A program made the translations under genes and the position numbers. The notes beneath the pieces are model-generated. The model had not been told where the DNA came from and did not search any database. It saw nothing but the letters and a program-made list of their open reading frames with translations. A DNA stretch of 64,000 nt from Chloroherpeton thalassium ATCC 35110 (lineage in GTDB: Bacteria > Bacteroidota > Chlorobiia > Chlorobiales > Chloroherpetonaceae), in NCBI RefSeq assembly GCF_000020525.1, contig NC_011026.1:2214001-2278000 (forward strand). Direction: 5' to 3'. Of the stretch, positions 1 to 64,000 are shown piece by piece (within the stretch, counting starts at the first letter, position 1; every line of letters begins with the position of its first letter).

Positions 1-133
1 AGCCGGAAACGAACTCCGCCATGATTTTGAAAACCCGCCAACCATCGTGCATGAAATCTGCCCAATCGCGACCGTTTTCATTTTTGGGTGAATTTTGCGC
101 GTCATCTTCTGGCTGCTTTTTGGAATGTCCCAT
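1..133 (-). CDS. LOG-family (TIGR00730) Rossmann-fold protein, N-terminal fragment
   Basis: The gene starts with ATG at 131-133 and runs off the left edge, so only 44 residues are visible. After a polar leader comes a segment reading GWRVFKIMAEFVSG, which is characteristic of the N-terminus of LOG/TIGR00730 proteins, related to lysine-decarboxylase-like nucleotide-binding proteins and cytokinin-activating phosphoribohydrolases. The nucleotide-binding motifs lie outside the window, so the family call rests on this short stretch alone. It starts 47 bp downstream of the amidotransferase gene on the same strand and is probably co-transcribed with it. Confidence 0.7.
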   Translation of the reverse strand, partial: MGHSKKQPEDDAQNSPKNENGRDWADFMHDGWRVFKIMAEFVSG

Positions 134-180
134 AACTCTTTGGCGTGAAACCGATTGTAAAAATTAATGTCGTGAAAAAC

Positions 181-744
181 TTAAAGCTTCAGGAAATTCA
201 TCAGAATTTTCTTGCCTTCTTTAGTCATAATCGACTCGGGGTGAAATTGAACGCCGTAAAGCATGAGCGATTCGCAGTCCATGCCCATGATGACGTCGTC
301 GTCCGTCCAAGCGGTGATTTGCAAATTTTGCGGCAAAGATTCGCGCTCGACGACAAGCGAGTGATAACGCGTGGCTTCAAACGGTTGCTCAACGCCTTTG
401 AAAACGCCTTTTTGGTCGTGAAAAATCATCGATGTTTTTCCGTGCATCAATTCTTTGGCGCGAACGACTTTTCCGCCGAGCGCTTCACCGATAGCTTGAT
501 GACCGAGGCAAACGCCGAAAATCGGGATTTTTCCTTTCAGTTCCTGGATAAGTGGAATGGAAACGCCGGCGTCTTGCGGTGTGCCGGGCCCGGGCGAGAT
601 GACGATTTTCTCGGGGTTCATGGCAGCGATTTCTTCCACAGTGATTTTGTCGTTGCGATGCACCGCGACATCCGCGCCGAGCTCGCCGATATATTGAACC
701 AAGTTGTATGTAAAAGAATCGTAATTATCGATAACGAGAATCAT
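181..744 (-). CDS. trpG: Anthranilate/aminodeoxychorismate synthase glutamine amidotransferase subunit
   Basis: A 187-residue class I glutamine amidotransferase, the normal length for TrpG/PabA. It releases ammonia from glutamine for the chorismate-using partner (TrpE or PabB) in tryptophan or folate synthesis. Visible motifs are the N-terminal DNYDSFTYN, the oxyanion strand SPGPGTP near residue 50, the nucleophile elbow GVCLGHQAIGE with Cys79, and the catalytic His168-Glu170 in FHPES. All triad residues are intact. Sequence alone cannot separate TrpG from PabA, and one protein may serve both pathways. No trpE or pabB is next to it. The following gene, 47 bp downstream, encodes a LOG-family protein. 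Confidence 0.93.
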   Translation of the reverse strand: MILVIDNYDSFTYNLVQYIGELGADVAVHRNDKITVEEIAAMNPEKIVISPGPGTPQDAGVSIPLIQELKGKIPIFGVCLGHQAIGEALGGKVVRAKELMHGKTSMIFHDQKGVFKGVEQPFEATRYHSLVVERESLPQNLQITAWTDDDVIMGMDCESLMLYGVQFHPESIMTKEGKKILMNFLKL

Positions 745-819
745 GTTGATGCGTCCTTAATTTCGGAAATCAGAAAAGCAATGCGTTAAACTGAAAAGAT
801 AAGCAAGCGCAAGAAGAAA

Positions 820-1222
820 TAAGTATCGAGACTAAATTAAAGCAAACAATAGAAAGACAGTAGAAGCATAAATCCGTGTCGGGCTGAGCCGGTATTTTTT
901 TCGAAGCGAAAAAAAATAAACGGTTGAGTGACAAATTAACCCGACCGTTGAGCGTAGCCGAAACGCTCGGCACCTGTGGCCTTCGGCTCCGCTCAGGCCA
1001 CAAGTAAAAAGTTGTCATGCTGAGCCGGCTTCGGCGAAGCATCCATGTGTCCGGTAACGTTGGATTCTTCGGATAAGAATCCTCAGAATGGCACGATGCT
1101 TTTTTTTTGTCATTGGTAGCGGAGAAGAAGACCGCTTGCCTTTCAAGAAGCCGCACTTCGTCTCCGCTCAGTGCGACGCGGGTTATATTTCAAAAATCGG
1201 ATATAATTTAGTCAGGGTACTT
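820..1222. repeat. Composite dispersed repeat, copy 1
   Basis: This gene-free stretch (745-1230) is almost entirely repeat. It holds, in order, a module shared with 14.8 and 31.9 kb (containing AAACAATAGAAAG), a hairpin module (TTTTTTCG-AAG-CGAAAAAA at about 897-916, followed by ATAAACGGTTGAGTGACAA), a palindromic module starting GTCATGCTGAG near 1014 with an internal GGATTCTT/AAGAATCC hairpin, a GTCGCACTGAGC-type module (inverted, about 1148-1180), and an end containing GGATATAATTTAGTC. The reading frames in it have no family resemblance and are translations of the repeat. Confidence 0.8.
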
Positions 1223-1230
1223 AAATATGT

Positions 1231-2475
1231 TCATTTGCGGCTTTTTTCAAGCGCGTAGGCGGCGCGAAAAGCAGTTTCGTAGGCAGGCGTTAGGTCTATT
1301 TTGCGGCGTTTCATCATGGCGCGGGCGACTTCCAACGCTTTCACGAGCCGATATTCGGTAAGGCCGTCTTCTTTGCCGCCCCACTGAAACGAACCGACAT
1401 ATTTCGGCGGAAAGCCTGCGCCGAAAATATTTGAGCTTAGACCGACAACCGTTCCCGTGTTGAACATCGTATTGATGCCCGATTTGGAATGTTCGCCCAT
1501 GAACAGCCCCAAAAATTGCATCTTTGTGTCGAAGGATTTTCCGGCGAGCGTCATGCGCACCGAGCTATAATTATTTTTCAAATCCGAATTGTTCGTGTCC
1601 GCGCCCAAGTTGCACCAGCTTGAAATGTAGGAATGGCCGATAAAGCCTTCGTGTTGCTTGTTGGCAAATGGCTCGATGATGCTGTCTTCCACCTCGCCGC
1701 CGACTTTGGATTGCTCGCCGATAAATACGTTGCTGTAAATTTTCGCCCCGATTTTTATAGTACTTTTTTGCCCCAAAAACACGTTTTCCATCAACACCGC
1801 GTTCGGCAAAATCTTGGCGCCGGGCGAGACGTAAATATATCCGTCTTCGGCGTCCAGCACCGCACCGGCTTTGACTTCCGCGCCTTCGCCGATGAAAATA
1901 TTTTTTTCATTAACCAAAAAAGCGTGCGGACTCACCTTGCCCTTAATTTGGCCAAAATCCGAACATGATTTTGCTTCGCGCAAAAATTCCTGTGGATGCA
2001 AGCGAATCAAATCCCAGAGGAACGAGAGCATGTCGCAATCAACCTGCTGGGCTGGTAGGGAAGCGATTGCGGGTGATACGGAGATGGTGTTGGGCAAATT
2101 TTTTGAATCGGGGAAGAAGTCGGCCAGTGCGCCTCTAAACGCGACAATCTGGCCGCCGTTGTAATACGCCGTGTTTTTCTGAAAAAACCCCGATAGAACT
2201 TTTTCAGAAAAACCGTCGTCGCAAATCACGCGCCCGCTCAGGAAAAGCACATCATCTTGTTCTTTAACATCAGAAGCAAGCGCAACGCCAACTTCTTCAA
2301 ACACTGCACGAAGGTAAGTGCGCAAGTGATAAAACAGTTCAGCCTTTGGGGAAAGCTTCGCCGTAAATTTCTCTTTTAGCGAGCCAAAACCCACGCGCAA
2401 ATCATAAACGGGTTTTAGGTAAACCAACGGCAAAAAATGCTGAACCGAATCGTCTTCAAAAATGATGATTTGCAT
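1231..2475 (-). CDS. GlmU-like putative sugar nucleotidyltransferase / acetyltransferase
   Basis: A 414-residue protein of the alternative bacterial GlmU type found in Bacteroidetes and Chlorobi. The N-terminus (IIFEDDSVQHFLPLVYLKPV, then YDLRVG) matches the opening of that family in place of the classical nucleotidyltransferase start. From about residue 185 to 350 the protein is an irregular left-handed beta-helix of hexapeptide repeats with many I/V-G-x-x-A-x-I units, as in acyltransferases. In this family it probably makes UDP-N-acetylglucosamine or a related sugar nucleotide in the cytoplasm for peptidoglycan or LPS. The lipid-kinase gene lies 17 bp upstream on the same strand, which suggests co-transcription. 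The exact substrate is inferred. Confidence 0.8.
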   Translation of the reverse strand: MQIIIFEDDSVQHFLPLVYLKPVYDLRVGFGSLKEKFTAKLSPKAELFYHLRTYLRAVFEEVGVALASDVKEQDDVLFLSGRVICDDGFSEKVLSGFFQKNTAYYNGGQIVAFRGALADFFPDSKNLPNTISVSPAIASLPAQQVDCDMLSFLWDLIRLHPQEFLREAKSCSDFGQIKGKVSPHAFLVNEKNIFIGEGAEVKAGAVLDAEDGYIYVSPGAKILPNAVLMENVFLGQKSTIKIGAKIYSNVFIGEQSKVGGEVEDSIIEPFANKQHEGFIGHSYISSWCNLGADTNNSDLKNNYSSVRMTLAGKSFDTKMQFLGLFMGEHSKSGINTMFNTGTVVGLSSNIFGAGFPPKYVGSFQWGGKEDGLTEYRLVKALEVARAMMKRRKIDLTPAYETAFRAAYALEKSRK

Positions 2476-2492
2476 GGGCTTGAACTGACTTT

Positions 2493-3560
2493 CTATGATA
2501 GTTTCTTTGATGATAATACATTGAGTGCGCGAGGGCGAACTTCTATGGTAAGTTTGCCTTGAACGTTTTCAATCACTTCTCCATCCATGTGGAGGCATTC
2601 GGGACGAAATAGTTCAATTTCAATCTTTTTAGCCTTCGCATACACAATTTGTGATTCTCCAATTTGCTTGCCAGTTAGATATTTCAAAATCCATCGTGGT
2701 AAATCTGAGCGGGAAATATCTTTTAAAATGCACACATCCAGCCAACCGTCATTAATTTCAGCCTGCGGCGCAATTTTAAATTTCCCGGCTTCTACCTTGC
2801 CGTTGCCGATAGAGAGCATGTAAATTTTTTCCTGATCGAGCGAAATGATGCCATCTTGGGTGTGCAGCTTCACGTTGGCCTGCATGGCTTCATAATTTGC
2901 GGCTACTTTAAGTAGCGCATAAATATAAGTTAAATCGCCTTTGAGCCAAGTAATGGCGGCGGCCATTTTGGCAATTCTTCCGCTAAAACCCAGTCCGAAG
3001 GAGTTTAGAAAAAAGCGGCTTGAACTTGTGTGTTCAGCCTGATAAAATACCTGTCCGACATCTACGGGCTGAACAGTTGCATTGAAAAGATGGCTAATGC
3101 CTGCTTCTTCAGCTTCTATTTCCGAAATATTTTTAAAGAAGTCATTTGCCGAGCCAATCGGAAGGCAACCTAATACGCTATCTGAGTGCACTAACGATTG
3201 CGTAACTTCGTTAAGTGTACCATCGCCGCCGCAAGCAACAATGATGCCAGCGCACGTTTTTGCCTGGCTGGCGAAGGCGGTTGCTTCACTTGGCATAGTT
3301 GTCAGCTGGATAACGGTGTCGAGCTCTTGTCGTTTGAGGCTTTTCTTGAGCCAATCTACTCGTTTTTTTGCGCGGCCTTTATCCGCAGCCGGATTCAGGA
3401 TAAACCAATATGGATAAGTTTTCTTGCTCGCGTTAGCTGAATGAGAAGTGTTTGCGTCAATCATTTTTAAGGCATTTCTAAGGACATAGCTGTCAGCGCT
3501 TTGATTTTTGTTCCCAGTTTTGGTGATCAATTGAGGGGAGCCGCTTAAGTCTATGTTCAT
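2493..3560 (-). CDS. Diacylglycerol-kinase-family lipid kinase (YegS/DagK-like)
   Basis: A 355-residue protein with the DAGK catalytic domain: FILNPAADKGRAKK near residue 55 (nucleotide-site entry), CGGDGTLNEV near residue 110 (glycine-rich ATP loop) and PIGSANDF near residue 135. The C-terminal half ends in the usual small beta-sandwich with HMDGE. Members phosphorylate diacylglycerol, ceramide-like or undecaprenol lipids at the inner face of the membrane. The N-terminal 45 residues before the domain are polar and poorly conserved-looking, so a later start is possible. The gene is 17 bp upstream of the GlmU-like gene and presumably heads that operon. Confidence 0.88.
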   Translation of the reverse strand: MNIDLSGSPQLITKTGNKNQSADSYVLRNALKMIDANTSHSANASKKTYPYWFILNPAADKGRAKKRVDWLKKSLKRQELDTVIQLTTMPSEATAFASQAKTCAGIIVACGGDGTLNEVTQSLVHSDSVLGCLPIGSANDFFKNISEIEAEEAGISHLFNATVQPVDVGQVFYQAEHTSSSRFFLNSFGLGFSGRIAKMAAAITWLKGDLTYIYALLKVAANYEAMQANVKLHTQDGIISLDQEKIYMLSIGNGKVEAGKFKIAPQAEINDGWLDVCILKDISRSDLPRWILKYLTGKQIGESQIVYAKAKKIEIELFRPECLHMDGEVIENVQGKLTIEVRPRALNVLSSKKLS

Positions 3561-4050
3561 ATAGGTGCAAATGTTTAATTCCAGTAATTCTTGGAGAAAA
3601 CAAGACCAAGATAAATATTTTTTTGCTGCCTAACAGTGACAGATGTCAACGCTTTAAAGTCATCGACAAAAATACAACCAGGTTCTGTTTTCGAAAAGAA
3701 ATGGTGTTTATTCGGAATGAAGTTCAGTAATTAATTGATGATTTTATGAATTTAATCTTCTTTTTTTAAGCGCTGAAAAATATCTTATTGTTAATAAGTT
3801 TCAAATCAATCCTTTATTTAAAAATAAAATATGGTCGGAAAGGCCGATTTTTTTATAGGAATTGATTTTGTAACAATTGTGAGCTCAAAGTTCATGTTTC
3901 TAAGTTTACAAAAAATTTCATATCAGTTTTTTCTGATTCCTTAACTTCTAATGTATATTTAAAAAACGTGCGTCACACACCGGAAGCAACAGCACTATTG
4001 AACTCTATTCCAGTGTTTGTAATTACAAAAAATCAAAAAAATTTAACGCT
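3561..4050. other. Intergenic region between divergent lipid-kinase and pscC genes
   Basis: About 490 bp of AT-rich DNA with no convincing reading frame. It must hold the promoters of the leftward lipid-kinase gene and the rightward pscC. A sequence TATATTTA at about 3953-3960 resembles the -7 element TAnnTTTG of Bacteroidetes/Chlorobi and would leave a leader of roughly 85 bases before pscC. No good -33 TTTG is present at 19 bp, so this is only a candidate. Confidence 0.35.
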
Positions 4051-5034
4051 ATGGACAACTCAAAATTTCAATTGATAGGAGTCGCTGTTGGCGGAGCTAT
4101 CTTCTTTTTGGTTCTCTTTTACCTCGTTTCATTAGCGACCGGATACCAGCCGTATGCGGATGGGGTTTCGAGTTTTGCCGTTTTAAAAACGGTTTTTGGT
4201 TGGTTGGCTCTATTCTTGGTGGCCAGTTTTGTCACAATGATTATGGGAAGAATGTCCCAGCTGATCACCTCAGGATGGTTCATTGGCATTCTTGTCGGTG
4301 CGGTAATTATCGTTGGTCTTTCAGCGACATTTCTTTTCTCCACAGCAGGACCTCGTACCACAACCTTAGATGGTCAGGCAATTCGTTCCGTTGCGGAGTT
4401 GGAAGAGTTTAATACGGGTGGCGTGAAAAAGAAAGAAGTTACTGGCGAAGCTGCTGCTTTCAAAGAAACTTTTGAAAAGCGTTGCAATAAGTGCCACACC
4501 ATGAAATCTGTTGAAAGCACTTTGGTTACCAAGTACGTGTCTAAAAATGAAATTGGTAAAGCAGTAAACATGATGGCAAGCTTCCCAAACTCAGGTATCT
4601 TGCCTGAGGATGTTCCAAACATCACGGCTTACTTGAATGCACTTTATGGCGTAGATGGAAAATCAGCCGCGCCAGCTAAAGAAGAGCCAGCCGCCGCGCC
4701 AGCATCCGGTGCTGATGCAGCCGCGCCAGCTAAAGAAGAGGCTGCTTCTTTTGACGCAACGGCCATCAAGGCTGAATTGAAAAATTATGACACAATAGCC
4801 GGTGAAGATCTTTATAATGCTTCTTGCGCAATGTGCCATAGCACTGGCATAAGCGGTGCTCCGAAAGTTGGTACAGCCGGAGATTGGTCAAACAGAATGC
4901 CTCAAGGCGTTAAAGAAATGGCCAAGAAGTCTATTGACGGCTTTAACTCCATGCCAGCTCGTGGTGGCAACCCATCTCTCTCTGATGAGCAAGTTAGCAA
5001 CGCCGTAGCATTCATGGTTGACGCAAGCTTATAA
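4051..5034 (+). CDS. pscC: Photosynthetic reaction centre cytochrome PscC fused to a cytochrome c555-like domain
   Basis: A 327-residue membrane cytochrome. Three membrane helices (about residues 9-30, 46-66, 77-98) are followed by RTTTLDG...IRSVAELEEF, a segment I recognise from Chlorobium PscC (cytochrome cz). A first haem site follows at CNKCH (145-149), with Met174/175 before FPNSGI as likely axial ligand. That is where PscC normally ends. Here an Ala/Pro-rich linker (about 202-235) leads to a second class I c domain with CAMCH (259-263), GAPKVG and a Met ligand in SMPARGGNPSL (Met301). This domain closely resembles soluble cytochrome c555, the electron donor to PscC. It should pass electrons to the P840 reaction centre from the periplasmic side. 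There is no clear Shine-Dalgarno site. The gene is monocistronic and ends at a strong terminator. Confidence 0.9.
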   Translation: MDNSKFQLIGVAVGGAIFFLVLFYLVSLATGYQPYADGVSSFAVLKTVFGWLALFLVASFVTMIMGRMSQLITSGWFIGILVGAVIIVGLSATFLFSTAGPRTTTLDGQAIRSVAELEEFNTGGVKKKEVTGEAAAFKETFEKRCNKCHTMKSVESTLVTKYVSKNEIGKAVNMMASFPNSGILPEDVPNITAYLNALYGVDGKSAAPAKEEPAAAPASGADAAAPAKEEAASFDATAIKAELKNYDTIAGEDLYNASCAMCHSTGISGAPKVGTAGDWSNRMPQGVKEMAKKSIDGFNSMPARGGNPSLSDEQVSNAVAFMVDASL

Positions 5035-5055
5035 AAACAAGTTTTTTGGAGATAC

Positions 5056-5090
5056 AAAAAGACTGCCATCAAGGCAGTCTTTTTTTTTTT
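5056..5090. terminator. Bidirectional intrinsic terminator between pscC and tsaC
   Basis: A stem GACTGCC/GGCAGTC (5061-5067 with 5073-5079, loop ATCAA) is flanked by an A-run on the left and a T-run (5080-5090) on the right. It can therefore stop the rightward pscC transcript and the leftward tsaC transcript. The two genes converge on it. Confidence 0.92.
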
Positions 5091-5138
5091 CGATAAACGT
5101 AAATTCCCTTACAACACACGGCAGTTAAGCGATTTCAT

Positions 5139-6086
5139 TTACTTCATGGCAGCTCGAGTTAAGCGATCCATTAAAGCAAGTCCCAATCCGGTTTTGGCGA
5201 CGCGCTGGCAAAAGATCGTGCGAACTTGCTTTTTATCGCATTCGCGAAAAAAATGGAATAACTGGTGCGCGTACTCTTCAATTGAGACACAAGAGCAGGT
5301 GATTAAGCTGTCTGCTGAAGCTTCTGGTTGCTCGATGCCAATATACGCTGAACTGGGTTCAGGGTGAATTTCAGATGGGGCATCAATAAGGACAACTTTA
5401 GCATCGGGTGCATAGTGCTTATACTTTGTACCAGGGCATCGGGCTGGCTCATCATCTGAAATTTCTGCCAATTTGATGGCAGGCGTAATTTCCTGGAGTT
5501 GCTCCAACGTAATTGCGCCGGCGCGCAGTAGCACAGGTGCTTTCCCAGTACAATCCACAATGGTTGACTCCAACCCCACTTCGCTGCGACCGCCTTTCAA
5601 AATGCAACTAATCAATCCATCCAGATCTGCCTCTACATTTTGCCAAGTTGTTGGGCTGGGGCGTCCAGAAAGGTTCGCCGAAGGAGCAGCAACAGATACC
5701 CCGCACGCTTTTAGAAATGCTTGCGCGACTTGATGAGATGGCATTCTAACGCCAATGGTGTCCAACCCGCTGGTAACAACATAGGGTACATATTTACTTT
5801 TTGGAAGAACCAGCGTCAGCGGTCCTGGAAAAAACGCGTCAATGAGCTTTTCAGCACTGGCTGTAACCCGCTTTACGAGCAAAATGAGTTCTGTTAGGTT
5901 CGATATGTGGGCAATTAAGGGATTTTGTGCTGGGCGACCTTTGACGCGAAAAATTTTATGTACAGCTTCCTCCGAAAAAATATTTGCCCCTAATCCATAA
6001 ACGGTTTCGGTCGGAAAAGCAACTAACTCATCTTTTAAAAGAAACCGGGCTGCCTCTTTGGTTGAGGCAGTTACCTTCGTTGTCAT
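5139..6086 (-). CDS. tsaC: L-threonylcarbamoyladenylate synthase (Sua5/TsaC, long form)
   Basis: A 315-residue protein of the long Sua5 type: a YrdC domain in the first 200 residues and a C-terminal Sua5 domain. It makes threonylcarbamoyl-AMP from threonine, bicarbonate and ATP for the t6A37 modification of ANN-decoding tRNAs. Diagnostic motifs are FPTETVYGLGAN near residue 25, KGRPAQNPL near 50, GVRMPSH near 115, and SANLSGRPSPTT with EVGLESTIVD in the middle. CPGTKYKHYAPDA is the usual linker into the Sua5 domain. It has no operon partner and converges with pscC. Confidence 0.95.
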   Translation of the reverse strand: MTTKVTASTKEAARFLLKDELVAFPTETVYGLGANIFSEEAVHKIFRVKGRPAQNPLIAHISNLTELILLVKRVTASAEKLIDAFFPGPLTLVLPKSKYVPYVVTSGLDTIGVRMPSHQVAQAFLKACGVSVAAPSANLSGRPSPTTWQNVEADLDGLISCILKGGRSEVGLESTIVDCTGKAPVLLRAGAITLEQLQEITPAIKLAEISDDEPARCPGTKYKHYAPDAKVVLIDAPSEIHPEPSSAYIGIEQPEASADSLITCSCVSIEEYAHQLFHFFRECDKKQVRTIFCQRVAKTGLGLALMDRLTRAAMK

Positions 6087-6373
6087 AAATCGTTGGTCTT
6101 TATTTAATTTTTCCTTTCAAATGCTTCATACTCTCTTTTTGTTCCTTTATGCGTCCATTCTTACACATAGGTCAGGCTGTGATGCCGTTTATTCATTATG
6201 CTACGAGAATAAAGGTAAAAAAGAGCATACGGCTGGCACAGAATGCTTCGCCGTAATTGTAAAATCAAAAAGAGATTTGATGAAACACACATTAAGAGAG
6301 GTTCTGGGCAATAACAACTATATCGTCCATCAATCGCAATCAAAAGGAATTTGCTCTATAAGAGGCTTTGGTA

Positions 6374-6883
6374 CTACGCGGTGTATTGGCAAATCAGTTG
6401 GATCAATTCTTCTTTATTGGCGCGAGAAATTTCGCGTCCTTGTATTGGCAATCCTTCAACTTTTCTGGCCATCCGTCGCAAATCTTCAACCGTGTATTGC
6501 TTCAGTGTTTCTGAGGACGGTGCTAAGTCAGAAGAAGGTGCTTGGCTTAGGTTTGAGCCATCGTGCTCAGCAGGTGCTGCGAGCGGTTTCTTTTTTTTGC
6601 TGTCAATACGAACGAAAGCAAGTGTATCGTGAATGCCTTTATCGGGCCGAGCAATCACATGGGCTGAAACTAAAACTCCGACACGTTGAGCGGCTGCTGC
6701 TCCTGCATCCACGGCAGCTTGAACAGCAGCAACATCGCCCGTAAGTTTTATCGTGATTAATGCACCATCGACCCGATCTTTAGAAATTAGCCTAACATCA
6801 GCCGCTTTGAGCGCGGCATCTGCTGCTTCAATGGCGGCAATTAAGCCCCGTGTCTCGATTAATCCTAGTGCAAGTTCCGACAT
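6374..6883 (-). CDS. Bacterial microcompartment shell protein (BMC-H) with Rho_N/SAP-like C-terminal tail
   Basis: A 169-residue protein whose first 95 residues are a single BMC domain (LGLIETRGLIAAIEAADAAL, later GAAAAQRVG and SAHVIARP). It should form shell hexamers. The loop at the pore position reads KDRVDGALITI, unlike the Gly-rich pore loop of its neighbour, so this hexamer probably has a different or narrower pore. A low-complexity linker (about 96-125) leads to YTVEDLRRMARKVEG...NKEELIQLI (about 129-167), which fits the helical SAP-like Rho_N fold, a nucleic-acid or protein binding module. It is the second gene of a two-gene shell operon, 55 bp after the first. No encapsulated enzyme is encoded nearby. 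Confidence 0.88.
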   Translation of the reverse strand: MSELALGLIETRGLIAAIEAADAALKAADVRLISKDRVDGALITIKLTGDVAAVQAAVDAGAAAAQRVGVLVSAHVIARPDKGIHDTLAFVRIDSKKKKPLAAPAEHDGSNLSQAPSSDLAPSSETLKQYTVEDLRRMARKVEGLPIQGREISRANKEELIQLICQYTA

Positions 6884-6914
6884 GTAAACGCATGAAATAA
6901 TTAAATATCAAACC

Positions 6915-6928
6915 CCCGAATCTTCGGG
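6915..6928 (-). other. Hairpin between the two shell-protein genes
   Basis: A perfect inverted repeat CCCGAA-TC-TTCGGG lies in the 55-bp gap between the two shell genes. It has no T-run long enough for a strong terminator. It could protect the upstream message or weaken read-through, so that the canonical shell protein is made in excess of the tailed one. The role is inferred. Confidence 0.45.
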
Positions 6929-6938
6929 AAACCAAAAT

Positions 6939-7214
6939 TTACTTCTTAGGAAGGATCGCTTCAACTTCCGAATGCGGACGCGGAATGACATGGACGGAAA
7001 CTAATTCGCCAACGCGTTGAGCGGCTGCTGCCCCTGCATCGGTTGCTGCTTTAACAGCGCCCACATCGCCGCGAACCATAACCGTTACAAAACCGCCGCC
7101 AATAGTCTCTTTGCCTATCAAGTCAACGTTCGCCGCTTTAACCATCGCATCAGCGGCTTCGATGGCGCCGACAAGTCCTTTGGTTTCTATCATTCCAAGA
7201 GCATCCATTGACAT
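6939..7214 (-). CDS. Bacterial microcompartment hexameric shell protein (PduA/EutM/CsoS1-like)
   Basis: A 91-residue single BMC domain of canonical length. [20 protein letters not shown] opens the fold, [17 protein letters not shown] carries the Gly-rich pore loop (IGGG), and [21 protein letters not shown] ends it. It is expected to build the hexagonal facets of a protein shell, with the pore admitting small polar metabolites. A good ribosome site (GAGGAG, the complement of 7225-7230) lies about 10 bases before the start, unusual in this AT-rich, SD-poor genome and consistent with high expression. The tailed shell gene follows at 55 bp. The pentameric vertex protein and the core enzymes are not in this window. 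Confidence 0.95.
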
Positions 7215-7286
7215 AACTCTTTTTCTCCTCGTTTTTTGTGATAATTGAACTCAAACTTTGAAAAGCAAAATTTACATGAAATGCGA

Positions 7287-7305
7287 AGATTTGCAAAGCA
7301 AATCT
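7287..7305. repeat. Perfect inverted repeat upstream of the shell operon
   Basis: AGATTTGC (7287-7294) and GCAAATCT (7298-7305) with an AAA loop form an 8-bp palindrome, about 75 bp upstream of the first shell gene and 11 bp after the polyprenol-kinase gene. It may be an operator for the shell operon or part of a weak terminator. No T-run follows it on either strand. Confidence 0.4.
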
Positions 7306-7315
7306 CTCAATCAAT

Positions 7316-8014
7316 TTAATGAAGTTCGCAAATGAGCGAAATATCCCCTTGCAAAAAGATCATGTAATACAAATAGGACGCAATGGCGCCAATAATTGGC
7401 ACCGTTAAATTATCGTCGATTGTAATGTCCAAGAATTTGATTGGATATAGTTCCACAATGGTTGCAACGGCTGACATAATAATGCCGGCCATCAAGTCCA
7501 ATTTTGGCGTGTTGAGCACGATTAAAATCGCCGAAACAAAAAACGCAAAACTTCCCTCAAACGATTTTCCTGCAATTTTATGCCGGCCAAACTTTCTGCC
7601 AATCAGCGCGGCAACCGAATCCGAAATGATTAAAATTGAAAACGCGGCAATGGCAATCATTTTTGGAAAAAAGGCGACAACCAAGCAAGCCGAAAATGTG
7701 ACATAGGTTGCCCCGTTAAAGCGAGGTTTTTCGTCGTCCAACTCGTGTGCGCGAAGCATCGAGCTGAACGTTTTATAGTACCATTTTGAAATGGGTTTTA
7801 CATAAATGCGCAAAAAATCTACGAGGAAAAAACCTAAGAATAAAGGGAAAAGAAGCAGCAACGCCAGCTCGCGCGAGATGTGGAAATAAACAATCGGAAT
7901 GGAAATAGATGAAAGATGAATGGCTTTTCGCGCAAGCTCATTTTTGTAATCAATTTGCTGCTCTGTTTTTGAGGTCGTATCGGGTTCAATCTGTGTTGTT
8001 TCGGCTTTGCTCAT
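7316..8014 (-). CDS. Dolichol/phytol kinase-like membrane protein (SEC59/DGK1/VTE5 family)
   Basis: A 232-residue polytopic membrane protein with about six hydrophobic segments after a charged N-terminal 25 residues. ELARKAIHLSSI near residue 26 and ISDSVAALIGRKFGRHKIAGKSFEGS near residue 130 are hallmarks of CTP-dependent polyprenol kinases (SEC59, DGK1, VTE5), including the DxxAxxxGRxFG core and the K-S-x-E-G element. In phototrophs the family member VTE5 phosphorylates phytol, so recycling of phytol or farnesol for chlorophylls or quinones is a plausible role. A phosphatidate cytidylyltransferase-like role cannot be excluded. It lies directly upstream of the shell genes on the same strand. 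Confidence 0.8.
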   Translation of the reverse strand: MSKAETTQIEPDTTSKTEQQIDYKNELARKAIHLSSISIPIVYFHISRELALLLLFPLFLGFFLVDFLRIYVKPISKWYYKTFSSMLRAHELDDEKPRFNGATYVTFSACLVVAFFPKMIAIAAFSILIISDSVAALIGRKFGRHKIAGKSFEGSFAFFVSAILIVLNTPKLDLMAGIIMSAVATIVELYPIKFLDITIDDNLTVPIIGAIASYLYYMIFLQGDISLICELH

Positions 8015-8139
8015 CGGAACTGGTTTTACAAATAGTTGCGTGGATACCTGAATTTACAAACGCGTTTTTTCCGCCCTGTTTGGCATTCCCTAAACGCCTC
8101 GCTATCACATGAACGTTTAAGGAGATTTTTACAATTTTT

Positions 8140-8290
8140 CCGAAACGGAAAACGATAAACGGTTGAATGACAATCTTGTTTTTCGTCAGACAAAAAAACA
8201 AGGTTGTCACTATGAGTCTCTTGGTGAAAAATCCATACGCTCTGGGGATGCTTCACTTCGTTCAGCATGACGGCGTTTTGGCCATTCAAC
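8140..8290. repeat. Composite dispersed repeat, copy 2
   Basis: The gap 8015-8356 (342 bp) contains no gene. Its right half holds the hairpin module TTTTCCG-AAA-CGGAAAA followed by ATAAACGGTTGAATGACAA and a diverged copy of the GTCATGCTGAGC palindromic module in inverted orientation (GGATGCTTCACTTCG...CAGCATGAC at about 8247-8271). A short run reading AAGCCGCTAC-ATA-ACGGCTTCTTT (about 8319-8341) may act as a weak terminator. Confidence 0.65.
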
Positions 8291-8356
8291 CGATTTATAG
8301 CCGGTCAATATCGAAAGAAGCCGCTACATAACGGCTTCTTTCTAAGCGTAGAAAAT

Positions 8357-9085
8357 TTATTTCACCGCGACATACATGATGGCGGTTTCAAATGTCATCG
8401 GATAAAATTCCGCTTTGTTAAACCCAGCTTGGGTTAAATACGGCAAAAATCGTTCGCATTGCGGAAACGCTTCCACCGAACGCGGCAGATAGTCATACGC
8501 AAAAGACGATTTTGTAAAAAGCTTTGCTAGCTTTGGCAAAACCGATTTGAAGTAGAACATGTACAAGCTTTTGATAATCGCTTGTCGTGGCACCATCGGC
8601 TCGAGAATAATGGCCGCGCCGCCCGGTTTCAGCACGCGGTAAAACTCTTGCATCCCTTTTGATAAATTCTCAAAATTGCGAACGCCGAAGCCGGCTGTTA
8701 CCAAATTGAACGTTTGGTCGTCGAACGGAAGCGACTCGGCTTTGCCCTGCCGAAATTCCAAGTCGGGACATTTCTTTTTGGCGATTACAAGCATTTCTGG
8801 CGAAAGGTCTAAGCCGGTGACGCTTGCGCCGCGAAGTTTGGTCATTTCCAAAGCGAGATCGCCCGTTCCCGTCGCCACATCCAGCACTTTCGGCTCGATA
8901 TGGTTCAAGAGCGATTTTGCTTTTTGGCGCGCACGCCAACGCCAATAAAAATCAGTACCCATGCTGAGCACATGGTTCAGCAAATCATATGTTGGCGCAA
9001 CCTCATCAAACATGTGCTGAATATGCTGATGCGATTTCGTTTCAACCAGCGATTCGGCGATTTTTGTGCTGTCCGTCGTTGCCAT
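8357..9085 (-). CDS. menG: Demethylmenaquinone methyltransferase
   Basis: A class I SAM methyltransferase of the UbiE/MenG family that completes menaquinone synthesis at the membrane. Family signatures include [21 protein letters not shown] near the N-terminus, [15 protein letters not shown] (SAM-binding motif I), [12 protein letters not shown], and [19 protein letters not shown] with VLKPGG. The open frame extends to 9127, but I chose the ATG at 9083-9085: it lies one base after the hisI stop codon, gives 242 residues (normal for the family), and avoids a 41-base overlap. Green sulfur bacteria use menaquinone near the reaction centre, so this suits a phototroph. It is translationally coupled to hisI. 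Confidence 0.93.
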
Positions 9086-9086
9086 T

Positions 9087-9509
9087 TTACTTTTTGTTGG
9101 ATTTCCCATAGACCTCTTCCGCATCAAAAACTAACTTATCACAAATAGACAATGAACTGTTATCATTTTCAACCTGACGGTAAAAGCAGGAATAATAACC
9201 GACATGGCAAGCGCCACCTTTTTGCTTAACTTTCAGCAAAATCGCATCGGCGTCGCAGTCAATAGAGATTTGCATGACTTCCTGAAAATTGCCGGAAGTT
9301 GCACCTTTAAGCCACAGCTCCTGGCGACTTCTGCTCCAATAACAGGCTTTGCGCTCTTTTAGCGTGACTTCCAGGCTTTCCTTGTTCATATAAGCCAGCA
9401 TCAGCACTTTGCCGGTTTCGTAGTCCTGCGTGATGGCCGGAATCAGCCCATTTTTATCAAACCTGACAATGTCCATCAATTTTACGTCAATACCTTCTGA
9501 TTCTTTCAT
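9087..9509 (-). CDS. hisI: Phosphoribosyl-AMP cyclohydrolase
   Basis: A 140-residue cytoplasmic enzyme for the third step of histidine synthesis, opening the adenine ring of phosphoribosyl-AMP. Motifs seen are [20 protein letters not shown] near residue 23, the substrate segment ATSGNFQEV near 70, and the metal cluster [16 protein letters not shown] followed by [12 protein letters not shown] with the zinc and magnesium ligands. There is no fused HisE domain, so pyrophosphohydrolase must be encoded elsewhere. Its stop codon lies one base before the chosen menG start, and the 5'-nucleotidase-like gene ends 8 bp upstream of its start, so all three are probably one transcript. Confidence 0.96.
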
Positions 9510-9517
9510 TCTTCTCT

Positions 9518-10435
9518 TTAATTTAAATTAGCAGTTTGAATAATCTGATCTATTTCTGGATCGGGTGGAATGGTTGGGCTGACATCAATAAGCCGATTTT
9601 CTGTCGCCGAAACCTCTTGCGTCCCCATATCTACATGAAGTTTGAGCAATCCGACATGTTCGCCATCTTTTCCTGCTGAACTGACAATCGTCTTGCCGTA
9701 GACTTTTGACGGTGTTTCCGAGAAATCTTCGCTGCAAGTCAAAATGACATGAATTTCAGGAAATGTTTCGGCGATTTTTTTCTCGATTTGATAATCCAAC
9801 GCGCGAAGCATTAAAATAATCACATCCGGTTTTTCCTGATTGATGCCCTGCAACGCCTGTTTTAGCGCGGCAAAGGGTTCGGAAAATTCGAGTTCTGCTT
9901 GGATGGCAGTCGGCAAATACGAATAAGCGTTTTCCGTCAGCAAGCCTGTAACGGCTACTTTAATGCCCGAAACCCGATCGATATAAAAAGCCGCCGCCAA
10001 ATTTTTTCCCTTCACCTTGACATTGGCTGAAATTAACCGTTTGGTTTTGAGTTTTGTTGAAAGAAAGGTTAAGCCGTTGGTAAATTCTTGCTCGCCTAAA
10101 TTAATCGCGTCGTAGTTCATTTTTTGAACAATTTTGGCAACGGTTGCCTCGCGATTTAATCCTCTTGGGTAAGGAGAAAAGATATTTCCCGCATCAAAAA
10201 GCAGGGCTTTGTGACCAAGTTCCTTTCGAAGTTGTTTGATCAGCGTCATGCGCCGTGCCAGGCCGCCAAGATTTTGGCTCGAGCAGTGGCACGCTTCAAT
10301 GTAGCCGTTCGTATTGCTCGTGTAGAGTACAACGAATTCTTTTTCTCGTCCCAACGCCTCGCTGGATGCCGCAAAATAGCCAACAAACCAGATACAACAT
10401 GTAAGAAAAAACGCATTCATACCTAAAACCGCCAT
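9518..10435 (-). CDS. Secreted 5'-nucleotidase/metallophosphatase-like protein with degenerate active site
   Basis: A 305-residue protein with an N-terminal signal peptide (hydrophobic to about residue 28) followed by the N-terminal metallophosphatase domain of the UshA/5'-nucleotidase family: [40 protein letters not shown] and [12 protein letters not shown]. In active enzymes the first motif carries D-x-H and the fourth reads GNHE. Here both histidines are gone (TNG, GEQE), and no GHxH is seen. The ACHCS element with GGLARR appears in a secreted subfamily that I know only as uncharacterised. It probably binds a ligand or metal rather than hydrolysing nucleotides. A start at Met6 (10420) is also possible. 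It is the first gene of a cluster with hisI and menG. Confidence 0.7.
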
Positions 10436-10596
10436 AAAAAAGTTGCTTAATATAACATTTTTTCATTTTGAACATCACGGTTTTTCTGGAAAACAGGCGC
10501 ATCCGAGAAGCGCTGAGATGAAATATGATTTGAATTTTAAACGCTGCTTTTTAATATTCAACGGTCATTTTACTTAACTTGAACCATTTGATAGAA

Positions 10597-10746
10597 ATGG
10601 CAAAACCTAAAGGCAATTTCAGTTTTAGATTAACTGATAATGGGAATATACTGGGCGAATACTCAAACGATTATTCAAAGGAAGGATTGATGAGCCAACC
10701 CGTATTAAATTCACAAAGCGAACGCCGCCGGAAGGAAAAAGTCTGA
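10597..10746 (+). CDS. Small hypothetical protein (49 aa)
   Basis: An open frame of 49 codons in the gap between the nucleotidase-like and adaptor genes. It begins MAKPKGNFSFRLTDNGNILG, continues with EYSNDYSKEG, and ends in a basic stretch SERRRKEKV. The composition is protein-like (soluble, mixed), and the opening looks like short uncharacterised Bacteroidetes/Chlorobi proteins, but I cannot name a family. It ends 51 bp before the adaptor gene. It could be a real small protein or a truncated remnant. Confidence 0.45.
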   Translation: MAKPKGNFSFRLTDNGNILGEYSNDYSKEGLMSQPVLNSQSERRRKEKV

Positions 10747-10797
10747 AAACGTTGTAAATTCCCTACCCAAAAAAAACCAACGATTAAATATTGATTA

Positions 10798-11883
10798 ATG
10801 CAAACAGCTAAGAAAATCGTCCCGAAGTTGACCATCGGTGTCGGGATTTTGTTTTTCCTATCCATCGGTTACATCTTGCTCAGGGGAAATATTGTGAAAG
10901 TTGAAGTTGAAAAGGTTGATGAAGGCGAGCTAATTCAAGCCATTTATGCAACGGGATTTATCGATGCGGATGGCATTGCAAATCTTCGCAGCGAGGTGGC
11001 TGGAACGGTGAGTTTTGTTGGGGCAAAGGAAGGCGAAGCGGTTCAGCGCGGCCAGACGATTTTGGCCTTCAAGGAGCGCGATTTTCAGCTTGCCCTGGAA
11101 ATCACCGAAGCGCAGCTTTCCGAACAGCAAATTCTCTTGGCCGATAGAAAAAGAAATTTAGAGCGAACGAAAAATTTATTCCGCGCGGGCGCTGTCTCCG
11201 AGCAGCAATTCGATGATACCAAAAAGCAATTTGATCAAGCCAAAGAAATTTTGCTTCAAAGAGAGTTGGCCATCAAGCGTGCTAAAGAAGACCTTGCAAA
11301 AACGAAAATGGTGGCGCCGTTAAATGGCATTTTAACCTATCAAAACGCAAAGCTTGGTGACTACATTGTGCTGAACTCGCTTGTTGCAACCATTGTGGAC
11401 ACAAGCACTTACAATGTGGCGTTGGAAGTCGATGAGCTTGATGTGCCTCGTTTGCAATTGGGGCAGGAGGCGATTGTCGCGTTGGATGCCATTCCCGATG
11501 ATCGCTTCAAAGCGCGCGTGGTGCGAACGGTTCCACAAACCGACCTTGTCACGAAAACTTCCAAAGTCTATTTGAAGCTCACGCAAAACGTGCCGAGCAT
11601 TCAAGTTGGCATGACGGCAACCGCAAATATTATATACAACGTGAAACCCAATACGATTTTGGTGAAAAAAGCGGCCACGCTGATGGAAAAGAAAGAGCGC
11701 TTTGTCTGGAAAATCTCCGAAAATAAACTCGTGAAGCAGCCCATTCAAACTGGCGCTGGCGATTTAAAATCCATTGAAGTGTTGGCTGGCCTCAACAAAG
11801 GCGATCTGATTGTCACAAACCCGAAGGAAACCTTCAAAGAAGGGATGGAAACGGAAATTGTGGAGACCGCTGCAACGGAGTAA
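10798..11883 (+). CDS. Periplasmic adaptor (membrane fusion protein) of an efflux system
   Basis: A 361-residue HlyD/AcrA/MacA-type adaptor: one N-terminal anchor (about residues 9-29), a split lipoyl domain (ATGFIDADGIANLRSEVAGTV to GDYIVLNSLVATIVD), an alpha-helical hairpin between them (about 95-170) and beta-barrel and membrane-proximal domains behind. It would bridge an inner-membrane ABC or RND pump to an outer-membrane TolC-like channel. The pump and channel genes are not adjacent, so its partner is encoded elsewhere. It ends at a terminator shared with gapA. Confidence 0.9.
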   Translation: MQTAKKIVPKLTIGVGILFFLSIGYILLRGNIVKVEVEKVDEGELIQAIYATGFIDADGIANLRSEVAGTVSFVGAKEGEAVQRGQTILAFKERDFQLALEITEAQLSEQQILLADRKRNLERTKNLFRAGAVSEQQFDDTKKQFDQAKEILLQRELAIKRAKEDLAKTKMVAPLNGILTYQNAKLGDYIVLNSLVATIVDTSTYNVALEVDELDVPRLQLGQEAIVALDAIPDDRFKARVVRTVPQTDLVTKTSKVYLKLTQNVPSIQVGMTATANIIYNVKPNTILVKKAATLMEKKERFVWKISENKLVKQPIQTGAGDLKSIEVLAGLNKGDLIVTNPKETFKEGMETEIVETAATE

Positions 11884-11935
11884 TTGGAGCAGCTTTCGTT
11901 GGTTAAGAACCCTAATTTTGGGGAAGGTATAAAAG

Positions 11936-11964
11936 CAAAAAGGCAGTCATTTGGCTGCCTTTTG
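11936..11964. terminator. Bidirectional intrinsic terminator between the adaptor gene and gapA
   Basis: Stem AAAAGGCAG (11937-11946 region) pairs with CTGCCTTTT (11955-11963), with A-runs and T-runs on the two sides. It lies between convergent genes and can serve both. Confidence 0.88.
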
Positions 11965-11999
11965 CATTACATAAAAACGAAAGTCAAAAATCAAATCAA

Positions 12000-13094
<1,095 letters not shown>

Positions 13095-13138
13095 TCAATG
13101 CTTCACGCAATGAATCAATTACAGAACTTTGATTTATT

Positions 13139-14557
13139 TCACGAAAAAAATGCTTTCAGCTGCGTGTGCAGACCGCCGAATCCGCCGTTGCTCAGCACCA
13201 CAATCACATCGCCTGTTTGGAAGACGTTCTTCAAAAACGCCAAAATATCTTTTACATAATTTTCCGGCGGCGGCACGGCAATGGCATACGCGATTTTCCC
13301 TTCTGCTTCCAGCGATTTCACAATCGCCGCCGTGTCGAGCCGCTCTTCCAGCGCGTAACGCTCAGGCCGATTGACCGGACCGAAAATCACGACATCGGCA
13401 TGTTCAAAGCATTCGGAAAGCTCTTTTTGGAAAAAATTGCGCGTGGTCGTGTTGGAGCGCGGCTCGAAACATGCCACAATGCGCCTGCCGGGAAATCGCT
13501 GCCCGACGGCCTTCAGGGTTTCGCGAATCGCCGTCGGATGATGGGCAAAATCGTCGATGAGCGTGGCACGGTCGTTTTGAAGCAAAATTTCGAGTCGCCG
13601 TTTCGGGCTTTGAAACGCCAAAAGTCCCGCTTGAATTTGCTCGAATCGAACGCCTGCGTGCATGGCTGCCGCAGTTGCCGCAAGCACGTTTCGAACGTTA
13701 TGTTCGCCGAAAAGCGGCGAGCGAAGTTTGCCCAAAAGCGTTTGATTTTTCAAAATCGAAAATTCCGTAACATCCGATCGGTAGTCAATTTCAACAGCTT
13801 GCCAATTTGCATGAGCCTCAAGCCCGAAGGATTCCGTTTTGGCAAAGCATTTTTTCGAAAGCTTTTCGGCACGCAGGGAATTGCTGGCGTAAAGCAATGC
13901 GCCGTTTCGTGGAATTAAATTGACAAATCGCGCAAAGGAAAGTTCAATGTCGGCAAGCGAGGCGAAAATATCGGCGTGGTCAAATTCGATATTATTAATC
14001 ACGGCGATGTCGGGGCGATAGTGCAAAAATTTGCTGCGCTTGTCAAAAAACGCCGAATCGTACTCGTCGCCTTCGGTCACGAAAACGCCGTTCTCTCGAC
14101 CGGACGGACGACAGCCCAAACCGAAATTCGCATGAATGCCGCCGATAAGAAAGCCGGATTCAAGCTTGGCAAAATCCAAGAGCCATGCTAAAATGGAGGT
14201 CGTGGTCGTTTTGCCGTGCGTTCCCGAAACCACGATAGATGTGTTTTTTTTGATAAGCTCATGACCAACGAATTCCGGGAGCGAAATCAAGTCAATTTTC
14301 TCTTCCAGCGCAAGTTCCAATTCAGGATTGCCACGACTGATAGCGTTGCCGACGATAATCAAATCTGGCTTTGACTGCCGGATGTTTTCTTCAGAATAGC
14401 CGTTGAAATATTGGATGCCGCGGCTCGCCAAAAAATCGCTCATTGGCGGATAAACGCCCGAATCCGATCCGGTGACCTGGCGGCCTAACGCCGCAAGCGC
14501 GCCCGCAACCGAGCCCATTGCCGTGCCGCCAATTCCCAAAAAATAAAGTTCCTTCAC
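13139..14557 (-). CDS. mpl: UDP-N-acetylmuramate:L-alanyl-gamma-D-glutamyl-meso-DAP ligase
   Basis: A Mur-ligase-family enzyme that recycles peptidoglycan tripeptide by joining it to UDP-MurNAc. The opening KELYFLGIGGTAMGS and the ATP loop VSGTHGKTTTTSILAW are typical, as are EGDEYDSAFFDKRSKFLHYRP, NNIEFDHADI, FGEHNVRN and DDFAHHPTAI. The EYDSAFFDKRSKF segment separates Mpl from MurC. The frame stays open to an ATG at 14692, but the first 15-30 codons there lie inside a dispersed repeat and encode nothing family-like. I therefore chose the GTG at 14555-14557 (reading V/MKELYFLGIGG), which gives 472 residues, the normal length. Confidence 0.92.
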   Translation of the reverse strand: MKELYFLGIGGTAMGSVAGALAALGRQVTGSDSGVYPPMSDFLASRGIQYFNGYSEENIRQSKPDLIIVGNAISRGNPELELALEEKIDLISLPEFVGHELIKKNTSIVVSGTHGKTTTTSILAWLLDFAKLESGFLIGGIHANFGLGCRPSGRENGVFVTEGDEYDSAFFDKRSKFLHYRPDIAVINNIEFDHADIFASLADIELSFARFVNLIPRNGALLYASNSLRAEKLSKKCFAKTESFGLEAHANWQAVEIDYRSDVTEFSILKNQTLLGKLRSPLFGEHNVRNVLAATAAAMHAGVRFEQIQAGLLAFQSPKRRLEILLQNDRATLIDDFAHHPTAIRETLKAVGQRFPGRRIVACFEPRSNTTTRNFFQKELSECFEHADVVIFGPVNRPERYALEERLDTAAIVKSLEAEGKIAYAIAVPPPENYVKDILAFLKNVFQTGDVIVVLSNGGFGGLHTQLKAFFS

Positions 14558-14614
14558 TTGATTTGATGCCTTTTGATAGTGTGAGTTTGAAATTGAATAA
14601 GTTATAAGTCCCCG

Positions 14615-14850
14615 GACTGAATTGTATCCACTTTTTGAAATATAATCCATGTCGCACTGAGCAGAGACAAAGTGCGGCTTCTTCACAGGCAAGAGGTCTT
14701 CGTCTCCACTACCGATGACAAGGTGCAGTTTGTCATTGACGGGTTTATTTTTTTTCGCTTCTAAAAAATTATCGGCTCAGACCGGCACGGATTTATGCTT
14801 CTACTATCTTTCTATTGTTTGTTTTAATTTAGTCCCGTTTCTTAAGCTAA
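14615..14850. repeat. Composite dispersed repeat, copy 3 (inverted)
   Basis: Between mpl and the histidine-kinase gene lies an inverted copy of the composite repeat. It contains the GTCGCACTGAGC module (14651 onward), the TTTATTTTTTTTCGCTTC hairpin module in reverse, and the AATAGAAAG module seen as CTTTCTATTGTTTG near 14809. Its left end, read on the minus strand, gives GGATTATATTTC and enters the extended mpl reading frame. The rest of 14850-14900 shows nothing further. Confidence 0.75.
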
Positions 14851-14900
14851 TGAAAACGGCGAAATTTTTGCGGTTTTCAATGCCAAATTGCACTTGTGGC

Positions 14901-17900
14901 TTATCCTGCCGGTTTATAAGCGGGCAGTTCCACGAAAAAGGTCGTGCCTTTGTTTTTCCCGTCGCTTTCGGCCCAAACGCGTCCGCCGTGCGCTTCAACG
15001 AGCGTTTTCACAATCGATAGGCCGAGTCCAGTTGAGGATTCGCCGCCTGTCGGTCTTGCCGAAAGTTTTTGAAATCGCCCGAAAATCTTTTGCTTGTCCT
15101 CAGCCGAAAGGCCAAGTCCTTCGTCCTTCACCGCAAGCTGAACAAGTTCTTGTCCATCGCCATTTTCAGAGCGCGTTTTGCGAACTACGATCGTGATCGT
15201 TGTTTTGTTAGGTGAATATTTTACCGCGTTCGAAATCAAGTTTTCCAGCACTTCGGAAATTCGGTCACCATCGGCTAAAACATCGCACGATTTTTCCATT
15301 TGAACTTGAATCGTTTGCTCTTTTTGATAGGCTTGAAATTGCAGCGAGTCCGCAACAATGCTTGCGAGCGAGGCTAAATCGACCGGCGATTGATTAAGCT
15401 CCAATTTTCCGCTTTCAATTTTCGAGGTTTCAAGCAAGTCTTTAATTAATAAAAACATGCGCTTAGATGATTGATAAATCGCATCGCCCATTTGCGCGAC
15501 CATCTCCGCATTTTTCGCGTTTTCTTTGACAAGTTGTGCAAATCCGAGAATGGATTGTAGCGGATTTTTCAGGTCGTGTGCGGCGATGCTCAAAAACTCA
15601 GTTTTTAAATTACTTAATTTTCTAAGTTCCTCATTCGAGGTTTCAAGCGCCGTTTTTTGCCTAACAACTTCAGCCGTTCTTTCGGCCACAATTTTTTCCA
15701 AAGCGCGTTTTTGCTCTTCAAGCGTTGCGATGCGCCAGCGAATCAGCCCGAAAATCAAGCCACCAGACGCCAATACGTAAAGCAAATACGCCCACCAAGT
15801 CTGCCATGGCGCCGGCAAAATGGCAAATGAAACAGACGCCGGTTTGGAAATATTTCCCGCATAATCCATTCCCCTAACGGTAAAAATATAACTGCCGGCG
15901 GGCAAGTTGGTGTATTCTTTGCGAACGCTTTTTTTCCAATCGGAAGGTGCGTCATCGTAGCCGATGAGCTGCGTTTGAAAGCGTGTCTCCGATTCTCGTT
16001 TGTAGGAAAGGCACGCATAATCGAAATGAATGTCGTTTTGGTCGTAGCTCAATTGAAGCTCGCCTTGCAAATTTTTATTTGTTAGGAATTTTGACAGCTC
16101 AGATGCTGGAAGTTTGCGGATGCTGATCTTATTTATCAAAACAGGTTTCTGGAGTGTGTCTGGCGTTTCTTGCGACGGGTCAAACATCGCCAGCCCGGCG
16201 ATCGTCCCAAACCAAAGTCGCCCGCGCGAATCCTTGAACGACGCGCCCGCGTTGCCCTCAAGCGATGGCAGGCCGTCCGATTTACCAAATTGCGCGATTT
16301 TAAACGGAAGTTCGCCGAAGGTGTTCGGCGTTCGCATTTCCGTAATTCGGCAAATGCCTTTGTTTGTGAGCGCGTAAAGCCTGCCAAATTGATCTTCCTG
16401 AACTTGATAAATGACATTGTTAGGCAGCGCAGGCCGTGAGGTATCGCTTAAATTCGTGAAAGTTTTGCCGTCGTAAATTGAAAGGCCGCTATTTGTGCCG
16501 AAGCAAAATCGGCCTTTGGAATCTTGAATGATCGCGCGAACGTCGTTGTTCGGCAAGCCATCTTCTTTTTTGAGCGAAAAAAGCGTTTTGCCGTCATAAA
16601 TGGCCAGGCCGCCGCCGCGCGTGCCGATGTAAATTTTTCCGTTAGGCGATTTGTAAAGTGTATAAATATAGTTGCTTGAAAGGCCGTTTTCCGTGCAAAG
16701 CCGTTGCAATTGTTTCCCGTCGTAAATGAAAACGCCGTTATCGCGCGTGCCGAAAAAAAGCTCGTTTTTGTGTTCTAAAATGGCGAAAATCGTGTTTTCG
16801 CTCAGCGCGCTTTTTGGCAAAAACGTGTGCAGGTTGCCATGAGACAAGGCATAAACGCCCTCATTTGTCCCGAAAAAAATCGTGCCATCCTGCGATTCAA
16901 AGATGGTGCGAACGGTTAGTTTGCCTAACGGCGTGTTTTCTCCGATGGCGCGAAGTCGGTTTCCATCAAAAAAAGAAATGCCCGCACTTGTCCCGAAGTA
17001 AAGATGTTCCGCGGAATCCTGAAAAATTGACCACACAACCTTATCTTGCAAGCCTTCGCTTTGTGTTAGGCTTAAAAACGAACCTTGTTCATAAATGGAT
17101 AGGCCAACTTCTGTGCCAAAATACGTTTTCCCGTTTGGTGCAGCGTAAATGCTTAAGACAACTTTATTGGTTAGGCCATCTTGTTCGGTTAGTGTTTCAA
17201 AGCGGTTATTATGAAAAAGTGAGATGCCGTTGTTTGTGCCAAAAAAGAGCGTGCCATTTTCGCTGCGAAACGAACTACAAACCACATTGCTTGCCAAGCC
17301 ATCAGATTCTGCGAGGTGCGAGACGCTTTTTTGAGCGTACACGAAAATGCCTTCGCCTTCGCTGCAAAAGAAAATCTGGCCGTCAGCACCTTCTGTAATG
17401 CTTAAAATTCGAACGGATAAATCGTTAGGGAAATCAAGTCGTTGTAGTTTTTCATGTTGAAAAACAAAAATGCCTTTGGCTGTTCCGAAATAAATCTCGC
17501 CGGATTTGGTTTGGTAAATTGAAAAAACGGGTTCGCGAATCGCATTTTTTTTGTTAGGAAAATCTGAAATCATGCCGTTGTGTAAAACCGAAACGCCTTT
17601 ATCCGTGCCGATGTAAATCTCGCCGTTTTTGCCATAATAGAGGCAATTGAGAAAATCACTGCAAAGTCCCGTCGCGGTGTTGTAGCTCTGCCATTGCCAA
17701 TCTTCCGGTGTCAGGCCGACGACAGGCCGGAGCGCGTGCAAGCCGCCGCCTTCCGTGCCAAACCAAATCACGCTATCCGGTGTGGCGAGCAAGCATTTTG
17801 GGCCGATGATATTGGAGGTGGTGTGGTTCGGCATTCGGATAGATTGCCAAGCCAGCCCGTTGTAGTAGGCTGCGCCGTCCTGTGTCCCGATCCAAAGCCA

Positions 17901-18065
17901 GCCGTTAGGATCAGCAGCAATCGCATTGATGCTGTTTTGTGGCAATCCATCTGCTTCGCTCCACGTCCGGTGAATTTTGACCATGAGCGAACGAATGTCG
18001 TTTGCCAAAAGCGGTTTTGCAAACGCAAAAAAAGCGAGGATGAGAAAAAGAAAGACCTGTTTCAT
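14901..18065 (-). CDS. Sensor histidine kinase with two-component-regulator propeller (Reg_prop/Y_Y_Y)
   Basis: A 1054-residue membrane kinase. After a signal peptide (to about residue 21) come more than a dozen 40-residue propeller repeats of the form DGLPxNxVxxIxxxxxGxIYFGTxxGVxxYDG, enough for two periplasmic seven-bladed beta-propellers. A Y_Y_Y domain (about 640-740) and one membrane helix (about 745-765) lead to a coiled coil and the kinase core. The H-box is SIAAHDLKNPLQS with His830, the N-box is NLISNAVKYS, and the G-boxes are DEGLGLS and TGLGLSIVK. It lacks the C-terminal receiver and AraC-type domain of the hybrid (HTCS) relatives, and no response regulator is adjacent. The ligand is unknown; related propeller sensors often detect glycans. 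Confidence 0.92.
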   Translation of the reverse strand: MKQVFLFLILAFFAFAKPLLANDIRSLMVKIHRTWSEADGLPQNSINAIAADPNGWLWIGTQDGAAYYNGLAWQSIRMPNHTTSNIIGPKCLLATPDSVIWFGTEGGGLHALRPVVGLTPEDWQWQSYNTATGLCSDFLNCLYYGKNGEIYIGTDKGVSVLHNGMISDFPNKKNAIREPVFSIYQTKSGEIYFGTAKGIFVFQHEKLQRLDFPNDLSVRILSITEGADGQIFFCSEGEGIFVYAQKSVSHLAESDGLASNVVCSSFRSENGTLFFGTNNGISLFHNNRFETLTEQDGLTNKVVLSIYAAPNGKTYFGTEVGLSIYEQGSFLSLTQSEGLQDKVVWSIFQDSAEHLYFGTSAGISFFDGNRLRAIGENTPLGKLTVRTIFESQDGTIFFGTNEGVYALSHGNLHTFLPKSALSENTIFAILEHKNELFFGTRDNGVFIYDGKQLQRLCTENGLSSNYIYTLYKSPNGKIYIGTRGGGLAIYDGKTLFSLKKEDGLPNNDVRAIIQDSKGRFCFGTNSGLSIYDGKTFTNLSDTSRPALPNNVIYQVQEDQFGRLYALTNKGICRITEMRTPNTFGELPFKIAQFGKSDGLPSLEGNAGASFKDSRGRLWFGTIAGLAMFDPSQETPDTLQKPVLINKISIRKLPASELSKFLTNKNLQGELQLSYDQNDIHFDYACLSYKRESETRFQTQLIGYDDAPSDWKKSVRKEYTNLPAGSYIFTVRGMDYAGNISKPASVSFAILPAPWQTWWAYLLYVLASGGLIFGLIRWRIATLEEQKRALEKIVAERTAEVVRQKTALETSNEELRKLSNLKTEFLSIAAHDLKNPLQSILGFAQLVKENAKNAEMVAQMGDAIYQSSKRMFLLIKDLLETSKIESGKLELNQSPVDLASLASIVADSLQFQAYQKEQTIQVQMEKSCDVLADGDRISEVLENLISNAVKYSPNKTTITIVVRKTRSENGDGQELVQLAVKDEGLGLSAEDKQKIFGRFQKLSARPTGGESSTGLGLSIVKTLVEAHGGRVWAESDGKNKGTTFFVELPAYKPAG

Positions 18066-18253
18066 CAGCGCTGAGCAATTTGGTTAGCGTCGAGCAACGA
18101 TTGTTATCGAGCTGCACAAAGCAACTTACGATTTACAAAAGAACAAAAATTAATCGGGGAAAAGAACTCCCTGCTTGCGCATTGCAGCTGTGAGCGTCCA
18201 TTCTAAAGTAAAATAAACAGCTGATGTTTGCTGAGGTGAAGCGGATATCGAAA

Positions 18254-18285
18254 TAAAAAGAGGGCATGACGGTGCCCTCTTTTTT
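18254..18285. terminator. Intrinsic terminator after the symporter operon
   Basis: Stem AAAGAGGGCA/TGCCCTCTTT (about 18257-18283, loop TGACGG), with an A-run on the left that becomes the U-tract for the leftward symporter transcript. A T-run on the right makes it work both ways. Confidence 0.9.
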
Positions 18286-18304
18286 CAATATAGCCGTGCA
18301 GCTC

Positions 18305-20041
18305 TTAGTGAGCAGAAGCTTGGCCAGCACCTCTTGGGAAGCGAATATCTTCAACGATTTGTTGTACATCCTGCGGTGGCTCTGCCGTCATGCGAGAGAC
18401 GATAAGCGAGACAACAAAGTTCATAAGCATACCCAATGTGCCGATGCCTTCTGGTGAAATCCCAAACCACCAGTTTTCCGGCGTGTTTGCCTCTGGAGAG
18501 ATAAATTTGAAATAAATAATGTAGGCAGCTGTGAAAACGATGCCTAAAACCATTCCAGCCATAGCGCCTTCGCGGTTCATGCGCTTGTCGAAAATTCCCA
18601 AAATGATCGCAGGGAAGAACGACGAGGCCGCCAAACCGAACGCAAATGCAACCACCTGCGCAACAAATCCAGGCGGGTTGATACCGAAATATCCTGCAAC
18701 CACAACTGCAACCGCCGCCGCGATGCGCGCTGCCATCAATTCGCCACTTTCAGAAATATCGGGCTTGATTTGCTTTTTGAGCAAGTCGTGCGAAACCGAA
18801 GTGGAAATAACAAGCAAAAGGCCCGCTGCTGTGGAGAGCGCCGCTGCCAAACCGCCAGCTGCAACCAGTGCCACCACCCAGTTTGGAAGCTGTGCAATTT
18901 CTGGGTTAGCCAGCACCATAATATCGCGGTCGATGGTCAGCTCGTTTCCTTTCCAGCCGTTGCTTTCAGCTTTTGCAACGAATTCAGGGTTTGTGTTTTT
19001 GTCGTTGTAATATTGAATTTTACCATCGCCATTTTTATCCTCAAATTTAATCAATCCGGTTTTTTCCCAGTTGGTGAACCAAACCGGCGCGCTGCTATAA
19101 GCCACGTCGCTGACCGTTTTGATTAAATTTGTGCGAGCAAAAGTTGCAACTGCCGGCGCAGTTGTGTAGAGAATCGCGATAAAAATCAACGCCCAGCCAG
19201 CAGAAATACGTGCGTCGCGAACTTTCGGAACGGTGAAGAACCGAACAATTACGTGAGGCAAACCGGCTGTACCCACCATCAAAGCTGCTGTGATAAAGAA
19301 AACATCGATCATCGGTTTTTTGCCTGAAGTGTATTCTGCAAAGCCGAGCTCATGATGCAAGCCATCTAAAACCTCAAGGATGGGGCGTCCGCTGGTCACT
19401 TCATTTCCGCCAAAACCAAGCTGAGGAATTGGGTTGCCTGTTAATTGCATGGAAATGAAGAACGCAGGCACCATGTATGCAAAAATCAGTACGCAGAACT
19501 GCGCAACTTGTGTATAGGTAATGCCTTTCATGCCGCCAAGCACCGCGTAGAAAAACACGATTCCCATACCGATGTAAATTCCGGTGTTGATGTCGGTTTC
19601 CAAGAAACGAGAAAACACAACTCCCACGCCGCGCATCTGACCAGCAACATAAGTAAACGACACAAAAATGGCGCAAATAACCGCAATGGTGCGAGCAACA
19701 TCGGAGTAGTAGCGATCGCCAACGAAGTCAGGAACGGTAAATTTTCCGAATTTGCGAAGATACGGTGCAAGTAGCAAAGCGAGCAAGACATAGCCGCCAG
19801 TCCAACCCATTAAGTAAACAGAGCCATCATAGCCAAGAAACGAAATAAGACCAGCCATTGAAATAAACGAAGCCGCCGACATCCAGTCTGCTGCGGTCGC
19901 CATTCCGTTGGCAATAGGTGGCACGCCACCGCCAGCCACGTAAAAATCTTTTGTGCTGCCGGCTTTAGACCAAATTGCAATTCCGATGTAGATGGCAAAT
20001 GAAACCCCTACAATCAGAAACGTCCATGTTTGTACATCCAT
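18305..20041 (-). CDS. Sodium:solute symporter, VC_2705-type large subunit
   Basis: A 578-residue SSS-family transporter with about 13 membrane helices. FYVAGGGVPPIANGMATAADWMSAASF near residue 33 is the sodium and substrate region of helix 1, and PHVIVRFFTV near 260 is also typical. The protein belongs to the acetate/short-chain-acid branch that works with a DUF4212 small subunit. A soluble insert around residues 325-360 contains DKNGDGKIQYYND, a good EF-hand-like calcium loop, seen in this subfamily. Possible substrates are acetate, pyruvate or another small carboxylate, useful for photo-assimilation. It is the last gene of the porin, small-subunit, large-subunit operon and ends at a terminator. 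Confidence 0.9.
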   Translation of the reverse strand: MDVQTWTFLIVGVSFAIYIGIAIWSKAGSTKDFYVAGGGVPPIANGMATAADWMSAASFISMAGLISFLGYDGSVYLMGWTGGYVLLALLLAPYLRKFGKFTVPDFVGDRYYSDVARTIAVICAIFVSFTYVAGQMRGVGVVFSRFLETDINTGIYIGMGIVFFYAVLGGMKGITYTQVAQFCVLIFAYMVPAFFISMQLTGNPIPQLGFGGNEVTSGRPILEVLDGLHHELGFAEYTSGKKPMIDVFFITAALMVGTAGLPHVIVRFFTVPKVRDARISAGWALIFIAILYTTAPAVATFARTNLIKTVSDVAYSSAPVWFTNWEKTGLIKFEDKNGDGKIQYYNDKNTNPEFVAKAESNGWKGNELTIDRDIMVLANPEIAQLPNWVVALVAAGGLAAALSTAAGLLLVISTSVSHDLLKKQIKPDISESGELMAARIAAAVAVVVAGYFGINPPGFVAQVVAFAFGLAASSFFPAIILGIFDKRMNREGAMAGMVLGIVFTAAYIIYFKFISPEANTPENWWFGISPEGIGTLGMLMNFVVSLIVSRMTAEPPQDVQQIVEDIRFPRGAGQASAH

Positions 20042-20087
20042 AGTAGAAAGTGGTGATAAGTTTGTTTAAAATTTCGAATGAATAAGT

Positions 20088-20345
20088 TTAATCTTCATGC
20101 ACATCATACTCTTTGTCGAGCTTGTTCATCAATTGCACATAAACGAATATGAGAACGACGAACACATAAATTGAGCCTTGTTGCGCAAACCAAAATCCGA
20201 GTTTGAAGCCGCCCACCTGAATGCTGTTCAAGGCGTCGACAAAAAGGATGCCAAATCCATATGAACCCATGAACCAGATGGCTAATAAAATCACCAAGTA
20301 TTTGAGGTTAGCCTTCCAGTATTCTTGAAGTTTTCCGTTTTGCAT
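20088..20345 (-). CDS. DUF4212 small subunit of the sodium:solute symporter
   Basis: An 85-residue protein with two membrane helices (about 16-36 and 52-72) and a start typical of DUF4212: YWKANLKYLVILLAIWF. Family members are always encoded next to VC_2705-type symporters and are taken to be their small subunit. The large subunit starts 46 bp downstream on the same strand. Confidence 0.92.
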   Translation of the reverse strand: MQNGKLQEYWKANLKYLVILLAIWFMGSYGFGILFVDALNSIQVGGFKLGFWFAQQGSIYVFVVLIFVYVQLMNKLDKEYDVHED

Positions 20346-20426
20346 AATGAAATGATTGGATTAGAGTTGTTGCCCTCTTCATCTCCGCCCAGTTTTTTCT
20401 CTGAGCGGAGATGAAGAACAGATGGC

Positions 20427-21641
20427 TTATAAATAAATCGATGTCAAGAATCTGAATTGATTGTAGCTATCAACTTTCTTTGCGTCGGTAGCATCTTGCA
20501 TTGGCACATTTGAATATTCAAATGCGACGCGAGCATGGTGGCCGGATAAAAACCAATTGATGCCGAGATCGAGCTGCGTGGCCGCATCGTCGGTAGCATC
20601 TAAATCACGATAGGAAAATCCAACATAAGGCTGGAGTTTTCCAGCATCTCCGATGATATCTTTAGGCAAAAGCAAGCCTGCTTGTGCAAAGAAGATAGAG
20701 CCTGTTCCATAGAGTGTGCCGCCGGAAGTGCCTCTGAGGTAGCCATCGCCATAGTCCATAGAATAGAACACGCCATAAGCGGTTAATGCCATGTCGCCGC
20801 CAATTGGCTGATCGAAGAACGCATCTACGGCAAAAATGAATTGGTCGACTGTTTCGCCAACGCCATCGGCGTCTGAGTCAATGATGCTGCCAGTTGGATG
20901 GAAGTAGAAGCCTGCACCGATGTTGAAGACGGATTTTGTGCCCAAGTAAGAGCCAACGCGGTAAGGCAGCGTGGTGCTTTCCTCGTCGCCAAACTGATAT
21001 TCTACATAGCCGTTATAAGCCCATTTGACTGTGTTATTTAACGCGGCTGTTGTAGACAGAGTAGGTGCGGCTTGTACGAATGGTTCAACCGCAGAAAAAC
21101 TGTAGTGAATCTTATCCAAGGTTCCTTTTACATAGTAGCCAAGTTGACGGGCAAATTGGTCGTTTTTATCAACGTTCGGCCAGTTGAAAATCGGAGCGTC
21201 AATTTCCAGAAAGTTCAGGGTGCTTGCCATGGTCATTCTGGAAATCCCGTTCCAATAGTGCAAACCGGCGCCGAAGTCTAAATGGAAGGCGTCATTCTGA
21301 AAAACATGATATTGCACCCAAGCATCGTGCATGAAGAGGCCGGGTTTTTTTGCACTGCTGGCGGTTTGGCTGTTGATGCCAAAGTGCGTGACGATCAAGA
21401 ATTTCTTTTGAAGCTCCGCATAGGCCAAAAAGCGCGAACGGCGAAGCGTCATGTTGAACGATTCGGTATTATCATTGTACGTGCCATAAACCTGATGCCA
21501 GGTGATAAACCGAATGTAGCTGTCGTCTGAAATTGTCACCTTCAAAGGCTTATAAGCGTCGGAGCCTTGGGCTTTGGCTTGCAGACTGCCAAATGAAAAG
21601 AGCGCAGCAAGCGCAACGATTAAGGTTAGTACTTTTTTCAT
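20427..21641 (-). CDS. Outer-membrane porin-like beta-barrel
   Basis: A 404-residue protein with a clear signal peptide (MKKVLTLIVALAALFSFGSLQAKA) and alternating amphipathic strands ending in an aromatic-rich terminus (FRFLTSIYL), as expected for an outer-membrane barrel. TLRRSRFLAYAELQKKFL resembles the phosphate-selective or general porin O/P group. Its position as first gene before the two symporter genes suggests that it lets the symporter's substrate through the outer membrane. The substrate is not readable from sequence. The DUF4212 gene lies 81 bp downstream. Confidence 0.8.
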   Translation of the reverse strand: MKKVLTLIVALAALFSFGSLQAKAQGSDAYKPLKVTISDDSYIRFITWHQVYGTYNDNTESFNMTLRRSRFLAYAELQKKFLIVTHFGINSQTASSAKKPGLFMHDAWVQYHVFQNDAFHLDFGAGLHYWNGISRMTMASTLNFLEIDAPIFNWPNVDKNDQFARQLGYYVKGTLDKIHYSFSAVEPFVQAAPTLSTTAALNNTVKWAYNGYVEYQFGDEESTTLPYRVGSYLGTKSVFNIGAGFYFHPTGSIIDSDADGVGETVDQFIFAVDAFFDQPIGGDMALTAYGVFYSMDYGDGYLRGTSGGTLYGTGSIFFAQAGLLLPKDIIGDAGKLQPYVGFSYRDLDATDDAATQLDLGINWFLSGHHARVAFEYSNVPMQDATDAKKVDSYNQFRFLTSIYL

Positions 21642-21817
21642 TGTCCAATTGTTTTACGTTATAAAAGTGTCATTTTTCTGACTAATTGTTGTTGTTAGGT
21701 ATAAAAGTGAAACAAGCTAAGGTTAGATAGAATCAAGATATTACGGCTTAAATATCAAGATTTTATCACGAGAACTTTTTACAACAAAAAAGATATGTAA
21801 GATGAAAAACGAGATAA

Positions 21818-21931
21818 TTAGCTACACAATCGAAAGCGATGGCAATGCGGGATAATAAAAATGAAGAACTTAATAATGATTCCTAAGAATAACATGTTAC
21901 GCTTCTCTGTTTTGTGTGCCTTTTTTGTCAT
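21818..21931 (-). CDS. Putative small single-pass membrane protein (37 aa)
   Basis: A short frame upstream of the porin gene on the same strand. It starts MTKKAHKTEKRNMLFLGIII, continues with a hydrophobic helix and ends in a basic, Cys-containing tail. A strong ribosome site (GGAGG, the complement of about 21940-21944) lies 8 bases before the ATG, which is rare in this genome and is the main support. Just before it, CCATCTCATGAAATGG can form a hairpin close to the ribosome site. The porin gene starts 176 bp downstream. I recognise no family. Confidence 0.45.
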   Translation of the reverse strand: MTKKAHKTEKRNMLFLGIIIKFFIFIIPHCHRFRLCS

Positions 21932-22322
21932 AGTTAAAACCTCCATTTCATGAGATGGTTCTATCTCTTCCCATAGATGAACCAGCGTTCTTTTTACAGA
22001 AGGCGATATTTTAATGTACTTGATTTAAGAGCAAAGAACATCATTAGGGGGGAAACTCAGGTATTGACATGTTTTTCTGACCCTGATTTTGTAGCCCCTA
22101 TTTTAAATATTTTTTTTGAGAAAACAAAAAAATAAACACGCAATGCTTGAAATTCTGTTAGCGATATCGCGGTTTTGTGAAATATTAAAGGTGAAGTAAA
22201 TAAACTGAAATATATTTCATTTTGAAAAACAAGTAATTATGTAAATATGATTTGTTGAATTAATAATATTATTTTTATTTATTCACTTTTTTGAGGTTTT
22301 AAATATTAAATAAGGAGAAATA
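21932..22322. other. AT-rich intergenic region
   Basis: Apart from the putative small frame ending at 21931, this gap before the DCC gene is AT-rich DNA with no reading frame or clear structure that I can support. It must hold the promoters of the leftward porin operon and the rightward DCC gene. A ribosome site AGGAG (22312-22316) precedes the DCC start. Confidence 0.5.
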
Positions 22323-22766
22323 ATGCAACCGATTTTGATTTATGATGGGCACTGCAATTTGTGCGTGAATTTTGTGAAAATGGTCGAGCCGTTTAATGAC
22401 GAGGGAAAAGGGCGCTTCAAAGTGCGCTTGGTGCCGTATCAAAAAGCGGACGAATTGGTTACGGCTTTTAAGCTGGATAAAGAGGCGTTAAAATCAGCAT
22501 TTCATTTAATTGATGAAAATGGAAATGTATTTAAAGCTGGCCAAGCCATTGACAAGTTAGCTGATATTTACCCGCTTCTTAAGTTCGGCTCGCCATTTTT
22601 ACAACAAATCTTGGAGAAGCTTTTTATCAAACGGTTGCGGAAAATCGTTACGCTATTTTTGGATGTAGGGATGAATGTTATGTTTCGGCATGTTATGAAT
22701 CCAAGCAAAAATAAAAAAGCTTTCTTTCGAGACTACGTCTTTTCATTATTAAACAGGACTTCATAA
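22323..22766 (+). CDS. DCC-family thiol-disulfide oxidoreductase-like protein (DUF393)
   Basis: A 147-residue protein that opens with the family signature ILIYDGHCNLC, giving the D-x-x-C-x-x-C motif of DUF393/DCC proteins. These have a thioredoxin-like fold and a predicted but unproven redox role. Residues 95-125 form a hydrophobic or amphipathic region that may sit on the membrane. An AGGAG site lies 6 bases upstream of the ATG. Its last 34 bases overlap, tail to tail, with the end of the HD-GYP gene on the other strand. Confidence 0.88.
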   Translation: MQPILIYDGHCNLCVNFVKMVEPFNDEGKGRFKVRLVPYQKADELVTAFKLDKEALKSAFHLIDENGNVFKAGQAIDKLADIYPLLKFGSPFLQQILEKLFIKRLRKIVTLFLDVGMNVMFRHVMNPSKNKKAFFRDYVFSLLNRTS

Positions 22767-24781
22767 ATCTTTTTCTCAAGAAAAATATTAAACAATTTTG
22801 GATCGATTTTGTTGTTGTCTGCTTCGCTTTGCAAAATATTGAGTGCAACCTGTGTGCTCATGCCTTTTTTATAAGGGCGCTCTGGCGAGGTGAGCGCGTC
22901 AAAAATGTCGGCAATGGCCATCATTTTTGATGGAATCGGAATGGCGCTATCAACCAATCCGTTTGGATAGCCGCTGCCATCGTTGCGTTCGTGGTGCGCG
23001 TAAGCGATTAAAGGAATTTGTTTTAAGTCGTCCGTCCAAGGAATGTTTCTTAGGAAGTCAAATGAGTGCGAGACGTGCATTTGGATCTCATCGCGCTCAT
23101 CGCGACTGAGCGTTCCAGATTTCAGCGTGAGCTGCTTGTATTCGCTATCGGTTAAATATTCATATTCTTCAGACTCATTGAAATAAAATATCTTTGATTT
23201 TATATTTTCAAGCTCATCTGAAAGTTCTGCGCCATTATGGGTTGCGGCATTTGCCGTTAAAATAATTTGAAGATTTTGCTTGGTTTCTTCCAAGTATTTT
23301 TGGCAATCTTTATCCAATTCCTGAAGAATCGGCATCGCCCGCTTTTTGCCTAACCGAATCACCAATCCAAATTTTTTTTGTGCAAACCGCAGTTCAATGG
23401 CTTTCATAATCACTCGGTAGCGCCCGAGCAAGCTCGAAAGTTCATTTGGGTGAAGCTTGTTGGCTTTCACTAAAACCGATTCGCGAACTCCAATTTTTCC
23501 AAAATCATGCAGCAGCGCCGCATATTCAATTTCCTTAATATCTCTGGGTGTGTATTTAACATTTCTAAACGCCCATTCTGGTGAACTGCTGACCGCTTTT
23601 GCAAATTCGACCACCAATTGTGCCACGCGCGAGGAATGGCCTGAGGTTGTTGGATCTCGCGATTCAATGGCTTTTACAGAGGCTTTGATAAAGCCTTCCA
23701 GCAGTTTCTGTTCATTGTTATAAAGCTTCAGGCTTTGAAGGCAAATGCCCGCGTGCAGCGCAACAGCTTGAACCAGTCGTTCGTCGCGGTCGGTAAATTC
23801 GGTTACTTTCGCTTCGATATCTCCAGAGGCCGTGAGCGTGTCGTTGGCGTTGATTTTTTTGTTGGCTAACTGAACGACTCCAATGGTGTGTTTATCCTCA
23901 CTGCGGGAAATAATCGGCACAACAAGCATCGATTTCGTTCTATAATCGTGCTCAGACTCAAAAGATTTATTGATGGTGTAAGTGGTGCTATGAGGCAAAT
24001 GATAAGCATCTTTGATGTGCAAAACTTGCTGCGACATGGCCACGTAGCCTGGTACCGTTTTTAGAGAAATCGCCGCGTAGCCAATTTGAGAATCGCTCTC
24101 AAACGTCTCATGCGATTCCGAAAAAACGGCGGCGCTGTTTTTTGCGTCGGGTTCGTATTGCAACTGCTTGTTTTCCAAATAATTTTCTTTGTTATACCCG
24201 ATGCCTTCGCGTTCAACAACCAAATACACACATACCGAGTCAGCGCCGGTTACCTCTTCGCAAATATCACGCACCATTTTTAGCAGCGCTCGAATTTCCC
24301 TATGCCCCGATAGTTTAAGGCTAATTTCGTGGATGGTTTTCAACTCGTGCAGTTCTTGGCGTGCGGAGGCTTGCAGCGGGGTATGATTTTTCCAGTGTAG
24401 CTCAAGTTTTTTTAGCAACATCGAAAAAGAGGTCACTTTTATCGGCTGCTCAAGAACTTCGAAAAAACCGTATTTTTCAAACAATTCGGTGTAATCGCCA
24501 TAAAGCAGCAATTCTTCAGGCCAGGCCACTAAGATGAGGTCGATTTTTTTTCTCAAATCAAACGGCACGGCGCGAAAAAAATCGCTCATTTGGGAAAGCG
24601 AAAGAAATAGAACAGTTCGCCTGTCTTCAATATCGTGGAGCGAGAAAGTATGTGCTACCGAACTGAAGCTGGTGCCGCTTTCAAAAGTATTTTCCAAAGA
24701 AAAATCCGCAAAGATTTTGTCGATGTACTCAAGTTCTAAGCCGACGAAATCGTAAAACCGGACAGCGGATGTCATAATCAA
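22733..24781 (-). CDS. GAF and HD-GYP domain phosphodiesterase
   Basis: A 682-residue cytoplasmic protein expected to hydrolyse cyclic di-GMP. Residues 1-135 look like a degenerate receiver fold (hydrophobic strands but no phosphoacceptor pattern). A GAF domain follows at about 150-355, then an HD-GYP domain from about 370: SGHSSRVAQL, the metal pair in YAALLHDFGKIGVRE, and HHERNDGSGYPNGL (the GYP element). Between the HD and GYP motifs is an unusually long helical insert of about 130 residues. MMAIADIFDALTSPERPYKKG closes the domain. It lies divergent from the ABC-ATPase gene. The signal sensed by the GAF domain is unknown. Confidence 0.92.
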   Translation of the reverse strand: MIMTSAVRFYDFVGLELEYIDKIFADFSLENTFESGTSFSSVAHTFSLHDIEDRRTVLFLSLSQMSDFFRAVPFDLRKKIDLILVAWPEELLLYGDYTELFEKYGFFEVLEQPIKVTSFSMLLKKLELHWKNHTPLQASARQELHELKTIHEISLKLSGHREIRALLKMVRDICEEVTGADSVCVYLVVEREGIGYNKENYLENKQLQYEPDAKNSAAVFSESHETFESDSQIGYAAISLKTVPGYVAMSQQVLHIKDAYHLPHSTTYTINKSFESEHDYRTKSMLVVPIISRSEDKHTIGVVQLANKKINANDTLTASGDIEAKVTEFTDRDERLVQAVALHAGICLQSLKLYNNEQKLLEGFIKASVKAIESRDPTTSGHSSRVAQLVVEFAKAVSSSPEWAFRNVKYTPRDIKEIEYAALLHDFGKIGVRESVLVKANKLHPNELSSLLGRYRVIMKAIELRFAQKKFGLVIRLGKKRAMPILQELDKDCQKYLEETKQNLQIILTANAATHNGAELSDELENIKSKIFYFNESEEYEYLTDSEYKQLTLKSGTLSRDERDEIQMHVSHSFDFLRNIPWTDDLKQIPLIAYAHHERNDGSGYPNGLVDSAIPIPSKMMAIADIFDALTSPERPYKKGMSTQVALNILQSEADNNKIDPKLFNIFLEKKIYEVLFNNEKT

Positions 24782-25034
24782 ATAAGTTCATAAATTGAAA
24801 AGCTTTTTTTCAAAAGAACATTGGAGAGGGTATTTGTAAAGATAGCGCTTGTGTGTTAAGTAAGTTTTACATATTGAGCGGTTTCCAAAAATCGTTTGTG
24901 CTTTTTAAAGAGTCCTTTAAAAATAAGGGGAGCGGTTCATTTTATATTAAAAATAGGGTACTGAATGATTACTCATTTTAAAAATCCAATTTTGTAGCCC
25001 AAAAAGATTCATTTTTAGAAAAGCATCGATCAGC

Positions 25035-25832
25035 GTGAAAAAAATTATTGAGTTAAGGAATGTCACGGCATTTCGTGGAGAGAAAGAAATTTACAGAAAT
25101 CTGTCGTTGGAAGTCGTGTCTGGCTGTAATACAGCCATTTTAGGTCCAAATGGAGCCGGAAAAACAACGTTATTGAAACTGCTTTCGCGCGAAATTTATC
25201 CAAAGCAAACCAAAGAAAGTTTCATCCGCGTTTTCGGCAAGGAGCGCTGGAACATTTGGGAATTGCGTTCGCATTTTGGCATGATTTCGCACGATCTTCA
25301 ACATCGTTATATTGAAAGTGCCACAGGTTTAAATGTGATTTTATCGGGTCTTTATTCCAGCATCGACACTTGGCAGCACCAGCATTTTGAGCCAGCCGAC
25401 ATTGAAAAAGCGATGAAAATCATGGAAGATTTGGCGATTTGCCCACTTCGTGAGCGTTGCTTTGCTGAAATGTCCACTGGCGAGCAACGGCGTTTTTTGC
25501 TCGGGCGCGCGCTGATCAACGAGCCTGACGCACTGTTGCTCGATGAGCCAACCAGCGGATTGGATATAAAAGCCGCTTTTCAATACCTTGAAATCATTCG
25601 CCGTTTGATGCAAACAGGCCGCACGGTCATTTTGGTAACGCACCACATCCATGAAATTCCGCCGGAAATTTCCCGCGTAATTCTTTTGAAAAACGGTCAG
25701 ATTCTTGATGACGGGGAAAAGGGAGCGACGTTGACTTCTGAAAAATTAAGCCATCTTTTTGAAGTTCCGGTGCATGTTGCTAAAGCGCATGGGTACTTTC
25801 AAGTATTGCCAGCCGGTAGTTCTGCAGGCTAA
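25035..25832 (+). CDS. ABC transporter ATP-binding protein (stand-alone)
   Basis: A 265-residue ABC ATPase with Walker A LGPNGAGKTTLLKLL near residue 38, signature MSTGEQRRFLLGRALI near 147, Walker B ALLLDEPTSGLD and the switch histidine in VILVTHHIHEI. The spacing and the HFGMISHDLQ Q-loop region recall the ModF/PhrA-like stand-alone group. No permease or binding protein is encoded beside it, so its partner is elsewhere or it acts without a transporter. It starts with GTG (25035-25037) and ends near a terminator shared with the convergent DUF1350-like gene. Confidence 0.88.
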   Translation: MKKIIELRNVTAFRGEKEIYRNLSLEVVSGCNTAILGPNGAGKTTLLKLLSREIYPKQTKESFIRVFGKERWNIWELRSHFGMISHDLQHRYIESATGLNVILSGLYSSIDTWQHQHFEPADIEKAMKIMEDLAICPLRERCFAEMSTGEQRRFLLGRALINEPDALLLDEPTSGLDIKAAFQYLEIIRRLMQTGRTVILVTHHIHEIPPEISRVILLKNGQILDDGEKGATLTSEKLSHLFEVPVHVAKAHGYFQVLPAGSSAG

Positions 25833-25848
25833 GGTGAGTTTTATGCAA

Positions 25849-25884
25849 CGAAAAAAGGCCGCTCATTTGAGCAGCCTTTTTTAT
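25849..25884. terminator. Bidirectional intrinsic terminator
   Basis: AAAAAAGGCcGCTC-ATTT-GAGCaGCCTTTTTT (25851-25882) forms a long stem with one internal mismatch, with A- and T-runs at the two ends. It lies between the convergent ABC-ATPase and DUF1350-like genes. Confidence 0.9.
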
Positions 25885-25906
25885 AAAATGAAAAGTGGTT
25901 TCTCTG

Positions 25907-27616
25907 CTATTTCTTTGTTTTTTTCTTCTTTTTCTTTTTGAACCCGGAGAAGGTTGACGATTGCGCTGTTTTTGGCGAGCTACCTTCTTGCGTTCCTTCA
26001 GCTATTTTTCGTGCTTCGTAAACAGGTGTTTCTTCAGCAGGTTTTTGCTCAGGTTTCTTAGCCGGTTCAGCCTTTTTGGCATCAAAAGCCGGTTTAATGT
26101 CTGATGATTTTTGGTGTTCTGCTTTCTTGTTTCCTGAAGGCTTCATGGCGCCATGAGATTTAGCTGGCTCGGGCTTTTTCTCAGCGACGACAGGTTTAAC
26201 CGGCTCAGGTTTCTTTTCCTCGACGACGGGCTTAACCGGTTCAGGTTTCTTTTCCTCGACGACAGGTTTAACCGGTTCAGGTTTCTTTTCCTCGACGACG
26301 GGCTTAACCGGTTCAGGTTTCTTCTCCTCAACGATAGGTTTAACGGGCTCGGGCTTTTTCTCAGCGACGACGGGCTTAACCGGTTCAGGTTTCTTTTCCT
26401 CGACGACGGGCTTAACCGGTTCAGGTTTCTTTTCCTCGACGACAGGTTTAACCGGTTCAGGTTTCTTTTCCTCGACGATGGGCTTAACGGGCTCGGGCTT
26501 TTTCTCAGCGACGACGGGCTTAACCGGTTCAGGTTTCTTTTCCTCGACGACAGGTTTAACCGGTTCAGGTTTCTTTTCCTCGACGATGGGCTTAACGGGC
26601 TCGAGTTTCTTTTCCTCAACGACAGGTTTAACCGGCTCAGGTTTCTTTTCCTCGACGACAGGTTTAACCGGCTCAGGTTTCTTTTCCTCGACGACAGGTT
26701 TAACGGGCTCGGGTTTCTTTTCCTCAACGACGATAGGTTTAACTGGCTCAGGCTTTTTAATTTGAAGTGTAGAAGAAATTGCACCACAGCGCTGAGCAAG
26801 TTCATCAAGCAGTTCAATGGTCGCGGGTTCGAGCTCGCGAGGTAAAGAACGTGTTAGAGAAGTAGAGAGCGCCATATCAAAAACAACATCGCCGACTCGA
26901 AGTCCAAATGGCTTATCGTAGCCATCACTAACTTCCTTATAAGGAAATTGGCCGTTCGTTTTTTGGTTTAAGGCTTCAAAAAACCAAGCGGCGTCGTTAT
27001 AAGAGGCGGCATCTTTCGCATTGTCGGAAGTAAAATCGTTTAAAAACGAAATCATTCCAGTTAGCTCAAACAGCTCGCTTTCCTGAATCAATTGCTTGAG
27101 CTCTTCTTTGGATGGATAAGCCCCGAAATTCATCCAGTTGAGCAAAGACGAAACCACAGGCAACTGTGTCATTGCGTTAGTGTCTGCAATTTCAGGCGCA
27201 ATGAAAAGAGATGGCTCGTTTAAAATTCCTTGTTTTTCAATGTTGCCAGCATCCGGTGTTTTCATCAAAAACACATTGGTTTTTGGATCGGTGAACACTT
27301 CCAGCAGGGCGATGTATTTACAACCAAGTCCATGTCCTATCCAAAAAGTGGGTAACTCAGCCAAAGCTGGCACTTCCTGGCGAACCTTGTCGCGTTCTTC
27401 AAGCAACGCTTCGGCTATACCAGCATGATTAAATCCAAACTGAAACGGAATAGCGACGATTGAATACTCTGCGTTGTATAAGTTTTCCAAAAAGTAATCG
27501 TAAGATACGGTTGGAATTTGGCCGAAGAGTGGACTCCCATAAAATAAAATAACGCCTTTTGGCTTCGGATGCTCGGCTACCCAGCTTTTGGATATCCGCA
27601 TATAGTCGATACGCAT
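25907..27616 (-). CDS. DUF1350-like alpha/beta-hydrolase-fold protein with Pro/Lys repeat tail
   Basis: A 569-residue protein in two parts. Residues 1-275 resemble DUF1350, known from cyanobacteria and plastids (PKGVILFYGSPLFGQIPTVSY, YSIVAIPFQFGFNHAGIAEA). In hydrolases of this fold the nucleophile elbow is GxSxG; here it reads GHGLG (94-98), so the catalytic serine is missing. Residues about 276-480 are sixteen 12-residue repeats (KPEPVKPVVEEK) plus one degenerate unit. The tail continues with Lys/Pro/Ala-rich sequence and ends in a lysine run. There is no signal peptide, so it is probably cytoplasmic. The repeats look like a stiff polyproline spacer of the TonB type. Function unknown. Confidence 0.75.
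   Translation of the reverse strand: MRIDYMRISKSWVAEHPKPKGVILFYGSPLFGQIPTVSYDYFLENLYNAEYSIVAIPFQFGFNHAGIAEALLEERDKVRQEVPALAELPTFWIGHGLGCKYIALLEVFTDPKTNVFLMKTPDAGNIEKQGILNEPSLFIAPEIADTNAMTQLPVVSSLLNWMNFGAYPSKEELKQLIQESELFELTGMISFLNDFTSDNAKDAASYNDAAWFFEALNQKTNGQFPYKEVSDGYDKPFGLRVGDVVFDMALSTSLTRSLPRELEPATIELLDELAQRCGAISSTLQIKKPEPVKPIVVEEKKPEPVKPVVEEKKPEPVKPVVEEKKPEPVKPVVEEKKLEPVKPIVEEKKPEPVKPVVEEKKPEPVKPVVAEKKPEPVKPIVEEKKPEPVKPVVEEKKPEPVKPVVEEKKPEPVKPVVAEKKPEPVKPIVEEKKPEPVKPVVEEKKPEPVKPVVEEKKPEPVKPVVEEKKPEPVKPVVAEKKPEPAKSHGAMKPSGNKKAEHQKSSDIKPAFDAKKAEPAKKPEQKPAEETPVYEARKIAEGTQEGSSPKTAQSSTFSGFKKKKKKKTKK
26155..26760. repeat. 36-bp coding minisatellite
   Basis: Sixteen tandem 36-bp units plus one degenerate unit, each encoding KPEPVKPVVEEK with small changes (I for V, A for E). 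Variant units recur in the same order (VVEEK, VVAEK, IVEEK), which suggests duplication of multi-unit blocks. The array keeps several frames open on both strands, so the long frames opposite it are by-products. Confidence 0.95.
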
Positions 27617-28205
27617 CGAAGAATACCTCCTTTTAAAAATTTGGAACGGTGATGTAAAACTAAGTTATATCACAATTTCTTTTGTTTACTGTTTACCAAA
27701 ATTTCATGAGGGGAAAAAATAGCCTTAAGTTAGATAGACCAGCTTAAAATGCAATAAAATAAATGAGATTTTCTGTTATTTACTTAAAAAACAATGCGCT
27801 TTTTAGACAAACCTTGAAAAGCTAACCAAACGATAAAGATAAGGCAAGAAAAAATAAACTAATTGCGTGTTGAGGGCGCAAGCCACCGTGTTTCTATAAC
27901 GATGCCTTTTCGTAGCGTGGTTATTTTTTGCTGCGTTTCAATTACGGGACTAACAGCGATAGGCGTTTTTGAAAAATCCAAGCTGGTGTCGGAAAGTTTT
28001 TCGGAGGCGTTTGTGAGAATGAATGGGCGCGCGTTTTAGCGCTAAGCCAAAAGCCGGTCTCATTATACAAATAAAAAGTAGTTGGCAAGTTCAATAAATC
28101 ATGTGCATATGCAAAAATGATTTGTTGATATTTTCCAATGTGCGATTGACTTTTATACTTTTCCAAAACGGCTCAAAAAAAGCTTTTTTATTTAGAGGTT
28201 AAAGC
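27617..28205. other. Intergenic region upstream of the AraC-type gene
   Basis: A 589-bp gap. The left half is AT-rich and must contain the promoter of the DUF1350-like gene. At 27902-28039 (+) a 45-codon frame starts MPFRSVVIFCCVSITGLTAI, like a signal or anchor sequence, and ends MNGRAF. It has no ribosome site and no family resemblance, so I do not call it a gene. A/T-rich sequence precedes the regulator start at 28206. Confidence 0.4.
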
Positions 28206-28796
28206 ATGAACACATCCCCAAATATAGAAACCGACGTCCTCTACATCAAAAACATGGCGTGCAATTGTTGCCTGTTGCTTATCCAAGAAAAACTCGAAGA
28301 GCTTGGGTTGGTGGTAAAGGATATTTCGCTTGGGAAAATTTCCGTTGGCTATGGCGAAACGCGCGTTTCGCGTGAGGCCATCAGCGCGATGCTCAATCGC
28401 TACGGGTTGGATCTGGTGCATAGCCGCGAAGACAAGCTCGTCGAGCAGATCAAAATTGCGGTTATCGAACTGATTCATCAGTTGAACAATGTGGATTCGA
28501 TTGTGCGCAAATCGGATTATCTGGTTGAAAAACTGGGGCTGAGCTATCCGTATCTTTCCAAGGTATTTTCGGAGCATGAGCACCAAACGCTGGAGAAATA
28601 TATCATTGTGCAAAAAATCGAGCGCATCAAGCATTTGATTGACAGCGAAGAATACGCGCTCGGCGAAATCGCCTACATGATGGACTATTCCAGCGTGCAA
28701 TACCTTTCCAACCAATTCAAAAGCGTCACCGGCATGACCGTTACCGAATACAAATCCGGCGACCGAACCCGCAAAAACCCCATTGATACGCTTTAA
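28206..28796 (+). CDS. AraC-family regulator with HMA-like N-terminal domain
   Basis: A 196-residue regulator. Residues 10-75 resemble a heavy-metal-associated or small ferredoxin-like fold starting YIKNMACNCCLLLIQEKLEELG, with a C-x-C-C cluster where HMA domains have their CxxC metal site. Residues 105-190 are a pair of AraC-type helix-turn-helix motifs (YLVEKLGLSYPYLSKVFSEHE and LGEIAYMMDYSSVQYLSNQFKSVTGMTVTEYK). Such short HMA-AraC proteins occur in Bacteroidetes. It is likely to respond to a metal or thiol signal. It lies 101 bp upstream of the PqqD-like gene in the same direction and is the obvious candidate regulator of that cluster. Confidence 0.85.
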   Translation: MNTSPNIETDVLYIKNMACNCCLLLIQEKLEELGLVVKDISLGKISVGYGETRVSREAISAMLNRYGLDLVHSREDKLVEQIKIAVIELIHQLNNVDSIVRKSDYLVEKLGLSYPYLSKVFSEHEHQTLEKYIIVQKIERIKHLIDSEEYALGEIAYMMDYSSVQYLSNQFKSVTGMTVTEYKSGDRTRKNPIDTL

Positions 28797-28897
28797 CCCC
28801 ATCGCTTAAAATTTTACACAACAAAGAAAAAATCTTGTAACACAAATTTTGCTTGACGCCGTTACTTTTAGCCTATCAACTTTAAACGAGCAAGATT

Positions 28898-29149
28898 ATG
28901 AAGCTAAAAGAAAACCTCGCATTAAGTAAATCGGGATTTTTGTTTGACCCGCAAACCGGCGAGTCATTCAACCTGAATCCGACCGGACGAGTGATTTTTG
29001 AGATGCTCTCGGCGGGCAAATCGGAGTCGGAAATTATGGAAATCCTCTCGGAGACCTACGACATCGATGCCGCACGCTTGCAACGCCATTTGGACGATTT
29101 TTTGATGATGCTTCGCCGCTTCAACCTCACGGACGAAGAGGAGAGTTGA
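28898..29149 (+). CDS. PqqD-like (RiPP recognition element) small protein
   Basis: An 83-residue protein with the PqqD-family pattern: LALSKSGFLFDPQTGESFNLNPTGRVIFEML, then a helix pair with SESEIMEILSETYDID and a final helix ending in FLMMLRRFNL. PqqD proteins bind peptide leaders or act as carriers for partner enzymes. Free-standing members next to ligases are mostly uncharacterised. Its stop codon is one base before the start of the ATP-grasp gene, so the two are translationally coupled and probably physically linked in function. No precursor peptide is obvious nearby. Confidence 0.8.
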   Translation: MKLKENLALSKSGFLFDPQTGESFNLNPTGRVIFEMLSAGKSESEIMEILSETYDIDAARLQRHLDDFLMMLRRFNLTDEEES

Positions 29150-29150
29150 G

Positions 29151-30203
29151 ATGGAAAAACGAAAGCTCACCGTCGCCGTTACCGGCCTGAACAATACCGA
29201 CAATCCCGGGCCGGGCATTCCCGTCGTGCGCGGCATCCGCGAGTCGCAGCGGCTCGAGGCGCGAATTTTGGGGCTGGCCTACGAAAATCTCGAGCCGGGT
29301 ATCTACATGCCCGACATGCTCGATAAGGCCTACATGATTCCGTATCCCTCGTCCGGGACGGAAACCTATCTCGATCGCATCCGAGAAATTCACGAAAAAG
29401 ACCCGATCGACCTGATTATTCCGAACCTCGATGCCGAGCTTTATACTTTTATGAAAGCCGAAAAAAAACTTAAAGAACTCGGCATCCGAACCTTTTTGCC
29501 CACGTTAGCCCAATTTGAAGAACGCCATAAAGCCAACCTGAACGAGTTCGGCGAAAAATACGGCCTCAAAGTCCCGAAAAGCAAAACCTTGACCGGCTAC
29601 GGCGACATTCGGAAAATCAAAGACGAATTTGAATTTCCGCTGCTCGTCAAGGGAAAATTTTATGACGCTTACATCGCCTACAACGAGGAGCAAATTATCA
29701 ATCATTACAACAAAATCAGCGCAAAATGGGGGCTGCCCGTCATCGTGCAGGAATTTATCAAAGGGACGGAGGTCAATGTGACGGCGCTCGGTGACGGCGA
29801 GGGCGAAACCGTTGCCGCCGTCGCCATGCGCAAGCAATTCATCACCGACAAGGGCAAGGCGTGGAGCGGCATCACCGTTAGTGATAAGGAAATGCTTCGC
29901 CTGACAAACGACCTGATTGCCAAAACCAAATGGCGCGGCGCGATGGAATTGGAAATGATTAAGACCAATTCGGGCGAATATTTCATGATTGAAATCAATC
30001 CGCGCATTCCGGCTTGGGTCTATCTGGCGGTCGGCGCGGGGCAAAACATCCCCGAAGCGTTGGTGCGGCTGGCGACGGGCGAGAGCGTTTCGCCGATGAC
30101 AAGTTACAAGGTCGGCAAAATGTTCATCCGCTATTCGTGGGACATGTTAGGCGACATCGAGGAGTTTGAACAGCTCTCCATGTTCGGGGAAATTGAGAAG
30201 TAA
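29151..30203 (+). CDS. ATP-grasp ligase (CarB/PylC-like)
   Basis: A 350-residue enzyme of the ATP-grasp superfamily, which joins a carboxylate to an amine through an acyl phosphate. Visible elements are an N-terminal Rossmann-like domain (VAVTGLNNTDNPGPGIPVV; IIPNLDAE near residue 90), the ATP-grasp core from about residue 115 (FPLLVKGKFYDAY, VIVQEFIKGTEVNVTALGDG) and the metal ligands in GAMELEMIK and YFMIEINPR. The arrangement is like PylC or carbamoyl-phosphate-synthase-like ligases rather than D-Ala ligase. The substrates are unknown. It sits between a PqqD-like protein and a diaminopimelate-decarboxylase-like enzyme, which suggests that it builds an amino-acid conjugate. Confidence 0.88.
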   Translation: MEKRKLTVAVTGLNNTDNPGPGIPVVRGIRESQRLEARILGLAYENLEPGIYMPDMLDKAYMIPYPSSGTETYLDRIREIHEKDPIDLIIPNLDAELYTFMKAEKKLKELGIRTFLPTLAQFEERHKANLNEFGEKYGLKVPKSKTLTGYGDIRKIKDEFEFPLLVKGKFYDAYIAYNEEQIINHYNKISAKWGLPVIVQEFIKGTEVNVTALGDGEGETVAAVAMRKQFITDKGKAWSGITVSDKEMLRLTNDLIAKTKWRGAMELEMIKTNSGEYFMIEINPRIPAWVYLAVGAGQNIPEALVRLATGESVSPMTSYKVGKMFIRYSWDMLGDIEEFEQLSMFGEIEK

Positions 30204-30238
30204 TTCATTTTAAATCAAACGCTTGGGAAAAAAGCATC

Positions 30239-31597
30239 ATGGGAAAATTAAAATTTGAACGACCGGTGATTACGCGCATCAACGCCGGTGTGCCGGATAA
30301 ATTCGGGATGGGAACGGCGATTCAGCCTATCGGCTATATCGATGATGTGGCGGTGGAAGATTTGCTGGCCGATTACGGCTCGCCCTTGTTTGTGATTTCG
30401 GAACGAACGATTCGTGAGGTCTATCAAGAGGCGCTTTCGGCCTTCAAGACGCGCTATCCGAAAGTGCAATTTGCGTGGTCGTATAAGACCAATTATTTGA
30501 ACGCGGTTTGCAAGGTTTATCATCAAGAAGGGTCGTGGGCGGAAGTCGTTTCGGGATTTGAGTTCGAAAAGGCGCTTGCCAACGGCGTGCCGGGCGGCAA
30601 GATTATTTTCAACGGCCCCGACAAAACCGAAGCCGATTTGAGAAAAGCCATCGAACACGGCGCCCTGATTCACATCGACCATTTTGACGAGCTTTATGAA
30701 ATTATGCGCCTCGCGCCCGAACTCGGCCAAACCGCCAAAGTCGCCGTTCGCATCAATATGGATACGGGCATTTATCCGCGCTGGGACCGCTTCGGCTTCA
30801 ATTACGAAAACGGCGAAGCTTGGGCGGCGATTAATAAAATCATGCCCGCGCCGAACTTGGAACTCGTCGGGCTGCACACCCACATCGGCACTTATATTAT
30901 GACGCCGAACGCCTACGCAATCGCCACCGAAAAATTGGCCGCGCTGGTCGTTCGCATCGAGCGGAAGTATAAACATCCTATCAAATATTTGGATTTGGGC
31001 GGCGGCTTTGCGTCGAAAAATACGCTCAAGGGCGCGTATTTGCCCGGCAGCGACACTTGCCCGAGCTTCGACGATTACGCCGAAGCCGTCACCGAGACGC
31101 TCATCAACAGCGACATTCAATATGAACAAATGCCCGCGCTCTTTTTGGAAACCGGTCGCGCCTTGATTGACGAGGCGGGCTACCTTTTGGGAACGGTTTT
31201 GGCCAACAAACGCTTGGCCGACGGTCGCCGCTCTTTGGTGATTGACATCGGCGTCAATAATCTTTTTACCTCATTTTGGTATAACCATCACATCGTGCCG
31301 GCTCGAATGAACCAGCGCGACACCGAAGACACGACCATCTACGGGCCGCTTTGCATGAACATCGATGTCATCCGCGAGGCCGTTATGTTTCCCGTTTTGG
31401 AAAAGGGCGACCCGGTGGTCATCAAGCGGGTGGGCGCTTACAACATGACGCAGTGGCTGCAATTTATCACCTATCGCCCGAAAGTCGTTTTGATTGATAT
31501 GAACGGACAACCGCACATCATCCGCGAAAACGAAACGCTCGAAACCATGAACGCGCTCGACCGCATGCCGGGACATTTAAACGATATTCAATTGTGA
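30239..31597 (+). CDS. Diaminopimelate-decarboxylase-like PLP enzyme (fold III)
   Basis: A 452-residue alanine-racemase/decarboxylase-fold enzyme. The PLP lysine is Lys83 in AWSYKTNY; the phosphate-binding parts are VGLHTHIGT, DLGGGFASK and ETGRALID. The catalytic cysteine from the partner subunit is Cys372 in GPLCMNID, and the tyrosine lies in VGAYNMTQW. In true LysA the cysteine motif reads CES-x-D; here Glu-Ser is replaced by Met-Asn, so the substrate is probably not meso-diaminopimelate. It probably decarboxylates another amino acid or conjugate. The ATP-grasp gene ends 35 bp upstream. Its transcript may end in the repeat that follows. Confidence 0.88.
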   Translation: MGKLKFERPVITRINAGVPDKFGMGTAIQPIGYIDDVAVEDLLADYGSPLFVISERTIREVYQEALSAFKTRYPKVQFAWSYKTNYLNAVCKVYHQEGSWAEVVSGFEFEKALANGVPGGKIIFNGPDKTEADLRKAIEHGALIHIDHFDELYEIMRLAPELGQTAKVAVRINMDTGIYPRWDRFGFNYENGEAWAAINKIMPAPNLELVGLHTHIGTYIMTPNAYAIATEKLAALVVRIERKYKHPIKYLDLGGGFASKNTLKGAYLPGSDTCPSFDDYAEAVTETLINSDIQYEQMPALFLETGRALIDEAGYLLGTVLANKRLADGRRSLVIDIGVNNLFTSFWYNHHIVPARMNQRDTEDTTIYGPLCMNIDVIREAVMFPVLEKGDPVVIKRVGAYNMTQWLQFITYRPKVVLIDMNGQPHIIRENETLETMNALDRMPGHLNDIQL

Positions 31598-31624
31598 TTT
31601 TTAGGTTGTGTAAAGTCGGTTAAA

Positions 31625-31940
31625 CACGTGCCGGGTTGAGAGGGTGATTTTTGCGAAATGAAAAAAGATAAATCAGTCGATGGCAAACGGCTTGTCATGC
31701 TGAACGCAGTGAAGCATCCATCCGTGCGGACGTGAGGATTCTTCGCCAAAAGCCTCAGAATGACAGGGCTTCTTTTTAGCGGTGGCAACGGCCTCAAGAT
31801 TGTCGCACTGAGCGGAGACGAAGTGCGGCTTCTTGAAAGGCAAGCGGTCTTCGTCTACGCTCAGACCAGACCGACACGGGTTTATGATTCTACCGGCTTT
31901 CTATTGTTTGTTTTAATTTAGTCGCGGTACTTCATCACGA
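31625..31940. repeat. Composite dispersed repeat, copy 4
   Basis: The 345-bp gap between the decarboxylase-like and urea-transporter genes is filled by a composite repeat. It holds a degenerate hairpin module (TTTTTGCGAAATGAAAAAAG), a GTCATGCTGAACG palindromic module (31694-31764), the GTCGCACTGAGCGG module (31801 onward) and the CTTTCTATTGTTTG end. The last part runs to within about 10 bases of the transporter start codon. Confidence 0.8.
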
Positions 31941-31942
31941 AA

Positions 31943-33019
31943 ATGTTAGCAAGAACGCTTTCAGCCGGATTTGATATGGACAAACTTTTGCAAACGATTT
32001 CCAAACGCCTGCCCGATGCGGGCGATTTTTTGCAGGCGGTTTTAAACAGCTACTCGCAAATCTTTTTTTCCACGCATCGGGCGTTTGCGCTGATGATTTT
32101 GCTCGTCACGTTTTTTGATTTCTATACTGGCCTGTTCGGTCTCCTTTCCGTGCTGACGGCGGCGATTGCCGGAAAAATCTTGGGCTTCAACCGGCTTGTG
32201 CTAAAAAACGGCCTGCTCGGGTTCAACAGCCTGCTGGTCGGTTTGGGGCTGGGCGCTTATTACGCGCCCTCCGTTTATTTGCTCGTCATCATTATTTTGG
32301 GGGCGCTGTTTGCCATGCTCATTTCGGTTTCGTTGCAAGGCGTCATCGGCAAATACGGCCTGCCGTTTTTGAGCGTCCCGTTTATCATTGCGCTTTGGGC
32401 GTTCATGTTGGCGACGCAAAGTTTTCATGCGCTGGAAATCAACGAGCGCGGGATTTATATTTTCAACGAACTTTATGCCGTCGGCGGCAAACCGCTCGTT
32501 GCGGCTTATGAGTTCCTGAAAAACCTTGAGATGCCCGCCGCGTTGCAGGCCTATTTTATTTCGCTGAGCGCGATTCTTTTTCAGCAAAATATCTTAACGG
32601 GCTTTATCGTCTCGTTGGGCTTGCTCTTTTTTTCGCGCATTGCGTTTTCGCTTTCGCTGCTCGGATTTTTTCTCGCCTACGGATTTTACACGCTCATCGG
32701 CGCGGACATTCCGAGCTACGATTACGCCTTTTTCGGCTTCAACTACATTCTTTCCTCTATCGCGCTCGGCGGTTTTTTCCTGATTCCCTCGCGCAACGCT
32801 TATTTGTGGATGATTTTGCTGATTCCCTTCGTCGCCGTTTTGGCCATTAGCATGAACATGATTTTTCTGCAATTTCGCCTGCCGATTTATTCCTTGCCGT
32901 TCAACATGGTGGTGCTGCTTTTTTTATATGCGCTGAAATTTCGGGAATCCTATTCCTACTCGCTTTCGGAAGTTTATTTCCAGCACAACGAGCCGGAAAA
33001 AACCTTTACATTTTTTTGA
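31943..33019 (+). CDS. Urea transporter (UT/Yut family)
   Basis: A 358-residue polytopic membrane protein with about ten helices and the two-fold repeated architecture of urea channels. The first repeat carries LKNGLLGFNSLLVGLGLG, the second GFNYILSSIALGGFF, and the LSVPF motif follows the first. Members let urea or a similar small amide cross the inner membrane. No urease or urea-producing enzyme is in this window, so the physiological solute may differ. A start at Met12 (31976) is also possible; the ATG at 31943 lies only a few bases from the repeat border. Its stop overlaps the start of the M23 peptidase gene, and in many bacteria the two are one fused protein. Confidence 0.85.
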   Translation: MLARTLSAGFDMDKLLQTISKRLPDAGDFLQAVLNSYSQIFFSTHRAFALMILLVTFFDFYTGLFGLLSVLTAAIAGKILGFNRLVLKNGLLGFNSLLVGLGLGAYYAPSVYLLVIIILGALFAMLISVSLQGVIGKYGLPFLSVPFIIALWAFMLATQSFHALEINERGIYIFNELYAVGGKPLVAAYEFLKNLEMPAALQAYFISLSAILFQQNILTGFIVSLGLLFFSRIAFSLSLLGFFLAYGFYTLIGADIPSYDYAFFGFNYILSSIALGGFFLIPSRNAYLWMILLIPFVAVLAISMNMIFLQFRLPIYSLPFNMVVLLFLYALKFRESYSYSLSEVYFQHNEPEKTFTFF

Positions 33020-34197
33020 ATAACAAGACGCGGTTTCGCTACAAATCGCTCGTGCCGATTAAGCTGCCGTTTTTCGGCATTTGGCAGGTCTCGCAGGCGC
33101 AGGACGGCGAATACACGCATCGGGGCGTTTATCGCTATGCGTGGGATTTTATCATCGTCAATCGGGAGGGCAAGCAGTTTAAAAATCAGGGCGATTTTCC
33201 GCAGGATTATTTTTGCTACAACAAGCCCGTCGTTGCGCCCGAAGACGGCGTCGTGGAAAATGTTTGGGACGGCGTGGAGGACAACATTATCGGGCAGGTC
33301 AATCTCAAGGAAAATTGGGGAAATACAGTCATCATCAAACACGATAACGAGGTTTATTCCAAACTTTGCCATTTGAAAAAAGGCTCGATCAAGGTAAAAA
33401 AAGGCGACGAGGTGAAGTTCGGGCAAATCGTCGGCGCGTGCGGCAACTCGGGTCGTTCGCCGTATCCGCATCTGCATTTTCAAATGCAAGCCGCGCCCTA
33501 CATCGGCTCGGCGACGACGGATTATCCGCTGAACAATTACATCCGACATCACGAATCGGGCTTTTCGCTGCAAACGCACAGCAAGCCGGAAAACGGCGAG
33601 CTTGTTTCCAACATCGAAGCCGGCCCGCTCCTTGTCGCCGCGCTGAATTTTATTCCCGGCCAACGCTTGGAATTCACGGCGGCGGACGGCGCAAAAAGCG
33701 AGCGGGTTTCGTGGGAAATCAAGGTGAATGAGTTCAATCAATCCTACATGCTTTGCGAACAAACGGGCGCGAAGGCGTTTTTCGAAAACGACCGAAATCT
33801 TTTTTACTTCACCTACTACGAAGGCGACGAAAAAAGCCGGCTGTTTCTCTTTTTCCAAGCGCTGTTTAAGCTGCAAAAAGGCTTTTATCAAAACATGACG
33901 ATTTCGGACAATTTCCCGTTGTACCTGACCTATCCTAAGGCGATTCGCAGGCCGCTGGATTTTATCAGCCCGTTTTTCGTCTTCATCCGCTCGGAATTTC
34001 GGCTCACCTGCGACTCGATCGATAGCGACCTTGCGCCGTCAAAAATCACCTTGTCCTCGGGCATGACGAATTTCTTTTTTTCAAAAAAAATCAACAGCCA
34101 AGAGTTCAAGATCGAAATCGATGCGTCGGGCATTTCGTCCGTTGAAACTTTTATGAATAATCGAAAGGTCATGATGGCAAAAACCGAAAATACTTAA
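33016..34197 (+). CDS. M23-family metallopeptidase (LytM-like)
   Basis: A 393-residue protein with an M23 endopeptidase domain in its first 170 residues. Metal ligands are His35 and Asp44 (HRGVYRYAWDF) and His154 in PHLHF; His119 (KLCHL) and His152 are the other active-site histidines. Such enzymes cut peptidoglycan cross-bridges or bind them. The remaining 220 residues have no motif I know. No signal peptide is visible, perhaps because it was split from a fused urea-transporter/M23 protein. It begins with TTG, overlapping the transporter stop (TTGA at 33016-33019), which makes the pair strictly coupled. Confidence 0.85.
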   Translation: MNNKTRFRYKSLVPIKLPFFGIWQVSQAQDGEYTHRGVYRYAWDFIIVNREGKQFKNQGDFPQDYFCYNKPVVAPEDGVVENVWDGVEDNIIGQVNLKENWGNTVIIKHDNEVYSKLCHLKKGSIKVKKGDEVKFGQIVGACGNSGRSPYPHLHFQMQAAPYIGSATTDYPLNNYIRHHESGFSLQTHSKPENGELVSNIEAGPLLVAALNFIPGQRLEFTAADGAKSERVSWEIKVNEFNQSYMLCEQTGAKAFFENDRNLFYFTYYEGDEKSRLFLFFQALFKLQKGFYQNMTISDNFPLYLTYPKAIRRPLDFISPFFVFIRSEFRLTCDSIDSDLAPSKITLSSGMTNFFFSKKINSQEFKIEIDASGISSVETFMNNRKVMMAKTENT

Positions 34198-34214
34198 TCG
34201 CTTGAGTAGGAAGC

Positions 34215-34860
34215 GATAAATGAGAAATATTTCCGTGTCGCGCCGCGCCGGTCATTTTTACCGAAGCGGAAAAAGATAAACTGTTGAGTGACAAGCGTTG
34301 CGTTGTCATGCTGAGCAAAGTGAAGCATCCACATGTCCGGTAAAGTTGGATTCTTCGGATAAGAATCCTCAGAATGACACGGATATTTTTGGTCATGCTG
34401 AGCCGGATTTCGTCTCCGCTCGGAACGACAGATTAAAAATGTTCAATTAATGACGGAATTTGATTATATCATTATTCTCGGGTTTTACTAAAACGTTGTC
34501 ATGCTGAGCAAAGTGAAGCATCCACATGTCCGGTAAAGTTGGATTCTTCGGATAAGAATCCTCAGAATGACACGGATATTTTTGGTCATGCTGAGCCGGA
34601 TTTCGTCTCCGCTCGGAACGACAGATTAAAAATGTTCAATTAATGACGGAATTTGATTATATCATTATTCTCGGGTTTTACTAAAACGTTGTCATGCTGA
34701 GCAAAGTGAAGCATCCACATGTCCGGTAAAGTTGGATTCTTCGGATAAGAATCCTCAGAATGACACGGATATTTTTGGTCATGCTGAGCCGGATTTCGTC
34801 TCCGCTCGGAACGACACGGGTTATCTTTCAAAAATCGGATATAATTCAGTGCGGGTATTT
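34215..34860. repeat. Composite dispersed repeat, copy 5, with 193-bp tandem triplication
   Basis: The 756-bp gap 34198-34953 holds a hairpin module (CCGAAGCGG at 34261-34269) and then the palindromic module GTCATGCTGAGC...CAGAATGAC in a tandem array. The exact period is 193 bp: copies start at 34302, 34495 and 34688, the last stopping near 34816. The array ends in TTTCAAAAATCGGATATAAT. Short frames inside translate the repeat. About 90 bp of unique leader remain before the helicase gene. Confidence 0.95.
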
Positions 34861-34953
34861 AACGAACAGCCGGCACATGGAACGGAAGTCTAACCGAAAT
34901 TTTTGTTCTCAAGCCTCCGTGCTTGACACGATACAGCCAGTACAAGAGTCATC

Positions 34954-37900
34954 ATGGAATTACAGGAAACGGATTCGGCGGGCATACGCATACATAGCGA
35001 GACCGCAAAAAAACTCAACTTCGCTTGTCACCAAAATGCCTTTGCCTTGCTGCGGGATTTGCGAATAGAAAATAACGACCCGGAAAAAAAGTTTGACAAC
35101 TTGCTTGTCACGCTCTCCTCAAATCCCGGATTCGTGAAACCCAAATCATGGCGATTGGACGAACTTTCCCCTGAGGAAGTTATCTCCGTTAAAGATAGAG
35201 ATATTGAACTAAACGGAGATTTTTTATTCAATCTGACCGATTCCTTACGCGGGACACTCACCGTTGTCGTCCGGCAGGCGGGAACGACGATTGCGGAGAA
35301 AACAGAGTCCGTTGAGCTTTTAGCTTATAACGAATGGGGTGGCGCCGGGTATATGCCGGAATTGCTGGCCGCATTTTCAATGCCTAACGATCCGGTGGTC
35401 GATCGTGTGCTACGCGATGCCTCTTTGATTTTGCGAAAAGCCGGAAAGCCCGACGAGATAGACGGCTACAAGTCCGGTAGCCGGCAACGGGTTTGGCAAA
35501 TGGCTTCGGCGATCTATACGGCGATTTGTAACCTTGAACTTAGCTATGCGCTGCCGCCGGCAAGTTTTGAGCGTGACGGACAGAAAATTCGCTTGCCGAG
35601 CCAAATTTTGGAGAACCGTATTGCCACCTGTTTGGATTCTTCTTTGCTCTTCGCCTCGGTCTTTGAACAAGCCGGACTTAACCCCGTGATTGCTTTGCCT
35701 CAAGGCCATGCGGTTGTCGGGGTTTGGTTGCAGCCCGAAGAACTGACGATCATTGTCATAGACGAGGCGGAAACTTTGCGAAAACGTGTCCAACTGAACG
35801 AACTGCTGTTAATTGAAACGACCTATGTTACCTCATCGTCGCCACCGTCTTTCTCGAAGGCGATAGCCGCCGCGGCGGACGCCGTCTCTCCCGACAAGGA
35901 CGACAGTTTTGATTCGGCGATCGACATTCGTCGCGCTCGTTCTCATCGCATTACCCCTTTGGGCGGCAAAGGCGATCTGGCTTTCGGGCAAACGGAGGAA
36001 AAACCGGAGAGCCGAACCGAAGCGATTCTTGAAGAAGCCCCCGTGCTGCCCGATTTTGACGACGGCGTTGAAGAGAGCGGATTACCGGAAACACCGTTCG
36101 GGCGGCTGGAACGTTGGCAACGCAAACTGTTAGACCTCTCCGCACGCAACCCGCTCCTGAACTATCGAGCGACCAAGACCGGTTTAGACCTGATTTGTCC
36201 CGAACCCGGTCTATTGGAAGACCTTTTGGCCGGCGGTTCTCGAATTTCGCTCCACTCGGCGCCCCGCCTTGCGGCCAAAGGACAAGACGAAGCCTTGCAT
36301 CGACAACGGACGGGGAAACGATCACGGAAGAATATGCCCGCGAGGCGCTTCATAAGAAACAAGTTTTAGTCGATTTGCCGGAAGACGAGCTGGCCGACCG
36401 AGCGGTTCAGATATATAGAAAAATGCAAACATCGCTTCAAGAAGGCGGCGCAAATACGCTTTATTTGGCGCTCGGCTTTTTGTTATGGAAACACAAGGAA
36501 AAAGACGACCGTCGATTTCGCGCCCCGCTCATTTTGCTGCCGGTCGCATTGGAACGCAAATCGGTTCGCAGCGGCGTTAAACTCTCGGCTTATGATGACG
36601 AGCCGCGTTTCAATACCACATTGTCGGAGATGCTACGGAAGGATTTTCAGATTGATATTCCGGGACTCGACGGCGAATTGCCGAAAGACCAAAGCGGCAT
36701 TGATGTTAACGGAATTTGGAACACCGTACGCAAAGCCGTAAAAGATGTGCCGGGCTTTGAAGTGATTGAAGAGGTCGTTCTCGGACATTTTTCCTTCGCC
36801 AAATTTCTGATGTGGAAGGACTTGGTCGACCGCACAAAGGCGCTTCGGCGCAACAATATCGTCAAGCATTTGCTTGATACGCCGCGCGAGCCATATCGTA
36901 GCGACATCGGTTTTGTCGACGGCTCTCGGATTGATCGAGAATATAAGCCGTCCGATTTGCTCACCCCGCTTCCGTCCGATGCGTCGCAAACGTCCGCCGT
37001 CGCAACCGCCGATCGCGGAAAAGACTTCATCGTTATCGGCCCTCCCGGGACGGGCAAAAGTCAAACCATCGCCAATTTGATTTCCCACCTATTGGGCAAG
37101 GGAAAAACGGTTCTTTTCGTCTCCGAAAAAACGGCGGCGCTTGAGGTGGTATATCGCCGGTTAAACGAAATCGGGCTGGGGCGTTTTTGCTTGGAACTTC
37201 ATTCCAACAAAACTCGCAAAGCCGATGTGCTTGAACAATTGCGACTTGCTTGGGAATCTCAACAAACCGCCGATGTTGAAACTTGGAAAAAAGAAGGGGA
37301 AAAACTTCAGCGACTGCGCGACCGACTCAATCAAGTGGTAGACAGTCTTCATATTCGCCGCCGAAACGGCCTGAGCGTTCATTATGCCGTCGGGGTAAAA
37401 GTTCGTGACGAAGCGTTGGCCGCACGTGTGACATTTTCATGGCCGTCCGCAAATTACCATGGCGAAGCTCGCTTGGAGGCAATGCGCGAGCTGGTAGAGA
37501 AACTTCGCATTCAAACGGCTGCGGTAGGCAACTTAGCCGACAACTCGTTTCGATTGGTCACAAACGGCGACTGGTCGCCGCAGTGGGAATCCGAAGTGAA
37601 CCGTCGGGCGGAGCGGTTGGCTACGGCAGCCCTTTCAGTACGGCAAGCTTGCGACGCACTGCTACGAGCCGCCGGAATCGCTTTGCCGAATATGAACCCG
37701 GCTCGTTTGGACGCGCTGGCCGATTTTGCCGTTCTTTTAAAGGATTCTTGGCGCAAACAAACGGCGTTTGCGCTTGAACCGGACGGTCAAGAGCGCCTCG
37801 ACGCGCTTGAAGAAGCCGTAACGCGCCTCAAGTCGTATGCCAAGGCGGAAGCGGAACTGAGTTGCTCTTACAAGCCGATGAGTTGGCGGGAACTGGACGG

Positions 37901-40205
37901 AGATAAAATCGCGCAGCAATGGAAAGACGCCGATGCCGCTTGGTGGCCTAAAAAGTTTTTTGCTCGCCGCCGCATCGTTAAGGAAATGCAAGCCGCAGGG
38001 GCATACGGCACACCGAATCCGGCTCTCGATGCACCGATTTTAAAGCGGTTGCAAGAAGCCGGTTCTGCCGTTGAACGTTTGGGCAAGCAGCTTTCGGGGT
38101 TCAAGGATTGGGACGAGCATACGACCGACCCCGATGCCCTGCACGTTTTGCATACGCTCGGACGCCGAACGAGGGCAACGGTCGGTCGCTTGGCCGACGA
38201 TGTGCACATATCGACCGAGATTCGCAGCAAGATAAAAGCTTTGCTACATCACGGCAACGACCTTTTGGCCGGCGAGGCATCCGTCGGGCGTGCGGCTGAA
38301 GATTTTTTGAATGCCCATCGTGCGTTTCAAGAAACGACCCAAGCGTTTGAGGAAACGGCAGGTCAGTCGGTGGCAGACTATTTTTCGGAACATGACAATT
38401 TTCTACAAGCCGTTTACGAAACGGCTGCCGACATTGCCAAGCGCCATGAGGATTTACACGCTTGGTGCGGATGGCGCCGCCGCCGATCGGAGGCGCTCAA
38501 TATGGAACTCTCCCCGTTAATCGAAGCGATCGAATCCGGTCGCATCCCGACGGATGAAATTGACGCGACGTTTGAAGCGGCATATTGCACTTGGTGGACA
38601 AGTAGGATCATCGGCGAAGACGAGGTATTGCGAACCTTTTCCGGGCCGGAACATGTGGCGGCGATAGAAAAATTCAGGGAGGTCGACGATACATTCCAAA
38701 AGCTCACGGCGGACTACATTGTCGCCAAGCTATCGGCGAAACTGCCGAATGCCGACGATGTAAAACGAAATTCGTCTTGGGGTATCTTGCGCCGCGAGCT
38801 TCAAAAAAAGATGCGGCATAAACCGGTTCGCCAATTGGTTCAAGAAATTCCCGATGTGTTGACGACGCTGACCCCGTGCCTGATGATGTCGCCGCTTTCC
38901 GTCGCCCAATATTTGCCGCCCGAACAAGAACTTTTCGACGTGGTTATATTTGACGAAGCCTCACAAATCACCGTTTGGGACGCCGTCGGTGCATTGGCGC
39001 GTGGCCGTCAAGCCATTGTTGCCGGCGACCCCAAACAAATGCCGCCGACGAATTTCTTTGCGCGGACGGATGACAATCCCGACGACGATATCGATACGGA
39101 AGGCGATTTGGAAAGCATTTTAGATGAAATGTTAGGGGCAAGCATTCCGCAGCGAACGCTTAACCTGCATTATCGCTCTCGTAAGGAAAGCCTTATCGCT
39201 TTTTCCAACAGCCGTTATTATGACAATGCGCTCACGACGTTTCCCGCTCCCGTACATAGCGATCGCGCTGTCGGCTTGGTTTGCCCTAACGGTTTTTATG
39301 AGAGAGGCAAGGCAAGGCATAACGAAGGCGAAGCAAAAGCCATCGTATCGGAAATTTTGCGTCGTCTTACCCATGAAAACGACGACGTTCGCAAACTGTC
39401 CATCGGCGTGGTTACCTTCAGCACCGAACAGCAATCGCTTATTTGGAATTTACTCGATGAGGCGCGTTCCCAAAATCCGGATATCGAATGGGCGTTTTCT
39501 TCGGATAGCTCGATTGAGCCGGTATTTGTGAAGAATCTCGAGACGGTACAAGGAGACGAGCGGGATGTGATTTTATTTAGCGTGACATACGGGCCGGACG
39601 ATAAGGGACATGTTACCATGAATTTCGGCCCGTTAAACCGTAACGGCGGAGAACGGCGTTTGAACGTGGCCATGACACGCGCTCGCTCGGAAATGATAGT
39701 ATTTTCGACACTCACGCCCGACCGTATTGATTTATCCCGAACGCAATCGCGTGCCGTCGCAGACCTCAAGCATTTTCTTGAATATGCCGAGCGCGGCCCG
39801 ATGGCGTTAGGGTCGGCAGGTCATCACCCGAAAGATGACTTCGGCGCCCCGTTCGAATCGGCGGTTGCACAGGCATTGCGCGATAACGGGTGGGATGTCC
39901 ATCCGAAAATCGGCGTCTCTGCTTACCGAATCGACTTAGGAATCGTGCATCCCGATGATCCGAACATTTACCTTGCGGGAGTTGAGTGCGACGGCGCCAT
40001 GTATCGCAGTTCCTCATTTGCACAGGAACGCGACAAAATTCGGCGTTCCGTTTTGGAAGGTCTCGGCTGGACACTATTTCGTGTTTGGTCGCCCGACTGG
40101 AGGAGCAACCGCCGCAAAGCGTCGGAATTGCTTCACAACGAACTGACTCGCCATCTGGAAACGGACAGACTGACGCGGGAAAAAACAGGTTCAAATTCAA
40201 AGTAA
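34954..40205 (+). pseudogene. DUF4011 helicase with C-terminal Vsr-like nuclease (Hhe-type), single frameshift
   Basis: A giant protein gene read in two frames. Frame one covers 34954-36369: a transglutaminase-like domain (Cys in ATCLDSSLLFASVF, His in PQGHAVVGVW) and the start of DUF4011 (RWQRKLLDLSARNPLLNY). From about 36303 the other frame continues the same protein with DGETITEEYAREAL. The shift fits loss of one G in the GGGG run at 36312-36315; with one base added the product is 1750 residues. Downstream are Walker A GPPGTGKSQTIANL, Walker B VVIFDEASQI, late superfamily 1 motifs (LHYRSRKESLI, NVAMTRARSEMIVFS), and a PD-(D/E)xK nuclease (YRIDLGI, AGVECDGAMY). This matches the DUF4011-helicase-Vsr antiphage architecture. 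The frameshift may be real decay, phase variation or a sequencing error. Confidence 0.85.
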
Positions 40206-40270
40206 GAACCGGCGGACAGGGGTTCATTTTTTTACGTCCGAATCTTTATGAATGTAGCCATGATCTCAAG

Positions 40271-41608
40271 ATGAAATTTTTCCTAACGATTTTTTTGCTG
40301 ATTTTCTCGCTTGAAGCGGCCTTCGCGCAGCAAGCGCCGTCTTTTGTCGAAACCGATAAAGCGACCTATCAAGCGTATGTGAAGGGCGAATGGGGAAAAG
40401 TCATTTGCCTCGGGACGGCGGCCATCGAACGCGGCACGGATTATTTTTACCTGCGAATGCGCATCGCTTATGCGTATTTCATGAAAGCGCAATACCGCAA
40501 GGCCGCCGGCCATTACGAACACGCGCTTGCCTTGAACGAAGGCGACCCCATCGCGCTCGAATATCTTTATTACAGTTATCTTTATGCCGGACGCGCCGCC
40601 GACGCCCGTTGCCTGAGCGGTCGTTTCCCCGAATCGCTCAAAAAATCCATGAAGCTGAACGATAAAAGCGAGGTGGTTTCAGCAGGCTTAAACATCACCT
40701 ACGCGAGCGGTTCAAACGACGAGTTGAAAAACGAAATTTTGGCAACCGCACCGACGGAGCAAGACGGCTTTCAATCGCTGCCCGTATCGTGGGTAAATTA
40801 TCAAGCGACGCTGGCGCACCGGCTCGGCGACCATGTGCTTCTCGGGCATTCCGTCTCGCTGCTGTATAAGGATATTTATTCGGTGGATGCGGCGGACGGC
40901 GCGGCGACGCTTTCGGACGCGCGAACGATTCGCCAATTCAATTACAACCTGAGCGCGAACATGACTTTTTCCGAAGGCTTCACTTTCGCGCCGCTTATCT
41001 CTTATATTAATTATAGCGTACCGGTCGCTTCGGACAGCGCCACGGGCGTCGGGCAAGGCCGGCAATCGGCTCAAAGCATGTCGTTTTCGGAACATTCGTT
41101 CGGGCTTCGCGCAAGTTTGGAACTCGGCCTGTTCCGAGCGTCGCTGGCGGGCGCGAGGTCGAATTTTTTTGAAGGCGAGCAAACGCTCGGGGCGCTTGCG
41201 CTCAGCGTGTTTCCGTCGGGCAATTTGAATTTGTATTACACCGCGAGCGCGTATTTGAATCGCCAAAGCAAAGACGGCGCGAGCGAATCGCAATTTGTGC
41301 ATAAGCACGAGATCGGGCTAAAAGTCGCCGAGCATTTGTGGCTGGAAGTCCTTGCCATGCAGGGCGATTTCACGAACCTTTACGACCCGTTTTCGGAAAT
41401 CAGCTACAACAGCCCCGAACGCTACCGAACGATTGCCGGGCTAACCCTCGTCGTTCCGTTTTTCGAGGTCGGCATCACGGGCTTTCTCGGCTATCGCTAT
41501 ATTCGCTCCGAATCGATTTTTATTCCTTATGAAAACGCATCCGACATCACCAATCGGACACCGTTTAATTTTCAATCCATTACGGGAGGCATCACATGGA
41601 CTTTTTAA
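40271..41608 (+). CDS. TPR-containing outer-membrane beta-barrel protein
   Basis: A 445-residue protein. I chose the ATG at 40271 because it opens a clean signal peptide (MKFFLTIFLLIFSLEAAFAQ); the frame extends upstream only into the helicase gene. Residues 25-120 carry about two or three tetratricopeptide-like helices (YLRMRIAYAYFMKAQYRKAAGHYEHAL). From about 145 on the sequence alternates like outer-membrane strands (VSWVNYQATLAHRLGDHVLLG) and ends with FNFQSITGGITWTF, whose final Phe fits a BAM signal. It probably scaffolds or exports something at the outer membrane. It overlaps the next TPR gene by 13 bp. Confidence 0.78.
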   Translation: MKFFLTIFLLIFSLEAAFAQQAPSFVETDKATYQAYVKGEWGKVICLGTAAIERGTDYFYLRMRIAYAYFMKAQYRKAAGHYEHALALNEGDPIALEYLYYSYLYAGRAADARCLSGRFPESLKKSMKLNDKSEVVSAGLNITYASGSNDELKNEILATAPTEQDGFQSLPVSWVNYQATLAHRLGDHVLLGHSVSLLYKDIYSVDAADGAATLSDARTIRQFNYNLSANMTFSEGFTFAPLISYINYSVPVASDSATGVGQGRQSAQSMSFSEHSFGLRASLELGLFRASLAGARSNFFEGEQTLGALALSVFPSGNLNLYYTASAYLNRQSKDGASESQFVHKHEIGLKVAEHLWLEVLAMQGDFTNLYDPFSEISYNSPERYRTIAGLTLVVPFFEVGITGFLGYRYIRSESIFIPYENASDITNRTPFNFQSITGGITWTF

Positions 41609-42291
41609 CGACACGACGCAACGCATTTTCATCCCGTCGTTTCAAATTTCATTTATCGGGAAAAAGACTTCGCGGGCTGCTGATTTTGGCCGCTTTGCTT
41701 CTGCAAACAGGCGTTGGCGCACCGGCAGGGTTTGCGCAAGATTATTCGAAAATCATTTCGGCGTTTCAAAACAGCTACCTGCACGAGGCGGCGGGCGACC
41801 TTTCGGCGGCGATTACGGATTTAAAAAATGCGTATGACGAGGATTCGTATGAAATCAATTTGCGCTTGGGCTGGCTCAGTTATTCGTTAGGTTTGTTCAG
41901 CGACGCGCAAAGTTATTATAACAAGGCGATTTTGCTAAAGCCGTTTGGCGTTGAGGCGCGATTCGGAATCGTGTTGCCGCAATCGGCGATGGGCAATTGG
42001 ACGTCGGTCATTTCGCAATATGAAAAAATCTTGGAAATCATGCCGAACAACTCCACCGCAATGCACCGGCTCGGGCTGATTTACTACGGCAAAAACGAGT
42101 ACGCAAAAGCCGAGCGATATTTTGAAAAAGTCGTCAATCTGTATCCGTTCGACTACGACGCGCTCGTCATGCTGGCTTGGACGAATTACCGGCTGAAAAA
42201 ATATCGTGAGGCCAAAATCCTTTTCAACAAAGCCTTGATGAACACGCCAAGCGGGGTTTCCGCAATGGAAGGGCAAGAGTTGATGAAGTAA
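41596..42291 (+). CDS. Secreted tetratricopeptide-repeat protein
   Basis: A 231-residue periplasmic protein with an N-terminal hydrophobic stretch (about 26-47, LRGLLILAALLLQTGVGAPAGFAQ) acting as signal peptide after a basic leader. Four to five TPR units fill the rest, for example INLRLGWLSYSLGLFSDAQS and AMHRLGLIYYGKNEYAKAER. Its start lies inside the end of the preceding barrel gene (13-bp overlap), so the two are coupled and likely to be partners. They probably belonged with the urea-transporter/M23 pair before the helicase block was inserted. Confidence 0.82.
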   Translation: MDFLTTRRNAFSSRRFKFHLSGKRLRGLLILAALLLQTGVGAPAGFAQDYSKIISAFQNSYLHEAAGDLSAAITDLKNAYDEDSYEINLRLGWLSYSLGLFSDAQSYYNKAILLKPFGVEARFGIVLPQSAMGNWTSVISQYEKILEIMPNNSTAMHRLGLIYYGKNEYAKAERYFEKVVNLYPFDYDALVMLAWTNYRLKKYREAKILFNKALMNTPSGVSAMEGQELMK

Positions 42292-42405
42292 GCGGGCAGC
42301 TATTTCTTGAAGCGTCACTGATGAGCGACTTCCAAAAATATGCCTTCATGCTCGTTCGCCCTGAAGAAGTTCTGCGAACAACTTATCGCAACAAAGAACG
42401 CGGAC

Positions 42406-42918
42406 TTAGTTGTGGACTTCTATGCCTCTTGTAGAGAATGACAAGCCTTGCTGGCCACTTGTTGAAATCATGACGGCTTCAAACAAAGGCAGATTTTGAG
42501 CGCTTTTTGAGGCCCAATCAAATACAAAATTTGCCCCTGAACCGCCTTCTGTATCGTTTTCTTCGATAATAATTTCAATGGTTTCCATGGGTTTTAGATA
42601 GACAGGGTTTTGCAAGTACTGCCGAATTCTATCTCCAGCCGTGTTAAAATAATCGGCTTTTAAAATGTAAATGGAGTCTGTGAGTGATGTGTTGCGGATG
42701 CTAACGGTAATTGTTAGGTCAAAGGTTCTATCTTCAAAACGATGATAAATGTGCGAGTATACGGGCAAGTACGATTTTCCTTGTGCCAGGCTATCCATTT
42801 TTGTGATAGCAGCTTTCCGACTTTCCCAATTTGGAAGCTTGATAGACGTGACTTCTTCCTTTGGCTTGCAAGAATAGAAAAGAAGCGCAACCAGAATGAT
42901 TCCAATGATGTTTTTCAT
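42406..42918 (-). CDS. DUF3124 lipoprotein
   Basis: A 170-residue protein with a lipoprotein signal (IILVALLFYSC, lipid-anchored Cys17). The body matches DUF3124: YLPVYSHIYHRFE, LTITVSIRNTS, ADYFNTAGDRIRQYLQNPVYLKPMETIEIII and GGSGANFVFDW. The family is found in cyanobacteria and Bacteroidetes-type bacteria and has no known function. It is monocistronic and stands alone between the accessory island and an ATP10-like gene. Confidence 0.88.
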   Translation of the reverse strand: MKNIIGIILVALLFYSCKPKEEVTSIKLPNWESRKAAITKMDSLAQGKSYLPVYSHIYHRFEDRTFDLTITVSIRNTSLTDSIYILKADYFNTAGDRIRQYLQNPVYLKPMETIEIIIEENDTEGGSGANFVFDWASKSAQNLPLFEAVMISTSGQQGLSFSTRGIEVHN

Positions 42919-43130
42919 GGGACAAAGTTTAGTGATTGAAAGTTGGTCAATATAGCAAGCGCACGCTGTATTTAACGCGACATGCTATGTTCCGGCGTTT
43001 CTTTAAACCGATTTTCTGGTGTGGTAAAAGCATTTTCTCTCAAAACTCAAGCCCTCCAATTTTCGCGACATTTCTTATTTTAAACCAATATGAAGTTTTC
43101 CACCGAAACATAGAACCCGAGCATTCATTC

Positions 43131-43724
43131 ATGAAACCATTGCAGCGATTATTGGCGATTGTTCTTTTTCTCGGCTTAATTTTGCCGAAAATGGATTTGC
43201 GTGCACAAACCAAAAATGCGATTGGAAAAACCTTTCCTGAAATTACCGGCTACGCGCTGAATGGCACGGAAACAACCCTCCCGAACGACGCCAACGGCTT
43301 TGTCACCGTCATTATTTTGGCGTTTGAAAAAGATTCGCAGGATAAAGTGGACACTTGGGCGGATACGCTCATCGCGACATACGACACCGAAAAGCAAATC
43401 CGATATTTTGAACTGCCGATGATTAGCGGCTTTTACTCGTTCATGTCGGGCGTCATCAACGGCGGGATGCGTAGCGGTGTTCCCAAACCTTTGCACGGTA
43501 ATGTTGTCACTTTTTACGGCGATAGGGAAAAATACACGAAGGCGCTTGGCATTCCCGATATGGAAAACTGCTACCTATTTGTTTTGGACAAAACGGGCGT
43601 TGTTCGCTACACCGAAAAAGGCTATTCTGATTTTCCAAGAATTGATAGGCTTTTCATGGAAATTGATAAACTCCTGAACGAGCCTGCCCCGGCAGAAAAA
43701 AGTCCAGCGGTTTCGCAGGAATGA
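43131..43724 (+). CDS. Secreted thioredoxin-fold protein resembling ATP10
   Basis: A 197-residue protein. The frame is open from 42936, but the ATG at 43131 opens a proper signal peptide (MKPLQRLLAIVLFLGLILPKMDLRAQ). The body looks like a thioredoxin/peroxiredoxin-like fold without a CxxC: GYALNGTETTLP, VTVIILAFEKDSQ, YFELPMISGFYSFMSGVINGGMR, and LFVLDKTGVVRYTEKGYSD. The order and the IR-Y element recall ATP10, a mitochondrial F1Fo assembly factor with bacterial relatives. That relation is a weak, memory-based match. It may be a periplasmic chaperone or redox-fold protein. Confidence 0.6.
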   Translation: MKPLQRLLAIVLFLGLILPKMDLRAQTKNAIGKTFPEITGYALNGTETTLPNDANGFVTVIILAFEKDSQDKVDTWADTLIATYDTEKQIRYFELPMISGFYSFMSGVINGGMRSGVPKPLHGNVVTFYGDREKYTKALGIPDMENCYLFVLDKTGVVRYTEKGYSDFPRIDRLFMEIDKLLNEPAPAEKSPAVSQE

Positions 43725-43736
43725 CCAAAAAGCGAT

Positions 43737-44090
43737 TTTTTCATGTCATTCTGAGCTGCTTAGCGAAGAATCCAACGAGACCGGATGAAAGCATGCTTCG
43801 CCAAAATGCTCAACATGACATTTGATTTTTTCATGGTGAATGAGATGAAGCATCTATCAGGCGTGTGGATGCTTCTCCTGCCGGCTCAGCATGACAAGTT
43901 GCTGTTTTGTCATGCTGAAAAAATGGCGCATCCATTTTGCGAGGATGATTCTTCGCGAGCCAGGCTGAGCATCGCAGAATTTTTCATGTCATTCTGAGCT
44001 GCTTAGCGAAGAATCCAACGAGACCGGATGAAAGCATGCTTCGCCAGCCGGCTCGGCATGGCAAGTTATTTATTCAACTTAGATATAATT
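43737..44090. repeat. Composite dispersed repeat, copy 6, with direct duplication
   Basis: The 376-bp gap contains two direct copies of a 67-bp segment (43737-43803 and 43980-44046) starting TTTTCATGTCATTCTGAGC and reading on through AATCCAACGAGACCGGATG. Between them lie further diverged GTCATGCTGA-type pieces in both orientations. The end GATATAATTTTCATTACAT runs directly into the ATG of the M16 peptidase gene. Confidence 0.8.
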
Positions 44091-44100
44091 TTCATTACAT

Positions 44101-46926
44101 ATGGCGCGCTTCAAATTTCCCGTCCTGCTTTTTTTGCTGTTCATATTGAACCTCACAGATTCGGTGGCACAAGACTGTTCGCTTGACGAGCCGCTTCCGG
44201 TGGATAAAAACGTCACCATTGGCAAGCTCGAAAATGGGCTGACTTACATCATCAGGAAAAATACCCGACCGGAAAATCGTGCCGATTTGCGCTTGGTTGT
44301 TAATGCGGGTTCGGTGTTGGAAAATGAGCAAGAGCAAGGGCTGGCGCATTTTGTGGAGCACATGTCCTTTAACGGCACAACGCATTACGAAAAACAGGAA
44401 TTGGTGAATTTTCTGGAGTCCGTCGGGGTACGCTTCGGCGCAGACCTGAACGCCTACACCGGCTTTGACGAAACCGTTTATATGCTCCAAATTCCCACCG
44501 ACAGCGCGGGCTTGCTCACGACCGGATTAGACATTCTCAAAGAATGGGCGCATGAAGTCAGTTTTGACGGAGAAGAGATTGAAAAAGAACGCGGCGTGAT
44601 TATTGAAGAATGGCGAAGCGGCAGAGGCGCTGACACGCGAATTCGCGATAAGCAGTTTCCGGTGATTTTCCACAACTCGCAATACGCCAAGCGCTTGCCA
44701 ATCGGTCAAAAAGCCATTTTGGATACGTTTCAACATGCTACGCTGCGAAATTTCTATAAAAAATGGTATAGGTCAGACATGATGGCGGTCATTGCTGTCG
44801 GCGATTTTGAGCCGAAAAAAGTCGAATCAGAAATTCGTGAGATTTTTTCCAAAATTCCAGCGCGTGCAAATGTGATTCGTCGCCCGTCGTATCCCGTTCC
44901 CGACCACAAAGAAACGCTCATCGCAATTGCAACCGACCCGGAAGCGTCATCCAGCCAAGTGGCGATTTATCATAAAAAGGCAATAGAGGAAGAGAAAACA
45001 TTGCGGGATTATCGGAAAACCATTGTGCAAAGCCTTGCCGAAAATATGCTGAACCAGCGTTTGGACGAGCTCGCGAAGCGTCCCACACCGCCTTACATTT
45101 TCGGTTATGGGTATTACGGCAGTTTGGTTCGCACAAAGGATGTTTTTGCGCTCTCGGCTTCGGTCGGCGACACGGGCATCGCGTTTGGGTTGCAATCGCT
45201 TTTGCTGGAGGCAAAGCGCATTCGGGAATTCGGTTTTTCCGCGTCCGAGCTTTTGCGCGAGAAAAAATCGCTTTTGAAAAATATTGAAACGCTTTATAAA
45301 GAGCGCGATAAATCCGAGTCGGAGGGATTCGTGCGTGAATACACGCGGCACTTTTTGACGAATGAGCCGATTCCTGGTTTGGAAAATGAATATGAATATT
45401 ACAAGCAATTTGTTCCTGAAATCTCGCTTGATGAAGTGAATCGATTGATAAAAGAATGGCTCAAACCCGAAAATCGCGTGATTCTCGTGAGTGCGCCAGA
45501 AAAAGAATCAGTTGAAATTCCAACGGAGGCTGACATTCGAGCGTTGCTCCGAAAAGCTGAAACAATGAAGGTTGACGCCTATGTCGATAATGCTTCCGAA
45601 GAGCCCTTACTTTCGGAGGCGGATTTGCCGGAAGCTGGAAAAGTGGTTTCGGAGGCGAAAAACGAAACGCTTGGTACGGTTGAGTGGATATTGTCCAACG
45701 GCGTGCGTGTGGTGCTGAAGCCAACAGATTTCAAAAATGACGAAATTCTAATGTCGGCTTATAGCAAAGGTGGTACTTCGCTTGTTCCTGATTCCTCATA
45801 CATTGCAGCCGTAACGGCGTCTTCCATCGTCCGTTTGAGCGGGCTTGGCCAATTTGATGCGGTGCAACTTGAGAAGAAGCTTTCAGGGAAACGCGTTTCT
45901 ATAAATCCTTATATTAGTGAGCTTGAGGAGGGTATCGGCGGTTTTTCTACACCAGATGATTTGGAAACGCTTTTCAAGTTGTGCTATCTAAATTTTACCG
46001 CGCCAAGAACGGATACAAGCGCGTTTCGTTCATATATCACGCGTTTCCGCGGGCTGCTGGAAAATCGCAGCCGCCAGCCGGAAACCGCATTTTTCGACAC
46101 GCTGCAAGTCACGCTTGCGCAGCATCATTTCCGTCAGCGCGTTTGGACGAGCCAGATGTTTCGCGAATTTAGCCTTGAAAAATCCATCCAAATTTACAAA
46201 GAGCGTTTCCGAAATGCGGGCGATTTCACCTTTTTCTTTGTCGGAAATTTTTCGCCCGATTCGCTCAAACCGCTTGTGCTGAAATATCTCGGCGCGTTGC
46301 CCGCGTCGGATGAAAAAGAAACTTGGCGCGATAATGGCATTCGGCTGCCGAAAAAATCATTGCACAAAATTGTTCAAAAAGGGATTGAGAAAAAAAGTCG
46401 CGTCGCGATGATTTTTACAGGCGATTTTCAATGGTCGCGCGAAAATCGTTATAACATTCGCTCTTTAGCAGATGCCTTGGAAATACGGCTTCGTGAGGTT
46501 TTGCGCGAGGAAAAAGGTGGCACATATTGGATTCGGGTTTCTGCGTCGCCCGAGCATTTTCCGAAAGATGCTTTTACGTTTGAAATTAGTTTCGGCTGCA
46601 ATCCTGAGCGCGTGGCGGAATTGCTCGCAAGCGCAAAAGCGGAAATTAAAAAAGTTCAGGCTGAAGGGCTGGATTCGATTTATGTTGGAAAGGTGAAGGA
46701 AAGTCAGCGCCGAAGCTACGAAACGAGCTTGAAAGAAAACTCGTTTTGGCTCTCGTCGCTTGAATTTTACGATTTTCATGGGGAAGACGAGAACGAGATT
46801 TTGAAATATTTGTCGCTTGTGGAATCGCTTTCGGCGGCGAAAATTCAAGCGGCGGCGAAAAAACATATCGACTTTGATCGATGCGTTGAAGTTGTGCTGG
46901 AGCCAGAATCGCAGCCCGAAGATTAA
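44101..46926 (+). CDS. M16-family zinc metallopeptidase (insulinase/PqqL type)
   Basis: A 941-residue secreted protease with a signal peptide (about 1-24). The active N-terminal half carries the inverted zinc motif HFVEH (in GLAHFVEHMSFNGTTHYEK, about residue 83-87), with the third ligand Glu about 75 residues later in the EIEKERGVIIEEWR segment. The C-terminal half (from about residue 500) is a second M16-like clam-shell without the zinc motif. The length fits the PqqL-like periplasmic group, which degrades peptides. Its stop codon overlaps that of the convergent Omp85 gene (46923-46926). Confidence 0.93.
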   Translation: MARFKFPVLLFLLFILNLTDSVAQDCSLDEPLPVDKNVTIGKLENGLTYIIRKNTRPENRADLRLVVNAGSVLENEQEQGLAHFVEHMSFNGTTHYEKQELVNFLESVGVRFGADLNAYTGFDETVYMLQIPTDSAGLLTTGLDILKEWAHEVSFDGEEIEKERGVIIEEWRSGRGADTRIRDKQFPVIFHNSQYAKRLPIGQKAILDTFQHATLRNFYKKWYRSDMMAVIAVGDFEPKKVESEIREIFSKIPARANVIRRPSYPVPDHKETLIAIATDPEASSSQVAIYHKKAIEEEKTLRDYRKTIVQSLAENMLNQRLDELAKRPTPPYIFGYGYYGSLVRTKDVFALSASVGDTGIAFGLQSLLLEAKRIREFGFSASELLREKKSLLKNIETLYKERDKSESEGFVREYTRHFLTNEPIPGLENEYEYYKQFVPEISLDEVNRLIKEWLKPENRVILVSAPEKESVEIPTEADIRALLRKAETMKVDAYVDNASEEPLLSEADLPEAGKVVSEAKNETLGTVEWILSNGVRVVLKPTDFKNDEILMSAYSKGGTSLVPDSSYIAAVTASSIVRLSGLGQFDAVQLEKKLSGKRVSINPYISELEEGIGGFSTPDDLETLFKLCYLNFTAPRTDTSAFRSYITRFRGLLENRSRQPETAFFDTLQVTLAQHHFRQRVWTSQMFREFSLEKSIQIYKERFRNAGDFTFFFVGNFSPDSLKPLVLKYLGALPASDEKETWRDNGIRLPKKSLHKIVQKGIEKKSRVAMIFTGDFQWSRENRYNIRSLADALEIRLREVLREEKGGTYWIRVSASPEHFPKDAFTFEISFGCNPERVAELLASAKAEIKKVQAEGLDSIYVGKVKESQRRSYETSLKENSFWLSSLEFYDFHGEDENEILKYLSLVESLSAAKIQAAAKKHIDFDRCVEVVLEPESQPED

Positions 46927-48761
46927 AATTCATTGATGAGCCCGAAGTGCACAAACCCGTTAAGAATCGAGGTGTTTTCGCCAAGTGCGTAGCTCACGCT
47001 GATGATTCCTAACGGTGAGTTCAAGCGAGTGCCTAACCCGAAAGCCGTTTTGTAGGCATCGAAACTTTCTGATTCGTTATCAAGTGGGTTTTTCGGTTTG
47101 TAGTAATAGCCAGCATCGAAAAAGAGAAAGGCGAAGGTGGTTCTGGAAAGCAAGAATCGATATTCCAAGTTGGTGTAGATAAGTTGTGAGGCTGCAAATT
47201 GTTCTTCGCGGTAACCTCGCAAATCTTTTGAACCCCCGAAGCGATACAAATCGCCCAGTTCAATTTCTTCTGCGATCAGCGCCTTGCCGTGCAGCGCGGT
47301 AGCGAGCACTTGGCGCTGGAAAGTTTGAAAATAGGCTTCAAAATCGAGAATCACTTGTTTTTGGCTAATATCTCTTTTTACATCATAATCTTCCAGAACG
47401 GAATCGGGAGATGAAATATGCTTAGAACCAAATTGATATTCATTGCTGAATTTGATGCCTGAAGTGGGATTTTGGACGAAGTCGCGCGTGTCGTATAGAA
47501 TGCCAAATCCTGCCGTAATGGTTTGGCTTTCGAGCACATCTGCCGTTTGCGATTCCGATTCAACAATGGGCGTGATGGCGTTGCGCGTGATCGTTCCGGT
47601 GATGTAAAGATCTTCTGAGATTTCATAAGATGCGCTAAGGCCCAGCTCCATTTGGGAGTAGGAACTATCTTGCTTGAGTTGATGAAGCTTGAACGTAAGG
47701 GCTAATGGAATGTTTAAAAACCACGGCTCGTGATATTGCATCGTAACTTCCTGCGTTTCCTCACTTTGTTTACTCCATTCGAGTTGCAATTTTCGGCCAG
47801 AGCCAAACATATTGCGCAAAATAATATTGATGTAGCCGGTGAAATAGCCACTGCTTTCATCCTCTTCCGGTTGATAGCCAATGATGCCGTCAAAAACATT
47901 CGGATTGCCCTCTTTGACAGAAAGGCAGATAATTCCAGAAACGGTATCGGATGGTGCAAGTTTTTTTTCCGAAAGGGTGATTAACTCCGGTTGAGAGACC
48001 GACTCGAAAAATCCCAGTTGTTCTACATTGCGCTGAATGCTGTTAAACTTTTCCACATTAAAATTTTCCCCTTGCGCGATGTTGAACTCGCGAGTAACGA
48101 CAGTCTCATCGGTTCGTTCCAAGCCTTGAATCGAATAGCCTGTAATTTCAACCCAAGGGCCTTCGTCGATGACAAATGTTAAATGAACTTTTTTGAACAG
48201 GCCATGCGCCTGGGTTTCGTGGATAGATTCTTCCACTTGAGGATAAATTTTTGCAAATGGTTTACCATTTTGTTCATAAACTTCTAAAAGTTCCTGAATT
48301 TCATCCTCAACTTTGGTGCTGCTAAAAACATCGCCTTCACGTATATTTAACTGCTGTTGCAAGGTTGCCTTTTCAGACTCAGGGACGCCTAAAAACGAAA
48401 TCGTTGATAGGCAGTATTTTTCTCCTTCATGCAAGTAAAGCACCAAATAGCAGGTCTCCTTTTCAACATAAGAGCACTGAATGCTGTCGATACGGAAGTC
48501 GTAGAATCCTAATTCGTTATAAATATGTGTTAATCGCAACAGCGCTGCTTGGAATTCATCGGAGGGGAAAGCTTGAATTTGCTGAAAAATTGGCATCAAT
48601 TTTGATTCATTAATTCTAACAGCGCCATTTATTTGAACATTACCAATTTTTTTTTGTGAGGCTTCTGCTTGAAAAAATGGCCAGTTGAAGGTCAAACAGC
48701 AAAAAAAAACGAAGAAAAAAATGAAAAAAGAAGGTGTTTTATTGATCACTTGGACTTTCAC
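46923..48761 (-). CDS. Omp85-family outer-membrane protein (POTRA plus barrel)
   Basis: A 612-residue protein with an N-terminal hydrophobic signal (about 12-33), several POTRA-like domains in the first 270 residues (IGNVQINGAVRINESKL; YCLSTISFLGVPES; WVEITGYSIQGLERTDETVV) and a C-terminal bacterial-surface-antigen barrel. Barrel signatures are GFGILYDTRDFVQNPTSGIK and the L6-type RFGGSKDLRGYREEQF, and the chain ends in Phe. It is shorter than BamA, closer to TamA or to accessory Omp85 proteins in Bacteroidetes, and should insert or translocate outer-membrane proteins. Convergent with the M16 gene, with overlapping stop codons. Confidence 0.9.
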   Translation of the reverse strand: MKVQVINKTPSFFIFFFVFFCCLTFNWPFFQAEASQKKIGNVQINGAVRINESKLMPIFQQIQAFPSDEFQAALLRLTHIYNELGFYDFRIDSIQCSYVEKETCYLVLYLHEGEKYCLSTISFLGVPESEKATLQQQLNIREGDVFSSTKVEDEIQELLEVYEQNGKPFAKIYPQVEESIHETQAHGLFKKVHLTFVIDEGPWVEITGYSIQGLERTDETVVTREFNIAQGENFNVEKFNSIQRNVEQLGFFESVSQPELITLSEKKLAPSDTVSGIICLSVKEGNPNVFDGIIGYQPEEDESSGYFTGYINIILRNMFGSGRKLQLEWSKQSEETQEVTMQYHEPWFLNIPLALTFKLHQLKQDSSYSQMELGLSASYEISEDLYITGTITRNAITPIVESESQTADVLESQTITAGFGILYDTRDFVQNPTSGIKFSNEYQFGSKHISSPDSVLEDYDVKRDISQKQVILDFEAYFQTFQRQVLATALHGKALIAEEIELGDLYRFGGSKDLRGYREEQFAASQLIYTNLEYRFLLSRTTFAFLFFDAGYYYKPKNPLDNESESFDAYKTAFGLGTRLNSPLGIISVSYALGENTSILNGFVHFGLINEF

Positions 48762-48910
48762 GTTTTTATGTTAAAAAGCGATTGCCTTTTGAATAATGTG
48801 AGGTATTTTGGTAAATTCAGCCCTCGTAGTTTGGTTTTACCTGTATGTCCCTCTGATGTGTTTTAAAGTGAAAAAACCGGCTGTATCGTTATAATTTTTA
48901 AGAATTAAAC

Positions 48911-51900
48911 ATGAAAAAAGACTTTAACCCTGTTGTTCAGCCAAGCCAATTTTTTGATGTAAATGGAGTAATGTCAGTCTTGTCAAAGAGAACGGTGATT
49001 TTCAAAAATTTACTTTTTGTGTTTCTATTTCTTTCTTTGGCCAGTCCCGTTTTTTCGCAAAGCATAGAAGAAAGCAAATTAGAACGAGCAGAAACGGTCC
49101 TTATTGGAAACGATGTGATCTCGGCTGTTCACGTTGAAGATAGCACGCTTTTCGTTGCAAGTTACAGTAATGGTTTATTCCTTTTTGATATTTCAAAGCC
49201 TTTTGAGCCTCGATCTCTGGGTCGCACAACAGAGCTTGATATTCCTACAAATGGAGTGGTAAAAAAAGGCAACTATTTAATGATTGGCGACAATGTAGAT
49301 GGGGTTTTGGTTTATGATATTACTTCTCCTGAAGAAATAAAGTTAGTGACGAAGCTAAAAACAGAGTCGGGGGAAGCTTGGGATATTCTGGCAGATAAGG
49401 AAAAGAACACGCTCTATGTTGCAACAGGAAAAATAGGCCTTGAAATTTGGGACATATCAGATCCGGCAAACGGCAAACTGATTTCTAAATTAGATGATAT
49501 TCAATGGGACTATGCCTGGGGGCTTGCGTTAGATGAGGAAAAAAATCGGCTTTTTGTGAGTGATAAAGCCAATGGGGTGAAAATTTTTGACGTTTCAAAA
49601 CCTACCAAACCAGCAATAGTAAATTCATATAAAACTTCAGCGCAAAACCATTTTGCCCTTCCCTATGATACTTTGTTATTTTTGGCTAATGGTCCCGGCG
49701 GTTTTGAAGTCTTAAGCATTAATAATATTCAAAAGCCAAAAACACTTTTCAAGGATACCTATTCCGCGCCGTTCGTTACAGGAATAACCTTATATAAAAA
49801 AAATAGCAATTTCTTGTTTATTGGTACAGGCAGAAGTGGGCTGGTGGTTTATCACATTCCAAGCATTTTAAAAGGCAGCACCAATCCGGTGGTAAAAGCC
49901 GATAAGATTAGTTCTGATTACGGTAGAATTACTCAGTATGAACATGGATTTTATGTGGCGACAAATAAAGGCGTTTTGATATATAATTTTGATTTAGCCC
50001 CATATTTTACAGATGTTACAAATCAAGTCATTGATGAAAATCAAACATTAAATTATTCATTTAAAGGTGTAGACCCAGATGGAAGTCCTATCAGCATTAG
50101 TTTAATTCCTCTTGATAAGATGCCGGATAGCCTTCAATACGATAAAGAAACTAGCAACATCGTTTGGAAACCTTCTTATGAAGAATCAGGTGTTTATGAT
50201 TTTAGGGTCAGAATTAATGAACTCACACCTGATAATATGTTTGCTGAAGCGCCATTTAAAATTGAGGTCAAGCATGTGAATCGCGCGCCAAGTCTTCCAG
50301 AGCTGAAAGATCTGCTTGTAGATGAGGATAAAAAGTTAGAATATCAAATTCCAGAAGGTTCAGATCCTGACCGAGAAGATGAAGGAAAACTAACTTATGT
50401 TGCGAAAAACTTACCGTTTGGTGCTGTTTTTGACGATAAAACACGGCAGTTTACTTGGGTGCCGTCCTTTTCGCAATCAGGGCAGTATGTTGTGACTATT
50501 TTTGTGAAAGATTCCAATTCTGATGGAAACGGGATTCTAACAGACTCAAAAGACTTAACCATTCGTGTTGATAATGTAAATCGTAAGCCTACATTTACAC
50601 GGATGGACAGACAAATTTTTAATGAAAATTCAGAAAGCTCTTTTACAATTTCTGCTGAAGATCCTGATACAGAAGATAAAGGCAAATTAACCTATTCGGC
50701 AGGAAAACTTCCTGATGGCGCCAGCTTTGATCCAGATACACAAACTTTTTCATGGATGCCAACCTACGAGCAAGCAGGCGACTATACAGTGATATTTTCA
50801 GTACAAGATCAAGGGCTAAATTCTTTGTTGTTCCCGAATCCTGGATTTGTATATATGGATACGATGGCTGTGAATATAACTGTGAAGCAGACAAACCGCT
50901 CTCCGCATTTTGTACAGGTTGAGCCGAAAGAAGTCAATGAAAATCAAAGTTTATCTTTTAAGGTTGAAGCCAATGATCCTGATAGAGAAGATATTGGGAA
51001 GTTAGTGTTTTCAGCTTCATCCTTGCCTGAGGGGGCTATTTTTGATCCAAAAACACAAACTTTTTCGTGGAAGCCAACCTATGAACAATCGGGAAACTAT
51101 ACGGTTGCTTTTTCAACGATTGACTCTGGAATTGATGGCATGAAACTTTCTGATCAGATGAGAGTTTCCATCAACGTTCCAAATGCAAACCGTCCGCCTG
51201 TTTTTACACAGCCCGCTGACATGCAGGGTCAAGAGGTTACACCGCTAAGTTTTTCTCTAACTGTATCCGATCCAGATCGTGAAGATACAGGTAAGTTGAA
51301 AATTACTTCTCGTAGTTTACCGGAGGGGGCTACATTAGCTGGAAATATTGTCTCGTGGACGCCTACTTATGAACAAGCTGGAAAATATAAGGTAGGGTAT
51401 GTTGTAACCGACTTTGAAGGTTTAGTCGATAGTGTCTCGCACTATATTACGATTACGCAGAAAAACAGAGCTCCAAAATTTGTGGCTTTAAATACACAGT
51501 CAGGCAAAGAAAATGACCTCTTAACATTTAGTGTGTCGGCAAATGATCCTGATAAAGAGGATCTCAACATGTTGAAATATGCCGCTGAAGATTTACCGCA
51601 AGGTGCTTCTTTCAATCCAAAAACACAAACTTTTTCGTGGAAACCAACCTATGAACAATCAGGTAATTACGCGGTCAAGTTTATAGTGACTGATAAAGGG
51701 ATTGATGGCAATGTATTGAGCGATAATATGACTGTACCTGTAACGATTCAGCACGTGAATAGAGCTCCGCAGATATATCAATTCAAAGACACAACAATCA
51801 ATGAAGACTCGGAAATGAGGTACTTTGTTGGTGTTTTTGACCCTGATGTTGAAGACGATGGTAAGTTGACCGTGACGGCAAAATCAATACCTGAGGGTGC

Positions 51901-53440
51901 GATTTTAAGCGGGCAAAATTTCACTTGGAAACCAACATACGAGCAGTCAGGAAAGTATACGCTTGTTTTTCAAGTGGCTGACTTGGGTGGATTAACCGCA
52001 ACGACGACAAACACGATCGTAGTAAAGAATGTAAATCGATCGCCGGAGATAGAGATACCTGGAGGGATAGTGAAAGAGGAAGAGGAAGAGATCGTGTATA
52101 AGGTAAAGGCGAGGGATCCGGATAAAGAAGATGAAGGGAAGTTGAAGGTAGAGGCAAGTGGTGTGCCGAAGGGAGCGGTTTTCAAAGGAGGGGAATTGAG
52201 ATGGAAGCCGACGTATGAACAGTCAGGTGTATATACGATAAGCTACACGGTAACAGATAAGGAAGGGTTAAAGGACACGAAGTCGCATACGATCACGGTA
52301 CAGAACAAGAATCGAGCGCCGGAAGTGACGGTAGTGGAAAAGGTAGAAGGGAAAGAGGAAGAGGCGTTAGGATTTAGTGTGAAGGTGTCGGATCCGGATA
52401 AAGAGGATGAAGGACAGTTGAAAGTGACGACGATGGGATTACCGGAAGGGTCCGTGTATGAGAAAGGGAAGTTTAGCTGGAAGCCGACGTATGAACAGTC
52501 GGGAGTATATAATATAAGCTTCACGGTAACGGACAATGGGGCGTTGTCGGATAAGAAGACGGTGGTTGTAACGATAGCCAACAAGAACCGGAAGCCGGAG
52601 TTGGAAGTGCCGGCAGAGGTAGAGGCGAAAGAGAATGAAGGGATAAGTCTTGAGATAAAGGCGAGTGACCCGGATAAGGAGGATGAAGGTCAGTTGAAAG
52701 TGACGGCGATGGGGTTACCGGAAGGGTCGAGTCTGTCAAACGGGAAGTTTAGTTGGCAGCCGACGTATGAACAATCGGGAGTATATAAGATAATCTACAC
52801 GGTAACGGATAAAGAAGGGTTAAAGGATACGAAGGGAGAAACGATCGTAGTAAAGAATGTAAATCGATCGCCGGAGATAGAGATACCTGGAGGGATAGTG
52901 AAAGAGGAAGAGGAAGAGATCGTGTATAAGGTAAAGGCGAGGGATCCGGATAAAGAAGATGAAGGGAAGCTGAAGGTAGAGGCAAGTGGTGTGCCGAAGG
53001 GAGCGGTTTTCAAAGGAGGGGAATTCAGGTGGAAGCCGACGTATGAACAGTCAGGCGTATATACGATAAGCTACACGGTAACAGATAAGGAAGGGTTAAA
53101 GGACACGAAGTCGCATACGATCACCATTAATGACAAGAACAGAATGCCAACGATTAAATTGAGTGTCGGAAAATTCGTCTCTGCGATGGAAAACGAGCCC
53201 CTTGTTATTTCCGTGGCGGGAGCTGATCTTGATAAAGAAGATAAGCAATTGATGTTATCAGCTGAGTCATTGCCTTCAGGCGCAATGTTTGATTCCAACA
53301 TGGGGAAATTTTCATGGACGCCAACTGAAGGGCAAGCAGGTGCTTATACCGTAATTTTTAAGGTACAAGATACAAAAGGCGGTGAAGCTGTTTCATCTGT
53401 CTCAATTACGGTAGCGAAAGCGAAACCACAGAAAAAGTAA
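48911..53440 (+). CDS. Large surface protein: LVIVD propeller plus 12 cadherin/Ig-like repeats
   Basis: A 1509-residue exported protein. The signal peptide is VIFKNLLFVFLFLSLASPVFSQ (about residues 29-50); a start at Met21 (48971) would give a standard leader. Residues about 60-370 are LVIVD-type propeller repeats (LFLFDISKP, GVLVYDITSP, GLEIWDISDP, GVKIFDVSKP). Twelve repeats of about 92 residues follow, each running NRAP...DPDxEDxGKL...LPxGAxF...WKPTYEQSG...VTD, the cadherin-like or putative Ig pattern with acidic, calcium-binding-looking DPD sites. No sorting signal is obvious at the C-terminus. It is a likely adhesin or gliding-surface component. Repeats 8-11 are near-identical at DNA level. 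A terminator follows. Confidence 0.85.
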   Translation: MKKDFNPVVQPSQFFDVNGVMSVLSKRTVIFKNLLFVFLFLSLASPVFSQSIEESKLERAETVLIGNDVISAVHVEDSTLFVASYSNGLFLFDISKPFEPRSLGRTTELDIPTNGVVKKGNYLMIGDNVDGVLVYDITSPEEIKLVTKLKTESGEAWDILADKEKNTLYVATGKIGLEIWDISDPANGKLISKLDDIQWDYAWGLALDEEKNRLFVSDKANGVKIFDVSKPTKPAIVNSYKTSAQNHFALPYDTLLFLANGPGGFEVLSINNIQKPKTLFKDTYSAPFVTGITLYKKNSNFLFIGTGRSGLVVYHIPSILKGSTNPVVKADKISSDYGRITQYEHGFYVATNKGVLIYNFDLAPYFTDVTNQVIDENQTLNYSFKGVDPDGSPISISLIPLDKMPDSLQYDKETSNIVWKPSYEESGVYDFRVRINELTPDNMFAEAPFKIEVKHVNRAPSLPELKDLLVDEDKKLEYQIPEGSDPDREDEGKLTYVAKNLPFGAVFDDKTRQFTWVPSFSQSGQYVVTIFVKDSNSDGNGILTDSKDLTIRVDNVNRKPTFTRMDRQIFNENSESSFTISAEDPDTEDKGKLTYSAGKLPDGASFDPDTQTFSWMPTYEQAGDYTVIFSVQDQGLNSLLFPNPGFVYMDTMAVNITVKQTNRSPHFVQVEPKEVNENQSLSFKVEANDPDREDIGKLVFSASSLPEGAIFDPKTQTFSWKPTYEQSGNYTVAFSTIDSGIDGMKLSDQMRVSINVPNANRPPVFTQPADMQGQEVTPLSFSLTVSDPDREDTGKLKITSRSLPEGATLAGNIVSWTPTYEQAGKYKVGYVVTDFEGLVDSVSHYITITQKNRAPKFVALNTQSGKENDLLTFSVSANDPDKEDLNMLKYAAEDLPQGASFNPKTQTFSWKPTYEQSGNYAVKFIVTDKGIDGNVLSDNMTVPVTIQHVNRAPQIYQFKDTTINEDSEMRYFVGVFDPDVEDDGKLTVTAKSIPEGAILSGQNFTWKPTYEQSGKYTLVFQVADLGGLTATTTNTIVVKNVNRSPEIEIPGGIVKEEEEEIVYKVKARDPDKEDEGKLKVEASGVPKGAVFKGGELRWKPTYEQSGVYTISYTVTDKEGLKDTKSHTITVQNKNRAPEVTVVEKVEGKEEEALGFSVKVSDPDKEDEGQLKVTTMGLPEGSVYEKGKFSWKPTYEQSGVYNISFTVTDNGALSDKKTVVVTIANKNRKPELEVPAEVEAKENEGISLEIKASDPDKEDEGQLKVTAMGLPEGSSLSNGKFSWQPTYEQSGVYKIIYTVTDKEGLKDTKGETIVVKNVNRSPEIEIPGGIVKEEEEEIVYKVKARDPDKEDEGKLKVEASGVPKGAVFKGGEFRWKPTYEQSGVYTISYTVTDKEGLKDTKSHTITINDKNRMPTIKLSVGKFVSAMENEPLVISVAGADLDKEDKQLMLSAESLPSGAMFDSNMGKFSWTPTEGQAGAYTVIFKVQDTKGGEAVSSVSITVAKAKPQKK
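52013..52296 (+). repeat. 284-bp near-identical intragenic duplication, copy A
   Basis: This segment recurs 828 bp downstream (52841-53124) with only a handful of base differences. 828 bp equals three 92-codon repeats, so the copies lie in frame within the surface-protein gene. Confidence 0.95.
52841..53124 (+). repeat. 284-bp near-identical intragenic duplication, copy B
   Basis: Second copy of the 284-bp segment at 52013-52296. Changes such as GGAATTGAG to GGAATTCAG alter at most single residues. Confidence 0.95.
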
Positions 53441-53464
53441 TTTTTTTACAGTAAAATTTGTTAA

Positions 53465-53495
53465 TCAGGGCAATTCGGATAGGATTGCCCTTTTG
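53465..53495 (+). terminator. Intrinsic terminator after the surface-protein gene
   Basis: GGGCAAT (53468-53474) pairs with ATTGCCC (53484-53490), followed by TTTT. It lies 28 bp after the stop of the surface-protein gene and just upstream of the DUF1207-like gene. Confidence 0.75.
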
Positions 53496-53508
53496 CGTTA
53501 TTAAAGCC

Positions 53509-54411
53509 ATGCACAAAAAAATATATTCTCTTATTATTGCGCTGTTTTTTTCAACGTTAGCTATTTCTTCGGTTTTTGCTCAAGAACTGTCTTTTTCGAT
53601 TGACAGACCAAACTTTAGTCCGCTTTTGGCCGATCCACTTGAGCCACGAACAGGGGTTCTAAATTTTTTAGATAAAAGCAACTTGAATTTGGACATTGGC
53701 CACTCAACTGATTTGGTTCACTTAGCATTCAATGATTCTACAAATCAAATAAGAACACTCTCGTTTGGGGCTGATTTTGGAACGTTTTCATTGCTTCGTG
53801 AAGAAAGTAACTTCAAATTTCCAGTCGATGCGATTGATTATATTTTTGGGGTTAATTTTACTTATACAGCACCGCTTTCCGATATCGTTTCAACATCATT
53901 ACCCTTAACGTTTTCGACAAGGCTTCGCATCAGTCATATTTCGGCTCATTTTGAAGATGGCCATTATAAAAATGACGCATGGATGCAGGGCGATACGCCA
54001 TTTGAAATTCCATTTGTCTACAGCCGAGAGTTTTGCAACCTTGTGTTTGCGGTGTCAAATGCTTTTGGGCGAGCCTATCTGGGTTATCAATTTGTGTTCA
54101 ACACACTGCCTAAAGATATTTCAGCACATACGTTTCAAACAGGTCTTGAATATTATCCGGACATTTTAACCAATGGACTTGTTCCATTTTTCGCATTGGA
54201 TTTCAAACTACTTCCGTTGTGGAAAAGAAGCCTTCAGGAAACAAATGGTTATGGCGGCAGCTTAAATATTCAGGTTGGCTTAAAAACTAACGGGATTGGA
54301 AAACGAGGCGTTCGGGTGGTGTACAATTATGCGTCAGGTTTAGACCGACAGGGCATGTACTTTTATCAGCGGCGGAGCTTTAATGCGTTAGGTTTTATCA
54401 TTGATTTGTAA
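53509..54411 (+). CDS. Exported DUF1207-like protein
   Basis: A 300-residue protein. The ATG at 53509 was chosen because it opens a signal peptide (MHKKIYSLIIALFFSTLAIS...FAQ) and lies beyond the upstream terminator; the frame is open from 53458. NFSPLLADPLEPRTGVLNF near the mature N-terminus is the pattern of DUF1207, and the rest alternates like outer-membrane strands (LTFSTRLRISHISAHFEDG, GVRVVYNYASGLDRQGMYFYQ). The family is uncharacterised and presumed to be in the outer membrane. It may be an anchor for the surface protein encoded upstream, an inference from proximity only. Confidence 0.72.
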   Translation: MHKKIYSLIIALFFSTLAISSVFAQELSFSIDRPNFSPLLADPLEPRTGVLNFLDKSNLNLDIGHSTDLVHLAFNDSTNQIRTLSFGADFGTFSLLREESNFKFPVDAIDYIFGVNFTYTAPLSDIVSTSLPLTFSTRLRISHISAHFEDGHYKNDAWMQGDTPFEIPFVYSREFCNLVFAVSNAFGRAYLGYQFVFNTLPKDISAHTFQTGLEYYPDILTNGLVPFFALDFKLLPLWKRSLQETNGYGGSLNIQVGLKTNGIGKRGVRVVYNYASGLDRQGMYFYQRRSFNALGFIIDL

Positions 54412-54425
54412 AACAGACTGTAAAC

Positions 54426-54468
54426 GAAAAAAGCATATCCTAAGAATTCTAATGGATATGCTTTTATT
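54426..54468. terminator. Intrinsic terminator after the DUF1207-like gene
   Basis: AAAAGCATATCC (54428-54440) pairs with GGATATGCTTTT (54453-54464), followed by a T-rich run. It lies between convergent genes and can serve both directions. Confidence 0.88.
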
Positions 54469-54501
54469 TTTTTAGTGAAGTCTCTTTTAGTGTGGGGTTA
54501 A

Positions 54502-54798
54502 TTAGCGCTTTGTTGTCATGATAGCTTCGCCCCATCTTTCTAAGAAATCCGACCTGTCCCATTCGTAAATGGCGTCAACTGGAATATCAATTGATTTTTT
54601 ATCTGCAAATCTTACACGAAAAGCACCAACGTCCTCCATAGATTCAAGTGTTCTGTCATAAAAGGCTTCCCCTTTGTATCGGTCTTGGTGAAATGCCATC
54701 TCATACTTCCCTAAGGTATAGCGCTTCCGCAATTCTTGTATGATATGGATAATTTTTGCTTCAACACCAACGTGTTGACCGGTTTGATTTTCAGACAT
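54502..54798 (-). CDS. Small hypothetical protein (98 aa)
   Basis: A 98-residue soluble protein that I cannot assign. It starts MSENQTGQHVGVEAKIIHII, has one helix-rich part (residues 10-35) and a beta-rich part (YEMAFHQDRYKGEAFYDRTL, FRVRFADKKSIDIPVDAIYEW). No signal peptide or membrane helix. The regular amino-acid composition and a terminator at its 3' side support a real gene. Confidence 0.7.
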   Translation of the reverse strand: MSENQTGQHVGVEAKIIHIIQELRKRYTLGKYEMAFHQDRYKGEAFYDRTLESMEDVGAFRVRFADKKSIDIPVDAIYEWDRSDFLERWGEAIMTTKR

Positions 54799-55032
54799 TG
54801 ATACCCTCCCTGCTTAGGATTGTGTTGGATTACTAAAAATTTTCCTTAAAGGGGTAATAACGAAGAATTCTTCGAAAATATAAATAAGTTTTATATTCAG
54901 CCCAAATCTTTTAAAAAAGATACTCTCAGGAAAACATACTGTCAAATATACTTGATTCGTTCTCATGTACAATATTTCGAATCAAACACGAGCAATTAAT
55001 TTTTTATTAATCCTAAAGTAGCCAGAGTGTTT

Positions 55033-55704
55033 ATGCAACCAACTGTTCTAATGGCACTGGAAGACTATGTTCCCGTGATTATTTCATTAATATCCTTTTA
55101 CTGGATCACGCAAGTTGCGCGTTTTTTTGCCAAAAATACAGAAAACTTGGCCAAATTAGCCCTTGTGGTAATTGCAAGTGCAGGTTTGCTAAAGGCGACT
55201 GAAAAATTAATATGGGCTGTAACAAGTGAAGAAGTGTTGTGGATGCGCAGCAGTTTGTTCATTCTAAATAGTGTTGGTTTTACATTTATGGCGTGGATTG
55301 TTTGGTATGCACAAAAAAATTCTCAAAGTGAAAATGGAGGGATTTGGCGTGTGCCGATTGCATTAGTTGCCAGTATTTTGGCTTTGGTTTCTTATGCCGC
55401 TTTTATGTTGCCAGGAAGAACTTGGTTTTTTATCGCATTGGCAGCGGCATCCATCGCAAACATCACAATGATATTTTTTCTCGTGAAGCAATCTATAAAA
55501 TTGAAAGTCCCCATTTCTGTTGGCCTGTATGTGTTATACTTTGTTGTGATTCTTAGCATGGTGTTTTTGTCAAAATCCCCAAGCGCGACCACGCATTTCG
55601 AATGGATAAAACAAGCAGCCAATACTCTTGCAGCTATCATATTTGCTGTTGCTTCTTGGAACTTGCTTTTGCGCGCAAAAAGCAATCGCGCCGCGCCGCA
55701 TTAA
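55033..55704 (+). CDS. Polytopic membrane protein of unknown function
   Basis: A 223-residue protein with six to seven membrane helices (for example YVPVIISLISFYWITQVARFF, LAKLALVVIASAGLL, LFILNSVGFTFMAWIVWYA, and three more to the C-terminus). The frame opens with GTG at 55027; I prefer the ATG at 55033. No catalytic or transport motif is recognisable. It stands alone upstream of the metK leader, and nothing nearby suggests a role. Confidence 0.75.
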   Translation: MQPTVLMALEDYVPVIISLISFYWITQVARFFAKNTENLAKLALVVIASAGLLKATEKLIWAVTSEEVLWMRSSLFILNSVGFTFMAWIVWYAQKNSQSENGGIWRVPIALVASILALVSYAAFMLPGRTWFFIALAAASIANITMIFFLVKQSIKLKVPISVGLYVLYFVVILSMVFLSKSPSATTHFEWIKQAANTLAAIIFAVASWNLLLRAKSNRAAPH

Positions 55705-55758
55705 AGTCCGATAACTAAGGTAAACAAAAGCATTTCCATGGGAGGCAGTTTCCGGCAT

Positions 55759-55789
55759 TTTGGAATATCAAGTTGTTCTACTATATTCA
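55759..55789 (+). promoter_or_regulatory. Putative Bacteroidetes/Chlorobi-type promoter of metK-ahcY
   Basis: TTTG (55759-55762) and TATATTCA (55782-55789) are separated by exactly 19 bp, the spacing of the TTTG-N19-TAnnTTTG promoter of this phylum group, though the last three bases of the -7 box do not match. Transcription would start just upstream of the structured leader. Confidence 0.4.
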
Positions 55790-55810
55790 ACGCGTGTTTG
55801 ACATCCCCAT

Positions 55811-55890
55811 TATCTATGGACACGGTGTCAGACGAACCCTGATGAAAGCTACTGCTTAGTTTGGGGGAAGACTTTCCGTGTCCGACATAT
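55811..55890 (+). ncRNA. SAM-Chlorobi-like leader RNA upstream of metK-ahcY
   Basis: The leader folds around a perfect 8-bp stem GGACACGG (55818-55825) with CCGTGTCC (55876-55883). Inside it are TCAG/CTGA (55828-55831 with 55839-55842, loop ACGAACC) and AAGC/GCTT (55846-55849 with 55854-55857). The CCC of the first loop could pair with the GGGGG at 55863-55867 as a pseudoknot. The SAM-Chlorobi motif was described only in Chlorobi, always before metK-ahcY operons, which is exactly this context. I matched by context and structure, not by aligning to the published consensus. It is followed by an intrinsic terminator. Confidence 0.65.
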
Positions 55891-55898
55891 GAAATACG

Positions 55899-55933
55899 CG
55901 AAAGCCTTTGCCCGTTCCGCATAGGCTTTTTTT
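55899..55933 (+). terminator. Leader terminator between the RNA motif and metK
   Basis: AAAGCCT (55901-55907) pairs with AGGCTTT (55923-55929), followed by a T-run to 55933. It lies just after the structured leader and 53 bases before the metK start, a position that allows control by premature termination. Confidence 0.8.
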
Positions 55934-55985
55934 ATGTTTTTTATTACCGGATGATAGCTTCTAAAAACAAAAATTTAATTGAGAC

Positions 55986-57188
55986 ATGTCAAGATTTCTT
56001 TTTACTTCGGAATCTGTTTCTGAGGGGCATCCTGATAAGGTGTCCGATCAAATTTCTGATGCCATATTGGATGAATTTTTGAAACAGGACCCGAACTCAC
56101 GTGTTGCATGCGAGACGTTCGTTACGACGGGTTTGGTAGTTGTTGGTGGTGAAATTACTTCAACTGCAAACGTAGACGTTCAGTCATTGGTGCGTAAGGT
56201 TGTCAAGCAAATTGGTTACACCAAAGCCGAATACATGTTTGAAGCCGATTCCTGTGGTGTTTTGTCAGCACTTCATGCCCAATCACCGGATATCAATCGC
56301 GGTGTGGATAGAAAAGAAGAAATTGCTGACCCGTTTGATCGAATCGGTGCTGGCGACCAAGGCATCATGTTTGGCTTTGCTTGCAATGAAACTCCAGAAT
56401 TAATGCCTGCTGCCATTCAGTATGCTCACAAATTGGTGAAAATGCTTGCTGATATTCGCAAAGAATGCAAAGAAATGACTTACCTCAGACCTGATTCAAA
56501 AAGCCAGGTGACATTGGAGTATGTTGATGGAAAAATTGCTCGCGTTGATACGGCCTTGATTTCTACTCAGCACGATCCAGAACCAGCCGGCGTTTCCGAA
56601 GCGGATTGGCAGAAAAAAATTGCTGAAGATGTAATCAACAAAGTGATGAAAGTCGTCATCCCGGCAGAGTATATCGATGAAAAAACCAAGTTCATCGTAA
56701 ACCCGACGGGGCGTTTTGAAATTGGCGGTCCTCATGGCGACACGGGTTTGACCGGCAGAAAGATCATTGTTGATACCTACGGTGGCGCAGCTCCACATGG
56801 TGGCGGCGCATTTAGCGGAAAAGATCCATCAAAAGTTGATAGAAGCGCTGCTTATGCGGCACGTTACATCGCAAAAAACGTGGTTGCTGCAGGCTTAGCA
56901 GATCGTTGCACGATCCAGGTTTCCTACGCTATCGGCATTGCTCGTCCGGTTTCCATTTTTGTTGATACACATGGCACGGCAGCCAACGGCCTTCAGGATT
57001 CCGAAATTCAGGAAAAAGTAGAAAAAGTATTTGACCTTCGCCCGGCGGCTTTAATGAAAAACTTTGGCTTGAACAAACCCGAAGGCTGGTGCTTCCAAGA
57101 CACCGCTGCTTATGGCCACTTCGGTCGCGATATTTTCCCTTGGGAAAAATTGGATAAAGTTGAAGAATTGAAAAGCGCTTTTAAATAA
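55986..57188 (+). CDS. metK: Methionine adenosyltransferase (SAM synthetase)
   Basis: A 400-residue cytoplasmic enzyme making S-adenosylmethionine from methionine and ATP. Motifs present: [20 protein letters not shown] at the start, [12 protein letters not shown] (the MetK signature) near residue 120, [33 protein letters not shown] with the P-loop-like second signature [16 protein letters not shown], and GRDIFPWEK near the end. It heads the metK-ahcY operon (57-bp gap) behind the leader RNA. SAM demand is high in a phototroph making bacteriochlorophyll and methylated quinone. Confidence 0.98.
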
Positions 57189-57245
57189 GTTATCGCTTGT
57201 TGTGAATTCGAACGACGCCTTTTAAAAACAAAAAAGAACTGATTT

Positions 57246-58553
57246 ATGAGCACACAAGAGAAATTAAAGTACAAAGTTAAAGATATTTCCCTGGCTGAAT
57301 GGGGCAGAAAAGAAATTCGCTTGGCAGAAGCTGAAATGCCAGGTTTGATGCAGATCAGAGAAGAATATAAAGCTCAGCAGCCTCTCAAAGGCGCTCGCAT
57401 TGCCGGCTGCTTGCATATGACCATTCAAACGGCAGTTTTAATCGAAACGTTGGTTGAGCTTGGCGCTGAAGTTCAATGGTCTTCTTGCAATATTTATTCC
57501 ACACAAGATCACGCCGCTGCCGCGATTGCTGCTGCTGGTGTGCCGGTTTATGCGTGGAAAGGCATGAACGAGGAAGAGTTTTTCTGGTGTATTGAACAAA
57601 CCATCTTCTTTGAAGACGATCAGCCGCTGAACATGATTTTGGATGATGGCGGCGACCTCACCGAAATGGTGTTTGAGAAGTTTCCTGAGCTTGTTCCTGG
57701 CATTAAAGGAATCTCCGAAGAGACCACAACCGGTGTGCTTCGCTTGTATGAAAGGGAAAAAAACGGCACATTGGGCATTCCTTCTATCAATGTGAATGAC
57801 TCCGTAACCAAGTCCAAATTTGACAACAAATACGGCTGTCGTGAGTCCTGCGTGGATGCAATTCGTCGCGCTACCGACGTGATGATTGCTGGAAAAGTCG
57901 CTGTTGTTGCTGGCTTTGGTGATGTAGGTAAAGGTTCTGCTGAGTCACTTCGCAATGCAGGTGCTCGCGTCATCGTTACCGAAATCGACCCGATTTGCGC
58001 GCTTCAAGCCGCAATGGAAGGTTACGAAGTTAAAAAAATGGATGATGCCATCAAGGAAGCTGATATCGTGGTCACTTCAACTGGAAACCGCGACATCATT
58101 ACCGAAAAGCACTTCCGTGCAATGAAAGACAAATGCATTGTGAGCAACATCGGCCACTTCGATATCGAAATCGACATGGCATGGCTCAACAAAAACTACG
58201 GTCACACTCGCGATGAAATTAAACCTCAAGTTGATCTTTACAACATTGATGGAAAAGAAGTTATCGTGCTTGCTCAAGGCCGCTTGATGAATCTCGGCTG
58301 TGCAACGGGTCATCCGTCGTTCGTGATGTCAAACTCGTTCTCGAACCAAACGCTTGCTCAGATTGAACTTTTCAACAATCCTGGCAAGTATGAGAACAAA
58401 GTGTATGTCTTGCCGAAGCAGTTGGATGAAAAAGTTGCTAAATTGCACTTGGCAAAAATTGGTGTTGAGATTGACACTTTGACAAAAGCTCAAGCAGATT
58501 ACATCGGCGTAAAGGTTGAAGGCCCTTACAAATCCGAGCAGTATCGTTATTGA
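57246..58553 (+). CDS. ahcY: S-adenosylhomocysteinase
   Basis: A 435-residue NAD-dependent enzyme that splits S-adenosylhomocysteine, the inhibitory product of SAM methylations, into adenosine and homocysteine. Seen are LADWG-type opening [20 protein letters not shown], the substrate residues in [52 protein letters not shown], the NAD fold [15 protein letters not shown], and the C-terminal KSEQYRY with the dimer-swapped Lys/Tyr that closes the NAD site. It is cotranscribed with metK and followed by a terminator. Confidence 0.98.
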
Positions 58554-58587
58554 TTTTTGCAAGGAGAGTTGAATCTCTTTGTTTTTC

Positions 58588-58621
58588 AAGGCAGCTCAGT
58601 TTTTGGGCTGCCTTTTTTTTA
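58588..58621 (+). terminator. Intrinsic terminator of the metK-ahcY operon
   Basis: GGCAGC (58590-58595) pairs with GCTGCC (58607-58612), followed by eight T. It lies 35 bp after the ahcY stop codon. Confidence 0.92.
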
Positions 58622-58649
58622 TGGCAAAAATTTGAATTACTGATACGAG

Positions 58650-58830
58650 TTGTCCTGAGCTGATAAAATTTTCCGAAGCGGAAAAAAGTAGATTGGTGAA
58701 TGGCAAGCGCCAACATGGTCATACTGAGCCTTCTTGGGCGAAGCATCCACTCGTTCCATTCACGCAGGATTCTTCGGCTAAGAAGCCTCAAAATGACAAT
58801 ATCGGTTAAGACAATTATACATTTGGCTAT
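58650..58830. repeat. Composite dispersed repeat, copy 7
   Basis: Holds the perfect hairpin TTTTCCG-AAG-CGGAAAA (about 58670-58686) followed by a TTGGTGAATGGCAAGCG tail, then a diverged palindromic module (GGTCATACTGAGCC to AAAATGAC, about 58719-58798) with an internal AGGATTCTT/AAGAAGCCT stem. The end carries GGCTATATCCGATG. The remaining DNA to 59149 is AT-rich; AAGAGCCG/CGGCCCTT at 58866-58892 may be a weak terminator. Confidence 0.75.
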
Positions 58831-59149
58831 ATCCGATGAAAAATAATCGAATAAAAAAAGAGCCGCGAGGATTTCTCCAAGCACGGCCCTTTTCCAATTA
58901 ACTATGACAATGAGAAGCGTAAAAAGAACACAAAGAACAATTAAAACTCTTAATAGCTAAACTTTACAATTAACAAACTTAATGTTTGTTTCTCAATAAA
59001 GAAAAATTCCTTAGTTATATCTTATAAAAAGCATAACTTTTGAAATAAATATAATGTATTTGCCCCTTTATTCAAAATATGTAGATTTGTTTTTTTGAAC
59101 CGCTTCCGTATTCATTCAAATTTTACTAAATCGCTCGAGCGATAACGAT

Positions 59150-62100
59150 ATGTCGGAGTTTATCCATTTACACACGCACACCCACTACTCCATGCAGTCC
59201 AGCACGATTATGCCCGGCGAGCTATTTGCCGAATGCCAAAAATTGGACATGGCGGCTGTTGGGGTCACGGACTACTCCAGCATGTTTAATATGCCGGAGC
59301 TGTTTAGCTATGCAAAAAAGCATGAGGTGAAATTGATCATCGGCGCGGAGCTTTTTTTAGTTCCTGGCGCGATGACTGAAAAAAAAGAGCAGGTGCTGTA
59401 TCATTTGATTTTGCTTGTAAAAAATGAGACGGGCTATAAAAATTTGTGCAAAATTCTCTCGGCAGCGGCACGCGATGGGTTTTATAAGCAAATGCCGAGA
59501 GCAGATTTTAATTTGATTCAAAAAAATGCAGAAGGGCTAATTTGTCTAACGGCGTGTCGCGAGGGCGAACTTTCGCAATATATTTTGAAAGATGAAATTG
59601 ATAAAGCAAGGGATTTTGTCGCAAGATATAAAAATCTCTTTCAGGATGATTTTTATATCGAAATGCATTCTCACAATGCGCCCGACGACGCTCGCCTGAA
59701 CGAAGCAAAAATTGCGTTGGCGAAAGAATTTGGCATAAAACTCGTTGCGACCAATGATGTGCATTACCTGAAAAAAGAAGACGCACAATATCAGGACGCT
59801 TTGCAAGCCCTAAAAAATAAGCAAACTCTTTCCAGCCCGAATCGAAATCGACTTCCCACTGAGCATTTTTATCTGAAAACTCCCGACGAGATGGCTCGCA
59901 TGTTTGACAATGCGCAGGGCGAGCTGGTCAACACGCTTGAAATTGCTGAGAAATGCACTTTTGTGTTTAACGACCAGCAGCCACATTTGCCGCATTTCCC
60001 GATTCCCAGCGAGTTTGAAAACGATGAAGCCTATTTGCGTCACTTGACTTACGAAGGCGCAAAAAAGAAATACGGCGATTTGGACGCGATGGGCGAAAAA
60101 GGCGCGGAGGTGCGTGAGCGAATCGAATATGAGCTAAGTATCATTTGCAAAATGGGTTACGCGACTTATTTCTTGATTGTAAGCGATCTGATTTCGGCTT
60201 CTCGGGAAATGGGCTACTCAGTTGGGCCCGGACGCGGTTCGGCGGCGGGCAGCATTGTGGCGTATTTGACCAATATCACGCAGGTCGATCCGATAAAATA
60301 TAAGCTGCTGTTTGAGCGATTTTTGAATCCTGAGCGCGTCTCGATGCCGGATATCGATATCGATTTCACGCCGGTTGGCAAGCAGCGCGTTTTGGATTAC
60401 ACCATCAAAAAGTACGGCGCGGCAAGCGTTGCGAAGGTCATTGCGGTCGGTACGCTTGGCGCGAAGGCTGCAATTCGCGATGTCGGGCGGGTGTTGGACA
60501 TCAATTTGCAGACCGTCGATAAAATCGCGAAGCTTGTTCCTGGAAAGCCCGGCATGACGCTCAGTAAAGCCGCTGATCAAGTCAAGGAATTTGCCGAATT
60601 GGAAAGCAGCCCCGAGCAGAAAATTCAGAAGTTGATGAAGTTCGCCAAAGCGTTGGAAGGTCGTGCAAGAAATGTGTCGATGCACGCAGCAGCGGTGGTG
60701 GTGACAGACGGTCCCGTTGAAGAGGTGGTCCCGCTTTACGTTTCAAATAAAATTGAAACCGAAGAACGGCGTTATATCGACGAATTTGATGAGAAAAGTG
60801 AGAAAGAAAAAGGCAAGGGCAAATCCGGCGATGATCAAAAGCAGGTTGTAACCCAGTTTGATAAGGATTGGATTGAAAAAGCAGGCTTGCTGAAAATCGA
60901 TTATCTCGGTTTGGAAACGCTGGCTGTGGTAGATGAAACCTTGCGCTTGATTCAAAAACGCTACGGCGTGACGATTGATTTGGAGAGCGTTCCGATTGAT
61001 GATAAAAAGGCGTACAAGATTTTTCAGGAAGGAAAAATGGCAGGCATTTTCCAGTTTGAATCGCAAGGGATGCAGCAATACATGATGAAGCTGCGCCCGA
61101 CCGTCATCGGCGACATCATCGCGATGAGCGCGTTGTACCGACCGGGTGCGCTCAATGCACGAATTGATGAAAATCGCAACGCGGTGGATTTGTTTGTGGA
61201 TAGAAAAAATGGGCGCGAAAAAATCGAATACATGCACCCGATGCTCGCCGAAATTTTGGAAGAAACTTACGGCGTCATTGTCTATCAGGAACAGGTGATG
61301 CTTGTTTCGCAGGTCATGGGTGGCTTTTCGCTGGCCAAAGCGGACAATTTGCGCAAGGCGATGGGCAAGAAAAAGCCGGAGATTATGGCCAAATTTAAGG
61401 ATGAATTTGTCGAAGGCGCAGTCGAAAAGTCCGTTGATAAGGCAGTTGCGACCGGCATTTTTGACCTCATGGCCGAATTTGCGGGATATGGATTTAACAA
61501 AAGTCACTCGGCGGCTTACGGGATTTTGGCGTATTGGACGGCCTATTTAAAGGCGCATTACACGGCGGAATTTATGGCGGCCATTTTGAACAGCGAAGCC
61601 GGCGACACGGCGCGAATGAAGCATTTAACCGACGAGGCCAAAAGCATGGGCATTGCCATTTTGCCTCCGAGCATCAACCATAGCGATGCGCTTTTTATGG
61701 TTGAAGATATTGAGAAAGGGAAAAAAGCCATTCGCGTCGGGTTTAGCGCGATTAAGCATGTCGGCGGCGCGGCGCGTGAAATCGTCCGAAGCCGCTGGCG
61801 GCGAAAAGAGCCGTTTGCCGATTTGTTTGATTTATGCTCAACCGTTGATTTGCGGGTTGTAAATAAAAAGGCGTTGGAGTGTTTGATTGAAGCGGGGGCG
61901 CTTGATGAATTCGACGAAAATCGTGCCAAGCTCATCGGCAATTTGCCGAAAGCGGTGGAATACGGTCAAAAGCGCAACAAATCGGCGACGCTCGGGCAGG
62001 AAGGGTTTTTCAATGACGAGAATTTTTTTGCCGATAAGGCCGATGCCTATCCTGAAATGGAGGAATTTGAGCCTTGGCCGGATGCGGAAAAGTTGGAGCG

Positions 62101-62722
62101 AGAAAAAAACTTAATTGGGTTTTATGTTTCAACGCATCCATTGGAGCCCTATCGCCGCGATTACGAAGCGTTCGCGACTATTAAACTGTCGGATAAGGAT
62201 ATTCAAAACAAGCGATTGCAAAAAGTGATTGGGGTGATTGTCGAGACGAAGAAACATTTCGATAAAAAAGGCAATGAGATGATGTTTGGCGTCATCGAAG
62301 ATTTTACGGGCAAAGCGGATTTTACGGTATTTGCGAGCGTGTATGAAAAATTTGAGTCGGTGTTGAAAAAGGATTCGATTATCTTGTTAGTTGCCGAAGC
62401 AGAGTTGCAGGAAGGCCAAATAAAATTGTTAGTCAATGAAGCCTTGCCGATTCAGAGCGTGAGGGAGCGATTTATCTCGGGCATTGTTTTGCGATTGGAT
62501 TCTTCCGATGAAAGCTGTCTTGGAAAAGCAGCGAAAGTAAAGGAAATTTGTGAGGAAAACCAGGGCGGCATTCCTCTGAATTTTGAGGTGATAATTGAGG
62601 AGGGCGATGAGCAGCAGCTATTGCAGTTATTTTCAAGAAACATCTCAGTTCAAGCCGAAAATGAGGTGCTGGACAAATTTGCAGCGGTTGTTGGTGAAGA
62701 ATTTGTGAAAATCAGAGCTTAA
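59150..62722 (+). CDS. dnaE: DNA polymerase III alpha subunit
   Basis: The 1190-residue replicative polymerase of type DnaE1. The N-terminal PHP domain begins IHLHTHTHYSMQSS with its metal-ligand histidines. The catalytic aspartates are Asp401 and Asp403 in MPDIDIDF, with the third further on, and the palm has SVGPGRGSAAGSIVAYL before it. The finger and tau-binding segments MAGIFQFESQGMQQYM, ALYRPGALNA, YGVIVYQEQVM and FNKSHSAAYGILAYWTAYLK follow. An OB-fold domain lies near residue 1020-1100. It is monocistronic, with no unusual insertions. Confidence 0.98.
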   Translation: MSEFIHLHTHTHYSMQSSTIMPGELFAECQKLDMAAVGVTDYSSMFNMPELFSYAKKHEVKLIIGAELFLVPGAMTEKKEQVLYHLILLVKNETGYKNLCKILSAAARDGFYKQMPRADFNLIQKNAEGLICLTACREGELSQYILKDEIDKARDFVARYKNLFQDDFYIEMHSHNAPDDARLNEAKIALAKEFGIKLVATNDVHYLKKEDAQYQDALQALKNKQTLSSPNRNRLPTEHFYLKTPDEMARMFDNAQGELVNTLEIAEKCTFVFNDQQPHLPHFPIPSEFENDEAYLRHLTYEGAKKKYGDLDAMGEKGAEVRERIEYELSIICKMGYATYFLIVSDLISASREMGYSVGPGRGSAAGSIVAYLTNITQVDPIKYKLLFERFLNPERVSMPDIDIDFTPVGKQRVLDYTIKKYGAASVAKVIAVGTLGAKAAIRDVGRVLDINLQTVDKIAKLVPGKPGMTLSKAADQVKEFAELESSPEQKIQKLMKFAKALEGRARNVSMHAAAVVVTDGPVEEVVPLYVSNKIETEERRYIDEFDEKSEKEKGKGKSGDDQKQVVTQFDKDWIEKAGLLKIDYLGLETLAVVDETLRLIQKRYGVTIDLESVPIDDKKAYKIFQEGKMAGIFQFESQGMQQYMMKLRPTVIGDIIAMSALYRPGALNARIDENRNAVDLFVDRKNGREKIEYMHPMLAEILEETYGVIVYQEQVMLVSQVMGGFSLAKADNLRKAMGKKKPEIMAKFKDEFVEGAVEKSVDKAVATGIFDLMAEFAGYGFNKSHSAAYGILAYWTAYLKAHYTAEFMAAILNSEAGDTARMKHLTDEAKSMGIAILPPSINHSDALFMVEDIEKGKKAIRVGFSAIKHVGGAAREIVRSRWRRKEPFADLFDLCSTVDLRVVNKKALECLIEAGALDEFDENRAKLIGNLPKAVEYGQKRNKSATLGQEGFFNDENFFADKADAYPEMEEFEPWPDAEKLEREKNLIGFYVSTHPLEPYRRDYEAFATIKLSDKDIQNKRLQKVIGVIVETKKHFDKKGNEMMFGVIEDFTGKADFTVFASVYEKFESVLKKDSIILLVAEAELQEGQIKLLVNEALPIQSVRERFISGIVLRLDSSDESCLGKAAKVKEICEENQGGIPLNFEVIIEEGDEQQLLQLFSRNISVQAENEVLDKFAAVVGEEFVKIRA

Positions 62723-62815
62723 TTTAAAGAGAAAAGCATTTTATCAGCTCATTTCGCGTTGCCAAAAAAAGCGAATGAAAAAATTGCCTGATATGGCTTA
62801 CTCAGCATTTTTTTT

Positions 62816-62823
62816 TATCTTTG
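62816..62823 (+). promoter_or_regulatory. Candidate -7 element of the trxA operon
   Basis: TATCTTTG matches the TAnnTTTG box of Bacteroidetes/Chlorobi promoters exactly, 39 bases before the trxA start codon. No TTTG is present at the expected 19-bp distance upstream, so only half of the promoter is supported. Confidence 0.5.
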
Positions 62824-62861
62824 CCGTATCGTTAGTCCTCAAATAAGAAATCAAAAAACTC

Positions 62862-63188
62862 ATGTCAAAATACTTAGTAGCGACCGACCAAAATTTTCAA
62901 TCCGAAGTCCTTCAGTCAGATGTTCCTGTATTAGTTGATTTTTGGGCTGTATGGTGTGGGCCATGCCGTATGATTGCTCCTGTCATTGAAGAACTTGCCA
63001 GTGAGTATGAAGGCAAAGCAAAGATCGCAAAGCTCAATGTTGATGAAAATCCTCAGATTTCAATGGCTTACGGGATTCGCAGCATTCCGACTTTATTGAT
63101 TTTTAAAAATGGCGAGGTTGTCGACCAGCTTGTTGGTGCTGTTCCAAAGAATGTTATTGCAGGAAAGCTGAATTCGCAGTTGGCTTAG
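62862..63188 (+). CDS. trxA: Thioredoxin
   Basis: A 108-residue classical thioredoxin with active site [15 protein letters not shown] (Cys31, Cys34 by the usual fold position) and the cis-proline loop in [13 protein letters not shown]. It reduces disulfides of ribonucleotide reductase, peroxiredoxins and other cytoplasmic proteins. The glutaredoxin-like gene begins 3 bp after its stop and a thioredoxin reductase gene follows, so the whole reduction chain is in one operon. Confidence 0.98.
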
Positions 63189-63191
63189 TCT

Positions 63192-63443
63192 ATGGAAAAA
63201 GCGATCGTGATGTATTCCACGTCATGGTGTCCTGATTGTATTCGGGCGGAGTGGGTACTTAAAGATAAGAATTGCATCTATCAAAAAATTGATATTGAGT
63301 TGGATGAGCAAGCTGCCCAGTTGGTGATGAAATATGCAAACGGGAAACGAGTGGTTCCAACTTTGGTAATAACAGATGGTAATGGACATGAGCAAATTTT
63401 GGTTAATCCAAAGCCTCAAGAGTTAATTAGCGCAATAAATTAA
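63192..63443 (+). CDS. Glutaredoxin-like protein (mycoredoxin/NrdH type)
   Basis: An 83-residue small redoxin with MYSTSWCPDCIRAEWVL, giving a CPDC active site near residue 13-16, and a cis-proline segment RVVPTLVI near 56. The size and the CPDC motif recall mycoredoxin-like or NrdH-like glutaredoxins that can be reduced by thioredoxin reductase. Its place between trxA and trxB (3 and 12 bp gaps) supports that electron source. Its targets are unknown. Confidence 0.9.
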   Translation: MEKAIVMYSTSWCPDCIRAEWVLKDKNCIYQKIDIELDEQAAQLVMKYANGKRVVPTLVITDGNGHEQILVNPKPQELISAIN

Positions 63444-63455
63444 GTTCCGTTTTTT

Positions 63456-64000
63456 ATGAGCACAGACGCTCTTCAGCAGCATTATAAAGTCGTAATTATT
63501 GGTTCTGGCCCGGCTGGGCTCACAGCAGCTATTTACGCAAGCAGAGCAAATCTTCAGCCGTTGGTCATTGAAGGTGTTCAGCCGGGGGGTCAGTTAATGA
63601 CAACGACGGATATTGAGAATTTCCCCGGATTTGCTCAGGGAGTTTCTGGTCCTAAGATGATGGATGAGTTTCGTGCTCAGGCAAAAAGATTCGGGGCGAA
63701 AATGATTTATGGTGAAGTCACTGGTGTAGCGTTAAGCCAAACGCCTTTTGAAGTTCAAATTGATGCGGAGAAAAAGGTTTTTGCAGACGTGCTAATTGTT
63801 GCATCTGGCGCAAGCGCACAGTATTTAGGATTAGCATCTGAAGAGAAATATAAAGGACTGGGCGTTTCCGCATGTGCTACTTGTGACGGATTCTTTTTTC
63901 AGGGAAAAGAGGTTTTTGTTGTGGGCGGCGGCGACAGTGCTTTTGAAGAAGCGATTTTTTTGACGAAATTTGCAACTAAAGTAACACTGATTCACAGGAG
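63456..64000 (+). CDS. trxB: Thioredoxin reductase, N-terminal part (runs off the window)
   Basis: The frame starts MSTDALQQHYKVVIIGSGPA at 63456 and is still open at the right edge (181 codons seen). The FAD-binding GSGPAGLTAAIYASRA and GGQLMTTTDIENFPGF are typical. The redox pair is in ACATCDGFFF, and the NADPH fold begins VFVVGGGDSAFEEAIFLTKF. It recycles thioredoxin with NADPH. It starts 12 bp after the glutaredoxin-like gene. The C-terminal FAD segment lies outside the window. Confidence 0.97.
   Translation, partial: MSTDALQQHYKVVIIGSGPAGLTAAIYASRANLQPLVIEGVQPGGQLMTTTDIENFPGFAQGVSGPKMMDEFRAQAKRFGAKMIYGEVTGVALSQTPFEVQIDAEKKVFADVLIVASGASAQYLGLASEEKYKGLGVSACATCDGFFFQGKEVFVVGGGDSAFEEAIFLTKFATKVTLIHR

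Follow-up and report, generated by a model that had tools for sequence, protein, structure and literature searches.

The only three-helix PscC found in the genome of the green sulfur bacterium Chloroherpeton thalassium carries, behind its cytochrome cz domain and a linker, a second haem domain of the carrier type, and the only three-helix PscC found in the other Chloroherpetonaceae genome searched is built in the same way. The fusion is confirmed as a conserved, family-specific variant of PscC with firm anatomy; that the attached domain serves as an electron donor may be called a well-motivated proposal. No earlier description of a PscC-haem-domain fusion was found in the open literature, to which, with little of the subscription literature, the search extended. 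How the special pair in homodimeric type I reaction centres receives its electrons is still under debate, both as to parallel or serial operation of PscC and as to the docking site of each carrier. A PscC that bears its carrier by nature keeps donor and acceptor together on a single polypeptide. Transfer from haem to haem and from haem to P840 can then be followed with no mobile partner involved, and cryo-EM has a better-defined object in such a protein than in the mobile cz domain by itself. Variation of PscC at the level of families also matters in its own right, since most structural statements on green sulfur bacteria rest on C. tepidum.

Architecture of the fused PscC

The gene lies within the window, the 64-kb stretch of DNA analysed here (bases 2214001-2278000 of the single-contig, 3,293,456-base genome), where it is surrounded by unrelated genes and forms one unbroken frame (Table 1). 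Residues 3-197 match the PscC family PF10643 with 125.6 bits (E 2.7e-36; curated Pfam cut-off 27.1), the best solved match of this part being C. tepidum PscC (7uea_C, E 1.7e-31), and hydropathy places three hydrophobic segments inside residues 4-100, in a membrane part where SGWF follows GRMSQLIT. Residues 250-322 match PF13442 (E 9.4e-19). The protein has two CxxCH motifs, one in each haem domain, and both are predicted to bind haem covalently; the single-haem form, in which the chain stops after cz, is thus not what C. thalassium possesses, a second CxxCH domain being present at residues 245-325. A first-pass annotation, made from the letters alone, had described a PscC part ending near residue 200 and joined by an Ala/Pro-rich linker to a second haem domain with the motifs CAMCH (259-263), GAPKVG and SMPARGGNPSL; every element of this description was recovered in the one frame. 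Met301 aligns with the methionine of the MPAKGG motif in cytochromes c555/c556 and is accordingly predicted, by family resemblance, to be the axial ligand of the second haem.

The cz domain is basic (net charge +3, residues 126-200) and the tethered domain acidic (-3, pI 4.8). Terminator-like matches in the region number nine, versus 1.7 in shuffles, and the strong one directly behind the stop codon indicates that transcription of the fused gene stops there. An AlphaFold model of the fusion, built from two sequences, reached a mean pLDDT of 46.8, at which its geometry is unusable.

Table 1. Features of the fused pscC gene (window coordinates) and of two further genes for cz-like proteins (locus coordinates)
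Feature	Position	Strand	Basis or remark
Fused pscC gene	4051..5034	+	PscC + linker + c555/c556-type haem domain; 327 aa; ATG, TAA
PscC membrane part, residues 1-100	4051..4350	+	hydropathy; PF10643 and 7uea_C alignment
PscC (cytochrome cz) haem domain, residues 133-200	4447..4650	+	alignments
CNKCH haem-binding motif of cz, residues 145-149	4483..4497	+	sequence
Ala/Pro/Glu/Lys-rich linker, residues 201-240	4651..4770	+	16 Ala in 40 residues
Tethered c555/c556-family haem domain, residues 241-327	4771..5031	+	Pfam, structure matches, tree
CAMCH haem-binding motif of tethered domain, residues 259-263	4825..4839	+	sequence
Met301 of SMPARGG, predicted axial ligand of second haem	4951..4953	+	alignment
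Intrinsic terminator, 12-pair stem and T run	5056..5084	+	directly 3' of stop codon
WD40 protein with cz-like domain	L042:1641-3185 (C. thalassium, ~3.240 Mb); L045:2118-3644	+, +	CNRCH motif
Protein with two cz-like domains	L043:2929-3564 (C. thalassium, ~3.170 Mb)	-	

Conservation and distribution in the Chlorobiales

In a PF10643 profile search across 394 genomes of the phylum, the same fusion appeared in another genus, represented by the metagenome-assembled genome of Chloroherpetonaceae bacterium isolate PL23b_bin.36 (G083; contig JANQGG010000003.1). This protein of 337 aa is 58% identical to that of C. thalassium and its gene has different neighbours. By part, the identity amounts to 70% for the membrane segment, 49% for cz, 28% for the linker (201-232) and 60% for the C-terminal domain; for the latter, a dN of 0.31 against a saturated dS of 3.5 in this two-genome comparison indicates purifying selection. 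The net charges in G083 are -6 for the tethered and +2 for the cz domain. That two separate genes had been joined by an error of assembly or annotation, an outcome which the first-pass annotation had itself named as fatal to its reading, has a practically negligible probability: no support for it was found, and against it stand the single open frame in a single-contig genome, the identical architecture in an independently assembled genome at 58% identity and with other neighbours, the selection acting on the C-terminal domain, and a terminator that is present only downstream of the second domain. A recent fusion confined to one strain is likewise ruled out, as both Chloroherpetonaceae genomes searched carry it.

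The survey of PscC length that had been proposed at the outset returned the fusion in two of 98 genomes of the order, these two being the family's only genomes searched. The c555/c556 family is represented in 2/2 Chloroherpetonaceae, in 85/86 genomes of the large family f2, which by its content corresponds to the Chlorobiaceae, and in 0/9 and 0/1 genomes of the families f3 and f4. In the Chlorobiaceae, PscC, soluble c555 and lipoprotein c556 are separate proteins: all 27 PscC proteins inspected stop after the cz domain, the longest open frame among the matches listed measures at most 292 aa, and most of the loci inspected hold a tandem pair, one gene encoding a c-556-type lipoprotein and the other a soluble c555 whose signal peptide is of the ordinary kind.

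PscC architecture thus differs between families within the Chlorobiales. The PscC proteins of f3 (L036-L041, L112-L119) and f4 (L120/L123) are also two-part but differently built, with a membrane part, a middle domain devoid of CxxCH, an Ala/Pro linker and a cz-type domain as the only haem domain. PF10643 runs co-linearly from the membrane part on through the middle domain, which suggests that the latter is a cz that lost its haem, possibly beside a duplicated one; the match in a profile comparison with cz is, however, weak (E 0.0044, probability 8%).

Identity and origin of the tethered haem domain

Among solved cytochromes, residues 245-325 are closest to c-555 (4j20; 84 bits, 5.6e-23), followed by c-556 (8hn3; 68 bits, 5.5e-18) and, at lower scores, by ScyA (56 bits, 2.8e-14), the SorB-type c551 (53 bits) and cytochrome c5 (51 bits, 1.2e-12). 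An unrelated c5-type identity, the other result that would have spoken against the first-pass annotation, is therefore ruled out, c-555 and c-556 outscoring ScyA, c551 and c5. Each Chloroherpetonaceae genome contains one other c555/c556 gene, and both encode lipoproteins (MARLFMALSLCVVMLSACGKK... and MSRFIVTLCLSGVLLSACGGD...); the one in C. thalassium, located at 881831-882094, has the lipobox LSACG. The fused domain lacks the lipobox cysteine that anchors c-556, and no separate start followed by a signal peptide precedes it within the PscC frame.

A tree built from 59 domains joins the fused ones to the Chloroherpetonaceae lipoproteins (97/87) and puts these four together beside c556 (97/87), which makes the c-556 clade the nearest Chlorobiaceae clade. 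The tree rests on 91 columns, too few to decide between c555 and c556, and AU tests rejected neither fused+c555 (p 0.478) nor lipoprotein+c556 (p 0.152). As the best tree places the domain with the lipoproteins while a grouping with c555 is not rejected, c555/c556 family is the safe name on the strength of these comparisons; the original assignment to c555 specifically agrees with the best solved match and goes further than the tree allows.

With respect to parentage, an ancestral c555/c556 pair may have been split by the capture of a soluble c555 gene, so that c555 joined pscC and c556 stayed behind as a lipoprotein. The scores of 84 versus 68 bits agree with such a course, as does the gene content, since a family that has the lipoprotein and lacks the soluble c555 would then have the same two-gene complement as the Chlorobiaceae, and the AU tests permit both groupings that it requires. 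The best tree, however, joins the fused domains to the lipoproteins of their own family and sets the pair beside c556, and the capture of c555 is accordingly regarded as a tentative scenario, somewhat more doubtful than probable.

Candidate electron sources in the C. thalassium genome

The cytochrome inventory was drawn from family searches with PF10643, PF13442 and PF00034, and hence covers the cytochromes of these three families. PF13442 and PF00034 together matched the fused PscC, the c556-like lipoprotein, FccA (lipobox MAGC) and one more lipoprotein, and at the thresholds of these two families no soluble c555-type or other class I carrier was found in the genome. The search for a free c555, suggested by the first-pass annotation, therefore ended with a relative that persists as a lipoprotein and with no soluble form. 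The gene for PscA (PF00223 match at 1659247-1659702, in a 751-aa frame) lies at ~1.659 Mb next to a frame for a PscB-like 4Fe-4S protein. A Rieske gene adjoins a cytochrome b gene, and FccB, the lipoprotein FccA-type cytochrome, SoxZ and SoxY are encoded in a row (L087:816-3306, minus strand, ~0.756 Mb).

In C. tepidum, c-556 carries electrons from Rieske/cytochrome b, and c-554/555 those from thiosulfate oxidation, to PscC (PMC11108878). No SoxB exceeded the cut-off in the C. thalassium genome, and the Sox-to-c555 thiosulfate route is thus unsupported; this counts against the suggestion that the fusion could alter how thiosulfate electrons enter. Rieske/cytochrome b and flavocytochrome c are present. 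Some sulfur handling remains, given the SoxYZ pair beside FccAB. Alternative complex III as a donor is unsupported, the long one of two NrfD-type matches residing in a molybdopterin-oxidoreductase operon. COX1 had no match in the C. thalassium genome; the relative G083 does carry it.

Proposed electron path to P840

The fused PscC, the only reaction-centre cytochrome found in C. thalassium, would be anchored to the PscA core by its three helices and would expose to the periplasm two haem domains joined covalently. Reduction of P840+ would fall to the inner (cz) haem, as it does elsewhere among green sulfur bacteria, and the outer domain, on its flexible linker of ~40 residues, would act as captive donor to cz, being itself reduced by Rieske/cytochrome b or flavocytochrome c, whether in one step or by way of the free lipoprotein cytochrome. 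If each reaction centre holds two copies of PscC, like that of C. tepidum, there would be four c-type haems instead of two. We infer haem loading, electron order, kinetic benefit and stoichiometry in this scheme, and consider the serial order from the outer haem via cz to P840, fed by Rieske/cytochrome b or FccA, to be probable, if by no means assured.

Several observations bear on this order. The low identity of the linker (28% over 201-232) next to a conserved C-terminal domain (60%) speaks for it. The surface of PscA to which cz docks is negatively charged (PMC10968294), and with an acidic tethered domain and a basic cz this favours transfer from the tethered haem to cz and on to P840 over direct docking to PscA. 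Net charge gives a rough indication at best, since the c555 of C. tepidum (+8) works with a cz that is itself basic. Two cz residues are reported to contact PscA in C. tepidum (PMC10968294); Lys168 is kept as K161, whereas Arg181 is not kept, which tells against the scheme. Alternatively, the linker might let the outer domain swing over to P840 and reduce it without the help of cz, two haems then competing for one site. The linker and a flexible cz tether would provide the reach, and cz of C. tepidum is itself mobile, with one cz docked at a time (PMC9529944, PMC11108878); in view of the acidic character of the tethered domain in both genomes and the negative PscA surface (PMC10968294), such a parallel donor appears quite improbable. 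A further alternative takes the outer domain for a docking arm and electron store that serves Rieske/cytochrome b or FccA near the reaction centre and hardly affects the rate of P840 re-reduction. Going by the account of Tsukatani 2006 given in PMC3842273, soluble c-554 is not essential in C. tepidum, and fused cytochrome domains elsewhere do not always raise turnover (PMC13324648), both of which would suit such a role; the sequence holds nothing to separate it from serial donation, and we rate it as unlikely.

If the serial order applies, the tether would remove the encounter between carrier and cz, and the encounter by which the tethered haem is re-reduced would remain, one place upstream. 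The claim that electron transfer to P840 becomes independent of diffusion was therefore overstated, being sound for the step from carrier to cz and not for the re-reduction of the tethered haem from outside. Among copper nitrite reductases, those that bear a cytochrome c on a linker of 36 residues work more slowly than those that lack the fusion (PMC13324648), which shows that a tether need not speed transfer. A broader proposal would have the whole c-type path into P840 membrane-tethered in the Chloroherpetonaceae, with no soluble class I carrier, with FccA and the c556-like cytochrome as lipoproteins, and with a reaction centre of four haems, to which every PscC contributes a donor that electrons must pass in series. 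This is possible, albeit on balance rather doubtful; were it true, type I reaction centres would have a third way of arranging their donor side, next to mobile carriers and PscX/PscY.

Comparison with known systems

C. tepidum PscC (cytochrome cz, cyt c-551; 7uea_C, 3a9f; PF10643), with its three N-terminal transmembrane helices (PMC9529944), aligns over its full length with the fused protein and shares the three helices and cz, but stops after cz at ~206 aa, whereas C. thalassium has ~130 further residues with the second haem domain. Cytochrome c-555/c-554 (CycA, CT0075; 4j20) has the CxxCH and MPA(K/R)GGN motifs in common with the tethered domain; it is, however, separate, soluble, basic (+8) and tied to thiosulfate oxidation, in contrast to a domain that is tethered, acidic and encoded in a genome with no SoxB over the cut-off. 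Cytochrome c-556 (CT0073; 8hn3) belongs to the same domain family and likewise holds its haem domain at the membrane on an Ala/Pro-rich linker, with a lipid as anchor where C. thalassium employs a reaction-centre subunit.

Natural fusions of an enzyme with cytochrome c are exemplified by caa3 oxidase. In three-domain copper nitrite reductases, too, the redox partner is linked to its acceptor, by 36 residues in RpNiR (PMC13324648). Both are catalytic oxidoreductases, whereas the C. thalassium fusion is a subunit of a photosynthetic reaction centre. The homodimeric type I reaction centre of Chloracidobacterium thermophilum offers a parallel of another kind, two serial haems of PscX/PscY feeding P840 (PMC9751088); these are two separate monohaem polypeptides reported to be without substantial similarity to PscC, in contrast to the one PscC chain of C. 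thalassium.

Further observations

Domains resembling cz were also encountered in other proteins (Table 1). Both Chloroherpetonaceae genomes encode a WD40 propeller protein of seven repeats whose C-terminus is a haem domain like the cz of PscC (CNRCH), and C. thalassium has a protein of 211 aa that contains two cz-like domains, of which the first shows CDEGCH, an unusual CxxxCH motif, and the second CNGCH. Elsewhere in the window of this green sulfur bacterium, two adjacent microcompartment shell genes (6374-7214, minus strand; PF00936, E 3.3e-26 and 1.7e-30) were noted, one of them with a long C-terminal extension, as was a frame of 569 aa (25907-27616, minus strand) whose middle consists of a long run of near-identical EEKKPEPVKPVV repeats.
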